From IMG/VR virus record IMGVR_UViG_3300008110_000397, positions 1 through 43,442 of that record: 43,442 nucleotides of DNA; one strand, given 5' to 3'. Under the pieces are notes generated by a model that saw nothing but the letters and a program-made list of their open reading frames with translations, was not told the origin of the DNA and made no database searches. This document shows, in pieces, positions 1 to 43,442 of the stretch (positions within the stretch are counted from its first letter, which is position 1; each line of letters begins with the position of its first letter). This stretch comes from a virus. The position numbers and the translations under genes are program-made.

Positions 1-1
1 C

Positions 2-106
2 GTTGATTACAACGCAACCATTGCCCTCCTGATTGAAGCAGTTAAGGAACAACAAGGTCAAATCAACGAACTTAAACTAACCATTGAACAACTTAAAGGA
101 AACTAA
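2..106 (+). CDS. C-terminal end of a tail-fibre-like protein (partial)
   Basis: An open frame enters from the left edge and stops with TAA at 104-106, giving the last 34 residues of a protein. The visible tail reads as a helix with heptad spacing, containing ALLIEAVKEQQ and INELKLTIEQLK. This is the pattern I know from the end of phage tail fibres and tail spikes carrying an intramolecular chaperone domain (Peptidase_S74-like), where it forms a trimeric coiled coil. Only the end is present, so the family assignment is inference. The next gene starts two bases after the stop, and its ribosome binding site AAAGGAAA lies inside this coding end, which implies one transcript. Confidence 0.6.
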   Translation, partial: VDYNATIALLIEAVKEQQGQINELKLTIEQLKGN

Positions 107-107
107 C

Positions 108-554
108 ATGGCAATGACATACCAATGGAAGCTAACAGGACTCAAAAAAGCCAACAGCGAGTCAGCCAAAGATGTAATCATCGGAACCCGATGGGAGCTT
201 ACTGGCACGGACGAAGATGGCATTTCTGGAACTTTTAGCGGTGCGACTCCGTTTAAACTAGAGAATGTAGAGCTTCATAACTTTGTGCCATATGCCAATT
301 TAGACCAAGACACGGTGATTGGATGGATTCAGGCCGAAGTGGTCGGTGAATACAAAGACCGTGTGGAGGATGCCATCCAGCGTCAAATTGACGCCTCAAA
401 ATCTCAGGTCAAGGATGTTCAGGCCAATGAATTTCCGTGGATTGGGCATATTCATGTCCCTGTGCGTCCATACTCATTTGGGCCGAGCGAAGAAGAGCCT
501 GTTGCCCCATCGGAAGAGCCTGCTCCTCCGGTCGTTGACTCCGAACAACCTTAA
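108..554 (+). CDS. Small tail-fibre-associated protein, copy 1 (unknown function)
   Basis: This gene encodes 148 residues. I chose ATG at 108 over the in-frame TTG at 84 because AAAGGAAA lies at proper spacing and the upstream gene ends at 106. Residues 1-105 form a compact domain (TYQWKLTGLKK, GTDEDGISGTFSGATPF, VIGWIQAEVV, ending near EFPWIG). It resembles a small domain I recall in marine and freshwater phage genomes as an unnamed family (DUF7936-like; from memory). The last 25 residues are a Pro/Glu-rich tail (PSEEPAPPVVDSEQP) repeated almost exactly in the next gene. It lies between a tail fibre and a Gly-rich adhesin, so a virion or fibre-tip role is likely but not shown. Confidence 0.75.
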   Translation: MAMTYQWKLTGLKKANSESAKDVIIGTRWELTGTDEDGISGTFSGATPFKLENVELHNFVPYANLDQDTVIGWIQAEVVGEYKDRVEDAIQRQIDASKSQVKDVQANEFPWIGHIHVPVRPYSFGPSEEEPVAPSEEPAPPVVDSEQP

Positions 555-561
555 TAGGAAG
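512..561. repeat. 50-bp direct repeat, copy 1 (partner at 887-936)
   Basis: The end of the first small gene (Glu-Pro tail, stop codon and the following TAGGAAG ribosome binding site) is repeated with few differences at 887-936, exactly 375 bp downstream. This suggests that the two genes arose by tandem duplication of a gene together with its intergenic spacer. Confidence 0.85.
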
Positions 562-566
562 CTAAC

Positions 567-929
567 ATGACTATTGCATACAACTGGACTATCACCCAAA
601 CCGACTACATCACCGCAGACGGATACATCACGACCGCCCACTGGACCGCAAACGCAGTCGATGGTGACTACACCGCATCCATCTACTCTACCTGCTCATG
701 GGCTGAAGGTACGCCAACCATTCCATACGCTGATGTCACTCAGGCCGAAGTGCTTGAATGGTGCTGGGATTCTGGTGTTGACAAAGATGCTACGGAAGCC
801 GCGCTTGCTCAGAACATTGCGAACCAAAAGAACCCGCCTGTATCTCAAGGTCTGCCGTGGGCGGCTCCTGCTGAAGCCTCTGATGTGGAAGAGCCTGCTC
901 CTCCGGTCGCTGACCCCGAACAGCCGTAA
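567..929 (+). CDS. Small tail-fibre-associated protein, copy 2 (paralogue of the preceding gene)
   Basis: This gene encodes 120 residues starting at ATG 567 behind TAATAGGAAG. It shares the general order of the preceding protein: a start of the form T-x-W, a Thr-rich first half, an AEVLEWCWD segment matching the IGWIQAEVV segment of copy 1, a short LPW motif, and a nearly identical Pro/Glu-rich tail ending ADPEQP. It is shorter than its neighbour, and the middle has diverged strongly. The gene is part of the fibre/adhesin block. No enzymatic motif is visible. A structural or chaperone role at the fibre tip is inferred from position only. Confidence 0.75.
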   Translation: MTIAYNWTITQTDYITADGYITTAHWTANAVDGDYTASIYSTCSWAEGTPTIPYADVTQAEVLEWCWDSGVDKDATEAALAQNIANQKNPPVSQGLPWAAPAEASDVEEPAPPVADPEQP

Positions 930-936
930 TAGGAAG
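887..936. repeat. 50-bp direct repeat, copy 2 (partner at 512-561)
   Basis: This is the second copy of the gene-end plus ribosome-binding-site module described at 512-561. It covers the Pro/Glu-rich C-terminal codons, the stop codon and TAATAGGAAG. Confidence 0.85.
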
Positions 937-941
937 TCAAA

Positions 942-1703
942 ATGCCACTTCCCGCATCAGGAACTATTACCCTCGCCCAAATCCAGACGGAATTTGGCGG
1001 CTCTAACCCTATTGGGATAAATGAGTATTACCGTGGCGGTGGCTTAGTACCAAATACGACAGCTAACATTAACATTCCCACATCAGGAACTATTAGCTTG
1101 TCAAACTTTTACGGAGGGACTGCTTTCACCCCAGTCACTCGCACCTACACCACGGGTAGCGGAACCGACACTGTTCCAACCGGTGCTACTCAGGTTGTCA
1201 TTGAGGTTACGGCAGGCGGCGGTGGCGGTAGTCTTGGTTCAGCCACCAACGGTGGCGCTGGTGGCGGTGGCGGTGGGTACGCCATAAAAACAATCGCTGT
1301 AACCGGCGGCAACACGCTGTCGTATGCGGTCGGAGCGGCAGGTGCGCTCAGGACTGGCTCTGCTGGAGCAGGAAACCCCGGAAGCTCATCCACGGTCAGT
1401 GGAACGGTTTCCGGAGGAAGCGTTAGCATATCCTCTACGGGCGGCGGTGGTGGTGGCGGTTCTGGAATAGGTGGTGCCGGTGGCGGCGCGTCTGGCGGTG
1501 ACACCAACACGGCTGGCAATCCGGGCGAAAACAGAGATGGAACTCTTTCTGGTAATGGTGGCGATTCTGCGCTTGCTACCGGTGGTGTGGCTCCTAGCGG
1601 CACGGGCGATGTTCCGGGCGCTGGCGGCGCTGGCGGAAACCTGACAAATGATATTGACAGCGGTGCTGGTGGAAGAGGCGAAATTGTACTTGCATATACC
1701 TAA
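942..1703 (+). CDS. Glycine-rich tail adhesin / fibre-tip protein
   Basis: The protein has 253 residues. The first 65 contain two related segments, PASGTITLAQIQTEFGG and PTSGTISLSNFYGG, a motif I know from the start of phage tip proteins. From about residue 85 the sequence is dominated by poly-Gly runs separated by short Ser/Thr/Ala stretches (for example GAGGGGGGYA and GGGGGGGSGIGG), ending GGRGEIVLAY. Such glycine-rich sandwiches resemble T4-type gp38 adhesins and the 'glycine-rich domain' of many marine phages, which bind outer-membrane receptors and vary rapidly. Function is inferred from composition and from position next to a tail fibre. The start ATG 942 follows TAATAGGAAG. The opposite strand has a long Pro-rich open frame, which is a composition artefact. 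Confidence 0.75.
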   Translation: MPLPASGTITLAQIQTEFGGSNPIGINEYYRGGGLVPNTTANINIPTSGTISLSNFYGGTAFTPVTRTYTTGSGTDTVPTGATQVVIEVTAGGGGGSLGSATNGGAGGGGGGYAIKTIAVTGGNTLSYAVGAAGALRTGSAGAGNPGSSSTVSGTVSGGSVSISSTGGGGGGGSGIGGAGGGASGGDTNTAGNPGENRDGTLSGNGGDSALATGGVAPSGTGDVPGAGGAGGNLTNDIDSGAGGRGEIVLAYT

Positions 1704-1769
1704 GAAATACCTAAGAAATTGTTTTTAAGCTGACAACTTTATTTTTTACCAATTATAAGGACAGGCAAG

Positions 1770-1994
1770 ATGTCGTCTCAGATGACCCCACAGGAAGTAC
1801 AAACCCGCTTAAACGCCCACGAAGACATTTGTGCTGTGCGTTATGAGGGCATTGAAAAACAAATGACGGGCGTCAACGCTCGCCTGAAAAGAATCGAGTC
1901 TATGTATTTAAAGATTGGCGGAGGGCTTATTGTTACCTTGATTGCCGGGTACGCCTATCTGATTGATACCATAAAACAGCTTCTAGGAGGCTAA
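1770..1994 (+). CDS. Small membrane protein with coiled coil (lysis-associated candidate)
   Basis: This gene encodes 74 residues. Residues 8-45 are a charged amphipathic helix (QTRLNAHEDICAVRYEGIEK, then NARLKRIESM), and residues 48-66 form one hydrophobic segment (IGGGLIVTLIAGYAYLI). A soluble coiled coil followed by one membrane helix resembles hemolysin XhlA-like or accessory holin proteins. It ends one base before the start of the holin gene, whose ribosome binding site TAGGAGG lies in its last codons, so the two are translationally linked. The ribosome binding site of this gene is AAGGACAG. The lysis role is inferred from neighbours. Confidence 0.7.
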   Translation: MSSQMTPQEVQTRLNAHEDICAVRYEGIEKQMTGVNARLKRIESMYLKIGGGLIVTLIAGYAYLIDTIKQLLGG

Positions 1995-1995
1995 T

Positions 1996-2541
1996 ATGGC
2001 AATTCCAGCAGTTCTCTCCGCCATCCTTAAACCACTTCTTGGCAATGGTTTAAACCTTGTTGGCAACGCCGTTCTTGCTAAAGGCAAGGACTGGGTAGAG
2101 CAGAAGTTGGGTGTCGAGCTAAAACCTGACATGACTTCTGACGAAATCATTCGTCTTAAACAGGCTGAAATGGAGCATGAAGAAGAGCTTTTGAAGCTCA
2201 AGCTGGAGTCCGATAAGCTCGGCCTGCAACAACTGGAAATGTATCTTGGTGATGTGGACAGCGCACGCGACCGTGAAAGCTCGATTGCCACCTCAAAAGA
2301 TGCACCAATTTTGAACAAAATTGTGACTCCTGTGCTGGCTTTAACCGTTATTGGTCTGACTTTCATCTTGTTTGCCATTGTTATGTTTGACAAATCCCCT
2401 GTCGAACCCAGCCGTAAAGACATACTTGTCTATGTCCTCGGCGCGTTGACCGCGATTGCCACCCAAGTCACTGCTTATTACTTCGGTAGCTCATCTGGTA
2501 GCAAGGACAAGGCTGAAGAACTCAAGAGGCTGATGAAATGA
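1996..2541 (+). CDS. Holin of the 3TM / GTA-type family
   Basis: The protein has 181 residues. A weakly hydrophobic start (AIPAVLSAILKPLLGNGLNL) is followed by a long charged helix (residues 50-95, rich in E, K and L) and then two strong membrane helices, about residues 104-132 (IVTPVLALTVIGLTFILFA) and 141-160 (VYVLGALTAIATQVTAYYF). A Gly/Ser turn and a Lys-rich tail end it. This matches the layout of the 3TM holin family first named from gene transfer agents (PF11351, from memory). Holins form the membrane lesion that releases endolysin at the end of infection. Its stop overlaps the endolysin start by ATGA, and the previous small membrane protein is one base upstream, giving a compact lysis cassette. 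Confidence 0.8.
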   Translation: MAIPAVLSAILKPLLGNGLNLVGNAVLAKGKDWVEQKLGVELKPDMTSDEIIRLKQAEMEHEEELLKLKLESDKLGLQQLEMYLGDVDSARDRESSIATSKDAPILNKIVTPVLALTVIGLTFILFAIVMFDKSPVEPSRKDILVYVLGALTAIATQVTAYYFGSSSGSKDKAEELKRLMK

Positions 2542-2915
2542 GCGCCGTTGACAGCCAAGCCGAATTCCTCCTTCACGCCGCTACTTTGATTCTCAAAGCC
2601 ACTGAGATGGGCTTTGTGGTCACGGGTGGCGAGCTGGCCCGCACACCTGAACAACAGCAGATTTACATTAAGACCGGGCGTAGCCGGACAATGAACAGTC
2701 TGCACCTTCAGCGCCGGGCAATCGATTTAAACTTCTTTAAAGACGGCAAATTGACTTACGACAAGAACACTCTGGCTCCCCTTGGTCTTTTTTGGGAATC
2801 CCTGCACCCGCTCAATTCTTGGGGTGGAAACGGCATAAAACTCGTTGATACTCCTCATTTCTCCCGTGGCGACACAAAGCCCGAATGGCGGAGAGTTTCG
2901 GATGCCACTAAGTAA
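2538..2915 (+). CDS. Endolysin, M15-family L-Ala-D-Glu type peptidase
   Basis: The protein has 125 residues, typical for M15C endolysins. The zinc-binding signature SxHxxxxAxD is present as SLHLQRRAID (residues 54-63; His56 and Asp63 as ligands), and the third histidine lies in DTPHFSRG (His107). The start of the domain, FVVTGGELARTPEQQQIY, also fits the family, whose members cut the peptide stem of peptidoglycan. There is no signal peptide, so it should need the holin encoded just upstream; the genes overlap by ATGA. The following structural gene starts inside its last codons. Confidence 0.92.
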   Translation: MSAVDSQAEFLLHAATLILKATEMGFVVTGGELARTPEQQQIYIKTGRSRTMNSLHLQRRAIDLNFFKDGKLTYDKNTLAPLGLFWESLHPLNSWGGNGIKLVDTPHFSRGDTKPEWRRVSDATK

Positions 2916-5193
2916 ACTTGAGTTTAAACCCGGTATTAACCGGGAAATCACCACCTACGCAAACGAAGGTGGCTATTACGCTGGCGATAAAATCCGGTTC
3001 CGATGGGGTATGCCTCAGAAAATCGGCGGCTGGCAGAACATTACCACCAGTACAAATACCTATGAGGGTGTTTCCCGAATCCTTTGGGACTATACAACGA
3101 GTTTAAACCAACAGTTAATGGGCGTTGGAACCAACCAAAAGGTCTATGTTGAGTCTGGCGGCGTTTATAACGACATCACTCCGATAGCCTCGTCCCTCAC
3201 TCTGGGAACCAATCCGTTCACAACTACCAGCGGAAGCCTGTTGGTTGCTGTCTCTGCAACGGCGCATGGCACCGCCCTCAATACCTATGTTAGCTTCAGT
3301 AGCGCAACAGCGGTCGGCGGTTTGACCATAGATGGCTCTTATGAAGTGGTCGATATTCCAGACGCCAACCATTACGGGATAGTGGCGTCAAGCGTTGCTA
3401 CATCAACAGCAACCGGTGGCGGCTCAACAGTCCGGGCAATCTATGACATAAACGCAGGCACGGCCAGCTATGGCAACGGCCTTGGCTGGGGTGGCCCTCC
3501 GTGGAGCCTTGGTACTTGGGGTTCGTCAGTGGCCGTTGGTTTGCCAATGCGGATATGGTCGATGTTTAACTATGGCAATGACCTTATATTTGCCGAGAGG
3601 GAAGGCGAAATATTCTTTTGGGAACTTGATTCCACGAACTGGGAAAAAGCTGTTACGCTTCAATCCAAAGCCAATGACACAACTAAGTCAACGACCTTTG
3701 CGACATTTGCCTCTGGTTCCACAACCATTGTGGTGTCAGATGCCAGCTTCATAAGCACTGGCTCCGTAATCGCTGGTAGCGGAATCCCCTCTGGAGCCTA
3801 TGTCACCACATCATGGACCGGCGGACAGTCTTTAACTTTATCTAGCGCCACGACCAGCTCAGGAACGCTAACATCCGTTACAGCAAGCTATGCTGGACGA
3901 CATGTTCCGAACGATGTCTTTATGGTGATTGATTCCCCGGTCAATAATTTCGTTATTGCCCTTGGCTCCAACCCATATAATCCATCTAACTTTACTGAGC
4001 CGTTTAACCCAATGCTGGTGCGCTGGACCGACCAAGATAGCGCTTATGAGTGGGTACCCCAGATTACCAACCAGTCTGGCGAGGTTCCCCTATCTCATGG
4101 TTCATACATTGTTACAGGCGTTAGCACCCGTCAGGAAATTGTCGTTTTCACCAATACAGCCGTGTATTCAATGCAGTACCTTGGGCCACCATTTGTATGG
4201 GGCTTAACCTTACTTGACCAAGACATTAGCATTTCTTCCCAAAATGCCTGCACCTCTATCAATAATGTTGTGTATTGGATGGGAACTGACAAGTTCTTTG
4301 TGTATTCCGGTCGTGTTGAAACGCTTCCATGCTCAGTTCGAGAGTATGTGTTTAGTGACATAAACAAAGACCAGTTTACGCAAGTAATGTGTGGAAGCAA
4401 CGAGGGTTTTAATGAGGTCTGGTGGTTCTATCCATCTTCCGGAAGCCTGCTAAACGACCGCTATGTTATCTTCAATTATGTAGAAAATGTCTGGTATTAC
4501 GGGAACTTGAATCGCTCGGCATGGTCTGAGCATTCGACCCGTGGCTATCCATTGCTGTCATTCAGCGTTCAAAACTCTTACTTGTCATCAAGCATCCTGT
4601 CAACAGATACTTCTATCACTCTGTTGGATGCGTCATCGTATCCTTCTTCTGGCGAAATCCAGATTGATTCTGAAATTATCTATTACGGTTCCTCAAGCAA
4701 CAATATCCTTAGCGACTGCATTCGTGGTTACAAAGGAACTATTGCGGCTTCGCATATCGCTTATTCGTCTGCAACATTTAATGTCCCGAATCAGGTCATG
4801 TTCCATGAATTCGGATGTGATGACAATTCGACAGGTGTTTCACAGCCTATTGATGCCTATATCGAAAGCTCTGACTTTGATATTGGAGACGGTCACAATA
4901 TGGGCTTCGTCTGGCGCATCATCCCAGACATGAAGTTTGTTGGTTCAACTGGTAGCAGTCCGTCAGTGACTCTGACGGTCAAACCGCGACAGAATTCTGG
5001 TTCAAATTACACCACTGGCGACAGTCCCACTGTCACCCGGACTGCTACCATTCCTATTGAGCAATACACCGGCCAAGTTTACACGCGCATCCGTGGCCGT
5101 CAGATGTCGTTCCGCGTCTCCTCAGACGGCCTTGGCTCGTCATGGCAGATGGGTGCGATGCGTATTGACATTCGCCCGGATGGACGCCGATGA
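2902..5193 (+). CDS. Large tail protein, nozzle/hub-like
   Basis: The gene encodes 763 residues from ATG 2902; a longer frame from 2845 would add residues overlapping the endolysin end. The start LSKLEFKPGINREITTYANE, then GGYYAGDKIRFRWGMPQKIGGW, is a strongly conserved opening I recall from podovirus tail proteins annotated as stabilisation or tail nozzle proteins. The rest is beta-rich with Ser/Thr/Gly repeats (SSATTSSGTLTS, SSTTSSGS-like stretches), consistent with beta-propeller or beta-sandwich architecture. It overlaps the endolysin by 14 bp and the next gene by ATGA. Exact position in the tail is inferred. No enzymatic motif is seen. Confidence 0.75.
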   Translation: MPLSKLEFKPGINREITTYANEGGYYAGDKIRFRWGMPQKIGGWQNITTSTNTYEGVSRILWDYTTSLNQQLMGVGTNQKVYVESGGVYNDITPIASSLTLGTNPFTTTSGSLLVAVSATAHGTALNTYVSFSSATAVGGLTIDGSYEVVDIPDANHYGIVASSVATSTATGGGSTVRAIYDINAGTASYGNGLGWGGPPWSLGTWGSSVAVGLPMRIWSMFNYGNDLIFAEREGEIFFWELDSTNWEKAVTLQSKANDTTKSTTFATFASGSTTIVVSDASFISTGSVIAGSGIPSGAYVTTSWTGGQSLTLSSATTSSGTLTSVTASYAGRHVPNDVFMVIDSPVNNFVIALGSNPYNPSNFTEPFNPMLVRWTDQDSAYEWVPQITNQSGEVPLSHGSYIVTGVSTRQEIVVFTNTAVYSMQYLGPPFVWGLTLLDQDISISSQNACTSINNVVYWMGTDKFFVYSGRVETLPCSVREYVFSDINKDQFTQVMCGSNEGFNEVWWFYPSSGSLLNDRYVIFNYVENVWYYGNLNRSAWSEHSTRGYPLLSFSVQNSYLSSSILSTDTSITLLDASSYPSSGEIQIDSEIIYYGSSSNNILSDCIRGYKGTIAASHIAYSSATFNVPNQVMFHEFGCDDNSTGVSQPIDAYIESSDFDIGDGHNMGFVWRIIPDMKFVGSTGSSPSVTLTVKPRQNSGSNYTTGDSPTVTRTATIPIEQYTGQVYTRIRGRQMSFRVSSDGLGSSWQMGAMRIDIRPDGRR

Positions 5194-5786
5194 GCGTTAT
5201 TCGCGGCATTGTTCCTCCAAACCTCCCGAACGCCCCACGGGAGTACGAGCAACGGTATCAAGACCAGTTTGGCAATACGCTGAAGCTGTTCTTTAACACC
5301 ATTGCCTCGGAAATTAACGCACCGGTAGGTCACGCATCATACTACGACACAACGACTCAAACCAACCCGGTGGCCGATGCTGTCAACCTATTCACATACG
5401 ACTCTGTTGTCAGTGAGTTCCAGATACGCAGGGGTTCTCCGACATCCAGTATATTCATTGGTGCTACTGGCCTGTATAACATCCAGTTCTCGGTCCAGCT
5501 CGACAAAACCGGCGGTGGCGCTTCAGATGTGTATATTTGGCCCCGTGTAAACGGACAGAATGTGCCATATTCGGCAACCAAAATTGTCATTGACGGCCCA
5601 AACAACGAAATTGTCGCGGCATGGAATTTTTTGCTTGACATCAAGGCAGGCGAATATTTTGAACTGGCATGGCAGTCTCCTGACACCGCTGTCGTCATTC
5701 TGGCGGCACCGGAGTCTGGGAACATCCCCGCCATCCCCTCAATCATTTTGACCATGACCTATGTTTCACGCATTGAGTCGCAATGA
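5190..5786 (+). CDS. Virion fibre-like protein with jelly-roll type C-terminus
   Basis: The protein has 198 residues. Residues 1-45 form a helix with RGIVPPNLPNAPREYEQRYQ, a start typical of short phage attachment or oligomerisation segments. From about residue 70 the sequence alternates beta strands of the C1q/TNF jelly-roll kind (GLYNIQFSVQLDKTGGGASD, VYIWPRVNGQNVPYSATKI, AGEYFELAWQSPDTAVVIL). Such modules occur in head or tail fibre tips and bind surface glycans. The start ATG overlaps the stop of the large tail gene (ATGA). The family is judged from strand pattern only, so the fold call is tentative. Confidence 0.7.
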   Translation: MSVIRGIVPPNLPNAPREYEQRYQDQFGNTLKLFFNTIASEINAPVGHASYYDTTTQTNPVADAVNLFTYDSVVSEFQIRRGSPTSSIFIGATGLYNIQFSVQLDKTGGGASDVYIWPRVNGQNVPYSATKIVIDGPNNEIVAAWNFLLDIKAGEYFELAWQSPDTAVVILAAPESGNIPAIPSIILTMTYVSRIESQ

Positions 5787-5885
5787 TATGAGTACAAATG
5801 ACATGATAGCAAGTGCAATTACTACCCCATTGATATTTAAACGGGCTTCATTCACAATAAACTAACCGCAACCATAGGAGTTGCT

Positions 5886-8018
5886 ATGAACAATCCGCCG
5901 TTAAAACATGTTGCCGACCAATTGTCCAAACACGGACGATATGGCGATACTATGCTTGTCCACATGAATCCGATTGAGGTGGCGGGCATTGCATCTCTCG
6001 TTCCCGGCGGAAAGCTCACTATCAATCCCGTTACCGGTCAACCGGAAGCATTTCTGTTTCTTGCTCCTCTTATCGGTTCAATGCTTGGCTCTGCCGCCGC
6101 AGGCGCAGGCTTGCTTGGAGGACTCGGTACGCTTGCTGGTAGCGCTATTGGCTCTGGTCTTGCAACGACACTTGCAACGGGTGACTTAGAACAAGGTCTT
6201 ATCTCTGGTATCACAGGCTTCGGTCTGGGTTCCGCGATGCAAGGTCTTGGTGCCGCCGCTGGTGCCGCTGGCGATGTTGCCGCCGCCACTGGAACTGCCG
6301 CGCCTACTGCCGCCGCCGCAATTCCTAATGCCACCGCTGAAGCCGCAAAAATTGCCGCTGAAAAAGCCGCCGCCGATGCCGCCGCCCAAGGCATACAGGG
6401 CGGAATGCTACCTCAAGCAACAGATACTGCTGTAGCTAACTATGCCGGAACTGGCGCTACCAATGCGCAGATTGGAAACTTTCAGCAAGGCGTAACCCCA
6501 AGCATTGTGAATCCTGAAGCCGCAAAAGGAATTATGAGCCTTAATGCGCCTCAGAATGTCGTCAATGCAAAGCCGACTTTTACTGAAGGACTCATGGCTC
6601 CATTTAAAGAACCGGGCCAGTTTATAAAAAATCTTACCAAGCCGGAATCGTTCCTCCCGATGTATATCGGCGAAGGAACCAATGCCGGTATCCGCGCTCA
6701 GAAAGCGATGGAAGAAAGCAATTTAAACTTCAAGCGCGAGCAAGAGAAAGAAGGCTCGATGGCACGCGAAGGCATCCTCCGTGCGCTGGAGCGCGTCCGT
6801 ACTGACTACGGCATGTTTGCTGGCGGTCAAGTGGACTATGCTGAAGGTGGCTCTATCGCATCGATTATTAAGAAAGGCGCTTCAAAAGATGTACAGCCTG
6901 ATTACGGTGCGTATGTCAATGAACTGTACGGCAAGTACGGCAGTCCGTCTGGCATCCAGTCCAGTCTGCGTGGCACGGTAGTGAATACCCCTCCGGCCTT
7001 TGACTACAACGCCCTGTATAGCGGTGGCTCTGGCTATGCGCCGGGCGTCTCGCCTGAGTTCATGTTCTTTGGACAAGCCGCGCCGAGTACCGGCGGTGGC
7101 ACTGGCGTAGTGACTCCTCCAATTAGCGGAGGCGGTGGCACATCTCCCGGAGTCGGTGGTGGTAGTGCAGGCGTCAATATTGCTGATATTATCGGCAGTA
7201 TTGGTTCTGGACCGACTGGCGGAGATTTTTCTGGTGGAAATTTTACCAGACCAATTGATGCTGGCGGATATTTTGGAACTGCCCCAAGCATTCAATCGCC
7301 AGACAGCGGTGGTGGATTAAGTGGCTCAGTTGGCCCATCATACGATTATTTTAACGCTCAGCCAAGTTCAAATACGACATCAGGAAGAGATATTGGAAGC
7401 ATCATTCCCGGTGGCAGTTCATTTGATAATCCCTATCGCCCAACCAATCCATTTGCCCAGACAGACATTCAATCTTTTATTGACAGCCTTTCTCCGAGTG
7501 AAGACGAATACTGGCGGGAAGAACTTGCAAAGATGCCAGACCGTCAATTTGCTGAAGGTGGCATGGTTGACCCTGTTGACCCGGCTGTCGAGGCCACTGT
7601 CAATCCATTCCAAGGCGAATACGACAATTTGGTGCAAAGCACCATCTCGGCCATTAAAGGCGAAATCGAAAACCCGGAACCCATCATCAACAAGTTTGTC
7701 GAAGAATATGGCCCAGAGGCTTTCATGCAACTGCGTGAACAAGTCTTGCAGGGCGTCCAGCCGGGCGCTCAAACGCAGGGTCTGGTCGATGGCCCCGGCG
7801 GTGGCATGGATGACATGGTGCAAGGCTCCATCTCCGATGGCCGTCCGGTCGCGGTCTCTCCCGGTGAGTACATCATCCCGGCAGATGTCGTCTCGGCGGC
7901 TGGCGATGGCAATACCGGCGGTGGCGCACAGTTCTTTGATGACCTGATTGAATCCATCCGGGTCAGCAAGAATGGTACTCCGGAACAGCCGAAACCGATG
8001 AAGGAACTGATGGGATGA
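5886..8018 (+). CDS. Internal virion / DNA-ejection candidate protein
   Basis: The gene encodes 710 residues with a good ribosome binding site (ATAGGAGTTGCT). Residues 1-55 are a soluble head. Residues 57-110 are glycine/alanine-rich and hydrophobic (FLFLAPLIGSMLGSAAAGAG), the kind of stretch that inserts in membranes, followed by an Ala-rich helix near 130-175 (AEAAKIAEKAAADAAAQ-like). Later come the phage-typical motifs FAGGQVDYAEGGSIAS and FAEGGMVD, and a Gly-rich linker region (about 380-470). Proteins of this make-up directly upstream of other Gln/Ala-rich virion proteins are usually ejected with the DNA. That role is inference. The stop overlaps the next start (ATGA). Confidence 0.65.
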   Translation: MNNPPLKHVADQLSKHGRYGDTMLVHMNPIEVAGIASLVPGGKLTINPVTGQPEAFLFLAPLIGSMLGSAAAGAGLLGGLGTLAGSAIGSGLATTLATGDLEQGLISGITGFGLGSAMQGLGAAAGAAGDVAAATGTAAPTAAAAIPNATAEAAKIAAEKAAADAAAQGIQGGMLPQATDTAVANYAGTGATNAQIGNFQQGVTPSIVNPEAAKGIMSLNAPQNVVNAKPTFTEGLMAPFKEPGQFIKNLTKPESFLPMYIGEGTNAGIRAQKAMEESNLNFKREQEKEGSMAREGILRALERVRTDYGMFAGGQVDYAEGGSIASIIKKGASKDVQPDYGAYVNELYGKYGSPSGIQSSLRGTVVNTPPAFDYNALYSGGSGYAPGVSPEFMFFGQAAPSTGGGTGVVTPPISGGGGTSPGVGGGSAGVNIADIIGSIGSGPTGGDFSGGNFTRPIDAGGYFGTAPSIQSPDSGGGLSGSVGPSYDYFNAQPSSNTTSGRDIGSIIPGGSSFDNPYRPTNPFAQTDIQSFIDSLSPSEDEYWREELAKMPDRQFAEGGMVDPVDPAVEATVNPFQGEYDNLVQSTISAIKGEIENPEPIINKFVEEYGPEAFMQLREQVLQGVQPGAQTQGLVDGPGGGMDDMVQGSISDGRPVAVSPGEYIIPADVVSAAGDGNTGGGAQFFDDLIESIRVSKNGTPEQPKPMKELMG

Positions 8019-8449
8019 GCGAAGAGCAGGCAACTGTTGCTCTCGTTCCCCCGCTCCACATTCAGATGGTGTGGGAGCAAGTTGAAGGACTGCTTGCTCC
8101 TGCTGTTGAGAGGTCTAATGGTCGATGGACTATGGGCCACCTCTACAGTAATCTGGTCGCAGGCCAGAAGCACCTCTGGGTTGTTTTTGATGAAACCAAG
8201 TCAATCAATTGCGTTGCCGTCACAAGCGTTGTTGACTACCCCGCCAAGAAGATGCTCTCTGTGGAGTTTCTGGGTGGGAAAGATATAGAAGAGTGGGTAT
8301 TTAAACTTCTTGAAGTCCTCAATCGATTTGCTGGGGACGCAGGATGCGGCGGGATAGAAGCTACCGCTCGATTTGGCTTCTGGAAATGGCTTGAGAAAGA
8401 CGGATTCGACAAAGCCTACACCGTATTTGAGAAGAGGTTTAAGCCATGA
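8015..8449 (+). CDS. GNAT-fold-like small virion-associated protein
   Basis: The protein has 144 residues. The order of elements, an N-terminal helix (VWEQVEGLLAPAVERS), a strand pair (HLWVVFDE, INCVAVTSVVDYPAKKMLSV), a helix (IEEWVFKLLEVLNRFAGDAG) and a closing strand (GIEATARFGFWKWLEKDGFD), matches GNAT-type acetyltransferase folds common among podovirus internal virion proteins (T7 gp13 is the familiar relative in kind). The acetyl-CoA loop (Q/R-x-x-G-x-G/A) is not evident, so catalysis is doubtful. It is coupled by ATGA overlaps to the genes on both sides, so it is probably made together with the ejection proteins. Confidence 0.6.
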   Translation: MSEEQATVALVPPLHIQMVWEQVEGLLAPAVERSNGRWTMGHLYSNLVAGQKHLWVVFDETKSINCVAVTSVVDYPAKKMLSVEFLGGKDIEEWVFKLLEVLNRFAGDAGCGGIEATARFGFWKWLEKDGFDKAYTVFEKRFKP

Positions 8450-9915
8450 GCAAAGGCGGCGGCAGTAGCGGCGTACAACAATCTGAAGTCACGCAGACAA
8501 CAAGTAATCTGCCTGAATATGCAAAACCATATTACACCCAGCTCCTTGAGCGTGGGATGTATGAAAGCACGCGCCCGTATGAGGCCTATCCGGGCCAGCG
8601 GCTTGCGCAGTTTTCGCCATTGCAAGGCCAAGCCATGCAAGGTATTGCTGGTCTGCAACAGCCGGGCCAAACCGGTCTGGCGACCGAGCTGGCAACGACC
8701 GTAGGCCTTCAGCCGACCAATCGTGGCAGTCAAGTTGCCGCAGGGTTTAACCCGACTCCGGTGCAAACCAACTATCAGGCAGGTCAATTCACCCCCGGCT
8801 ACACCCCCGGTCAATTTAATGCAGGCTACACCGCAGGAGCGGTATCGCCCGGCTACACCGCAGGTAGCTTTGACCCCGGCTATGTGGCAGGCGGAATCAA
8901 CGCCGACTTCCAAGCCGGTTCAATGACCGACCCAAATGTCATCGCGCAGTACATGAACCCGTATCAGCAATTGGTCACGGACATACAAAAGCGTGAAGCA
9001 ACCCGTGTCGCGGCCAAGCAGACCCCTCAGATTCAGGCTCAGGCCACGATGTCCGGCGCTGGCGGAGGCACCCGTGAAAGCCTATTGATGGCAGAGAATG
9101 AGCGAAACCTCATGCAACAGCTTGGGGATATTCAGGCTCAAGGCGACCAAGCCGCTTATAGTCAGGCGCTTCAGGCGTTTGAAGCCGACCGTGGCGCACG
9201 ACTGCAACAGGCTCAGTTTGGTCTCGACAAGTACAATGCAGGCGAACAGGCTCGTCAGCGTGCGGCTCAAATGGGTCTGGACGCAAGGGGCCAAGAGGAA
9301 GCGGCTCGTCAGGCGCAAGCCAAGTTTGGACTGGATGCCTACTCCATGCAGGAGCAGGCCCGCCAGCAACAAGGCAAGTTTGCCCTCGATGCGCAGTCCG
9401 CAGGCGAAGAAGCACGGCAACGCGCCGCTCAAATGGGTCTGGATGCCCAAGGTCAAGAAGAAGCGGCCCGTCAAGCGATGGAGAAGTTCTCGCTCGACAC
9501 CCAGCAGTTCAACACCGAAACCCAACGCCAACGGGCCATGTTGGGTCTGGCTGGTCTGGAATCCGACCAAGCGGCTCTGGCACAGCGTCTCGGCGCATCC
9601 GAGCTTCTGGGTAATCTGGGTCAAACTCAACAGCAGATGGACCTTCAGCGGCTTCAGGCGCAACTTCAGGCCGGTAACCAACAGCAGGCGCTGGGTCAAC
9701 AGGCGCTCAACATGGGCTACGAAGACTTCCTCCGCCAGCAGGCCTACGGCAAGGAACAGCTCGCCTATCTCAGCGCGTTGCTTCAAGGTACCCCAATTCA
9801 AGCCGGTTCGACTGTCGCATCTTACGGCAGGGTGCCTTCCACGGAACAACAGCTTTTGGGTAGCGGTATCAGTGCGCTTGGTCTGTACAACTCACTTGGC
9901 AAGACAGGTCCGTAA
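8446..9915 (+). CDS. Gln/Ala-rich internal virion / ejection protein
   Basis: The gene encodes 489 residues. The start MSKGGGSSG is followed by conserved-looking helices (LPEYAKPYYTQLLERGMYES, PYPGQRLAQFSPLQ-type). Residues 105-155 contain four short repeats of the form (x)-GYTxG-xF/V (PGYTPGQFNAGYTAG). Residues 225-355 form a long helical array with repeats of about 20 residues (RQRAAQMGLDARGQEEAARQ, KFGLDAYSMQEQARQ), very rich in Gln and Ala. Such coiled, repeat-rich proteins in this gene position make up the ejected core of podovirus-like particles. No enzymatic motif is visible. Role is inferred from order and composition. Confidence 0.65.
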   Translation: MSKGGGSSGVQQSEVTQTTSNLPEYAKPYYTQLLERGMYESTRPYEAYPGQRLAQFSPLQGQAMQGIAGLQQPGQTGLATELATTVGLQPTNRGSQVAAGFNPTPVQTNYQAGQFTPGYTPGQFNAGYTAGAVSPGYTAGSFDPGYVAGGINADFQAGSMTDPNVIAQYMNPYQQLVTDIQKREATRVAAKQTPQIQAQATMSGAGGGTRESLLMAENERNLMQQLGDIQAQGDQAAYSQALQAFEADRGARLQQAQFGLDKYNAGEQARQRAAQMGLDARGQEEAARQAQAKFGLDAYSMQEQARQQQGKFALDAQSAGEEARQRAAQMGLDAQGQEEAARQAMEKFSLDTQQFNTETQRQRAMLGLAGLESDQAALAQRLGASELLGNLGQTQQQMDLQRLQAQLQAGNQQQALGQQALNMGYEDFLRQQAYGKEQLAYLSALLQGTPIQAGSTVASYGRVPSTEQQLLGSGISALGLYNSLGKTGP

Positions 9916-9918
9916 TCT

Positions 9919-11586
9919 ATGAACCTCATCGAACTCGAAAATCTGGTCAAAGGCGCTCCGGACGAATACCTCGTTAAAGAGGTTCAACAACCGACCGGCA
10001 AAGTCCCTCCGTTCCTTGCCCTGTCTGAAATCCAACGGCGCAAAGACATGCGCGACCGGTACTTGGCCCAGACAAACGAAGGCCCGAAGCCGACCATTGC
10101 CGAACAGCTTGTGGGCGGTATTGGCTCTATGGGAGGCGCACAACCGCCTCAAGGCGCTCCTATCCCTACCCCTTCCGCTACTGGCATTCCGTCCGTTGGC
10201 GCTCCTCCTGTGGCCGCTGGCGCGGCCCCGATGCCGACCCCTCAAGGCATGCCACAGGGCTTTGCCGCAGGCGGTCTGGTAGGCTATGCCTTTGGTGGCC
10301 CAGTCTCTCCGCTTACAGCTACCCCCATGCAAATGGCTCAAGAAAAATTAAGAAGAGCGACAATTGCAGGCAGGGGCATCCTATCTGCCAAGCAAGAGCT
10401 TGATGAATTAATGGCTTTTGAACAAGCGCAAAACACTCCCGGCGGTCCTCTCCCTGATTTGTTAAGGCGTGCTGGCACTCCTAAAACACAATATCCTCCC
10501 GGCGGTCCTCTCCCTGATTTGTTAAGGCGTGCTGATGTTCCTGTTGCCGAAAATGTTCCGACCGAAGTGTCCGTTCCGGCCCCAGTTTCTAACCGTCCCG
10601 GTCCTCTCCCGGCTACCGCAGGTGGCGCTCCCCGTTCCGGTGGCGCTAGTGGCTATGCAGTCACTTCCGGTGGCATTGGGTCGATTGACCCCAATCAGGT
10701 ACCTGCAGATTCGGCTCCGTCCGGCGGTCAAGCCACGGCGGCAGGCGGTACTGGTCGTTCCGGGCAGTATGGCTCTAAAGCCGAAGCCGAATATGCCGCT
10801 TTGATTGAAAACAAAGATGCATTTAAACTTCCGGAATCTCTTAACTACGAAGAGTTTATTCAGGCCGCTGGTGCAGAAGAAGCCGCTATCCGTGAAGAAG
10901 CCAAGAGACAAGCCATTGGCGCGGCACTGGTTCAGCTTGGCGCTGGTCTGGCCGCAGGCGACATGTCAAAAGGTTTCACCACCGCAGGTGCAGAATCACG
11001 CGACATTCTGAGTCAAGGACGCCGGGAAGCCTCGGCGCAGAAAGCTCTGGCCCAGCAGTTTAAACTTCAGGGCATGGAAGGCGCACGCAACCAAGCCATC
11101 CAACAGCAAGAGCTGGAACTGCAACGCGCCAGAGGTGCCGCTGAATTTCAGAGCGGCATGCGAAAAGAACGCCAAGACCAAGCGAACGAAGACCGCCGGA
11201 TTTCTATGGAGGGCGCTCGTATTTCTGCAACTTTGGCTCAACAGCGCATGCAAAACCAAATCAGCGAGCGTGATTTTCAAATTGCTACTCGCGCCGGTAT
11301 CGAAAAAGCGACTACGGATTACATTCAGGCGCGTATTGGCGCACCGCCAACAAAAGCGCAAGAAGCATGGGAAGGCATGGTTCCGGGCATGCAAAAAGGC
11401 GTTGCTCCGATGGATGCGTATATTGAAAAATACAATGCTTTGGAACCACAGGCGCGTGCGGCGGCTACGGCGGTATACACTGGTCAGGCCCCACCGACAC
11501 GACCAGCTTCAGGTCCGTCAGGTCGCGGCGGTAACCGTAGCGGAAGCAACCCAGATAGGTTTAAAATAGAACCATACAATAACTGA
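9919..11586 (+). CDS. Internal virion / ejection candidate with N-terminal AAGG motif
   Basis: The gene encodes 555 residues. Near residue 112 lies FAAGGLVGYAFGGPVSP, the same kind of (A/E)GG motif as in the protein at 5886-8018. Residues 170-210 hold a perfect 20-residue tandem repeat with PGGPLPDLLRRA, encoded by the DNA repeat at 10436-10534. Residues 215-290 are a Pro/Gly/Ala-rich linker, and residues 300-530 are helical and charged (EEAAIREEAKRQAIGAALVQ, RQDQANEDRRISMEGARISA). It sits between the Gln-rich protein and the giant polyvalent protein. An ejected or scaffolding-like virion role is inferred. The ribosome binding site is weak (ACAGGT). Confidence 0.65.
   Translation: MNLIELENLVKGAPDEYLVKEVQQPTGKVPPFLALSEIQRRKDMRDRYLAQTNEGPKPTIAEQLVGGIGSMGGAQPPQGAPIPTPSATGIPSVGAPPVAAGAAPMPTPQGMPQGFAAGGLVGYAFGGPVSPLTATPMQMAQEKLRRATIAGRGILSAKQELDELMAFEQAQNTPGGPLPDLLRRAGTPKTQYPPGGPLPDLLRRADVPVAENVPTEVSVPAPVSNRPGPLPATAGGAPRSGGASGYAVTSGGIGSIDPNQVPADSAPSGGQATAAGGTGRSGQYGSKAEAEYAALIENKDAFKLPESLNYEEFIQAAGAEEAAIREEAKRQAIGAALVQLGAGLAAGDMSKGFTTAGAESRDILSQGRREASAQKALAQQFKLQGMEGARNQAIQQQELELQRARGAAEFQSGMRKERQDQANEDRRISMEGARISATLAQQRMQNQISERDFQIATRAGIEKATTDYIQARIGAPPTKAQEAWEGMVPGMQKGVAPMDAYIEKYNALEPQARAAATAVYTGQAPPTRPASGPSGRGGNRSGSNPDRFKIEPYNN
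10436..10534. repeat. Two 39-bp direct repeats with 60-bp period
   Basis: The segments 10436-10474 and 10496-10534 are identical and start 60 bp apart, so the repeat keeps the reading frame and doubles a 20-residue unit of the ejection candidate protein. Identity at DNA level without any third-position change implies a recent duplication. Confidence 0.9.
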
Positions 11587-11637
11587 TGTCTTGAGAACAA
11601 AGGCGCTCGAAAGAGCCACCAGTTCGGAGAAGTTTAA

Positions 11638-13011
11638 ATGCCAAAATATGTCGTCACAGATTCGGTTACTGGTCGCAAGCTGGTATTAACCGGTGACTCG
11701 CCGCCAACCAACGAAGAGCTGACCGATATATTTGCAGGCTATCAGCCGTCTTCTTCTGAAGACCCATACGCCGATGATAGCGCGTTTGACTTCTCTGGCG
11801 AGCGCACGCTGGCCGGACGCATCCTTGAGGGCAACAAAGCCGTTCCCCGTGGCTTTGCCAACACCATTCTCAGTAGTGTCGAGGGTGCCGCCGAGCTTGT
11901 TGATGCCGCAACCAACTTCGTTGGTCTCGACAACCTGATTGACTCTGGTGATGAGAACGCCGTTGTATGGGCCGCAAATGCCGGTAAAGACTGGCTGAAC
12001 AATAAGTCCGGCCTGAAAGCTGACCCGCGCTACCAAGACTTGTGGACCACCAAGTTTGGCGAGGGTGTCGGCTCGTTTGCCTCGTTCTTAACCCCGACCC
12101 TTGTTCTCAAGGGCGCATCAATATTAAACCGTGGCCGGGTTGCGCTTGAGGGCGTTGAAACTCTCGGCAAGATGACCCGTGCCGAGAAGATTGCTACCGG
12201 CGCTTTTGCCGCATCCTCTGGTGCAGGCGAAGCCGCCCAGCGGGCAAAAGCCGCACGCGAAGAGGGTCTGGATGTCAGCGAGGGCGAAGAAGACTTTGCA
12301 ACCGCACAGGGCGCTCTTGTTGGTTTGACTGAAATGTTACCCATCTCGCGCATCCTCGGTCGTGTTCCAAAGAACATCCCTAGGGGCGAGAAAGACTACC
12401 TCATCAACCTGTTTAAATCAGCTGGTATCGCCGCCGCTGAAGAAGGTGGGCAGGAAGTCAGTGCCGCCATTCTCCAGAACATGATTGAGCGCGGGTACAA
12501 CCCGAATCAGGAAATCATCGAAGGTTCCCTGATGGACGACCTGACTATTGGTGGCGCTGTTGGTGCGCTGGCCGACATCACCCTTAATGCCTTTTCCGGT
12601 CGCCGGAAAGGCTACATGACGGAAACGACTTCCAGTTCCGTCAGGAGATGGCCGAGCGCAAGCGTATCGCCGAACTTATTGAGTCCGACCCGGAAGCGTT
12701 TCAGGCTGAAGCTGACCGCGTACAGGGACTTGCCAGCACCATCCCAGCCCCGACCAACGAAGAGGTTATGTCGTTTAACCAGCCATCTGTGGCTGGCGCT
12801 GTCGCTACTCCGGAAACCCTCGGCGAGCTGTACTCCCTACGCATTGTCGGCAAACTGGGTAGCTTCTTCCCGACCAACACCAGCTTCACGGTCGAACAGG
12901 GCGAAGATGTCCCGACCCCGGCTGTCGGTCCGGACGGCACCGAGACTGTCGTGCCACAACCGACCTTCAAGGTCGTGGACTCCACCGGAAAGCAATACGG
13001 TCAAACTTTGA
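11638..13011 (+). CDS. Giant polyvalent virion protein, segment 1 (N-terminus)
   Basis: Translation starts at ATG 11638 behind GGAGAAG. The first 35 residues, PKYVVTDSVTGRKLVLTGDS then PPTNEELTDIFAGY, are a widespread opening of phage large virion proteins. Then come helical, membrane-tropic stretches (IAAAEEGGQEVSAAILQNMI, TIGGAVGALADITLNAFSG). Coding quality collapses after about 12618: the remaining residues are Ser/Arg/Pro-rich and match no protein-like pattern, while the frame one base back continues with GNDFQFRQEMAERKR. The genuine segment is therefore about 327 residues, joined by a -1 change to the segment listed from 12648. The last 390 bases of this frame are probably not translated as written unless a frameshift does not occur. 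Confidence 0.7.
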   Translation: MPKYVVTDSVTGRKLVLTGDSPPTNEELTDIFAGYQPSSSEDPYADDSAFDFSGERTLAGRILEGNKAVPRGFANTILSSVEGAAELVDAATNFVGLDNLIDSGDENAVVWAANAGKDWLNNKSGLKADPRYQDLWTTKFGEGVGSFASFLTPTLVLKGASILNRGRVALEGVETLGKMTRAEKIATGAFAASSGAGEAAQRAKAAREEGLDVSEGEEDFATAQGALVGLTEMLPISRILGRVPKNIPRGEKDYLINLFKSAGIAAAEEGGQEVSAAILQNMIERGYNPNQEIIEGSLMDDLTIGGAVGALADITLNAFSGRRKGYMTETTSSSVRRWPSASVSPNLLSPTRKRFRLKLTAYRDLPAPSQPRPTKRLCRLTSHLWLALSLLRKPSASCTPYALSANWVASSRPTPASRSNRAKMSRPRLSVRTAPRLSCHNRPSRSWTPPESNTVKL

Positions 13012-15086
13012 CCAATCCGGATGTTGCCTCCTCTTTGGCCCGGAACCTCAATGGCGAAATCGTTGGACAAAGTATCCGTGGCTCGATTCTCAACACCTTG
13101 ATGACATCGCCACAAGGATACAACCCGGAACAATCTACCAATCTTTTCCGGTACGGCTTCCAGACCCTGAACCCAGAATCGAACAATGTCACCTACGCCG
13201 CTTTAAACGATGCCGCAGGCACCACGACCGAGAACGGCTACATCGAGGAGGTGTCGCACAACGACATCTTGAATTCGCCGAAGGTCTTGGTCAAAGGCGG
13301 CGCTGGCAAGACGGCCTATCAGGTCACCATGCCCAACGGCAAGAAGCGTCTTGCGGTCGGCCTCACAGCCTCTCAGGAGCTGAACCGTAAGCGCGAAGAG
13401 GCTGGTCTGCCACCGGTCAACTCGTTCAACATCCGTGAGGCCCGCGAGGCGCTGGGCGGGAACATCGGCACCCTCAGCAATCCGAGCGTTACCGGCATCC
13501 AAGACCAGCTCCAGTACGCCCCGGTTGACATTGGTGGCAAGCCCGCTGTCGTCAGTCAGGCACGCGAAGTCCTGACCAAGCGCAAGACCACGCTGGCTGA
13601 GAAGGCAAAGGCTGGATTTAAACAGGATGGCACTTCCGTCCTCCCAGACTACATCGAATTCCAGTCGATGGAAGACGCCAAGCGTTATGCCGATTCCCTG
13701 AATAAGCGCAATGCCGACAAACGATTCATCCCAGATGCACTGTTTGAGGGAAAAACAGACCTGTTCCCGCAAATCAAGGCGCTCCTTGAGACCAAGAACA
13801 TCGATGCCGAAATGGACTCCGATGAAGTCGGCCAGCTCGTCAAATCGTTCACGGGTGCGCGGGACGCCAAGAGCATGTCTCTGGAAGACCAGAAGCTGTT
13901 CTACGCCCGTTTACGCAACCTCCCCGGTTTTTCGACCAAGACCAAGCTCCCGGTCTTCCGTTTGCGTCCGTACAGCCCGGAACAGTTCGTCAAGGCCACC
14001 CAGTACCAGCAACAGAATCCCGGCGCTGTCACCGATGAGGGTCTTGCCACCGCGCTCGGCCTTGAACCGACTAGCCCCAGAATCTCCGTTATTAAGTCTG
14101 ACCTCCAAAAGCAGACCGATGCCCGTCTCCAGAAGGAAGTACTCAAGAATTCCCGTCTGCCACTCGTAGAGGGCTTGCGTAAGGCACTGGATGACTACGG
14201 CCTGTCCGGCGTCAATCTGCGTCTGGAAGAGAGCCTGAGAGGCCCAGACGGCACAGTCAACGAGGGCTACTTCGACCGGATGATGGATGAGGTTGCTCTG
14301 GCAATTGATGGTATCGACCCGGAATTCAACACCACCGATGAAGGTCGTTTAAACTATCTTAAGGAAGTCCTGAGCCACGAGGTTGTGCATGCGCTCCGCG
14401 CTCTCGACCTATGGACCGCGAAAGAGTGGGACATCCTTTCCCAAGCCGCCGCCCGCACCTTGCGTCCCCAAGGCAGTCCCGGCGAGGGCAAGACCTTCCT
14501 TGCCTATGCCCAAGAAATGTACTCCGATATGTCTGCTGACATTCAGGTCGAAGAGTCCGTTGCCGAGCTGGCCCGCGCCTACATCGCCAACAAGAAGCTG
14601 ATTGGTGGCAAGCCGAGGAACCTGATTGAGCGGATGATTCGTCTGTTCCAGCGTTTAAAGGCATTCGTCACCAACTCCGGCTACCAGAACTTCGAGGCTA
14701 TCCTCAACGACATGCGTTCCGGTGCCATCGCCTCCCGTGACCGTGGCGAGGTACGCAGTCTGCGTCTAACCAAGAATGTTCCGGAAGGCTATGTGGTCGC
14801 CGACAATGTTCCTGAAGGTGTGACATCCGTGAGTCTCGCAAGCCGTATAAAGTCGTTCAGCCTATCAACAAAGACACCGGTCGCCGTTACAGCGTCAAAG
14901 ACATCTCTAAGCTCCGTGACGAAAAGATTCCGCTTAATGTCTTTGCCGAACAATTTGCAGACCGTATTAAACAGTCCGACACCAAGCTGGAAGACGCCAA
15001 CCGTATTGCCGAAGGCTTCATTAAAGAGTTTGTCGATAACCCATCATCCTTCTTGCCGGTTGTGCAGGGAGACAAACTTAGCGTAG
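12648..15086 (+). CDS. Giant polyvalent virion protein, segment 2 (zincin-like domain)
   Basis: This frame is open from 12588, just after a stop at 12585-12587. It carries protein-like sequence from about 12620 to 14820. The ATG at 12648 lacks a ribosome binding site, so it is likely a continuation of segment 1 rather than a start. A metallopeptidase-type motif HEVVH is encoded at 14376-14390 (in VLSHEVVHALRALD), with a possible third ligand in EESVAELARAY about 55 residues on. This is typical of zincin domains in polyvalent phage proteins. After about 14820 the sequence turns into Ser/Thr-rich non-coding-like residues, while the frame one base back continues (DIRESRKPYKVVQPINKDTG). Many upstream segments are helical and unassigned. 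Confidence 0.7.
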   Translation: MAERKRIAELIESDPEAFQAEADRVQGLASTIPAPTNEEVMSFNQPSVAGAVATPETLGELYSLRIVGKLGSFFPTNTSFTVEQGEDVPTPAVGPDGTETVVPQPTFKVVDSTGKQYGQTLTNPDVASSLARNLNGEIVGQSIRGSILNTLMTSPQGYNPEQSTNLFRYGFQTLNPESNNVTYAALNDAAGTTTENGYIEEVSHNDILNSPKVLVKGGAGKTAYQVTMPNGKKRLAVGLTASQELNRKREEAGLPPVNSFNIREAREALGGNIGTLSNPSVTGIQDQLQYAPVDIGGKPAVVSQAREVLTKRKTTLAEKAKAGFKQDGTSVLPDYIEFQSMEDAKRYADSLNKRNADKRFIPDALFEGKTDLFPQIKALLETKNIDAEMDSDEVGQLVKSFTGARDAKSMSLEDQKLFYARLRNLPGFSTKTKLPVFRLRPYSPEQFVKATQYQQQNPGAVTDEGLATALGLEPTSPRISVIKSDLQKQTDARLQKEVLKNSRLPLVEGLRKALDDYGLSGVNLRLEESLRGPDGTVNEGYFDRMMDEVALAIDGIDPEFNTTDEGRLNYLKEVLSHEVVHALRALDLWTAKEWDILSQAAARTLRPQGSPGEGKTFLAYAQEMYSDMSADIQVEESVAELARAYIANKKLIGGKPRNLIERMIRLFQRLKAFVTNSGYQNFEAILNDMRSGAIASRDRGEVRSLRLTKNVPEGYVVADNVPEGVTSVSLASRIKSFSLSTKTPVAVTASKTSLSSVTKRFRLMSLPNNLQTVLNSPTPSWKTPTVLPKASLKSLSITHHPSCRLCRETNLA

Positions 15087-17377
15087 ATGCTTTTCTTCGT
15101 ATGCCTGATGGCACCATGTATGACCCTGAAAAATTAGAACATGCGGACGCCACCGACCAGACAATTCAAATCTACAATGCCGTTAAAAATGGAACCATAC
15201 GCAGTGCGCTTGGTCAAGAAGCAGTAGCCACTAATAATAGACGCGAAGAAGACCTGTCTCAACTGTCTGAATACCTGAACGGAAACGCAGATTACTCGCT
15301 TGCTGAACAGGCCTTGATTATGAAAGGCGCATCTAAATTTGGCATGCGTGTTGAAAGAGGTCAGTTTAAACTTGTTCCTATTGCGGACAATAATCAGACT
15401 AATATTGCTGTTCTGACCGCAACAGAGGCTTCTGCGATTGCCGAAGAGCTTCGCAAAGGAAAGACTTTGAAAGCGGCGATGCTTGACGGCATCACTTCAG
15501 CCATGAAGTCGATGGAGCAGTCAAACAAGGAAAAAGGTCTTAATGGCTGGAAAACTTTCAAAAAAAGCGACTCCGAAGAGGATGCCGCCGCTCTTAAAGA
15601 AGGTTGTGCCGGACGCAAATGGTGTACCGCTTCTGCGACAAGCACCGCAAGAAACCAGCTTGAGCGGGGCGATTTTCATGTGTACTACAAAAACGGCGAG
15701 CCTATTGTTGCCTTGAGAACAGAAGACGGAAAACTTGCCGAGCCTCCTCGCGGAAGTCTTGACGGTCAGTTTATGACGGCGGAAGAAGAGAAAATTGCCG
15801 AAGAGGCTCTTCGTGCCGGTCGCGTTACCGGCGGTGAAGACTATCTGCATGATAGGGATTTAATTGCCGATGTCATGGCAGGAAAACATAAAAGCTGGCC
15901 CGACCTCGACCTGTTTTTAAAAACAAAAAGGAAATACAAGGTTGGTTATGGCCGTGGTCAATACGACCTTCCGAAACCAGTTATTGACGCGATTGAAAAA
16001 GAAAGAAACGACAGGCACACCCAAGTAGAGTGGGTTAAGCTCGGATATACAACTGACGATGTTTCATTGCCTTTAGGGCAAGGCGCGGACTTTAAATATA
16101 TCGGAGGAGACCTTAATATCACTGGAAACCCAACAGCAACTGTTGCTTGGCTTGAGCAGTTCACAACCGCACTATCAACCGTTGCAAGTAATTTGCTCAA
16201 CAAGAAAAGCATTGTAAGTGTCGATTATATTGCTGGTAATGCTGAAATTGGATATCGTTCGTCAGATTCTGCAAAAGTTGTTATTGGCAGGATTAATGGA
16301 GCCGCTATTGTAAGAGGCAAATCTGACCTTACCGTTGGTGAATCGGGCGACAATATTTATGTTCAAGACGATTCAACAGTAAATGTTTTAAACAAAGCTA
16401 AAAATGTTTATGTTGGCACAACCGATAGAAAACGAACAGATGATATGGTGCTAAAAGCAAAATTAATATCTTCTGGAGAAATACAAAGAGTTGAGATTTT
16501 TAACCACGGTTCTGCTGTGTTAAATAAAGTTAAACAAATTAATCTTACCCAAAATGCAAATGCGACAGTAAATGTTGCTGATTCTGCGTATGTAACGGAA
16601 AACGCAACTTTATATGCAGAAAAAATAAAAAACCGAATTGTCGCAAACCAAGAAGCAACTGCCTATGTAAAAGAATTAGGAACAGAAAAAGAAATTGCTG
16701 ACTATCTTGAGGTCGGAGGAGATGCAACTATATTTATCAAGAGCGCCAATATAAGTAACTATCTAGCCGGAAATGGAGATGACGCGAAAGTTTACATTAA
16801 AGACTTTGCTATCAAAGATACAAGGTCAGCTGTTTTAAATTACGATGAATTATTTATTAAAGAACAAAATAATATACAAAGAAGCATTCCTACAATGGTA
16901 AGCCCTCTATATGTTATCGATAATGCAAAAGGAAGTTTTTACACCGGATTAAACGCAACGGTAAAAATTAAAAACCTTGAAGGCGATATTACAGTAGATG
17001 ATAATGCCATCGTTATGATTAAAAGCGGAATAAGGTCAAGTTCAGGCCTTTCTGCGTTTGTCACCAAACAACAAAATAGCAATTCTGAGGTACAAGTTAC
17101 TAATAAAGAAAATGTTGTGGTGTTAAATGACAAAGATAATAATGTTTTTTATGGAGACGAATTTGTATTTCCATCCGAATACGAACAAGGCATGTATGTA
17201 ATTGACCAAATGTTCCCGGACACCGGTCGCCGCTACTCCCGCAAGGCAACTCAGTCTCCGATTGAGGACGCCATTTCGTTGGCTAATGAAAAGTATGCTG
17301 ATTACAAGACGGCTTCCAAAGACAAGTTCTTTGAACACTGGAATAAAGAACAACGAGAGGTTTGCCGACTACTATGA
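15053..17377 (+). CDS. Giant polyvalent virion protein, segment 3 (WCTA-like module and beta-solenoid)
   Basis: The frame is open from 14816, so the genuine segment begins about 14822, well before the TTG at 15053. It starts with the motif DTGRRYSVKD (14873-14902). Around 15600-15730 lies GCAGRKWCTASATS followed by FHVYYKNGEPIVALR. This 'WCTA ... F..Y..G.P' pattern recalls a module seen in PcfJ-like and other polyvalent proteins (recollection, not a search). From 16090 to 17140 the sequence is a run of short, Asn/Val/Thr-rich strands (VNVLNKAKNVYVG, ATVNVADSAYVTENATLYAE) that reads as a beta-solenoid, and base composition becomes markedly AT-rich. DTGRRYSRKA follows at 17219-17248. Near 17350 the frame must change by +1 to continue. 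Confidence 0.65.
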   Translation: MPVVQGDKLSVDAFLRMPDGTMYDPEKLEHADATDQTIQIYNAVKNGTIRSALGQEAVATNNRREEDLSQLSEYLNGNADYSLAEQALIMKGASKFGMRVERGQFKLVPIADNNQTNIAVLTATEASAIAEELRKGKTLKAAMLDGITSAMKSMEQSNKEKGLNGWKTFKKSDSEEDAAALKEGCAGRKWCTASATSTARNQLERGDFHVYYKNGEPIVALRTEDGKLAEPPRGSLDGQFMTAEEEKIAEEALRAGRVTGGEDYLHDRDLIADVMAGKHKSWPDLDLFLKTKRKYKVGYGRGQYDLPKPVIDAIEKERNDRHTQVEWVKLGYTTDDVSLPLGQGADFKYIGGDLNITGNPTATVAWLEQFTTALSTVASNLLNKKSIVSVDYIAGNAEIGYRSSDSAKVVIGRINGAAIVRGKSDLTVGESGDNIYVQDDSTVNVLNKAKNVYVGTTDRKRTDDMVLKAKLISSGEIQRVEIFNHGSAVLNKVKQINLTQNANATVNVADSAYVTENATLYAEKIKNRIVANQEATAYVKELGTEKEIADYLEVGGDATIFIKSANISNYLAGNGDDAKVYIKDFAIKDTRSAVLNYDELFIKEQNNIQRSIPTMVSPLYVIDNAKGSFYTGLNATVKIKNLEGDITVDDNAIVMIKSGIRSSSGLSAFVTKQQNSNSEVQVTNKENVVVLNDKDNNVFYGDEFVFPSEYEQGMYVIDQMFPDTGRRYSRKATQSPIEDAISLANEKYADYKTASKDKFFEHWNKEQREVCRLL

Positions 17378-20300
17378 CAAAGACATGGTTGCCGTCAGAA
17401 ATGTTTTGTCCAAGAAATACGGCAAGATTACCGATGAAGACATGATGTTGTTCCAGATGTTCGCTGGCATTACTTCACCGAACACTGGATTAAAGTCAAA
17501 TATCGGAGATGCGCTTGCCCTGTTTGAGCTGTACAAAACAGACGGTAATTTTGACAAAATCAAGATGGGCCTGAGTGACAAAAATAATCTTGTCATTATG
17601 GAATCGCCATTTCAGATTTCAGGAGTAACAAATCCCCTCAAAGCTCGTTCCCTGAAAGTATTTGAACGCATAATTAAACAAAAAGGTTCTGTTGCAAAAG
17701 CGGTCAAGTTCCTTCACGAGCCTGTAACAATAGAAGAGCTTGAAAAGTTTAAACAAAGTTTTGGTTACAAAGAACTTGCCGATAAGAAAGACATTAAGCG
17801 TAATGTAGAAAGCGCCACAGGACAAGACAAGCTAATTCCTCGTATGTTTGTGTTTGGCCCGAAAATTGGAGCGTACTCACTCAATTTGACTGGCAATCGA
17901 AAGTACACTACTATTGACATCTGGGAGTCCAGATTCATCCGTAGTTACTTCAAGGGTCTGTTTGAAAAACGAAACGGACTGCCAGAAATAAATGAAGAGC
18001 ATGAGCTGTTTACCAACTTCAATAAACTCTTCAAGGAAGAGTTCGACAAACTAACTGGACAGAATTGGGACCAAGCCTCGCTTCAGGCGATGCGTTGGTT
18101 CTACATCATCAACGCTACAAACAAAGCTGGATACACAGGAGCATCCACCAATGACACAATCTCAGGATACACAGAACGACAGCTCTACACAGCTGGAAAA
18201 AGTGGCTATGTTAGCAGGGGAGAACGCGATGAATCGGCTCGCAGATACTCTCGGAAGCCAAACCGATTCTATTCTGAATCCCTTGTCGCCTTCGTTCGAC
18301 CCAATCGAGCGAGCGATGGCACGGCATCCATCCCTTACGCGAGAAGAAGCGGAGGAGATGGCTCTACTGTTCGGATTCTGAGCAACGATGTAGCTGTCGC
18401 AAAAAGCTACATACCAAATCAAGAATTCACAAACATCGTCAACGAGCTTGGTCAAGAGGCCAAGCCGTTCTATGAGCTTGCGCCTGACCAAAATAGCGCA
18501 GAGACATTCAACAAGGCGATTTCGTTATTCAAGTCTTTGCCTAACAATAAGTACCGCGCATCTGTTTTTGTTTATCCGGCTGAAGACTACGCAAATATGC
18601 GCCTGTTCCTCACCGAAAGCGGAAAAACAGGCTTTGCCCTCAAGCCCGATGGCGACATCGTCAGCGTGTTCTCGTATGAGCAGGGCGGTCGTTCCGCTAT
18701 GGAACTGGCAATCCAGTCCGGCGGTCGGAAGCTGGACTGCTTTGACACCGTCTTGCCCGACTTCTATGCGTCCCACCTGTTCTCTGAAGCAGGTCGCGTC
18801 AAATGGGATGACAGCCAAGCTCCGGGCGACTGGGACAAAGAGGTGTTCAAAAAGTTTAACAACGGCGAGCCTGATGTTGTAATGATGGTTTATGACCCCG
18901 TTGGAAAAAGACTTACTGAGACCGCGCCTCAAATGGACTACGATGAGGCTGTTGATGCTCAATCGCAAATGCAAGCCGAGCTATCGCCTCCGATGAATGA
19001 TGGCAGTATGCCGATGTCTGCTGATTTCTCCTCGTCAAACGCCACTCAGGCACAGCTGGACGATGCTGTTGCTAAAGCCAACAAAGATACGGAGCGGACC
19101 CCTAAAACATCCGTTCCTCTGTACGGAGAAAACGCATCTCCAGACGCCTTGTTTGTCGCTTTAAACCCTGAAATGGGTGTCAAACTAAGCGTGGATGACA
19201 AGAAACGATACTCGCGCCGTGGGAGCGAGCCACAGTATCCTCCAAACATCCAAAAACTTATCGACCAGACCCCGGAACCGTCTGATGAAACGATGGGTCA
19301 AACTTTTATCAAAATTCTTCAGATGCCTTCGTCCAAAGACTTTTGGGACAATATCCGTCAAGGTCTTGTTTTCCGTGGTGCAAGGCTTGAGCGTCAGTAC
19401 AGGGAAAATCCTGAGCTTGCCAAAATGATGGCTGACACGAGTTCCCTTGCTCTTTATCAGATGACAGACCATGCCCGCGCAATTACTCAGGCGGTTATTA
19501 CCGGAGGCATTCCGGTGTATCAGAACGGTGGCTTTAAGGTCGTGCCGTTTGTTTACAAAGGTAACTCCAACATCGTTAAGTATCTGAAAGATACCGGGGT
19601 CATTGATGACGCAGGCGCACAGCTCTGGATGAAACAGTCTGATTACATCCCGTTCTACCGCGAAGACAAAAATGGCAACCTTATTCATCCGAAAGTGTTC
19701 GGTGGTCTGCATACGGCTGGACAGTTTAAAGCTGTTGGTAAGAGCAGTGAAGACCTGAATGTGGATATGGTGACAGCCATTGTCAACAACATTGATACCG
19801 CTATTGCGATGGGCATGAAGAATGTTGCCCAACAACGAATCATCCGAGACCAAATCAATCTGGGTCTTGCCAGCGTGCTTAAACAGGGTGAGACGGTAGG
19901 CAACCGTAATTCAGTTAGCTTTAAAATTGCCGGAAAGCGATACACTGCAATCATTGAAGACCCGCTGATTTACGAGTCAATGTTGCCAGCAAACGAGATT
20001 CCAATGGATGGCCTCTTTGGAACCATGTTCCGTTTCCCAGCCAACTTGCTCCGGGAACTCATTATCCGAGACCCCGGATATATGGTGGCAAATATGTTCC
20101 GAGACACTCTTTCTAGCTATGTCATTACTGGCGCAGAAGTTGTTCCGTTGTGGGGAACCGCAAAAGGCTTCGCAGGTGACATCGAGAAACTCCGTAAACT
20201 TGGCGTTATCGGTGGCTATGACCTCCGGATGGACAAGAATGGTGTCAGGGACTTCTATGACAAAGAAGCCAAGAAGATGGGCATGGTTGCCGGTGTTAAC

Positions 20301-21593
20301 TGGCTCAACCCGGTAATGGCGGCGTGGGATGTCTTGGGTCGCATCTCTGAACGCTCCGAGGCGGCTACCCGTCTTGCGGTCTATGAAGACATCCTGAAGC
20401 GCACAGGAAACGAGGTAGAGGCTCAGTACCAAGCTCTGTCCGTTATGAACTACGGACGGCGCGGTAACAATCCACTGCTTCGGATGATAACCGCATTGGT
20501 TCCGTTCTTAAATGCCCGTATTCAAGGTTTGGATAAACTGTATCAAGCCACCACGGGCAGGGTTGGCGCAAAGTATAAAACCGATACTTCAGGAAAAGTT
20601 ATTCCAGAAGTACAGCGCCGGAAGAATTTTGCTCGCTTCCTGTTCCGAGCCGGTTTAATCACTGGTATCACCGCCTTGTACTATGCAATGGTATCGGATG
20701 ATGACGAGTACGAAAACGCTTCGCCGGAAATTCGTGATAACTATTACATCATTCCGGTAATGAAAGGCGACACTGAGAGTGGTGAGCCGGGTCTGTCTGT
20801 CCGACTTCCGATTCCTTTTGAAATCGGCATTATGTTTAAAGTGATTCCGGAAAGGCTCATTGCTGGTATTTACGGTGACGATACCTCCAAAGACTTCAAA
20901 GACTCGATGAATCGGGCTTTGTTCTCTACTCTTGCCATGAATCCAACGCCGCAAGCCATACTCCCTATTGGCGAGGCTATGGTCAACAAGGACTTCTATA
21001 CCGGTCGTCCAATCGTCCCGTACTACATGGAAAACTTGTTGCCAGAGCAACAGAAGACTTTCTACACAAATGTTGTTGCAGAAGATATTGCAAACAAGAT
21101 GGGCTTCTCACCAATGAAAGTTGACCATGTTCTTCGTGGATATGGCGGTACGCTAGGCGGTTACTTCATGCAAGCAGTTGACAGCATGGTGCGTGAGAAT
21201 GAAATGGTTCTTCCTTCTACGGAATGGTATCAGAAACCTTTCATCAAGCGTTTCTTCGCCACTGCAAACCAACCGGGCCTTCAGAACAAGTTCTACGAAC
21301 TGAAAGGCGATGTTGACGGAATCACGCAGACCATCAATCGTTTAAATGAAGAAGGTAGATATGACGAGCTTGCTACATTCTATGCAAAGAATGGTCATAT
21401 GTATGAGATGCGCAAAGACCTCAACTACCTTGAGAAGCAAATCACAAGGTTGCGTGACCAGCGTAAGATAATCGAGCAGATGGACATAGACCCCGAAGCG
21501 AAGCGCCAGCAAATTGAACAAATCAATATGATGATAAGCGCAACCCTGACTTCTGTGCCGATGTACCGGAAGATGGCATACGACAAAGAATAA
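17202..21593 (+). CDS. Giant polyvalent virion protein, segment 4 (GNAT-like and LPD38-like C-terminus)
   Basis: Only the part after about 17355 is protein-like (NNERFADYYDKDMVAV onward); the first 50 codons are an out-of-frame shadow of segment 3. Modules in order: a helical domain (17370-18120, with MMLFQMFAGITSPNTGLKSN) of a kind common in large phage proteins; ARRYSRKPN (18237); an acetyltransferase-like GNAT domain (18420-18900; GGRSAMELAIQSGGRKLDCF, FYASHLFSEAGRV); KKRYSRRG (19200); and a long conserved C-terminal part (19250-21590) with RDPGYMVANMFRDTLSSYV and ERSEAATRLAVYEDILKRTG. That part matches what I know as large polyvalent protein-associated domain 38 (LPD38). Such proteins are carried in the virion and probably ejected into the host. 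Confidence 0.75.
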   Translation: MTKCSRTPVAATPARQLSLRLRTPFRWLMKSMLITRRLPKTSSLNTGIKNNERFADYYDKDMVAVRNVLSKKYGKITDEDMMLFQMFAGITSPNTGLKSNIGDALALFELYKTDGNFDKIKMGLSDKNNLVIMESPFQISGVTNPLKARSLKVFERIIKQKGSVAKAVKFLHEPVTIEELEKFKQSFGYKELADKKDIKRNVESATGQDKLIPRMFVFGPKIGAYSLNLTGNRKYTTIDIWESRFIRSYFKGLFEKRNGLPEINEEHELFTNFNKLFKEEFDKLTGQNWDQASLQAMRWFYIINATNKAGYTGASTNDTISGYTERQLYTAGKSGYVSRGERDESARRYSRKPNRFYSESLVAFVRPNRASDGTASIPYARRSGGDGSTVRILSNDVAVAKSYIPNQEFTNIVNELGQEAKPFYELAPDQNSAETFNKAISLFKSLPNNKYRASVFVYPAEDYANMRLFLTESGKTGFALKPDGDIVSVFSYEQGGRSAMELAIQSGGRKLDCFDTVLPDFYASHLFSEAGRVKWDDSQAPGDWDKEVFKKFNNGEPDVVMMVYDPVGKRLTETAPQMDYDEAVDAQSQMQAELSPPMNDGSMPMSADFSSSNATQAQLDDAVAKANKDTERTPKTSVPLYGENASPDALFVALNPEMGVKLSVDDKKRYSRRGSEPQYPPNIQKLIDQTPEPSDETMGQTFIKILQMPSSKDFWDNIRQGLVFRGARLERQYRENPELAKMMADTSSLALYQMTDHARAITQAVITGGIPVYQNGGFKVVPFVYKGNSNIVKYLKDTGVIDDAGAQLWMKQSDYIPFYREDKNGNLIHPKVFGGLHTAGQFKAVGKSSEDLNVDMVTAIVNNIDTAIAMGMKNVAQQRIIRDQINLGLASVLKQGETVGNRNSVSFKIAGKRYTAIIEDPLIYESMLPANEIPMDGLFGTMFRFPANLLRELIIRDPGYMVANMFRDTLSSYVITGAEVVPLWGTAKGFAGDIEKLRKLGVIGGYDLRMDKNGVRDFYDKEAKKMGMVAGVNWLNPVMAAWDVLGRISERSEAATRLAVYEDILKRTGNEVEAQYQALSVMNYGRRGNNPLLRMITALVPFLNARIQGLDKLYQATTGRVGAKYKTDTSGKVIPEVQRRKNFARFLFRAGLITGITALYYAMVSDDDEYENASPEIRDNYYIIPVMKGDTESGEPGLSVRLPIPFEIGIMFKVIPERLIAGIYGDDTSKDFKDSMNRALFSTLAMNPTPQAILPIGEAMVNKDFYTGRPIVPYYMENLLPEQQKTFYTNVVAEDIANKMGFSPMKVDHVLRGYGGTLGGYFMQAVDSMVRENEMVLPSTEWYQKPFIKRFFATANQPGLQNKFYELKGDVDGITQTINRLNEEGRYDELATFYAKNGHMYEMRKDLNYLEKQITRLRDQRKIIEQMDIDPEAKRQQIEQINMMISATLTSVPMYRKMAYDKE

Positions 21594-21628
21594 AAAAGAG
21601 GAGGACGGCAGGGGATACCGTCCTCCTC
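21592..21628 (-). terminator. Rho-independent terminator of the leftward recombination/glycan operon
   Basis: An 11-bp perfect inverted repeat, GAGGAGGACGG at 21598-21608 and CCGTCCTCCTC at 21618-21628, has a 9-nt loop. Read leftward it is followed by a run of T (complement of AAAAAA at 21592-21597), the standard layout of an intrinsic terminator. It lies between two convergent operons. Rightward transcripts meet the same hairpin but without a following T run. Confidence 0.88.
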
Positions 21629-21631
21629 AGT

Positions 21632-21703
21632 CCCATCTACTTGGAATGGGTAGCTCGGCAGGAGAACCGAACCGGAGGAGAGTGCCGAGGGAGTGCGACA
21701 CTC
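21632..21703. other. Cluster of further small hairpins between convergent genes
   Basis: Three more inverted repeats follow the terminator: CCCAT/ATGGG (21632-21650), CTCGGCA/TGCCGAG (21654-21689) and GAGTG-CGA-CACTC (21691-21703). They may help stop or stabilise the 3' ends of both convergent transcripts. No coding frame fits this stretch. Confidence 0.5.
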
Positions 21704-21715
21704 AGCCCTAATGTA

Positions 21716-22000
21716 CTAAAGCGAGTCGGTCCAGTCAACCCCTCGCTCGTTCCCGAAAGCACCCATGATGTCCAGCATGTCTGAAAGCTCCTGTTTAGAC
21801 ATGCCAGAGGTCGGGAAACCGATGAGAACCATGCCCCCGGTGATGCCCGGAACCATCTTCTGGTGGCGCACAGCGGCGGAGAACACCCATTTCCACTCCT
21901 CGGCGCTCAGGGTCAGCCCGTGCCAAACCACCTGCTTGGATATGTCCTTGAGCATCGACCACATCAGGTTATTCTGCTGAGATGTACGCTGTTCAGTCAT
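21716..22000 (-). CDS. ninB: NinB-like (lambda Orf-type) recombination mediator
   Basis: The protein has 94 residues. The core MWSMLKDISKQVVWHGLTLS followed by AEEWKWVFSAA, then GITGGMVLIGFPTSGMSKQE and a final AFGNERGV, matches the NinB family, whose lambda member helps load single-strand annealing proteins and replaces host RecFOR. I placed the start at 22000, where ATGA overlaps the stop of the upstream gene; an in-frame ATG at 22024 lies inside that gene. It is the last gene of the leftward operon, whose head encodes an exonuclease and an annealing protein, a fitting recombination context. Confidence 0.85.
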   Translation of the reverse strand: MTEQRTSQQNNLMWSMLKDISKQVVWHGLTLSAEEWKWVFSAAVRHQKMVPGITGGMVLIGFPTSGMSKQELSDMLDIMGAFGNERGVDWTDSL

Positions 22001-22266
22001 TCTGTCAGCCCATCGCCATTGCATTCAGGGCAGAATTCGTCAAACTGCGGGTCGCCAAGAGAGTTACGGTTGATGGTTCCAGTCCCGTCACAGTTCTTAC
22101 AAGGATGAAACTTTCCATCCTCCAGCCTCAGTTTAAACTGCATCAACAACCGGTAGGCTCGTGTTAATTTTTCGGTGGACGACAGCATGGCGTCTGGGTT
22201 GTAACAATCTTCTAGCCAGTCATCAACTTGCCGTTCAACGACACTGGCTTTTTCAATAGTCATCAT
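21997..22266 (-). CDS. Small zinc-finger protein (DnaJ-type CxxCxGxG)
   Basis: The protein has 89 residues from ATG 22266 behind GGAGG. Residues 1-50 are helical (VERQVDDWLEDCYNPDAMLS). Two motifs, CKNCDGTGTI and CPECNGDG, are CxxCxGxG repeats like those of the DnaJ cysteine-rich domain and should together bind one zinc ion. Proteins of this form are frequent in phage early regions, but their role is unknown; protein or nucleic-acid binding is possible. It overlaps both neighbours (14 bp and ATGA). Confidence 0.8.
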   Translation of the reverse strand: MMTIEKASVVERQVDDWLEDCYNPDAMLSSTEKLTRAYRLLMQFKLRLEDGKFHPCKNCDGTGTINRNSLGDPQFDEFCPECNGDGLTE

Positions 22267-22507
22267 CGCCTCCAATCGGACAGGGGAATAAGAATATCGG
22301 GGTATAGTCGCCGACATAAGCGCCAGTGACATTGAAGTCCATGAACTCGACAGCCTCTTCATGGGTCATGCCATCGCGCTTTACAAGTATATCAATACAT
22401 TTGGCTCCGTCATAGACGGAAACCATGTTGTGAAAACGGACGCCATACCCAATGAAGGCGTCCTCAAAACCGTCAGCGTGAAGTGTTTCTTCGTCAGGCA
22501 TCGGCAT
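22253..22507 (-). CDS. Conserved phage hypothetical protein
   Basis: The protein has 84 residues from ATG 22507, preceded by AAAGGTGG. It contains EDAFIGYGVRFHNMVSVYDG, then KRDGMTHEEAVEFMDFNVTG and a final GDYTPIFLF. This layout (an acidic start, YG..., 'KRDGM..EEA.EF...N..GA..G..TPIF') is one I recognise as a very common, uncharacterised protein of phage early regions. No function is known to me. It overlaps the zinc-finger gene. Confidence 0.78.
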   Translation of the reverse strand: MPMPDEETLHADGFEDAFIGYGVRFHNMVSVYDGAKCIDILVKRDGMTHEEAVEFMDFNVTGAYVGDYTPIFLFPCPIGGDDDY

Positions 22508-22529
22508 AATAACCACCTTTTTGTTGAAA

Positions 22530-22874
22530 TTACTGTTTGTAATCAAGCCATTCTTGAGTAAAATTTACTTTGTCTCCAGAATACTGATACATGGAGCCGT
22601 CATCTGCCCATGTAGCCATGATGTGTTCACCCAGTACGGCATAACATCCGCCTCCGGCAACTTTACCACCTGAATTGGTGGCAAAGAAAAAAAGTCTTTG
22701 GTTAGGACAACTGCCTTGCTCTGAGGTCAGGGTAATTAAACCATTGTCTTCGAGCTTAATGTATCCAATAACTTCCGGCGCGGGATTTTTAATACTGCTG
22801 TACGGGCTTAGTTCACCAGCCTGTGTAAACGATGCTGATGTAAACAAAACTGCACAAAGCAATATGTTTTTCAT
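22530..22874 (-). CDS. Secreted small protein with Sec signal peptide
   Basis: The protein has 114 residues. The start MKNILLCAVLFTSASFTQA is a clear Sec-type signal peptide (two-residue charged n-region, hydrophobic core, likely cleavage after TQA). The mature part is about 95 residues, has two cysteines (in SCPNQRL and GGGCYAV) able to form a disulphide, and looks beta-rich (GYIKLEDNGLITLTSEQGS). There is no lipobox. An exported protein of unknown function in the early operon would act in the periplasm or be secreted; superinfection exclusion or envelope modification are possible roles, purely by analogy. Start at 22874 follows GGAGTG and overlaps the upstream stop. Confidence 0.75.
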   Translation of the reverse strand: MKNILLCAVLFTSASFTQAGELSPYSSIKNPAPEVIGYIKLEDNGLITLTSEQGSCPNQRLFFFATNSGGKVAGGGCYAVLGEHIMATWADDGSMYQYSGDKVNFTQEWLDYKQ

Positions 22875-23119
22875 TTTCCGCACTCCTTGAGGGTTACTTG
22901 TCGCGTCAGCCACATCAGTTTTGCGATTAACATTTTGTCATTACGCTTGCTTGGGTCAGTACGGTCATACTCATTTGCGATACCCTCGACGAGACTCCAT
23001 TCAACAATTTCCAGTTCGCCGTTATCGCCAATCTTGCACCACACCTTCTCTTCTTTTTCGTTTTGGACATGCGAATTCGGGACAAGATAGGATTCGTCAT
23101 CATCATTTGGACTGGTCAT
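22871..23119 (-). CDS. Hypothetical protein
   Basis: The protein has 82 residues from ATG 23119 with AAAGGAG seven bases upstream; ATG 23125 is the alternative, but its spacing is too short. It has an acidic start (TSPNDDDESYLVP), a beta-like centre (VWCKIGDNGELEIVEWSLVE) and a basic helical end (MLIAKLMWLTRQVTLKE). I do not recognise it. It is tightly linked between the glycosyltransferase gene (16-bp overlap) and the secreted protein gene (ATGA overlap). Confidence 0.65.
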   Translation of the reverse strand: MTSPNDDDESYLVPNSHVQNEKEEKVWCKIGDNGELEIVEWSLVEGIANEYDRTDPSKRNDKMLIAKLMWLTRQVTLKECGK

Positions 23120-23792
23120 TTTCATACTCCTTTTTGACGGCAAGCCATTCATCGGCGTATTCGACATCTTGCCATCTGTCGAACCACGGTCCACCACGGG
23201 TGAAGTGGACGGCTATTGGGTCAACACAGTTATCTTTAGTGTGCCATCCCTCAAGGTAATTGAAACTTATCGGAAGCTCACCGATGTTCTCGTCATCCGT
23301 CCATTCCATCTGATGGAGGTACATGCCGGTAGCTGTATTGACTGTATTTAAACGAAGGTGCTTTGTGTCAGGATGCTCACAGTTGAACAGCATGAAGCTC
23401 GACCAGTTCTTCCGGTGGTATTGGTGCTGAACCGCGCCATCCATCTTTGTTGTTTCGGTCGGCTTATAGTCATGCTTGACGCAGAAGATAGATTTCTTAT
23501 GGTCACGGTACTTCATCACATGGTAAATGTCGTGCCGGAGCAGGAAGTCGCAATCCATGAACACCGCCCAGCCTTCGTAACGCATCAGGTGCGGAACAAG
23601 GAAGCGTGTAAACGAGAACTCGGTAGATGAAAGCGGGTCAATCTCCCGCGTGTAAAGCCCGTCTGCGCGAAGCTCATCTTGTTTAATCGGAATGATTCGT
23701 ACCGGCAAGCTAGAATGTTTGAGAATAGACTCCCGGCATACCCGGTATGCAATGTCTTCTCTGCTGTCATAGCCAATGAATACGGTAAGCAT
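23103..23792 (-). CDS. GT8-like glycosyltransferase
   Basis: The protein has 229 residues. The Rossmann-like start LTVFIGYDSREDIAYRVCRE and the metal/nucleotide-sugar motif DCD in WAVFMDCDFLLRHD fit GT-A fold enzymes of the GT8-like kind. The later segment INFNYLEGWHT...AVHFTRGGPW fits the family pattern of a conserved His near the end. Its donor and acceptor sugars cannot be read from sequence. I chose ATG 23792 with AAAGG nine bases upstream; ATG 23801 overlaps the upstream stop and is possible. It is the last enzyme of a four-gene glycan/methyl cassette. Confidence 0.82.
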   Translation of the reverse strand: MLTVFIGYDSREDIAYRVCRESILKHSSLPVRIIPIKQDELRADGLYTREIDPLSSTEFSFTRFLVPHLMRYEGWAVFMDCDFLLRHDIYHVMKYRDHKKSIFCVKHDYKPTETTKMDGAVQHQYHRKNWSSFMLFNCEHPDTKHLRLNTVNTATGMYLHQMEWTDDENIGELPISFNYLEGWHTKDNCVDPIAVHFTRGGPWFDRWQDVEYADEWLAVKKEYENDQSK

Positions 23793-23797
23793 CGTTA

Positions 23798-24457
23798 TCA
23801 TCCTTTCTTGGGCAGTGGTTTCAGAATCCAGTCATCAATCACACGGTCAACGATTCGGTAGTTATGTTGTTCCACAAGATAATTAACCGCATCGTACTGA
23901 CCCCATTCGTATCCATCGGTCTTGTGAGGCTTTTGTTCCACAACGATAAGAGGCTGGTCTTCTTCAATAATGGCATAAGCGCCTTTCAGAATAGGAAGCT
24001 CGTATCCCTCGCAGTCAATCTTGATGAAGTCGATTCGCTCTTTGAAGACAATGTTGTCCAGTCGAATCATCGGGCATTCACCATCGGTTGCAAACGGGTC
24101 AACAAACGCAATGCCAGAATTGTCTTTGTTGGTCTTGAGAGAAACGCTTTTGTCGGACTCTCCGAGGGCATAGTTCCATACTTTGGCATACGGAGCATTG
24201 GCTTCGAGGATGCTCAGGAAGTCTTCGCATGGTTCGACAGCATAGACTTCTTTGAATTGGTCACAAAGCGGTCTTGCCCAAAGCCCGACATGCGCCCCGA
24301 TGTCGATTGCGCCTCGAAAGTTATCGCAATAGCTTAACGCTCGGTCACGCTGTTCGCGCTGATACTCAACGGGCTGATTGGCTTCGGCAAGTCCCTCAAG
24401 GTACTTGGTGAAATGTACATCGTCATCGGGGAGATACCACCCATGAACATTTTTCAT
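23798..24457 (-). CDS. FkbM-family SAM-dependent methyltransferase
   Basis: The protein has 219 residues. Motif I is AIDIGAHVGLW (residues 50-60), motif II region VYAVEPCEDFLSILEANAP, and the FkbM signature is IDFIKIDCEGYELPILKGA. FkbM enzymes O-methylate sugars or polyketides. Beside two glycosyltransferases it most likely methylates a sugar on a glycan. ATGA overlap with the upstream TPR-glycosyltransferase gene indicates coupled translation. Confidence 0.9.
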   Translation of the reverse strand: MKNVHGWYLPDDDVHFTKYLEGLAEANQPVEYQREQRDRALSYCDNFRGAIDIGAHVGLWARPLCDQFKEVYAVEPCEDFLSILEANAPYAKVWNYALGESDKSVSLKTNKDNSGIAFVDPFATDGECPMIRLDNIVFKERIDFIKIDCEGYELPILKGAYAIIEEDQPLIVVEQKPHKTDGYEWGQYDAVNYLVEQHNYRIVDRVIDDWILKPLPKKG

Positions 24458-26292
24458 TTTGGTTTCCTGTCGCCTTTGTAGTGAATGATTTTGGCATTCG
24501 GATGGCTGTCTGCATACTCCGGAAGACAGGCATAGTCATGCTCATCGATGTATCCAACATCCTCTAATGTGGATGAAAAGTATTTCAAGACCTCTTGGTC
24601 GCCGTACCAAATGTGAAATTTCTCAGAAATGAACAGGCGCAACATAGCAGTCATCTTTGCCCACTGCTCGGAGTTCTTTGTCACGGTTGTACAGGCAAGA
24701 ATCGGGTACACATCGTCAAGCGTCTTTCCGGTGTACTCGCTGAAATCCAGTCCACGCTGATACGGATTGAATAGCGCATCCCGACCGAATGAACGGCGAC
24801 ACATCAGGATTTCTTTATCGCCAAGCATTTCCTTCGGGTCAACCGGTTTCAGGAACACCATATCGCTGTCCACATACATGGCTGTTGTGTTTAAACTAAG
24901 TTCCGCAAAGGCGTTGAGGCGAGAAATCATTATTTTTGACCTGTCGTACTTGCCAACATGGACAGAATCAACATTGTCAGGAATCGGGGTGGTTTCATCG
25001 GTACACATGATGATGTCTGCGTTAGGCATCTGCTCACGAATCGAATTGACCATCTGTTGCGGTAGGGTCACATCATCCCCAACATGGAAGAACACGAATG
25101 TCGGTTTTTCTTTCATGGCAAGCAACTCCAGTTTATCAAGTATAGCCGTGACTTGTGGTCTCCATGAGGCATGGACATTATCACGGGGATGGGTGGTTAC
25201 GGACGGATACCACAGGCTCTTACCGTTGTCGGTGTGCGACCAGAACCATAGCTTGTTTCCGTCCAACATAAGCGTCTTGACGCCCAAACCACCGGCAAGG
25301 TGGGCGGTGGCGTTGCTTACGGACACAACGGCGTTACAGCACTCCATAATCGCGGCTAGACCATCAAGGTCATCGCGGTTATCTACGGACGGGACGGTCT
25401 CGATTCGGTTGCCGGTCTCGACCTCGTAGTCATAAATCTCTTTAAATGAATTGGTGTACTGGAGGCTGATGACACGGACATTCGGGATGCTGAACAGGCG
25501 GTCAAACTCTCGGAGGTCAACGCTCTTGTGGTCGCCGATTTTAGGGGCGGCACTAGACCATGACATGCCGACCACAAAGTCATCGTCGCTGATGTTCAGG
25601 CTCTGCCGGATAGCCTTGACGCGCTCAGGGTCGGCTTTCAGGAACTTCTCGGAGACCACTTTGGATATGTCGCTGACATCGTTGATAAAGTGTTTTCCGA
25701 TGCTACCCATAGGGACATGGGAGTCGATGCCCTTTATCTTGACATTCTGAGGACAGAAGTTGATGTCCGGATTTGCCCGTTGAAACAGAGGCACAAGACG
25801 AGCATCAATCAACACAAGCATATCGTTAACTTCTTGGCGCACTCTGCGGAGCATAGAGCCGTATAAGATTTGGTCACCGACACCCTGTTCGCTCCAGACC
25901 AAGAGGTTTTGGTAGCCCTTGTTTGGTTCCCAGTTCGGCTTGCTCGTCTTTAAACGGGCTGAGTCAAACTTAGAGGTTTGCCAGCGGGCATCCATGTTCT
26001 CCCAGCCTTGTTTAAACTTTCCACACTGAAGATACATCAGGGATGTAGTCCACTGAATATCATAGTTGTTGGGTTCCATCTTCAAAGCCATCTCAAAATC
26101 AGGGAGGGCTTTGTCCCAACGCTTCATTTCCCAATGGCAACGACCTCGTTGGACTAGGGACTGGCTGACTACCACGCTAGTTTTAATGATGTCATCAAAC
26201 TTAATGACGGCATCGTCAAACCGCTCTTCTTCCACGACAACAACAGCTTCGCGGATAGCTTCAATCATTTTGTCGAACAGGCTAGTTGTCAT
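24454..26292 (-). CDS. TPR-glycosyltransferase with second GT-A domain
   Basis: The protein has 612 residues. Residues 25-110 are TPR repeats (AVIKFDDIIKTSVVVSQSLV, WDKALPDFEMALKMEPNNYD). Residues 115-390 resemble GT-B fold enzymes linked to TPRs (LLVWSEQGVGDQILYGSMLR, VSVSNATAHLAGGLGVKTLM), a form seen in GT41/GT9-like proteins. Residues 395-612 are a second transferase domain with DSD in TTAMYVDSDMVFLKPVD and IWYGDQEVLKYF. The domain fusion suggests one protein adds two sugars or extends a chain. The start ATG 26292 has no clear ribosome binding site and lies four bases after the upstream stop, so reinitiation is probable. Confidence 0.82.
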   Translation of the reverse strand: MTTSLFDKMIEAIREAVVVVEEERFDDAVIKFDDIIKTSVVVSQSLVQRGRCHWEMKRWDKALPDFEMALKMEPNNYDIQWTTSLMYLQCGKFKQGWENMDARWQTSKFDSARLKTSKPNWEPNKGYQNLLVWSEQGVGDQILYGSMLRRVRQEVNDMLVLIDARLVPLFQRANPDINFCPQNVKIKGIDSHVPMGSIGKHFINDVSDISKVVSEKFLKADPERVKAIRQSLNISDDDFVVGMSWSSAAPKIGDHKSVDLREFDRLFSIPNVRVISLQYTNSFKEIYDYEVETGNRIETVPSVDNRDDLDGLAAIMECCNAVVSVSNATAHLAGGLGVKTLMLDGNKLWFWSHTDNGKSLWYPSVTTHPRDNVHASWRPQVTAILDKLELLAMKEKPTFVFFHVGDDVTLPQQMVNSIREQMPNADIIMCTDETTPIPDNVDSVHVGKYDRSKIMISRLNAFAELSLNTTAMYVDSDMVFLKPVDPKEMLGDKEILMCRRSFGRDALFNPYQRGLDFSEYTGKTLDDVYPILACTTVTKNSEQWAKMTAMLRLFISEKFHIWYGDQEVLKYFSSTLEDVGYIDEHDYACLPEYADSHPNAKIIHYKGDRKPK

Positions 26293-26296
26293 AAGG

Positions 26297-27016
26297 TCAC
26301 TGATTATGGAATTCGATGAGAATCGTAGGGACAATCATTGCCGTAAAGCAAGGCTCAGACAGCCCATGCTTCGTAAGCAAGTCGCGTTCCGGCGGGTAGA
26401 TTAGCGTGTGCTTACGCATACTTGGTTGTGTAAACAGATTAAACGCATTGGCAACGCCTTTCTCTGTACCCTCGAAGTCATCCAAAAGGAAGATGGTTCG
26501 TTCCGTCACAACATCAAACACAACATCAAAGTCTTCTGCGCCTAGCCGACCATCAATGTTTATGATGTCGGCATGGATATTCTTGGTACGCATATCACAG
26601 AACATTTCAGCCGAAGACTTCTTCTTGTACTGCTCGATATTGATTTGCCATGCCTTGCCACCGATGTCGATGTCATTCGACATATCACAGGTGTAAATCG
26701 CTTTCTGTGTCGAAACAATATCCCGTTGTGACGCCCTGAACATCCCGTAGGCAAGGGACATGGTGGACTTGCCGATGAATGTTCCAACCTCAGCAATCAC
26801 ATCCGGATTGAAGTAGTTGGTAATGGCGAAGTTGCACCACGCTGACGAGAATGGAATCGAGCCAGTGTTGTAATCTGCATGCTCTCTCAGGTCTTCATGG
26901 CGAATCATTGTGTCACGCAAAAAGGTCTTGTGACTGTCGTACTGCGAAGCATGGTCAAGCAAGCTGTCCCATACAACACGGGACAGCCTATAACGGTTGA
27001 TATTGATTGGCGTCAT
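26297..27016 (-). CDS. Class I methyltransferase-like protein
   Basis: The protein has 239 residues. The SAM-binding pattern VIAEVGTFIGKSTMSLAYGM, then AIYTCDMSND, and a later FLLDDFEGTEKGVANAFNLF match class I methyltransferases of the Methyltransf_24 sort, often found in glycan clusters. The substrate is unknown; a sugar of the glycan built by the downstream genes is the likely guess. Its start overlaps the stop of the HTH gene (ATGA). Confidence 0.75.
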   Translation of the reverse strand: MTPININRYRLSRVVWDSLLDHASQYDSHKTFLRDTMIRHEDLREHADYNTGSIPFSSAWCNFAITNYFNPDVIAEVGTFIGKSTMSLAYGMFRASQRDIVSTQKAIYTCDMSNDIDIGGKAWQINIEQYKKKSSAEMFCDMRTKNIHADIINIDGRLGAEDFDVVFDVVTERTIFLLDDFEGTEKGVANAFNLFTQPSMRKHTLIYPPERDLLTKHGLSEPCFTAMIVPTILIEFHNQ

Positions 27017-27237
27017 TTCAGTTCCTCTATGGCTTTATCGAGGTACTTTTTGGCTTTGACAAGGCTTTTGCTTGCCTTCCGTATTTCGGTCGTTTTTTTG
27101 GTGTCATTGTTAGCCACCGTCCAAACAAGCTGATACGAACACTTGAGCTTATTTGCTATCTCGGTATAGGTCGCACCCTGTTTAATCAGGGCGCGTATCT
27201 TTTCCGATTTGCTTGGCTTAGAACGGGATGTCTTCAT
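27013..27237 (-). CDS. Small helix-turn-helix DNA-binding protein
   Basis: The protein has 74 residues with a Lys/Ser-rich start (SRSKPSKSEK), a helix-turn-helix (ALIKQGATYTEIANKLKCSY followed by QLVWTVA) and a basic helical tail (KASKSLVKAKKYLDKAIEEL). The HTH is of the resolvase/sigma-region-4 kind. It may be a transcription regulator or a nucleoid-type protein. It lies at the border between the recombination genes and the glycan cassette, which hints at local control, but no operator can be assigned. Confidence 0.75.
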   Translation of the reverse strand: MKTSRSKPSKSEKIRALIKQGATYTEIANKLKCSYQLVWTVANNDTKKTTEIRKASKSLVKAKKYLDKAIEELK

Positions 27238-27517
27238 CGCTCACCTCTGCTTTGGGAGACGGAGCCGAAGTGTCGTTGTCTTTCTTGAATTCGACAAACG
27301 CTTGTGCGGCGATGCTCACATATTCCGTACCGGATTTAGCGCGTTTGTTCCAAGCCGAAAGGGACAGCTTGATATCTTTACCGGCTTTTGCCATTTCGAC
27401 CAGTTCCTTGAGGAGTGGCTTAGTCAGGGTCAGTTCGCCACGCATATTCGGGTGACTGTCTTTTTGACGCCGATTGTTCTCGAACAGTGCGCCTTGTCCG
27501 CTATCTTGATTGCTCAT
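27218..27517 (-). CDS. SSB-like small protein with acidic C-terminal tip
   Basis: The protein has 99 residues. It starts with SNQDSGQGALFENNRRQKDS, continues with a short beta-rich domain (GELTLTKPLLKELVEMAKAG, IKLSLSAWNKR), and ends SDEDIPF. The DEDIPF end is nearly the acidic tip of bacterial SSB (DDDIPF), which recruits replication and recombination proteins. Together with the neighbouring annealing protein and exonuclease, this suggests a compact single-strand-binding protein. The OB fold itself is not certain from sequence. The ribosome binding site GGAGG is well placed; it overlaps the HTH gene by 20 bp. Confidence 0.7.
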   Translation of the reverse strand: MSNQDSGQGALFENNRRQKDSHPNMRGELTLTKPLLKELVEMAKAGKDIKLSLSAWNKRAKSGTEYVSIAAQAFVEFKKDNDTSAPSPKAEVSDEDIPF

Positions 27518-27520
27518 TGT

Positions 27521-28243
27521 TTAACCTCCAAACTTTTCTTTAAGTTGAGTAAAAGCCTCTTTCAAGGCTTGGAATTGCTTCGGGTAGTTCGCATCGAGGA
27601 TGTCGATGAATTGCTTGTTCTCTACCCAAAACGCTTTGAGTCCGTCCATGTCTTTGCAGAAGTTCTTTGCAAAGTCAACTAGCTTTTCAACCAATTCAGT
27701 TGCGCCCTCTTCGGTCGGGATGTCAAATCCCTCTTGCTTGGTCGGGACAGACTTCTTGGCGGTAGCCGGAGCGGACTTCTTCGGAGGAGCCGGAGTCGGT
27801 TCTTCCTCGGACGGAGTGACCGGCAAATCCTCACCGGCATAGATGTTGAATCCAAGACCCCACATGGCGAGATTCTTCACCAAACAGCGCATCTTGGTGT
27901 CGCTGATTTTACGGGCATCGGGATTCTTGATTGCAATGTTCTTGTAGTCCATGACGGGCAACCACATCGAGCGGACACAGTTGCCGATGTGTACATTGCA
28001 ATGCACGGTGACAGTGCCATCGAGATGGACTTCTTGAGCCGGAAAATCGTAAATGGCTTCGGGATAGTGTTTCATCAACACGCCCCATGCCCATGCCCAA
28101 GACAGGTAGGTCAATCCGTTTTTCTTTTCGGTATGTTCCGACACATCGATTGCCGATAGCGTCTTCCAAACCTGTGAGTAGGAGACCCCGTTGTTGACTG
28201 GAGTCGGTTGTACATCGCCCGATTGGGCTTCTTGTTTTGCCAT
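27521..28243 (-). CDS. DUF1071 / Sak3-type single-strand annealing protein
   Basis: The protein has 240 residues from ATG 28243 behind AGGAG. The signature GLTYLSWAWAWGVLMKHYPE, then SMWLPVMDYKNIAI, and TKMRCLVKNLAMWGLGF followed by IYAGEDLP, is the DUF1071 family, known as Sak3-type annealing proteins in phages. Residues 140-180 are a Pro/Lys-rich linker (EEEPTPAPPKKSAPATAKKS), and the rest is helical. It should pair complementary strands during phage recombination, working with the exonuclease gene 62 bases upstream and the SSB-like protein directly downstream. Confidence 0.9.
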   Translation of the reverse strand: MAKQEAQSGDVQPTPVNNGVSYSQVWKTLSAIDVSEHTEKKNGLTYLSWAWAWGVLMKHYPEAIYDFPAQEVHLDGTVTVHCNVHIGNCVRSMWLPVMDYKNIAIKNPDARKISDTKMRCLVKNLAMWGLGFNIYAGEDLPVTPSEEEPTPAPPKKSAPATAKKSVPTKQEGFDIPTEEGATELVEKLVDFAKNFCKDMDGLKAFWVENKQFIDILDANYPKQFQALKEAFTQLKEKFGG

Positions 28244-28266
28244 GTTGTTTCTCCTGTGTTGAAATG

Positions 28267-28286
28267 CCAGACTACAACAAGTCTGG
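28267..28286. other. Intercistronic hairpin between exonuclease and annealing genes
   Basis: CCAGACT (28267-28273) and AGTCTGG (28280-28286) form a perfect 7-bp stem with a 6-nt loop in the transcript between two genes. No T run follows on the leftward strand, so it is more likely an mRNA processing or stability element than a terminator. Confidence 0.6.
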
Positions 28287-28305
28287 AAGATTATCAATAG
28301 TTTTT

Positions 28306-29181
28306 TTAACTATTTTCAATGGACTTTTGGTGCTGTGTACACCACTCGTTTACACGACACCAGTTCGCATTACAACGAGTATTCTCGCCAGCCCTGAACA
28401 CGACCTCAAAGGCATCCCCTTGCTCGGTAGCAAAGGCATGGGCTTCTTCAGGTTTATCAAAGACCTTTGTAGCCCTCTTGTTGCCTTTCTTCATCACCGC
28501 CCATGACGGGTCTTTTGCCCAACGCTCGGCATCGGAACATTCCGGCAGTTCTGAGCCTGTCAGACGGGTGAATTCGGCATTCTGATGCAGATGGACGCGC
28601 CCGTTGAGGTAGGCATCCTGTTCATGGTCAGCCCACAGAGGGATGTCGATTTCCATGATAGGAGCTTTCGGGTAGTCCTGTTTAAACTCAGCATCACTGG
28701 CCTTCCAGTCCCTCATCATGGCGATGACCTTGAGGCTTTTGACTTTCAAACCCTTTGAACGGCGAACGAGGGCGGCGTAGCAGTTGAGTTGGTATTCCCA
28801 TTCGATTTTGCCAAAGATGACCGACCAAACACTTGTCGTTTTGTAGTCGGAAACAATGACACCATCTGCCTCGACCTTCTGCAAGTCGATTGCTCCGCTG
28901 ATGACCCATCCATCGACCTCGATGAAAAGTCGCTCTTCGCTGATGTGGTTTTCATCTGCGGAGTTCTCGAACATCTTGTGAACCCCTGTTCCCAAGACAG
29001 CCCAAAGTTTCTCGCTGACATCTTCCGTGAGTTCTTCCTGATGCTCTTGCTTCAGGATGCGGACACGGGGAGCATCGATGAGTTGCGTGATGCTCCTGTT
29101 GCTCTCGCCACGCGAGTATTCGCTTCGTGTGAGGGCGGTGACGACCGGCTGTGGAAGCCCGTATTTGTTGGTTAATTTCAT
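28306..29181 (-). CDS. PD-(D/E)XK exonuclease (RecB/Cas4-like)
   Basis: The protein has 291 residues. Nuclease residues are visible in order: His68 in LGTGVHKMF, Asp99 in ISGAIDL, Asp112-x-Lys114 in VSDYKTTS, and Q131xxxY135 in WEYQLNCYAAL. This is the RecB-type pattern. A Cys cluster near the end (CNANWCRVNEWC) recalls the iron-sulphur part of Cas4/AddB, but the N-terminal cysteine is absent. It would resect double-stranded ends for the annealing protein encoded downstream, a two-component Red-like system. The ribosome binding site is AGGAGATACCTG. Confidence 0.87.
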   Translation of the reverse strand: MKLTNKYGLPQPVVTALTRSEYSRGESNRSITQLIDAPRVRILKQEHQEELTEDVSEKLWAVLGTGVHKMFENSADENHISEERLFIEVDGWVISGAIDLQKVEADGVIVSDYKTTSVWSVIFGKIEWEYQLNCYAALVRRSKGLKVKSLKVIAMMRDWKASDAEFKQDYPKAPIMEIDIPLWADHEQDAYLNGRVHLHQNAEFTRLTGSELPECSDAERWAKDPSWAVMKKGNKRATKVFDKPEEAHAFATEQGDAFEVVFRAGENTRCNANWCRVNEWCTQHQKSIENS

Positions 29182-29204
29182 CAGGTATCTCCTGTGACTG
29201 ATGA

Positions 29205-29444
29205 TTATTTACGCCAGATGCGGACACCCTCTGGTACTTTCGTGCTTGAGAATTTGAATTCCGGATTACGGGTACTGAACCGTCCGAGCCTGACACGAAT
29301 GGAATGGATGATGCGGTCTTTTTCTGAGTCAGGGCATTCGATGAGGATAGAGTCACCGGAGTTTAGTTCTCCGAGCGGAATGTGTCCAAGTCGGATACGA
29401 TTGGCGATGCGAGGTGGCATCGGAATGTTCTTTTCAATTTGCAC
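29205..29444 (-). CDS. Conserved small phage protein, first gene of the leftward operon
   Basis: The protein has 79 residues starting at GTG 29444 with AGGAG upstream. The pattern KNIPMPPRIANRIRLGHIPL, then GDSILIECPDSEKDRIIHSI and EGVRIWRK, matches a small unnamed phage family I recall (a 'P.PP ... L..GDS ... EG.R.WR' layout, DUF7303-like). Function is unknown. Being the first gene after the promoter at 29475-29503, it is probably among the earliest made. Confidence 0.75.
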   Translation of the reverse strand: MQIEKNIPMPPRIANRIRLGHIPLGELNSGDSILIECPDSEKDRIIHSIRVRLGRFSTRNPEFKFSSTKVPEGVRIWRK

Positions 29445-29474
29445 TTTTATCTCCTTTGTGTTAAAAGTGGTATG

Positions 29475-29503
29475 AGTTTATCAGTGAGTAATGATGATGT
29501 CAA
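29475..29503 (-). promoter_or_regulatory. Near-consensus sigma70 promoter for the leftward recombination operon
   Basis: On the minus strand TTGACA (complement of 29498-29503) is followed after exactly 17 bases by TAAACT (complement of 29475-29480). Transcription would start near 29468, about 24 bases before the GTG at 29444, leaving the AGGAG ribosome binding site in the leader. The -35 lies inside the start of the divergent RusA-like gene, so the two directions may interfere. Confidence 0.8.
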
Positions 29504-29868
29504 TACGAGAACAATTTGTAGTGTATGGCGAGCCAGCAAGTAAGGCGAATAGTCGTAGGCTTGTGTCATTTAAACGCAGTGGCGGAGGAAGCCGTCCTGC
29601 GCTTATCAAGTCGCAGAAGGCTCTCGACTACAACGAGATGTTCCGACTGCAATGTCCGAAGCTGTCGCCGCTTATCGAAGGCGATGTGTCTGTCACCATC
29701 ACGATTTACTACGCCACGCGCCGTCCTGACTTGGACGAGTCGGTCATCCTCGATGCCATGCAAGGTCTAGTGTATTTAAACGACCGACAGGTCAAAGAGA
29801 AACATATTTTTTGGGGACTTGACAAAACCAATCCAAGAGCGGAAATTATAGTTGAACTGTTAAAATAG
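29491..29868 (+). CDS. rusA: RusA-like Holliday junction resolvase
   Basis: The protein has 125 residues (ATG triplets at 29491, 29494 and 29497; the true start is uncertain and the ribosome binding site is weak). The RusA pattern is visible: an N-terminal strand with VVYGEPASKANSRRLV, then RRPDLDESVILDAMQG with the catalytic aspartates, followed by VYLNDRQVKEKHIFWG. RusA cuts four-way junctions after recombination or replication, before packaging. It lies divergent from the recombination operon and upstream of the primase-helicase gene. Confidence 0.88.
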   Translation: MMMSIREQFVVYGEPASKANSRRLVSFKRSGGGSRPALIKSQKALDYNEMFRLQCPKLSPLIEGDVSVTITIYYATRRPDLDESVILDAMQGLVYLNDRQVKEKHIFWGLDKTNPRAEIIVELLK

Positions 29869-29945
29869 TTTTCTATTTAAAATATATTAGTTTTATTGTA
29901 GTATTATAATTATAATTATTTAATAATAACTATTATAACTATTTG
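29869..29945 (+). promoter_or_regulatory. Very AT-rich stretch with possible promoter elements
   Basis: Almost pure A/T between the resolvase and primase genes. It contains tandem TATAAT at 29905-29910 and 29911-29916, and TTGTAG (29896-29901) 17 bases before TTTAAT (29919-29924). It may hold the promoter for the primase gene and an easily melted DNA segment. Which of the overlapping -10-like boxes is used cannot be decided by reading. Confidence 0.45.
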
Positions 29946-29947
29946 TG

Positions 29948-29986
29948 TAATAGTAAAGTGTAATAGTAAAGTGTAATAGTAAAGTG
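29948..29986 (+). repeat. Three tandem 13-bp iterons upstream of primase
   Basis: TAATAGTAAAGTG is repeated three times without change (29948-29960, 29961-29973, 29974-29986), followed by the partial copy TAATAG. Direct iterons beside an AT-rich stretch and just before a primase-helicase gene resemble small replication origins; they could equally be operator repeats for the primase promoter. Confidence 0.8.
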
Positions 29987-30010
29987 TAATAGATATATCA
30001 GGAGAAACAA

Positions 30011-31759
30011 ATGTCTTTGGAAGATGTCGTGAGGGCGGTGACGCACTCGACAAGGATTCGCTGTCCCGTCTGCGCGGACAATCGCAAAGGTAATAACAAA
30101 ACACAACGAACAATGGGCATTACGGTGGAACTTGACCGGAATGTTTATCAATGCTTTCATTGCGAAGCAAAGGGCGCGGTTTCGACCGCAAAGCAAGACA
30201 CATTCAGGAGAGCAGTAGTGCAACAAAACTCAGCACCAAAAGAAGCACAACGACCCGTTGACCCACCATCAAGCGTTGACGATGCAATCGTTGATTCGTT
30301 TCTCAAATCTCGCGGCATCGACCCGTCACTCGTAAAAGATTATCCGCTCGTTGGTTCACAACGATACTTCGGTGACAGCGGTAAGCATGACGCGATAGGT
30401 TTTATTTACGGCGACCCACGCAAGCCGCAAGCAATCAAGTGGCGAAGCATTGCCAAGAAAGAATTCACGCAACAGGGTGCGGCGCGTAGCTTCTTTGGGC
30501 TGGCTCAACTTCCATTCGGAACATCCGACCTCATCATCTGCGAGGGAGAGATGGATGTATTGGCTCTCGCGGCGGCTGGTATTCCGGCAATCGGTGTTCC
30601 CAACGGCGCACCTCAGAAAGTTAGTGACGGAACATTCGACCCATCGGAAGACGGCAAGTTTTCGTATGTGTGGGAATCACGCGACCTGATTAACTCGGCA
30701 GAGCGGGTTATCTTTTTCCCCGACAACGACACGGCGGGGAGCGCATTGGTTGAGGAACTGGCACGGCGAATCGGGCGGGCGAAGTGTTGGACTGCCACCT
30801 TGCCGGAGAAAGATGCAAACGATACCCTGATTAAACACGGTGCATTGGCTTTGAAAGAGGCTTTGACCACAGCCAAGCCGATGCCGCTGGAGGGTGTGTA
30901 TCTGCCCGAAGACTTTGAAACCCAGATTCTGGAACTTTACAACAACGGCACGGTCAGGGGTGAATCAACTGGTTTAACCACCCTCGACCCGTTCTACACG
31001 ATGCTTGAGGGACAGCTCACGGTCTGCACCGGGTTGCCCGGCTCCGGGAAGTCAGAATTGATTGACCAAATCTGTGTAAACATCGCCATGAACAAGGGTT
31101 GGCGGTTCGCCTACGCATCCTTTGAGAATCCTCCGGCAATGCACATCGCCAAACTTGCCGAGAAAGTGGTTGGCAAGCCATTCTTTGAGGGTTCAAAGAA
31201 CGATGCCGGTGTTCCAGTAGAGCGCATGAACAATGACGAGCGCGACTATGCTCTCGACTTCTTGAACAAGCATTTCGTTTTCCTCCAGTCCCATGACGGT
31301 ACGCCTCCGACAGTCCAGTCCATCATCGAGCGCACCAAGCAAGCTGTCATGCGTATCGGTGTGCGTGGTCTTGTCATCGACCCGTACAACTACATCGACA
31401 TGGGTGGTGACAACGAGCATCAGTCCATCAGCAAGATGCTTACCGACATTATCCTGTTCTGCAAATCGCATCAGCTTCATTGCGTTTTTGTGGCGCATCC
31501 GAACAAGCAAGCACCGGATAGCGGAATACCGAAAGGACAGCACATCTCCGGCTCATCGGCTTGGTTTGCCAAGTGCGACATGGGCATGACAGTTCATCGC
31601 CGTGGGAACAGCACGGAAGTCCACATTTGGAAGGCACGGTTTAAATGGGTTGGAAAAATGGGCATGGTGAATCTTAACTACGACATACCGACTGGTAAAT
31701 ACTCCGACATTGCCGATGGCACGGACGGCTATGACTGGGAGTTCCCTCTTGACGACTAA
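30011..31759 (+). CDS. DNA primase-helicase (DnaG-type zinc finger, TOPRIM, DnaB-type helicase)
   Basis: The protein has 582 residues. An N-terminal zinc finger has Cys18, Cys21, Cys48 and Cys51 (CPVC ... CFHC). The TOPRIM domain follows: SDLIICEGEMDVLALAAAG (acidic residues 178, 180) and ERVIFFPDNDTAGSA (238, 240). The RecA-like helicase has Walker A GLPGSGKS (341-348) and later VIDPYNYIDMGG and FVAHPNK. This is the T7 gp4-like bifunctional architecture: it primes lagging-strand synthesis and unwinds the fork. No phage DNA polymerase is seen nearby, so it probably works with the host polymerase. The ribosome binding site is CAGGAG. Confidence 0.93.
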   Translation: MSLEDVVRAVTHSTRIRCPVCADNRKGNNKTQRTMGITVELDRNVYQCFHCEAKGAVSTAKQDTFRRAVVQQNSAPKEAQRPVDPPSSVDDAIVDSFLKSRGIDPSLVKDYPLVGSQRYFGDSGKHDAIGFIYGDPRKPQAIKWRSIAKKEFTQQGAARSFFGLAQLPFGTSDLIICEGEMDVLALAAAGIPAIGVPNGAPQKVSDGTFDPSEDGKFSYVWESRDLINSAERVIFFPDNDTAGSALVEELARRIGRAKCWTATLPEKDANDTLIKHGALALKEALTTAKPMPLEGVYLPEDFETQILELYNNGTVRGESTGLTTLDPFYTMLEGQLTVCTGLPGSGKSELIDQICVNIAMNKGWRFAYASFENPPAMHIAKLAEKVVGKPFFEGSKNDAGVPVERMNNDERDYALDFLNKHFVFLQSHDGTPPTVQSIIERTKQAVMRIGVRGLVIDPYNYIDMGGDNEHQSISKMLTDIILFCKSHQLHCVFVAHPNKQAPDSGIPKGQHISGSSAWFAKCDMGMTVHRRGNSTEVHIWKARFKWVGKMGMVNLNYDIPTGKYSDIADGTDGYDWEFPLDD

Positions 31760-32180
31760 CTGGCGACCAAGAAACGAAACCGAGGAAGACCTACGCCACG
31801 AAACAGATGCCGCCAAAGCAGTGGCAAACAAGTTCGGGTACACGGTCACAAAGCTGTCAGAGGCTTTGTATCACATCGACTGGGCTATCTCGAAAGACGG
31901 CGAGATACGGGCTGTGGGCGAGTTCAAGCGGCGAAACAACAGCATGAACGCCTACCCCGACTTGATGCTGTCAGCGGCGAAGTGGAAGTCAGGGTGGGAC
32001 TATGCAGATATGTTCGGAGTGCCTTTCATCCTGTTCGTGGAGTGGCACGAGGGATTGTTTTACCTCAAGGCAGAACGGTCATCACCTGTCAGGTTTTCGG
32101 TGGGTGGCAACAGCAGAGGACAGAACGGGGACTTCGAGCCTTTAGTGCATTTAAACATCGCCAACTTTCTCAAGGTATAA
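31749..32180 (+). CDS. PD-(D/E)XK-like endonuclease candidate
   Basis: The protein has 143 residues if it starts at TTG 31749, which has GGAG seven bases upstream and overlaps the primase end by 11 bp; ATG 31731 is the alternative. A helix (EEDLRHETDAAKAVANKFGY) precedes HIDWAISKDGEIRAVGEFKR, where Asp and E-x-K fit a PD-(D/E)XK active site, followed by SAAKWKSGWDYADMFGVPF and ILFVEWHEGLFYL. Members of this fold cut DNA in phage replication or repair. No specific family is recognised. Confidence 0.7.
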   Translation: MTTNWRPRNETEEDLRHETDAAKAVANKFGYTVTKLSEALYHIDWAISKDGEIRAVGEFKRRNNSMNAYPDLMLSAAKWKSGWDYADMFGVPFILFVEWHEGLFYLKAERSSPVRFSVGGNSRGQNGDFEPLVHLNIANFLKV

Positions 32181-32217
32181 AAAAAAAGACCCCGCCGGTT
32201 AGGGCGGGGCGTTTTTT
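32181..32217. terminator. Bidirectional rho-independent terminator
   Basis: CCCCGCC (32190-32196) and GGCGGGG (32203-32209) form a 7-bp GC stem. TTTTTT follows on the right (32212-32217) and a run of A precedes on the left, so it can stop both the rightward nuclease transcript and the leftward early operon. It sits exactly between the two convergent gene ends. Confidence 0.92.
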
Positions 32218-32229
32218 GTATGGCTCATC

Positions 32230-32409
32230 TTACGGCGTGTCTTTATAAACTTCATCGTTGTATTGTTGGCTTTTGATAATCGGCTCAACTACCCTTGTCA
32301 TCCGCGAAACAACAGCCCGTTCAATTGCTCGCATTGATTCAATAGTATCTACCGAATGATTGCGTACAATATGAAACAACTCATCGTCCGTCATTGGCAC
32401 ATATTTCAT
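32230..32409 (-). CDS. Small hypothetical protein, last gene of the leftward early operon
   Basis: The protein has 59 residues from ATG 32409 with AGGAG upstream. It is helical (TDDELFHIVRNHSVDTIESM, AIERAVVSRMTRVVEPII). Function is unknown. Confidence 0.7.
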   Translation of the reverse strand: MKYVPMTDDELFHIVRNHSVDTIESMRAIERAVVSRMTRVVEPIIKSQQYNDEVYKDTP

Positions 32410-32425
32410 ATCATTCTCCTTTAGC

Positions 32426-32824
32426 TTATTGTTTAGTAGAATGTTTGGCTTGCTCGATAGCTTCTTTGACTTCATCTGTCACAGTTTCGGCGGCTTCCCT
32501 GTCCTCGTAGTACTTTAGCATGACATTAGATATGCGTGATGCTTGTGTCAGGATTTCTTCACGCTCATCAGGGTCTTCCTCGCCCAACGCCGCCGACAGC
32601 ATATCGGCAGTGGCTTTGGCAATCATGTGTTCGATGACAGGATGGAAGTGTTTCATATTGCCGAGGTCAACGATGTTGATGAGCATCGCAAAGCCGATAA
32701 TATTTTCTTCCTCGACTACCGGACTGATTTCGATGAGCTGGTTTAAACGGATACCGCGCTCGACCCATTCGCGTTCTGGTTTCATTTCAGCGTCTTCTGG
32801 ATTAACAAAATAACGGTTAGCCAT
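32426..32824 (-). CDS. Hypothetical helical protein
   Basis: The protein has 132 residues with GGAGG upstream. It is mostly helical and acidic, with MKHFHPVIEHMIAKATADML in the middle and a charged tail (REAAETVTDEVKEAIEQAK). I do not recognise a family. It overlaps the upstream gene by 8 bp, so both are read from the same transcript. Confidence 0.7.
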   Translation of the reverse strand: MANRYFVNPEDAEMKPEREWVERGIRLNQLIEISPVVEEENIIGFAMLINIVDLGNMKHFHPVIEHMIAKATADMLSAALGEEDPDEREEILTQASRISNVMLKYYEDREAAETVTDEVKEAIEQAKHSTKQ

Positions 32825-33128
32825 TGTTTACCTCCTCGTAGCTGTGAATGTGGAATTCGTTGTTGTGTGTTCCGATGACTGGTTGTGACGGGTCGAAGTA
32901 GTAAAAAATCTGAATGTCAGAATAATCATCTATGTCGTTCCATTCGCCGATGATGGAATAGTACGAAAATGGTTCGTTGTTATCGAGCCAAAAGCCATGC
33001 ACCATAATCTTTTTGTTTAAGATTTCTATGTCTGCCATTGTTTCGTCCTTGTGGTGAAGAATATAAAAAAACAAGAGTGTTCCGACAAGCGTGGTTAGTA
33101 TAGCTGTGGTTATGGTTATCGAGTTCAT
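32817..33128 (-). CDS. Small protein with one N-terminal membrane helix
   Basis: The protein has 103 residues. Residues 3-21 form a membrane helix (ITITTAILTTLVGTLLFFYI), and the rest is soluble with many aromatic and acidic residues (NDIDDYSDIQIFYYFDPSQP). I chose ATG 33128 because it overlaps the upstream stop (ATGA). No signal-peptidase site is evident, so it is probably membrane-anchored. The function is unknown; early membrane proteins often modify host envelope functions. Confidence 0.65.
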   Translation of the reverse strand: MNSITITTAILTTLVGTLLFFYILHHKDETMADIEILNKKIMVHGFWLDNNEPFSYYSIIGEWNDIDDYSDIQIFYYFDPSQPVIGTHNNEFHIHSYEEVNNG

Positions 33129-33418
33129 TTCACCCACCCTCCGATTTGTACTGCAACTTTTTCGGTACAAATTTCTTGTTCTTCCATCCAGTAGTCGAGC
33201 GCAATCTCAAAAGATTCGTGGTCTTCGGGGTCGCTGATGTTGACTGATTCAATGGCAGTCACAAGGAATGTGGTCGGCTGATTCCATCCGAAAAAGCCGA
33301 GCATTCCACTAACGCGCCATGTGTTGTTGTTGTGGCTGATTTCGATATTCTCGAAAGAGCCTGTCTTGGGTTCGTGTTCGGTTTCGTCAAACGGATGGGT
33401 TTCGATAAGGTCAATCAT
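33125..33418 (-). CDS. Hypothetical protein
   Basis: The protein has 97 residues with AGGAGATTAAGC upstream. It starts with IDLIETHPFDETEHEPKTGS and then has a beta-like part (WRVSGMLGFFGWNQPTTFLV). It is the first gene after the promoter-like element at 33443-33471. Not recognised. Confidence 0.68.
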   Translation of the reverse strand: MIDLIETHPFDETEHEPKTGSFENIEISHNNNTWRVSGMLGFFGWNQPTTFLVTAIESVNISDPEDHESFEIALDYWMEEQEICTEKVAVQIGGWVK

Positions 33419-33442
33419 GCTTAATCTCCTGAGTGTTATAAG

Positions 33443-33471
33443 ATTAAATAGTATATTCGTGAGAATGTAAA
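33443..33471 (-). promoter_or_regulatory. Probable internal promoter of the early region
   Basis: On the minus strand TTTACA (complement of 33466-33471) and TTTAAT (complement of 33443-33448) are 17 bases apart in an AT-rich 75-bp gap. A TATACT box also overlaps. This would drive the genes from 33418 leftward. Confidence 0.5.
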
Positions 33472-33493
33472 GAAGTATTTTGTGTGCGTTTAA

Positions 33494-33778
33494 TCAGCGT
33501 TGTGTCACCGTCACCAGCGTTGGGGCTGGATATTTTACGGTAGGTGGTTTAACCGTATTGACTGCAAATTGGTGCGCGTGTTTGCGCATCACGCAATCAG
33601 CAACGAGCATGGTGATTTTGGCAAACTTCATTCGGCAAGTTTCTTCGGGCATCCATCCAAGCAATGCGTTTCGCTTCTCACCACGAATGACAATCACAAG
33701 GGACGCAGACGGATGGGTGTTCAGGATTTCAACAACATCAACGGCTTTCATAATTCGATTTTGTCGTTTCTTAATCAT
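33494..33778 (-). CDS. Hypothetical basic protein
   Basis: The protein has 94 residues (start ATG 33778 overlaps the upstream stop by ATGA). It begins IKKRQNRIMKAVDVVEILNT and has a beta-type core (ASLVIVIRGEKRNALLGWMP). Net charge is positive, which would allow nucleic-acid binding. Not recognised. Confidence 0.6.
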   Translation of the reverse strand: MIKKRQNRIMKAVDVVEILNTHPSASLVIVIRGEKRNALLGWMPEETCRMKFAKITMLVADCVMRKHAHQFAVNTVKPPTVKYPAPTLVTVTQR

Positions 33779-34014
33779 ACTTCTACTCCGGCTTTACCGA
33801 ACATTCCCTCGGCTACTTGGGCAAGCCCCTCCATCATTTGACAAAGGTCTTCCTCGCTGTATCCGTTTTGTAAAGAATGAACGGCAGTTAGCATCGGGGT
33901 CATGTAGTCTTCTTCTTGGCTAACGCCATTTTTCCTGATGTCCATAATGGCGAACATAAGAACGGACTGGGCAAACGCAATGTTCATTTCTTGCTTGGTG
34001 ATTTCTTTGCTCAT
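33775..34014 (-). CDS. Hypothetical protein
   Basis: The protein has 79 residues, all helical (KEITKQEMNIAFAQSVLMFA, MMEGLAQVAEGMFGKAG). ATGA overlaps join it to both neighbours. The opening MSKE is shared with the next protein upstream. Function is unknown. Confidence 0.65.
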   Translation of the reverse strand: MSKEITKQEMNIAFAQSVLMFAIMDIRKNGVSQEEDYMTPMLTAVHSLQNGYSEEDLCQMMEGLAQVAEGMFGKAGVEV

Positions 34015-34193
34015 ACGATTACTCCTGAGTTAAGTAAGTTTTGTGCGGTGCGACCAAACCATCCTTGCAGTCGGTATGCAAGCCCAGTATCGTGTAGGTA
34101 TTGCCATGCTTCGATTACTTGTTCCTCTGATTCGGCTTCGATGAAGCCCTCAGCTAAACCAACGGCGGTAAAATTGTCCATTTCTTTGCTCAT
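34011..34193 (-). CDS. Conserved small phage protein
   Basis: The protein has 60 residues. EGFIEAESEEQVIEAWQYLH, then DTGLAYRLQGWFGRTAQNLL, is a pattern I recognise from a short protein present in a great many podoviruses and siphoviruses (DUF7417-like; from memory); function is unknown. The ribosome binding site is AGGAG. Confidence 0.78.
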   Translation of the reverse strand: MSKEMDNFTAVGLAEGFIEAESEEQVIEAWQYLHDTGLAYRLQGWFGRTAQNLLNSGVIV

Positions 34194-34231
34194 GTTATTT
34201 CTCCTGAATAGATGGGTTGTATTTGTTTTAT

Positions 34232-34414
34232 TTAAACATTCTTACCGTTGTCTTCGCTCCATGCCGAAAACCAAAGGCTTGAACCGATGCACACGATGCC
34301 CCACAGGGTGGATGGGATAACTTCTTTCGGGTAGGCGAATGTGAGCGCAAAGATAAAAAGGAAAAGCCCAGTTGCGCCAAGAGTCAGCGAGATGTAGTAC
34401 AAGATTTTTTTCAT
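34232..34414 (-). CDS. Small two-helix membrane protein
   Basis: The protein has 60 residues with two hydrophobic helices, LYYISLTLGATGLFLFIFAL and STLWGIVCIGSSLWFSAW. The start overlaps the upstream stop (ATGA). It is in the early region, away from the lysis cassette, so a host-membrane role is more likely than lysis. Confidence 0.68.
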   Translation of the reverse strand: MKKILYYISLTLGATGLFLFIFALTFAYPKEVIPSTLWGIVCIGSSLWFSAWSEDNGKNV

Positions 34415-34557
34415 GCGAGTTCCTCGGTTGGTTGGTTGGATTTAATCGGTTCGTTGCGGAGTTTTTCTTTGCTGTATTGCATAAGGCGGTATGCCACCTC
34501 CCAGTCGAGCAGTCGCTCGATGGGTGTGGGCTGATGGTCATCCGGCATGATAATCAT
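34411..34557 (-). CDS. Tiny hypothetical protein (48 residues)
   Basis: ATG at 34557 overlaps the upstream stop, and its own TGA at 34411 overlaps the next ATG, so it fits exactly into the coupled chain. It contains PIERLLDWEVAYRLMQYSKE followed by a basic, Gln/Pro-rich end. Tight coupling on both sides is the main evidence that it is real. Confidence 0.7.
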   Translation of the reverse strand: MIIMPDDHQPTPIERLLDWEVAYRLMQYSKEKLRNEPIKSNQPTEELA

Positions 34558-34904
34558 TCTTCATCCTCGCCATACATACTGTCGATGTTGAAGTCGATGG
34601 TATCCCAGTTCATACCACATTCGGCATCATGCTCATTCAAGCATACTTCCAAAACTTCACGCGCCTGTTCATCGCTCAGGCTTTCGCGCCTTGACTGAAT
34701 ATCCTCGATGCTCCATGCAAACAAAACAGTATTGGTATCAAGCTGTTTAACCATGTCTTTCAGTTCGTCAAGCGTTTTCCATGCGGGATGCTCCTTGTCA
34801 CCGGATGGGTCATGTTCGGGCAAGATGCCCTCAAGGTCTGCGATTGCACAGTTGAGAAGCGCAACGAGTTCGCCATGTGTGCTGAATTGAAGTGCGCGTT
34901 TCAT
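34554..34904 (-). CDS. Hypothetical acidic protein
   Basis: The protein has 116 residues with GGAGG upstream. It starts KRALQFSTHGELVALLNCAI and ends with a strongly acidic tail (SMYGEDEE). It is helical and acidic overall, possibly a DNA mimic by charge, but this is only an impression. Not recognised. Confidence 0.65.
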   Translation of the reverse strand: MKRALQFSTHGELVALLNCAIADLEGILPEHDPSGDKEHPAWKTLDELKDMVKQLDTNTVLFAWSIEDIQSRRESLSDEQAREVLEVCLNEHDAECGMNWDTIDFNIDSMYGEDEE

Positions 34905-35081
34905 TTAATCCTCCTCCTGTTCCATGTCGGCGCAGTAGTCGGCTACACCGGCATCGTATCCGGCTTTGTAGAAAACGACAGCCATATCGCTGATTGCGCG
35001 AGCCGGTTCGATGTCATCGACCCCTTTGGTGCGACCATCGTAATAGCCACGGGCAAACCAGTAATTATCTGAGTATTTCAT
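34905..35081 (-). CDS. Small conserved phage protein (58 residues)
   Basis: The start ATG 35081 follows AAGGAG, and the stop TAA at 34905-34907 directly precedes the next gene's ATG. The sequence begins KYSDNYWFARGYYDGRTKGV and ends in an acidic tail. The 'YWFARGYYDGR...AGYDAG' layout occurs in many T7-like and related phages as a short protein of unknown role. Confidence 0.8.
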   Translation of the reverse strand: MKYSDNYWFARGYYDGRTKGVDDIEPARAISDMAVVFYKAGYDAGVADYCADMEQEED

Positions 35082-35087
35082 TTGCGC

Positions 35088-35291
35088 TTACTCCTTGATG
35101 ATGTCGGATGTGGTTGCGGAGGAGAGAGGGGTGTTGCTTTTGTCCCAGTCGTAGATGCTGACGGTCAATCCCTCTTTGGTTTGTTCAATGCGGACGCTGT
35201 AGTTGTTGATGCCAAGCCACAGCGCATTGTCTTTGCGGATGTTGATGGTGAAGTCATTCTGAGATGAATGGTCTTTGGTGATGATAGCCAT
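35088..35291 (-). CDS. Hypothetical beta-rich protein
   Basis: The protein has 67 residues. It contains SSQNDFTINIRKDNALWLGI and NNYSVRIEQTKEGLTVSIYD, which look like a small beta-sandwich. The start is one base after the upstream stop codon region (TAAATG). Similar small 'INI+KD...LWL.I..YSVRI' proteins occur in phages; function is unknown. Confidence 0.68.
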   Translation of the reverse strand: MAIITKDHSSQNDFTINIRKDNALWLGINNYSVRIEQTKEGLTVSIYDWDKSNTPLSSATTSDIIKE

Positions 35292-35447
35292 TTAGATTTT
35301 CTCCACTTCGATTTCGATTTGGTCGGACTCGCCCACATACATGGGAGCAAAAAGGTCTGCCGAATGCGGTGTCGAGCGGCGCACGATAACCGCCATCGTT
35401 TTGTCTTGAACGGCTTGCAGTTGGTCAATCAGTTCTTGTACTGTCAT
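35292..35447 (-). CDS. Hypothetical small protein, first gene after a strong promoter
   Basis: The protein has 51 residues from ATG 35447 with AGGAG upstream. It begins TVQELIDQLQAVQDKTMAVI and ends in a charged strand (SDQIEIEVEKI). It is the first gene downstream of the promoter at 35473-35501, so it should be expressed at a high level early. The 'TV.ELI..L......V' opening is frequent in small phage proteins. Confidence 0.7.
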   Translation of the reverse strand: MTVQELIDQLQAVQDKTMAVIVRRSTPHSADLFAPMYVGESDQIEIEVEKI

Positions 35448-35472
35448 GTGATTTCTCCTGAGTGTGATTGTA

Positions 35473-35501
35473 AGTATAGATGTTATATGTGAACCTGTCA
35501 A
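35473..35501 (-). promoter_or_regulatory. Strong consensus sigma70 promoter
   Basis: On the minus strand TTGACA (complement of 35496-35501) is followed after 17 bases by TATACT (complement of 35473-35478). Transcription would start near 35466, about 19 bases before ATG 35447. This is the best -35/-10 pair in the leftward early region. Confidence 0.85.
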
Positions 35502-35535
35502 TAGCGTGACAGAATTATTTTACTGCTGTTTAAAC

Positions 35536-36081
35536 TTAGAACCGTTCCCAGTCTTGGAGCGGCTCGTTGATGGTGAATGTGACGATGGGTTGCGGTTGCG
35601 GCTGTTCGTCCGGCACTTGTCCGGTGTAGAGTTCGAGGCAGTCCGTTCCGTAAAACCACAGACCTGTTTCGGTGTCAATCCGTAATGCCGGACGGAAATC
35701 ATCAGTTTGACCATTTGTGTTTGCCACTTCGTACACTTTTCCAAGCGTTCCGTCCATAAGTCCATCGCCGTTCCAGCCTATGATTTCCGACTTACGGGCA
35801 ACGAGTACCTTGTCACCCTCGCGGAAGTAGGTCTTGTCGCCGCGCTTGATTAAACGCAGTACCTTTTCGGGGAATCCGAAAATGCCATCATTGAAAGCAA
35901 GACCAACACCGTATCCGGTGTTCTCACGCTTAACTTCTAAGCACTTGCCAACAGCACCATCCATAGTTGCAGTCCATGTGTTTTTCCATTTCGCGCTCTT
36001 GCGAATCGCCGCGCCGGAACACTCGACCAGTACGATGTCACCGACTTGGAAGTCTTTCGGAACAGATAATTTCTTTGCCAT
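35536..36081 (-). CDS. SH3/KOW-like domain protein, larger paralogue
   Basis: The protein has 181 residues from ATG 36081 behind GGGAG. It has two SH3-like units, FQVGDIVLVECSGAAIRKSA (residues 10-70) and FREGDKVLVARKSEIIGWNG (88-150), and ends NEPLQDWERF. The neighbouring gene encodes a shorter protein with one such unit and an almost identical end, so the two are paralogues. SH3-like barrels of this type bind proteins or nucleic acids; the target is unknown. Confidence 0.72.
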   Translation of the reverse strand: MAKKLSVPKDFQVGDIVLVECSGAAIRKSAKWKNTWTATMDGAVGKCLEVKRENTGYGVGLAFNDGIFGFPEKVLRLIKRGDKTYFREGDKVLVARKSEIIGWNGDGLMDGTLGKVYEVANTNGQTDDFRPALRIDTETGLWFYGTDCLELYTGQVPDEQPQPQPIVTFTINEPLQDWERF

Positions 36082-36104
36082 AATATTGCTCCCGTTTAAA
36101 TGAG

Positions 36105-36371
36105 TTAGAATCGTTCGTAGTCTTGAAGCGGTTCGGTTATTGTGAATTCTTGCGGCGCGGCGGTGACCAGTTCGAGGCACTCGGTTGGAAACCAATAGCC
36201 TTCTAAGTCACCATCCACCTTGACGCTCGGAATGTCGTCATCATCCAAATCGGTCGATATAATTGTTCCGATATTGCCCAATAATTCGCACATATCATCG
36301 TTAACCCAATTTACCCATCCCGTCATTGTTTTTTTAAGGCGCACTTTTTCGCCCACTTGAAATGTTTTCAT
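36105..36371 (-). CDS. SH3/KOW-like domain protein, smaller paralogue
   Basis: The protein has 88 residues from ATG 36371 behind GGGAG. It has one SH3-like unit (FQVGEKVRLKKTMTGWVNWV, then GNIGTIISTDLDDDDIPSVK) and the end FTITEPLQDYERF, close to that of the larger paralogue. Even the leaders are alike (both read GTTTAAAT-free C/GGGAGCAAT before the ATG on the coding strand), which points to a tandem duplication followed by divergence. Confidence 0.72.
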   Translation of the reverse strand: MKTFQVGEKVRLKKTMTGWVNWVNDDMCELLGNIGTIISTDLDDDDIPSVKVDGDLEGYWFPTECLELVTAAPQEFTITEPLQDYERF

Positions 36372-36384
36372 GGATTGCTCCCGT

Positions 36385-36756
36385 TTAAATGATGCCTTGT
36401 TCTTTGGCGGCGGCATAGATGATGTCATCCATGCGCGGTTCGGTAACTTGGAACAGCCGGTTGCTTGGGTCGGCGAATCCAAGCATATAGTCGTTTACAC
36501 GCAGTCCAAACACTCGGCTGAAACTACGCGCCCGATTGCCCAGTCCGTTGTTGTACAGGTCGTAATAGGCATTGGAGGCGATGCGGAATGTTTCGAGCGC
36601 ACGATTGCGCGACTTGTTGGTGACAGAGCCGGACGGCGGCACAAGCGCGTTGAGCGCGTCCACCATCCATTGATGGCGACCACGATGCTCCCAGTAAGTA
36701 TGGGTCGGCATGGCGTAGGGCTTGGCGTTCAGATGGGGAAGGGTCAGTACGGTCAT
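36385..36756 (-). CDS. Conserved phage hypothetical protein
   Basis: The protein has 123 residues. It contains HQWMVDALNALVPPSGSVTN and then a helix with ETFRIASNAYYDLYNNGLGN. I recall similar 'ALN.LVP..G......LE.FR..SNAYYDLYNNG' proteins in phage early clusters near MoxR-type ATPase genes. Function is unknown. The ribosome binding site is GGAG. Confidence 0.7.
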   Translation of the reverse strand: MTVLTLPHLNAKPYAMPTHTYWEHRGRHQWMVDALNALVPPSGSVTNKSRNRALETFRIASNAYYDLYNNGLGNRARSFSRVFGLRVNDYMLGFADPSNRLFQVTEPRMDDIIYAAAKEQGII

Positions 36757-36771
36757 GGTTTTATGCTCCGG

Positions 36772-37059
36772 TTAAACGCGATTGGAATTCAGGTCAGCGA
36801 GAGCGTACTCGCCGGACTTGATTTTCTTGCGAGTGTCGGCGATACCCTCGCGCAAAAACTCATTGCGGTATTTGCCGGTTGTTCGGGAATAATCCCAGTT
36901 ATCCCTGTCGAGCGTCACCTTGCCGGTGTTGTCGCGGAATGCGATGAGGGTTTGATAGGACTGGAAATACTCGCCGTCATTTGTGGTGATAATGAATTGA
37001 TTGGCGATTGCGTAGTATTTTGCGGAAATCATTTGACGCACTTTCGGTAAAGATTGCAT
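36772..37059 (-). CDS. Conserved phage hypothetical protein
   Basis: The protein has 95 residues with AGGAG upstream. It contains GEYFQSYQTLIAFRDNTGKV, then DRDNWDYSRTTGKYRNEFL. This 'FQSY...IA....G...LD...WDYS.TT.KYR..FL' pattern is common in phage early regions and I know no function for it. The leader carries a GTTTAAAC octamer at 37074. Confidence 0.72.
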   Translation of the reverse strand: MQSLPKVRQMISAKYYAIANQFIITTNDGEYFQSYQTLIAFRDNTGKVTLDRDNWDYSRTTGKYRNEFLREGIADTRKKIKSGEYALADLNSNRV

Positions 37060-37113
37060 GATGGTTCTCCTGAGTTTAAACAGATGGTCGGTGATGGTAC
37101 GGGGAGGGGCGGC

Positions 37114-37911
37114 TTATGCCGCCACCTCGTTCCACAGTTCGGCGATGCGCTTCATGCTCGACTCTTTCGTGTCGTGTTTCTCGCGCTCGTCCTTGATGCT
37201 CGGAATGAATGCGTCTGCATCCGGATAGGCATCTTTGTAATTGGTCGGCATACCGTAGGATTCGTCATAGGCGGTGCTGACGATTTCCTGAACCCGAAAC
37301 ATGAGGCGGCGGAGGAAAGAGGGGTGAGCAAGAGCGAAGCTGACGCGACCCCAGTCGAGGTGTTCATCGGAGCGTTTAACCACTACGCTGAACAGGTTGC
37401 GACCTGTGGACTCGCAATTCCTGCTGTTGCAAACCGCGACCAGTTCCACGCGCCGCAGACCGTCACCCTCGATGCTGTCGATGAGGTTCACGATAGCCGC
37501 GCCACGATTCATAATCTGCTCGACTGAGGTGTGCGCTCCGGCTGAGACATTCATGTACAGGCGCACGACTGATTTCGGCGAGGTCATGCCGCTGTCATTC
37601 GGCATGAACATGCTCTCGGCGAGTCCGGCGGCATAGGCAGGGATGCAGGGAAACACTCCAACAGGGGCGGTGTCCCACACCGGAGCGGCTTCCATTTTCT
37701 GACGCACGACTGTGGCGAACAATTGTTCACGCAGGGCAGGGACACCCTGCTCGGCGAGACCGACAGCCTCGGCGAGCGATGCCGACCCGTACCATTCGGT
37801 TTGGGTCGTCTCTTTCGAGGCGCACTTGCGCCACTTGGGGTTGGTCGGCAGGGTGCGCATATCGTGGAGGAAGTCATCCCAAGACGGGGCATGGTAGATA
37901 TAGTCAGTCAT
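37114..37911 (-). CDS. Partner of the MoxR-type ATPase, possibly VWA-like
   Basis: The protein has 265 residues. It resembles an unnamed phage family (DUF7192-like; from memory) that lies next to MoxR-type ATPase genes. The central part, VVRLYMNVSAGAHTSVEQIM, then NRGAAIVNLIDSIEGDGLRR and VELVAVCNSR, has the strand-helix-strand order of a von Willebrand A domain. The metal site DxSxS is replaced by NVSAG, so metal binding would be altered. MoxR ATPases usually act with VWA proteins, which supports the guess. The start ATG 37911 lies eight bases after the ATPase stop, with GTTTAAAC in between and no good ribosome binding site. Confidence 0.7.
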   Translation of the reverse strand: MTDYIYHAPSWDDFLHDMRTLPTNPKWRKCASKETTQTEWYGSASLAEAVGLAEQGVPALREQLFATVVRQKMEAAPVWDTAPVGVFPCIPAYAAGLAESMFMPNDSGMTSPKSVVRLYMNVSAGAHTSVEQIMNRGAAIVNLIDSIEGDGLRRVELVAVCNSRNCESTGRNLFSVVVKRSDEHLDWGRVSFALAHPSFLRRLMFRVQEIVSTAYDESYGMPTNYKDAYPDADAFIPSIKDEREKHDTKESSMKRIAELWNEVAA

Positions 37912-37919
37912 GTTTAAAC

Positions 37920-38990
37920 TCACAGGTTGGGGAGGGCAGGGAAACGGGCGCGGTCTGATTCAGACATGCCCTTGAACACATACATATTGGCAACCTTATC
38001 CACCGACATTCCGGCAGACAGCATCTTGCCGCCCTTGATGCTGGCGCGAGGCGAGATGATGGTCTCCATCCGATGCTCGGCGGCAACAGCGCGGCACTTC
38101 TGAACCCACGCAGTCCACACATCGTTTAAACTGATGTGCATCTCCAGTTTCTCATCGTAGGGCATCTCGATGAAGCCAAAACGGTCAAGGGTCGCACCGT
38201 CCAACTGGGCGCGTCCAACATAACGGCGGTTCGCACCATTGCCGACAGTATTGGCGGCGGCGATGATGACGAAATCAGGGTGACGGGCAACCGTACCGCA
38301 GGGGAATGCGGCGAGGTCATTGGCGGCGATGGCATTGAATGCCAACAGAGCATTGGCACTTGAGCCGTCAATCTCATCGAACAAAAAGACACCGCCTTTC
38401 GTGTATGCGCGATACAGGTCGGTCTCCATGTAGTCACCCTGAGCATTGATGAAACCTTGCAACTGGTATGCCATGCCGACTGCGCCCGTTGAGTAGAACG
38501 GTAGGTCGAGCGCGGCGGCGGCTTGCGAGGCGATGGTGGTCTTGCCCGACCCTGCGCCACCCACGATATACACATTCTCGCGGACGGACAGGGCAATCAG
38601 GAGGTCGGGGAAAATCGGGTGACGGTACTCGTCCGGTAGAACCTTAACATCGTCTCCGACCTTGACCTCGATGCGTATTGGGCGGTGAACCTGTACGGCA
38701 TCGACAGCGGCTTTCACAGCGGCATCGACAGCGGTGTCGGTGATGCTCTGAACCTTATCCTTAGCGGCTTGCACCAGTCGCTCGGTGACAGGCTTCCGGA
38801 GGATGTCCGCGACAGCATTTGCATCGGCGGCAGACGGGGCAGGGGCAACGGGCGCAGGGGTCGTGCCGTTGTAGATGTCAATCAGGGCTTGGTCTGATTG
38901 GATGGGTGACTTGCCAACAGAGGCGGCATGGAAGCGCAAATTGGCGCGGTCAATGTCGGACAGCGGCAGGGTGTAGGTGATAGCAGTCAT
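37920..38990 (-). CDS. MoxR-type AAA+ ATPase
   Basis: The protein has 356 residues. An Ala/Pro-rich N-terminal part (40-100) precedes the AAA+ core with Walker A GGAGSGKT (144-151), Walker B VFLFDEID (201-208), sensor region FVIIAAANTVGNGANRRYVG and LDGATLDRFGFIEMPYDEKL. MoxR-type ATPases remodel protein complexes or insert cofactors, usually with VWA-domain partners. Here the next gene may encode the partner, and a SprT-like protease lies upstream. The ribosome binding site is AGGAG within the duplicated leader at 38988-39029. Confidence 0.88.
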   Translation of the reverse strand: MTAITYTLPLSDIDRANLRFHAASVGKSPIQSDQALIDIYNGTTPAPVAPAPSAADANAVADILRKPVTERLVQAAKDKVQSITDTAVDAAVKAAVDAVQVHRPIRIEVKVGDDVKVLPDEYRHPIFPDLLIALSVRENVYIVGGAGSGKTTIASQAAAALDLPFYSTGAVGMAYQLQGFINAQGDYMETDLYRAYTKGGVFLFDEIDGSSANALLAFNAIAANDLAAFPCGTVARHPDFVIIAAANTVGNGANRRYVGRAQLDGATLDRFGFIEMPYDEKLEMHISLNDVWTAWVQKCRAVAAEHRMETIISPRASIKGGKMLSAGMSVDKVANMYVFKGMSESDRARFPALPNL

Positions 38991-39029
38991 GGGTGATTCT
39001 CCTGAGTAGTGAATGTTTCCCGTGGAACA
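38988..39029 (-). repeat. Duplicated 42-nt leader, copy 1, with parS-like 16-mer
   Basis: It is identical to 39246-39287 and includes the start codon, AGGAG ribosome binding site and, on the minus strand, TGTTCCACGGGAAACA. That 16-mer differs at one fixed base from the bacterial parS consensus TGTTNCACGTGNAACA as I remember it. It also forms half of a hairpin (CCCGTGG/CCACGGG, 39019-39042) in the leader. Confidence 0.9.
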
Positions 39030-39065
39030 TTGCCGCCACGGGTCGGCATTTAAACAGAGTGATAA

Positions 39066-39248
39066 TTACTGATTTAGCCAAAAGTCCTCAATCTCCTCGG
39101 CGGTCAGCCCAAGTCTTTTGAGGGCATCTACTGCGCGTTTTTCTGAGGCTTTTGAAACAGAGCCGTTTCCCCACTTCCGTTCCTCCCAAAGCAAATCGCG
39201 GAGGGCGGCATAAATCGGGCTATATTGGTCGGGTGTCATGTATTTCAT
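39066..39248 (-). CDS. Small hypothetical protein
   Basis: The protein has 60 residues, helical: TPDQYSPIYAALRDLLWEER, then KRAVDALKRLGLTAEEIEDF. The last part looks like a UBA- or CUE-type three-helix bundle by eye (weak). Its leader is the 39246-39287 copy of the duplicated element. Confidence 0.68.
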   Translation of the reverse strand: MKYMTPDQYSPIYAALRDLLWEERKWGNGSVSKASEKRAVDALKRLGLTAEEIEDFWLNQ

Positions 39249-39287
39249 GGGTGATTCTCCTGAGTAGTGAATGTTTCCCGTGGAACA
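39246..39287 (-). repeat. Duplicated 42-nt leader, copy 2, with parS-like 16-mer
   Basis: This is the second identical copy of the leader described at 38988-39029. Here the hairpin is stronger: CCCGTGGA and TCCACGGG pair over 8 bases (39278-39299), with a 6-nt loop. It lies between the SprT-like gene and the 60-residue gene. Confidence 0.9.
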
Positions 39288-39311
39288 ATTTCCACGGGAT
39301 GGGGTGGATGG

Positions 39312-39935
39312 TTAGTCGTTGCTTTCCGTGCCAAGTGTTCCGGCATTGCCGCAACAGGGGCAGATGGAATTGTCGTTTAAACGGGCGGCTTGCATTGCCG
39401 ACACGCGAGCAGTCCACTCGCATTCGCCGCACCACAGTTTCAGGAGGCGCGTTCCCTGCTTCTTACGCAGATTCGGGTCAACCTTTGCATGGGGATAGTC
39501 ACCCAATGCGGCGGTGATTTCGGCAATCTTGGCGGCGAGTTCCTCTCCGGCAACGGTGGCGGTCAATGCACCGACCAGTCCAATCTGACGGGCGATTCGT
39601 TTAAACTCGCCCCTGTGACCACACGCATTACCTGCGTAGACATGCACCAGTTCGTGGGCGAGGACAGCGACTACATCGGCGGCATTGTCGAGGATGGGAT
39701 TGATGAACACCTCGGCAGTGCCGTCAGCACTGATGGACGGGTCGAAAGCCTGTCCTATGGTCACCTTGCCGTTGCGACTGCCGCGATACCCGATAGGGAA
39801 ACCGCAGGACACCCGATAGCGTTTGCCCTCCCATTGTGACGGTTCAATTCCGGCGGCGGTGAATACGCTGTGCTGAAGCATGACAGCGGCGGATGCGAGG
39901 TATGTTTCCCTCTCGGTGAATTTGATGTTGCTCAT
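39312..39935 (-). CDS. SprT-like zinc metalloprotease
   Basis: The protein has 207 residues. The active-site motif is HELVH (94-98) in VLAHELVHVYAGNACGHRGE, with a third ligand His107. A C-terminal zinc ribbon has CGEC (169-172) and CPCC (192-195). This is the SprT/Spartan arrangement, whose known members cut proteins off DNA. In phages such proteins lie beside MoxR-type ATPase genes, as here. The ribosome binding site is GGAGCATCACC. Confidence 0.88.
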   Translation of the reverse strand: MSNIKFTERETYLASAAVMLQHSVFTAAGIEPSQWEGKRYRVSCGFPIGYRGSRNGKVTIGQAFDPSISADGTAEVFINPILDNAADVVAVLAHELVHVYAGNACGHRGEFKRIARQIGLVGALTATVAGEELAAKIAEITAALGDYPHAKVDPNLRKKQGTRLLKLWCGECEWTARVSAMQAARLNDNSICPCCGNAGTLGTESND

Positions 39936-39983
39936 GGTGATGCTCCTAAGTTGGGTGATGGTTTAAACAGGGTTGATGGTGGA

Positions 39984-40145
39984 TTATTGTGTTTGTTCTG
40001 CCTGTTCAATACGGAACAGGGCATTGTCTAGGGCTTGTATTGCCACGCTATCGTCCGGCGTGCGTACACTCTTTGCAACAAGCTTGCCTTTTGCCGTCTT
40101 GATTGATTGCTTGATAATTTCCAGTTCGCCTTGTGAGATTTGCAT
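39984..40145 (-). CDS. Small hypothetical protein, first gene of the leftward early operon
   Basis: The protein has 53 residues from ATG 40145 with a modest CAGGA upstream. It is helical: QISQGELEIIKQSIKTAKGK, then AIQALDNALFRIEQAEQT. A much longer upstream frame exists but is Arg/Pro-rich and unlike a protein. Function is unknown. Confidence 0.65.
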   Translation of the reverse strand: MQISQGELEIIKQSIKTAKGKLVAKSVRTPDDSVAIQALDNALFRIEQAEQTQ

Positions 40146-40580
40146 ATTTAATCCTGTTGGTGGTGGTGGGTGATACACAACAGCCGCCCTGACTGAGCGG
40201 CTGTAATCTAGCACCGTTGATACGGTTGATGCCGCATTGCGCGGCTTGATTGAGGTCGTTGGCATTGCGCCCCCTCGGTGTCTGCACTCGCACCGCATTG
40301 CGCGGCACGGCTTGTTATCTCAGTCCGTCATGCGATGGCTCGCTGTATCGGGTCAGTAGATTATCGTGGCAACTGCTTCCACGGGTCAGGGCGGTTAAAC
40401 CCGACAGGTATCGCGCCTGTCCCCACGCACCCAATCCTGTAATCTCGTTCTACCGGATGGTCGCCTCGGCATATCGCTCCGGCTGTTCGACCAACTGCCG
40501 GAAGCTGTGTCCGCGCCGTTGGTAGGCACAGTAGGCACAGAGTCACTTGTATCTGTCAACACCCAAACCACAAAAAAGTT
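40146..40580. other. Non-coding stretch with hairpins and GCATTGCGC repeats
   Basis: No convincing gene is seen on either strand. It holds CAGCCGC/GCGGCTG (40181-40203), GCCGCATTGCGCGGC (40231-40245), a second near copy (40293-40306), CGTGG/CCACG (40365-40383), GACAGG/CCTGTC (40403-40421) and a 9-bp tandem repeat GTAGGCACA (40521-40538). On the minus strand a perfect TTGACA (complement of 40554-40559) lacks a good -10. It could be the leader of the leftward early transcript or part of a packaging or replication site. Confidence 0.5.
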
Positions 40581-40638
40581 CCGGATGAGGGTTAAGTGAC
40601 TGAAATGCAAGGCGAATTATTTTTCATTTAAACCCGTT

Positions 40639-40970
40639 TCAGCACGAAAATCCTGCCGAAATCCGTCTAAACTGCGCAGAAAATCCGACCCTGAGCGCAA
40701 CCCGTCACGAACTTTTTTTCAGCACGAATGCGTGTAAACGCGGAGCAGAAAAAACGCTGAGAACCGCATGGCACAAGGCATACAGCGATACTGTGTAAAC
40801 GCAACACAGAAACACGAAACGCTGAGAACCGCGCCAGTACTGGCTCTCAGCACTATCACACGATGCAACATAGCACAGCACATTCATCGACATGGCTGAA
40901 AGCCGCATAGATACTGGCTCTCAGCACTATCGTGATACAACGCACGATGCAATCGCAACGCATTGCGCGG
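40639..40970. repeat. Array of imperfect repeats and hairpins upstream of terS
   Basis: Units seen by eye: TTCAGCACGAA (from 40639 and 40718), GTGTAAACGC (near 40731 and 40793), AAACGCTGAGAACCGC (40752-40767 and 40817-40832), a variant GGCTGAAAGCCGC (40894-40906), and TACTGGCTCTCAGCACTATC (40838-40857 and 40912-40931, 74 bp apart). The units fold: GCTGAGA/TCTCAGC encloses the palindrome GCCAGTACTGGC (40833-40844), and GCTGAAAGCC pairs with GGCTCTCAGC. CGCATTGCGCGG recurs at 40959-40970. No coding frame runs through it. A packaging (pac/cos) site, operator array or structured RNA are possible. Confidence 0.7.
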
Positions 40971-41153
40971 AACATCGACAACGCTGAAACGCAGGCACAG
41001 CAAGGTGCGCAAGCCGATAGCAATCACGAAAACACTTGCAAAATGCACAACGAATAATCAGTCATACATCGCTACACCCCGCGATTCATAAGGCTTACAG
41101 CACCATCGAAGTGATGCTACAATCAATCAAACATCACGCAATGAGGTGCAAAC

Positions 41154-41639
41154 ATGGCAGGGAAAAAAGACGACTACGGACTCACCGAAAAACAGCTGAG
41201 ATTCGCTAACGGCGCGGTCTCCGGCTTGTCACTCGCTGACGCTTACAGGCAAGCATACGATGCAGAAAACATGAGCGAACGCGCAATCAGGACGGAAGCA
41301 TGCCGACTTGCGGCTCACCCGAATGTTGCCCGAGCGATGGAGGCGATATCAGGCGAGAAGCAGGCGAAAATGCAGGTTCTGACGGTCTCTGACCGCGACA
41401 TGCTGATAACGAACCTGAGACGATGGACAAAGGGTGACGAGACACCGACATCCGGTCAACTTCGTGCGGCTGAACTGCTTGGCAAGGCATGCGGACTCTA
41501 CCGTGATGTTGTCGAGACTCGCACCGAGAGACCGGCGGCTGAGGTACTGGCTGACATCGAGTCGCGCCTGAACGCACTAGGTGCTGAACCGATTAAACAG
41601 GTTGACGGCGGAGAGGAAACGGGCGCGTGTGTTCACTAG
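41154..41639 (+). CDS. Terminase small subunit
   Basis: The protein has 161 residues. An N-terminal helix-turn-helix (LTEKQLRFANGAVSGLSLAD, AYRQAYDAENMSERAIRTEA, CRLAAHPNVARAMEAI) is the typical opening of small terminases of the Terminase_2-like type. A helical oligomerisation part follows (VLTVSDRDMLITNLRRWTKG), and then a short basic/acidic tail. Small terminases recognise the packaging site and regulate the large subunit, encoded 540 bases downstream. The start ATG 41154 follows GAGGTGCAAAC. The last codons run into an alternating purine-pyrimidine tract. Confidence 0.85.
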   Translation: MAGKKDDYGLTEKQLRFANGAVSGLSLADAYRQAYDAENMSERAIRTEACRLAAHPNVARAMEAISGEKQAKMQVLTVSDRDMLITNLRRWTKGDETPTSGQLRAAELLGKACGLYRDVVETRTERPAAEVLADIESRLNALGAEPIKQVDGGEETGACVH

Positions 41640-41770
41640 CCGCGTGTGTGCGCGGTTATTCGTGCGCGTGTGCGTTTATACGGCGCGAGCGCGTGCGGTA
41701 ATTCGTGCGCGTGGGTGTACGCATACCCCTACCCCCCTGTGCGTGGGCGAGCGTGAGTGTGCATATACAT
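41628..41770. other. Alternating purine-pyrimidine (GT/CG) tract
   Basis: The DNA is a nearly regular alternation of G/C/T/A purine and pyrimidine steps: GTGTGTGCGCGG, GTGCGCGTGTGCG and GTGCGCGTGGGTGTACGC. TTCGTGCGCGTG is repeated at 41659-41670 and 41702-41713. A C-rich run (CCCCTACCCCCC) follows. Such sequence favours Z-DNA under negative supercoiling. A short open frame across it is probably an artefact of composition. It lies right after terS, where packaging sites are often found. Confidence 0.7.
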
Positions 41771-41868
41771 ATGAATTCACTCAAACGATTCCACACATTT
41801 GGGTTTATCGTCCCCTAAGTCCTTGATTTTACGCGACATTGTTTCCACAAAAAATTTTTTGCAAAAAA

Positions 41869-41919
41869 TTTAGCATATTTAAACAAAAACGATTGACAAC
41901 TACAGAGAAATATGCTAAA
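41869..41919 (+). promoter_or_regulatory. 12-bp inverted repeat around the terS-terL promoter (operator candidate)
   Basis: TTTAGCATATTT (41869-41880) and AAATATGCTAAA (41908-41919) are perfect inverted copies 27 bases apart. The -35 box lies between them, and the right arm covers the start of the -10 box. A third partial copy, AAATATGCT, lies at 42128-42136 in front of terL. A repressor or activator binding both arms could control the unit. TTTTTTGCAAAAAA (41855-41868) directly upstream is a perfect A/T palindrome that may act as an UP-type element. Confidence 0.75.
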
Positions 41920-41921
41920 AT
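41893..41921 (+). promoter_or_regulatory. Consensus sigma70 promoter between terS and terL
   Basis: TTGACA (41893-41898), 17 bases, TAAAAT (41916-41921). Transcription should start near 41928. A very AT-rich segment precedes it (41847-41880). Confidence 0.88.
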
Positions 41922-41927
41922 CGGAAT

Positions 41928-42092
41928 CGCAATACGAGATGGGGACGAGAGATAAGGTTTAAACTCGTCTTGAAAGGTAGAATTTTTGATTTGGATGGGT
42001 GGTTAAGAACGAGTCCACATCGATAGTGTAGGGTATAAGGTGTTAAAAGGGATTAGAGAAGTGGGTTTTGACTCATCTCTCGGTCCCTTTTT
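41928..42092 (+). ncRNA. Candidate structured RNA between terS and terL (~165 nt)
   Basis: The stretch runs from the predicted start of the promoter to an intrinsic terminator and holds no credible open frame. It contains stems: GACGAG/CTCGTC (41944-41949 with 41964-41969, GTTTAAAC in the loop), a GATG-TGG/CCACATC stem with a bulge (about 41993-42020), and the terminator stem. The compact promoter-stems-terminator order is that of a small RNA or a long attenuated leader of terL. I do not recognise an RNA family. A packaging RNA (as in phi29) is an attractive but unsupported idea. Confidence 0.55.
42045..42092 (+). terminator. Intrinsic terminator / attenuator before terL
   Basis: AAAAGGGA (42045-42052) pairs with TCCCTTTT (42084-42091), with an inner stem AGAGA/TCTCT (42055-42059 with 42076-42080). 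Five T residues end it at 42088-42092. It would stop transcripts from the promoter at 41893, either fully (small RNA) or partly (attenuation of terL). Confidence 0.75.
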
Positions 42093-42093
42093 C

Positions 42094-42108
42094 ATTACAC
42101 GGTGTAAT
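42094..42108. promoter_or_regulatory. 15-bp perfect palindrome, operator-like
   Basis: ATTACAC-G-GTGTAAT is a perfect inverted repeat directly after the terminator and 70 bases before terL. Two more short inverted repeats follow (CAAAG/CTTTG at 42112-42126 and GGGC/GCCC near 42144-42157). It may bind a dimeric regulator of terL, or shape the mRNA leader. Confidence 0.55.
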
Positions 42109-42177
42109 CTACAAAGGCAGTCTTTGGAAATATGCTGGAAACGGGGCTATTGCGCCCTGCAAAAACGAGGTTTTTAG

Positions 42178-43442
42178 ATGGGATTGACGCCAGAGTTGGT
42201 GCAGAGGATACGGAGTCTTCCGCCGGAGAAGCAACAAGAGTTTGCTGGGCTGTTGGCGGAGTATGAGACTGCATCTGGGCGAGAGTTATGTCGCACCAAG
42301 TTCATCCCGTTTGTTGAGAAGGTCTGGCCGGGATTCATTTCTGGCCGACATCACCGGATTATGGCGGAGAAGTTTGAGGCGATTGCCAATGGCTCGCTGA
42401 AACGCCTAATCATTTGCATGCCACCCCGGCACACTAAGTCTGAATTCGGTTCGTTCCACCTGCCAGCGTGGTTTTTGGGCCAGTTCCCCGGTAAGAAGGT
42501 GATTCAGGCCTCTCACACCGCTGAATTGGCGGTCGGTTTTGGTCGAAAGGTCCGAAATCTGGTCGATACGGACCAATACAAGGATATTTTCCCCGAATTG
42601 GAGCTTCGCAGTGACTCCAAAGCGGCAGGACGCTGGGATACCAGCAACGGCGGAAGCTATTTCGCTATCGGTATTGGTGGTGCCGTCACCGGTAAGGGTG
42701 CCGACCTGCTGATTATCGATGACCCGCATGATGAACAGGAAGGCCAGTCCGGCGACCCCGCCGTTTTTGACCATGCCTACGAATGGTACACCTCCGGTCC
42801 CCGTCAACGACTCCAGCCCGGCGGGGCCATCGTCATCATTGCCACCCGCTGGTCCAAACGGGACCTGATTGGTCAAGTCCTCAAGGCCTCCAGCATGCGA
42901 CAGGGCGTGGATGAGTGGGAGGTTATTGAGTTCCCAGCCATCATGCCGTCCGGTAAACCCCTTTGGCCGGAGTTCTGGCCGATTGACGAGCTGGAAGCCA
43001 TCAAGGCTGAAATCCCAATTCACAAGTGGGAAGCCCAGTATCAGCAGAACCCAGTATCCGAAGGCGCGGCTCTGGTTAAACGGGAGTGGTGGAAGGTCTG
43101 GGAGTCTAAAGAGCCACCCGGATGCGACTACCTGATTCAGTCATGGGACACCGCGTTCCTCAAAACCCAGCGGGCCGACTACTCTGCCTGCACCACATGG
43201 GGCGTGTTCTACCACCCGGACGACAATGGGAACATGCAGGCCAACATCATCCTGCTCGATGCCCACCGGGAAAAGATGGAATTCCCGACCCTGAAGAAAC
43301 GGGCGCTGGAGATGTACAACTACTGGCAACCCGATAATGTCCTCATCGAAGCCAAAGCCGCAGGCATCCCACTTATCTTTGAACTCCGGGCAATGGGTAT
43401 CCCTGTCACGGACTTCACACCGTCACGAGGCAACGATAAAAT
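42178..43442 (+). CDS. Terminase large subunit (3' end cut by window edge)
   Basis: ATG at 42178 follows GAGG at 8 bases; 421 codons are visible and the frame is open to the right edge. The N-terminal ATPase shows a Walker-A-like ICMPPRHTKSEFG and Walker B LLIIDDPHDEQEG, then motif III VIIATRWSKRDL. The C-terminal RNase H-like nuclease begins with LIQSWDTAFLKT (first catalytic Asp) and continues through NVLIEAKAAGIPL. This is the motor that translocates and cuts the DNA. The last nuclease motif lies outside. It is transcribed in the same direction as terS but separated by a promoter-terminator unit. Confidence 0.95.
   Translation, partial: MGLTPELVQRIRSLPPEKQQEFAGLLAEYETASGRELCRTKFIPFVEKVWPGFISGRHHRIMAEKFEAIANGSLKRLIICMPPRHTKSEFGSFHLPAWFLGQFPGKKVIQASHTAELAVGFGRKVRNLVDTDQYKDIFPELELRSDSKAAGRWDTSNGGSYFAIGIGGAVTGKGADLLIIDDPHDEQEGQSGDPAVFDHAYEWYTSGPRQRLQPGGAIVIIATRWSKRDLIGQVLKASSMRQGVDEWEVIEFPAIMPSGKPLWPEFWPIDELEAIKAEIPIHKWEAQYQQNPVSEGAALVKREWWKVWESKEPPGCDYLIQSWDTAFLKTQRADYSACTTWGVFYHPDDNGNMQANIILLDAHREKMEFPTLKKRALEMYNYWQPDNVLIEAKAAGIPLIFELRAMGIPVTDFTPSRGNDK

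Follow-up and report, generated by a model that had tools for sequence, protein, structure and literature searches.

The Q protein of phage 21, which binds 6-bp direct-repeat subsites between the −35 and −10 elements and makes contact at −21 and −13, takes RNA polymerase past the leader terminator (PMC6606751). AlpA acts in the same way as phage 21 Q (PMC9371919). Here we analysed the segment between the terminase genes terS and terL in the IMG/VR virus record IMGVR_UViG_3300008110_000397, whose 43,442 bases are termed the window. From its sequence features, we propose that this segment comprises the promoter and a cis-acting leader of the late operon, to which we assign a probability of about one half. 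On the best reading, the module would work in the manner of the late promoter of lambdoid phages and the leader and terminator that follow it.

The terS-terL spacer of the window spans 538 bp, and a long spacer at this position is retained in about 60 related loci. An Rfam search of the spacer gave no match at the gathering thresholds, and the hits below these thresholds all lie far under the cut-offs of the respective families. Our literature searches found no paper describing a structured RNA between terS and terL, and the transcriptome work on phage HTVC027P makes no mention of a promoter or non-coding RNA in this region. The features of the locus are listed below. An earlier note on this DNA had delimited the feature at positions 41869-42108; the core elements do lie there, but the feature extends upstream to 41850 with an AT palindrome, and downstream to 42159 with a second heptamer copy and a further hairpin (42130-42159).

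Features of the terS-terL locus, in window coordinates (., no strand assigned)
Feature	Position	Strand	Remarks
terS, terminase small subunit	41154-41639	+	phrog_51 (8e-12), phrog_1595
C-run ACCCCTACCCCCCTG	41725-41739	.	conserved in 19 of the 40 non-redundant spacers
Box ATACAT-N9-CTCAAACGAT	41765-41789	.	deeply conserved in non-redundant terS-terL spacers
AT palindrome AAAAATTTTTTGCAAAAAATTT	41850-41871	.	resembles a promoter UP element
Sigma70-type promoter TTGACA-17-TAAAAT, extended −10	41893-41921	+	layout common to 22 non-redundant leaders
Heptamer copy 1, ATATGCT	41910-41916	+	promoter positions −18 to −12
Structured non-coding leader	41928-42091	+	ends at the U-tailed hairpin; fold z −2.65 (mean of 22 leaders, −2.3)
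Candidate long-range stem, 41938-41946 with 42013-42021	41938-42021	+	invariant in all window-class sequences
Terminator-like hairpin	42045-42091	+	three pairs changed on both sides in relatives
Palindrome ATTACACGGTGTAAT	42094-42108	.	no changes within the window class; present once in the window
Heptamer copy 2, ATATGCT	42130-42136	+	just upstream of the pre-terL hairpin
Pre-terL hairpin CGGGGC-TATTGC-GCCCTG	42142-42159	+	conserved in relatives
GAGG, probable Shine-Dalgarno sequence of terL	42167-42170	+	same place in relatives
terL, terminase large subunit	42178-43440	+	phrog_38 (4e-89); contig ends inside the gene

The consensus promoter claimed in the earlier note is borne out: it matches 11 of the 12 consensus letters, carries the extended −10 TG, and is the top plus-strand site of the window in a promoter scan, in which a minus-strand site at 35501 likewise scores 11. 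Its counterpart ranks first among the extended −10 sites of three related genomes (G004, G005 and G006), with opposite-strand sites of equally high score in G004. The counterpart in G003 has a weak −35 element (TTGCTC) and is absent from the listed sites of that record. Consensus promoters were also observed in the orientation opposite to that of the late block (G004 at 42254 and 41197, minus; G003 at 39717, minus; G006 at 17696 and 20180, plus); they share similar spacers (ACA...GTTATC...TATACT-like) and perhaps represent a series of early promoters.

The gene order downstream of the promoter was examined in G003, which is circular by a 32-base end overlap. Its terL, at 44054, heads a nearly uninterrupted block of plus-strand genes that crosses the contig join, extends to ~24.5 kb and totals about 40 kb; the few small ORFs on the other strand are doubtful as genes. 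The plus-strand block of the window (84-21593) is consistent with this order. Judged from sequence only, and with the gene order taken from G003, a sigma70 promoter thus heads the late operon, as at a pR′-type promoter.

The RNA starting at this promoter is predicted to be structured and non-coding. No conserved ORF covers the leader, and its sole frame of at least 40 aa, a GTG-initiated one at 42040-42177, is disrupted in the relative L251 by an indel and an early stop, so a small ORF over the leader was rejected. A leader peptide spanning heptamer copy 2 was also rejected, on a stop codon read by eye in L164. In folding calculations, the 168-nt leader is more stable than its shuffled versions (z = −2.65), as are the 22 non-redundant leaders on average (mean z = −2.3). 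The structured segment of ~165 nt, the lack of a reading frame and the absence of a fitting RNA family, all put forward in the earlier note, agree with the present analysis. The promoter, the structured leader and the pre-terL hairpin all recur in the branch of the window. The leader varies from ~124 to 250 nt among relatives and turns over rapidly in both sequence and length.

Covariation was inspected in the window class, an alignment of five rows that represent three clearly distinct leader types (the window and L083; L251; L086 and L085). The earlier note had named three stems, of which the analysis supports only 42045-42091: three pairs are altered on both sides, accompanied by consistent one-side changes, with two broken cells in L086. 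In the stem at 41944-41969, counted as the eight pairs of 41942-41949 with 41964-41971, four of the eight pairs are broken in at least one relative and one terminal pair is changed on both sides. The stem at 41993-42020 shows no compensatory change among the three distinct sequences. The candidate long-range stem listed above is invariant, so covariation is uninformative on it.

In thirteen relatives, another hairpin is present, whose apex reads ACUC-CRRA-GGGU and which displays clear covariation: the six stem positions beside the apex pair in 11 to 13 of the 13 sequences with two or three pair types each. In the register chosen, which like the hairpin itself was set by hand, 119 of 130 cells are paired, compared to 62-83 with the arms slid. 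A hairpin pattern of the module has 33 matches among genome contigs, apparently unrelated by organism. That the module is just an ordinary late promoter followed by an untranslated leader with incidental structure appears scarcely likely. Such a reading would accommodate the window class, where one stem out of three has convincing compensatory support across three sequences, but it sits poorly with the covariation in the 13 relatives, the mean fold stability of the leaders and the matched heptamers described below.

The hairpin near 42091 is a plausible intrinsic terminator. The segment 42040-42096 folds at −23.1 kcal/mol (z = −4.6 against shuffles) and is followed by the U-rich tail TTTTTCATT, as expected from the terminator assigned in the earlier note; however, its bulged stem is not listed by a simple terminator scan, and the tail in L086 is weaker (ATTTTCATT). 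Only the three distinct sequences of the window class have the U-tailed hairpin. Most relatives have a covarying hairpin without a U tail, so termination would not be family-wide. Immediately 3′ of the terminator-like hairpin sits the palindrome ATTACAC-G-GTGTAAT.

The leader might instead be a discrete trans-acting small RNA that ends at ~42091, with a packaging RNA among the possible forms. The spacing of ~165 nt between promoter and U-tailed hairpin, together with the stable fold, would suit such an RNA, yet the rapid turnover of the leader, the restriction of the U-tailed hairpin to one small class, the negative Rfam search and the existence of phages with a related terL that lack the module make it very improbable. 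The packaging RNA suggested earlier is unsupported: we found no positive evidence for it, no Rfam match, a leader that turns over rapidly (~124-250 nt), and no module in HTVC027P, 023Pt_psg01 and DSL-LC04.

A heptamer in the promoter recurs before terL. The two copies, located via the −10 element and via the pre-terL hairpin and not via mutual similarity, are identical in all 22 non-redundant leaders, which carry six different heptamers. The limits of the match are sharp: the next upstream base agrees in 18 of the 22 leaders, and two further bases agree at chance. None of 20,000 shuffled pairings attained the observed match score. At least ~10 changes of the heptamer are counted on the terL tree, an approximate number given the weak forks of the tree; combined with the exact matches, this indicates that both copies changed together repeatedly. 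The letters following copy 2 lack A−11 and T−7 of the −10 element, and copy 2 therefore does not represent another promoter of this type. A regulator of the promoter only would leave the exact second heptamer before terL unaccounted for. The heptamer with its exact second copy thus provides a sharp and testable signature. One inverted copy (41872-41878, AGCATAT) was found in the window in a search for third or reverse-complement copies; it is not retained in relatives. TerS specificity was considered as the cause of the matching and rejected, since L184, L188, L194 and L177 share nearly the same TerS N-terminal domain and yet possess three different heptamers.

The identity of the two copies might be kept by a process at the nucleic-acid level, either site-specific exchange through an overlap of 7 bp or base-pairing between the downstream (3′) heptamer of the RNA and the template strand of the promoter, by which the leader would control its own promoter. 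The exact and sharply limited matches, the shuffling result, the ~10 concerted changes and the independence from TerS all point in this direction. On the other hand, no integrase or resolvase match (PF00589, PF00239) was obtained in seven records, some of which are possibly incomplete; no leader loss by recombination was seen among the loci with enough upstream sequence; and RNA-template pairing past the heptamer is not conserved, with the third −10 letter mismatched. A fast-evolving protein could also account for the identity. We consider such a process distinctly unlikely, and a near-3′ heptamer of the leader RNA that acts back on its own promoter by pairing or exchange very unlikely; if true, the latter would be a new control of late transcription, with copies that stay identical while the sequence drifts.

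Further upstream, the box ATACAT-N9-CTCAAACGAT occurs in 33 of 40 non-redundant terS-terL spacers against 0.15 expected, and is a candidate DNA recognition, packaging or binding site. The AT palindrome has a fairly constant position upstream of the promoter among relatives, and also lies directly before terL in isolates without the promoter. In HTVC027P, 023Pt_psg01 and DSL-LC04, which have a related terL, the palindrome adjoins terL with no promoter-leader module in between. Many spacers at 67-72% terL identity retain C-run, box and AT palindrome; they possess no heptamer pair, and phage-private palindromic iterons flank their hairpin. The iterons in the spacers of L045, L081, L029, L080 and L058 (for example AGAACGTTCT, TAAATACTATTTA and TAGGAATATTCCTA) are repeated within a phage and differ between phages, with the hairpin located between promoter and terL. 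Taken together, the promoter-leader module looks like an addition in one branch, whose members occur on dozens of metagenome contigs and have received little study.

These elements bear on a further reading, in which the spacer serves above all as a pac or cos site for DNA packaging, with hairpins and repeats as DNA elements of the terminase and a plain late promoter present by coincidence. The location between terS and terL, the conserved box, the palindrome directly before terL in the three phages above and the palindromic iterons of the wider family would all fit. Nevertheless, the heptamer is independent of the TerS N-terminal domain, the covarying hairpin of the 13 relatives has an invariant U-G wobble that is more natural for RNA, and the box with the deepest conservation is located 5′ of the promoter, beyond the present finding; we regard this reading as unlikely. 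In a pile-up of contig ends, a possible sign of a packaging end, the end sequences differ.

In addition, type II hammerhead ribozyme motifs were noticed at related loci (L097, L111, L088, L095, L009, L017, L087, L058, L081 and others), on the strand opposite to terS and mostly upstream of it. Their core reads CGAAAC / CTGATGA, their paired stems vary, and up to three occur per locus; two were scored by Rfam, both below the gathering threshold. No such core was found in the window.

Among the three options of the earlier note, a small RNA, an attenuated terL leader and a packaging RNA, the leader fits best, because terL opens a long block of co-directional genes, has the promoter directly upstream and is separated from it by covarying RNA structure. 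In the late-operon leader that we propose, a strong host-type promoter would start a hairpin-forming non-coding RNA of some 130-250 nt; in the window phage, the terminator-like hairpin would be reached ~165 nt into the leader, before terL. Some polymerases may stop or pause within the leader, and a factor of phage or host origin, which probably targets the leader RNA or the heptamer within the promoter, could allow read-through into terL and the structural genes late in infection. We infer that the module is transcribed, that its hairpin terminates transcription and that read-through is regulated.

Compared with known systems, the phi29 prohead (packaging) RNA is likewise a structured non-coding phage RNA considered for packaging, but the present locus differs in its lack of an Rfam match, its rapid leader turnover and its terminase of the terS-terL type. 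The pac and cos sites of tailed phages are likewise non-coding stretches next to terminase genes and contain repeated motifs, whereas here a strong promoter, covarying RNA hairpins and a heptamer that does not track TerS are found. The AlpA-dependent alpBCDE promoter of Pseudomonas aeruginosa resembles the module in having an element between −35 and −10 and an intrinsic terminator downstream (here a candidate one); it drives a bacterial cell-lysis operon and its element is at another position. No Q-like or AlpA-like gene was identified among the subset of proteins scanned, and no clear −10-like pause element was seen after the start site, a region that is T-rich and conserved in relatives. The comparison with lambdoid Q accordingly draws on the position of the heptamer, close to subsite 2 of the phage 21 Q-binding element (QBE), and on the layout, not on a Q protein. 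Similar to the lambdoid pR′ with its leader, tR′ and Q (lambda and 21), the locus has a strong sigma70 promoter that heads the late genes, a short non-coding leader with a hairpin terminator candidate, and a constrained element between −35 and −10. It differs in the second heptamer 120-250 nt downstream and in having terL first instead of lysis genes, and, if confirmed, would add a late switch built on a leader in phages that are not lambdoid.
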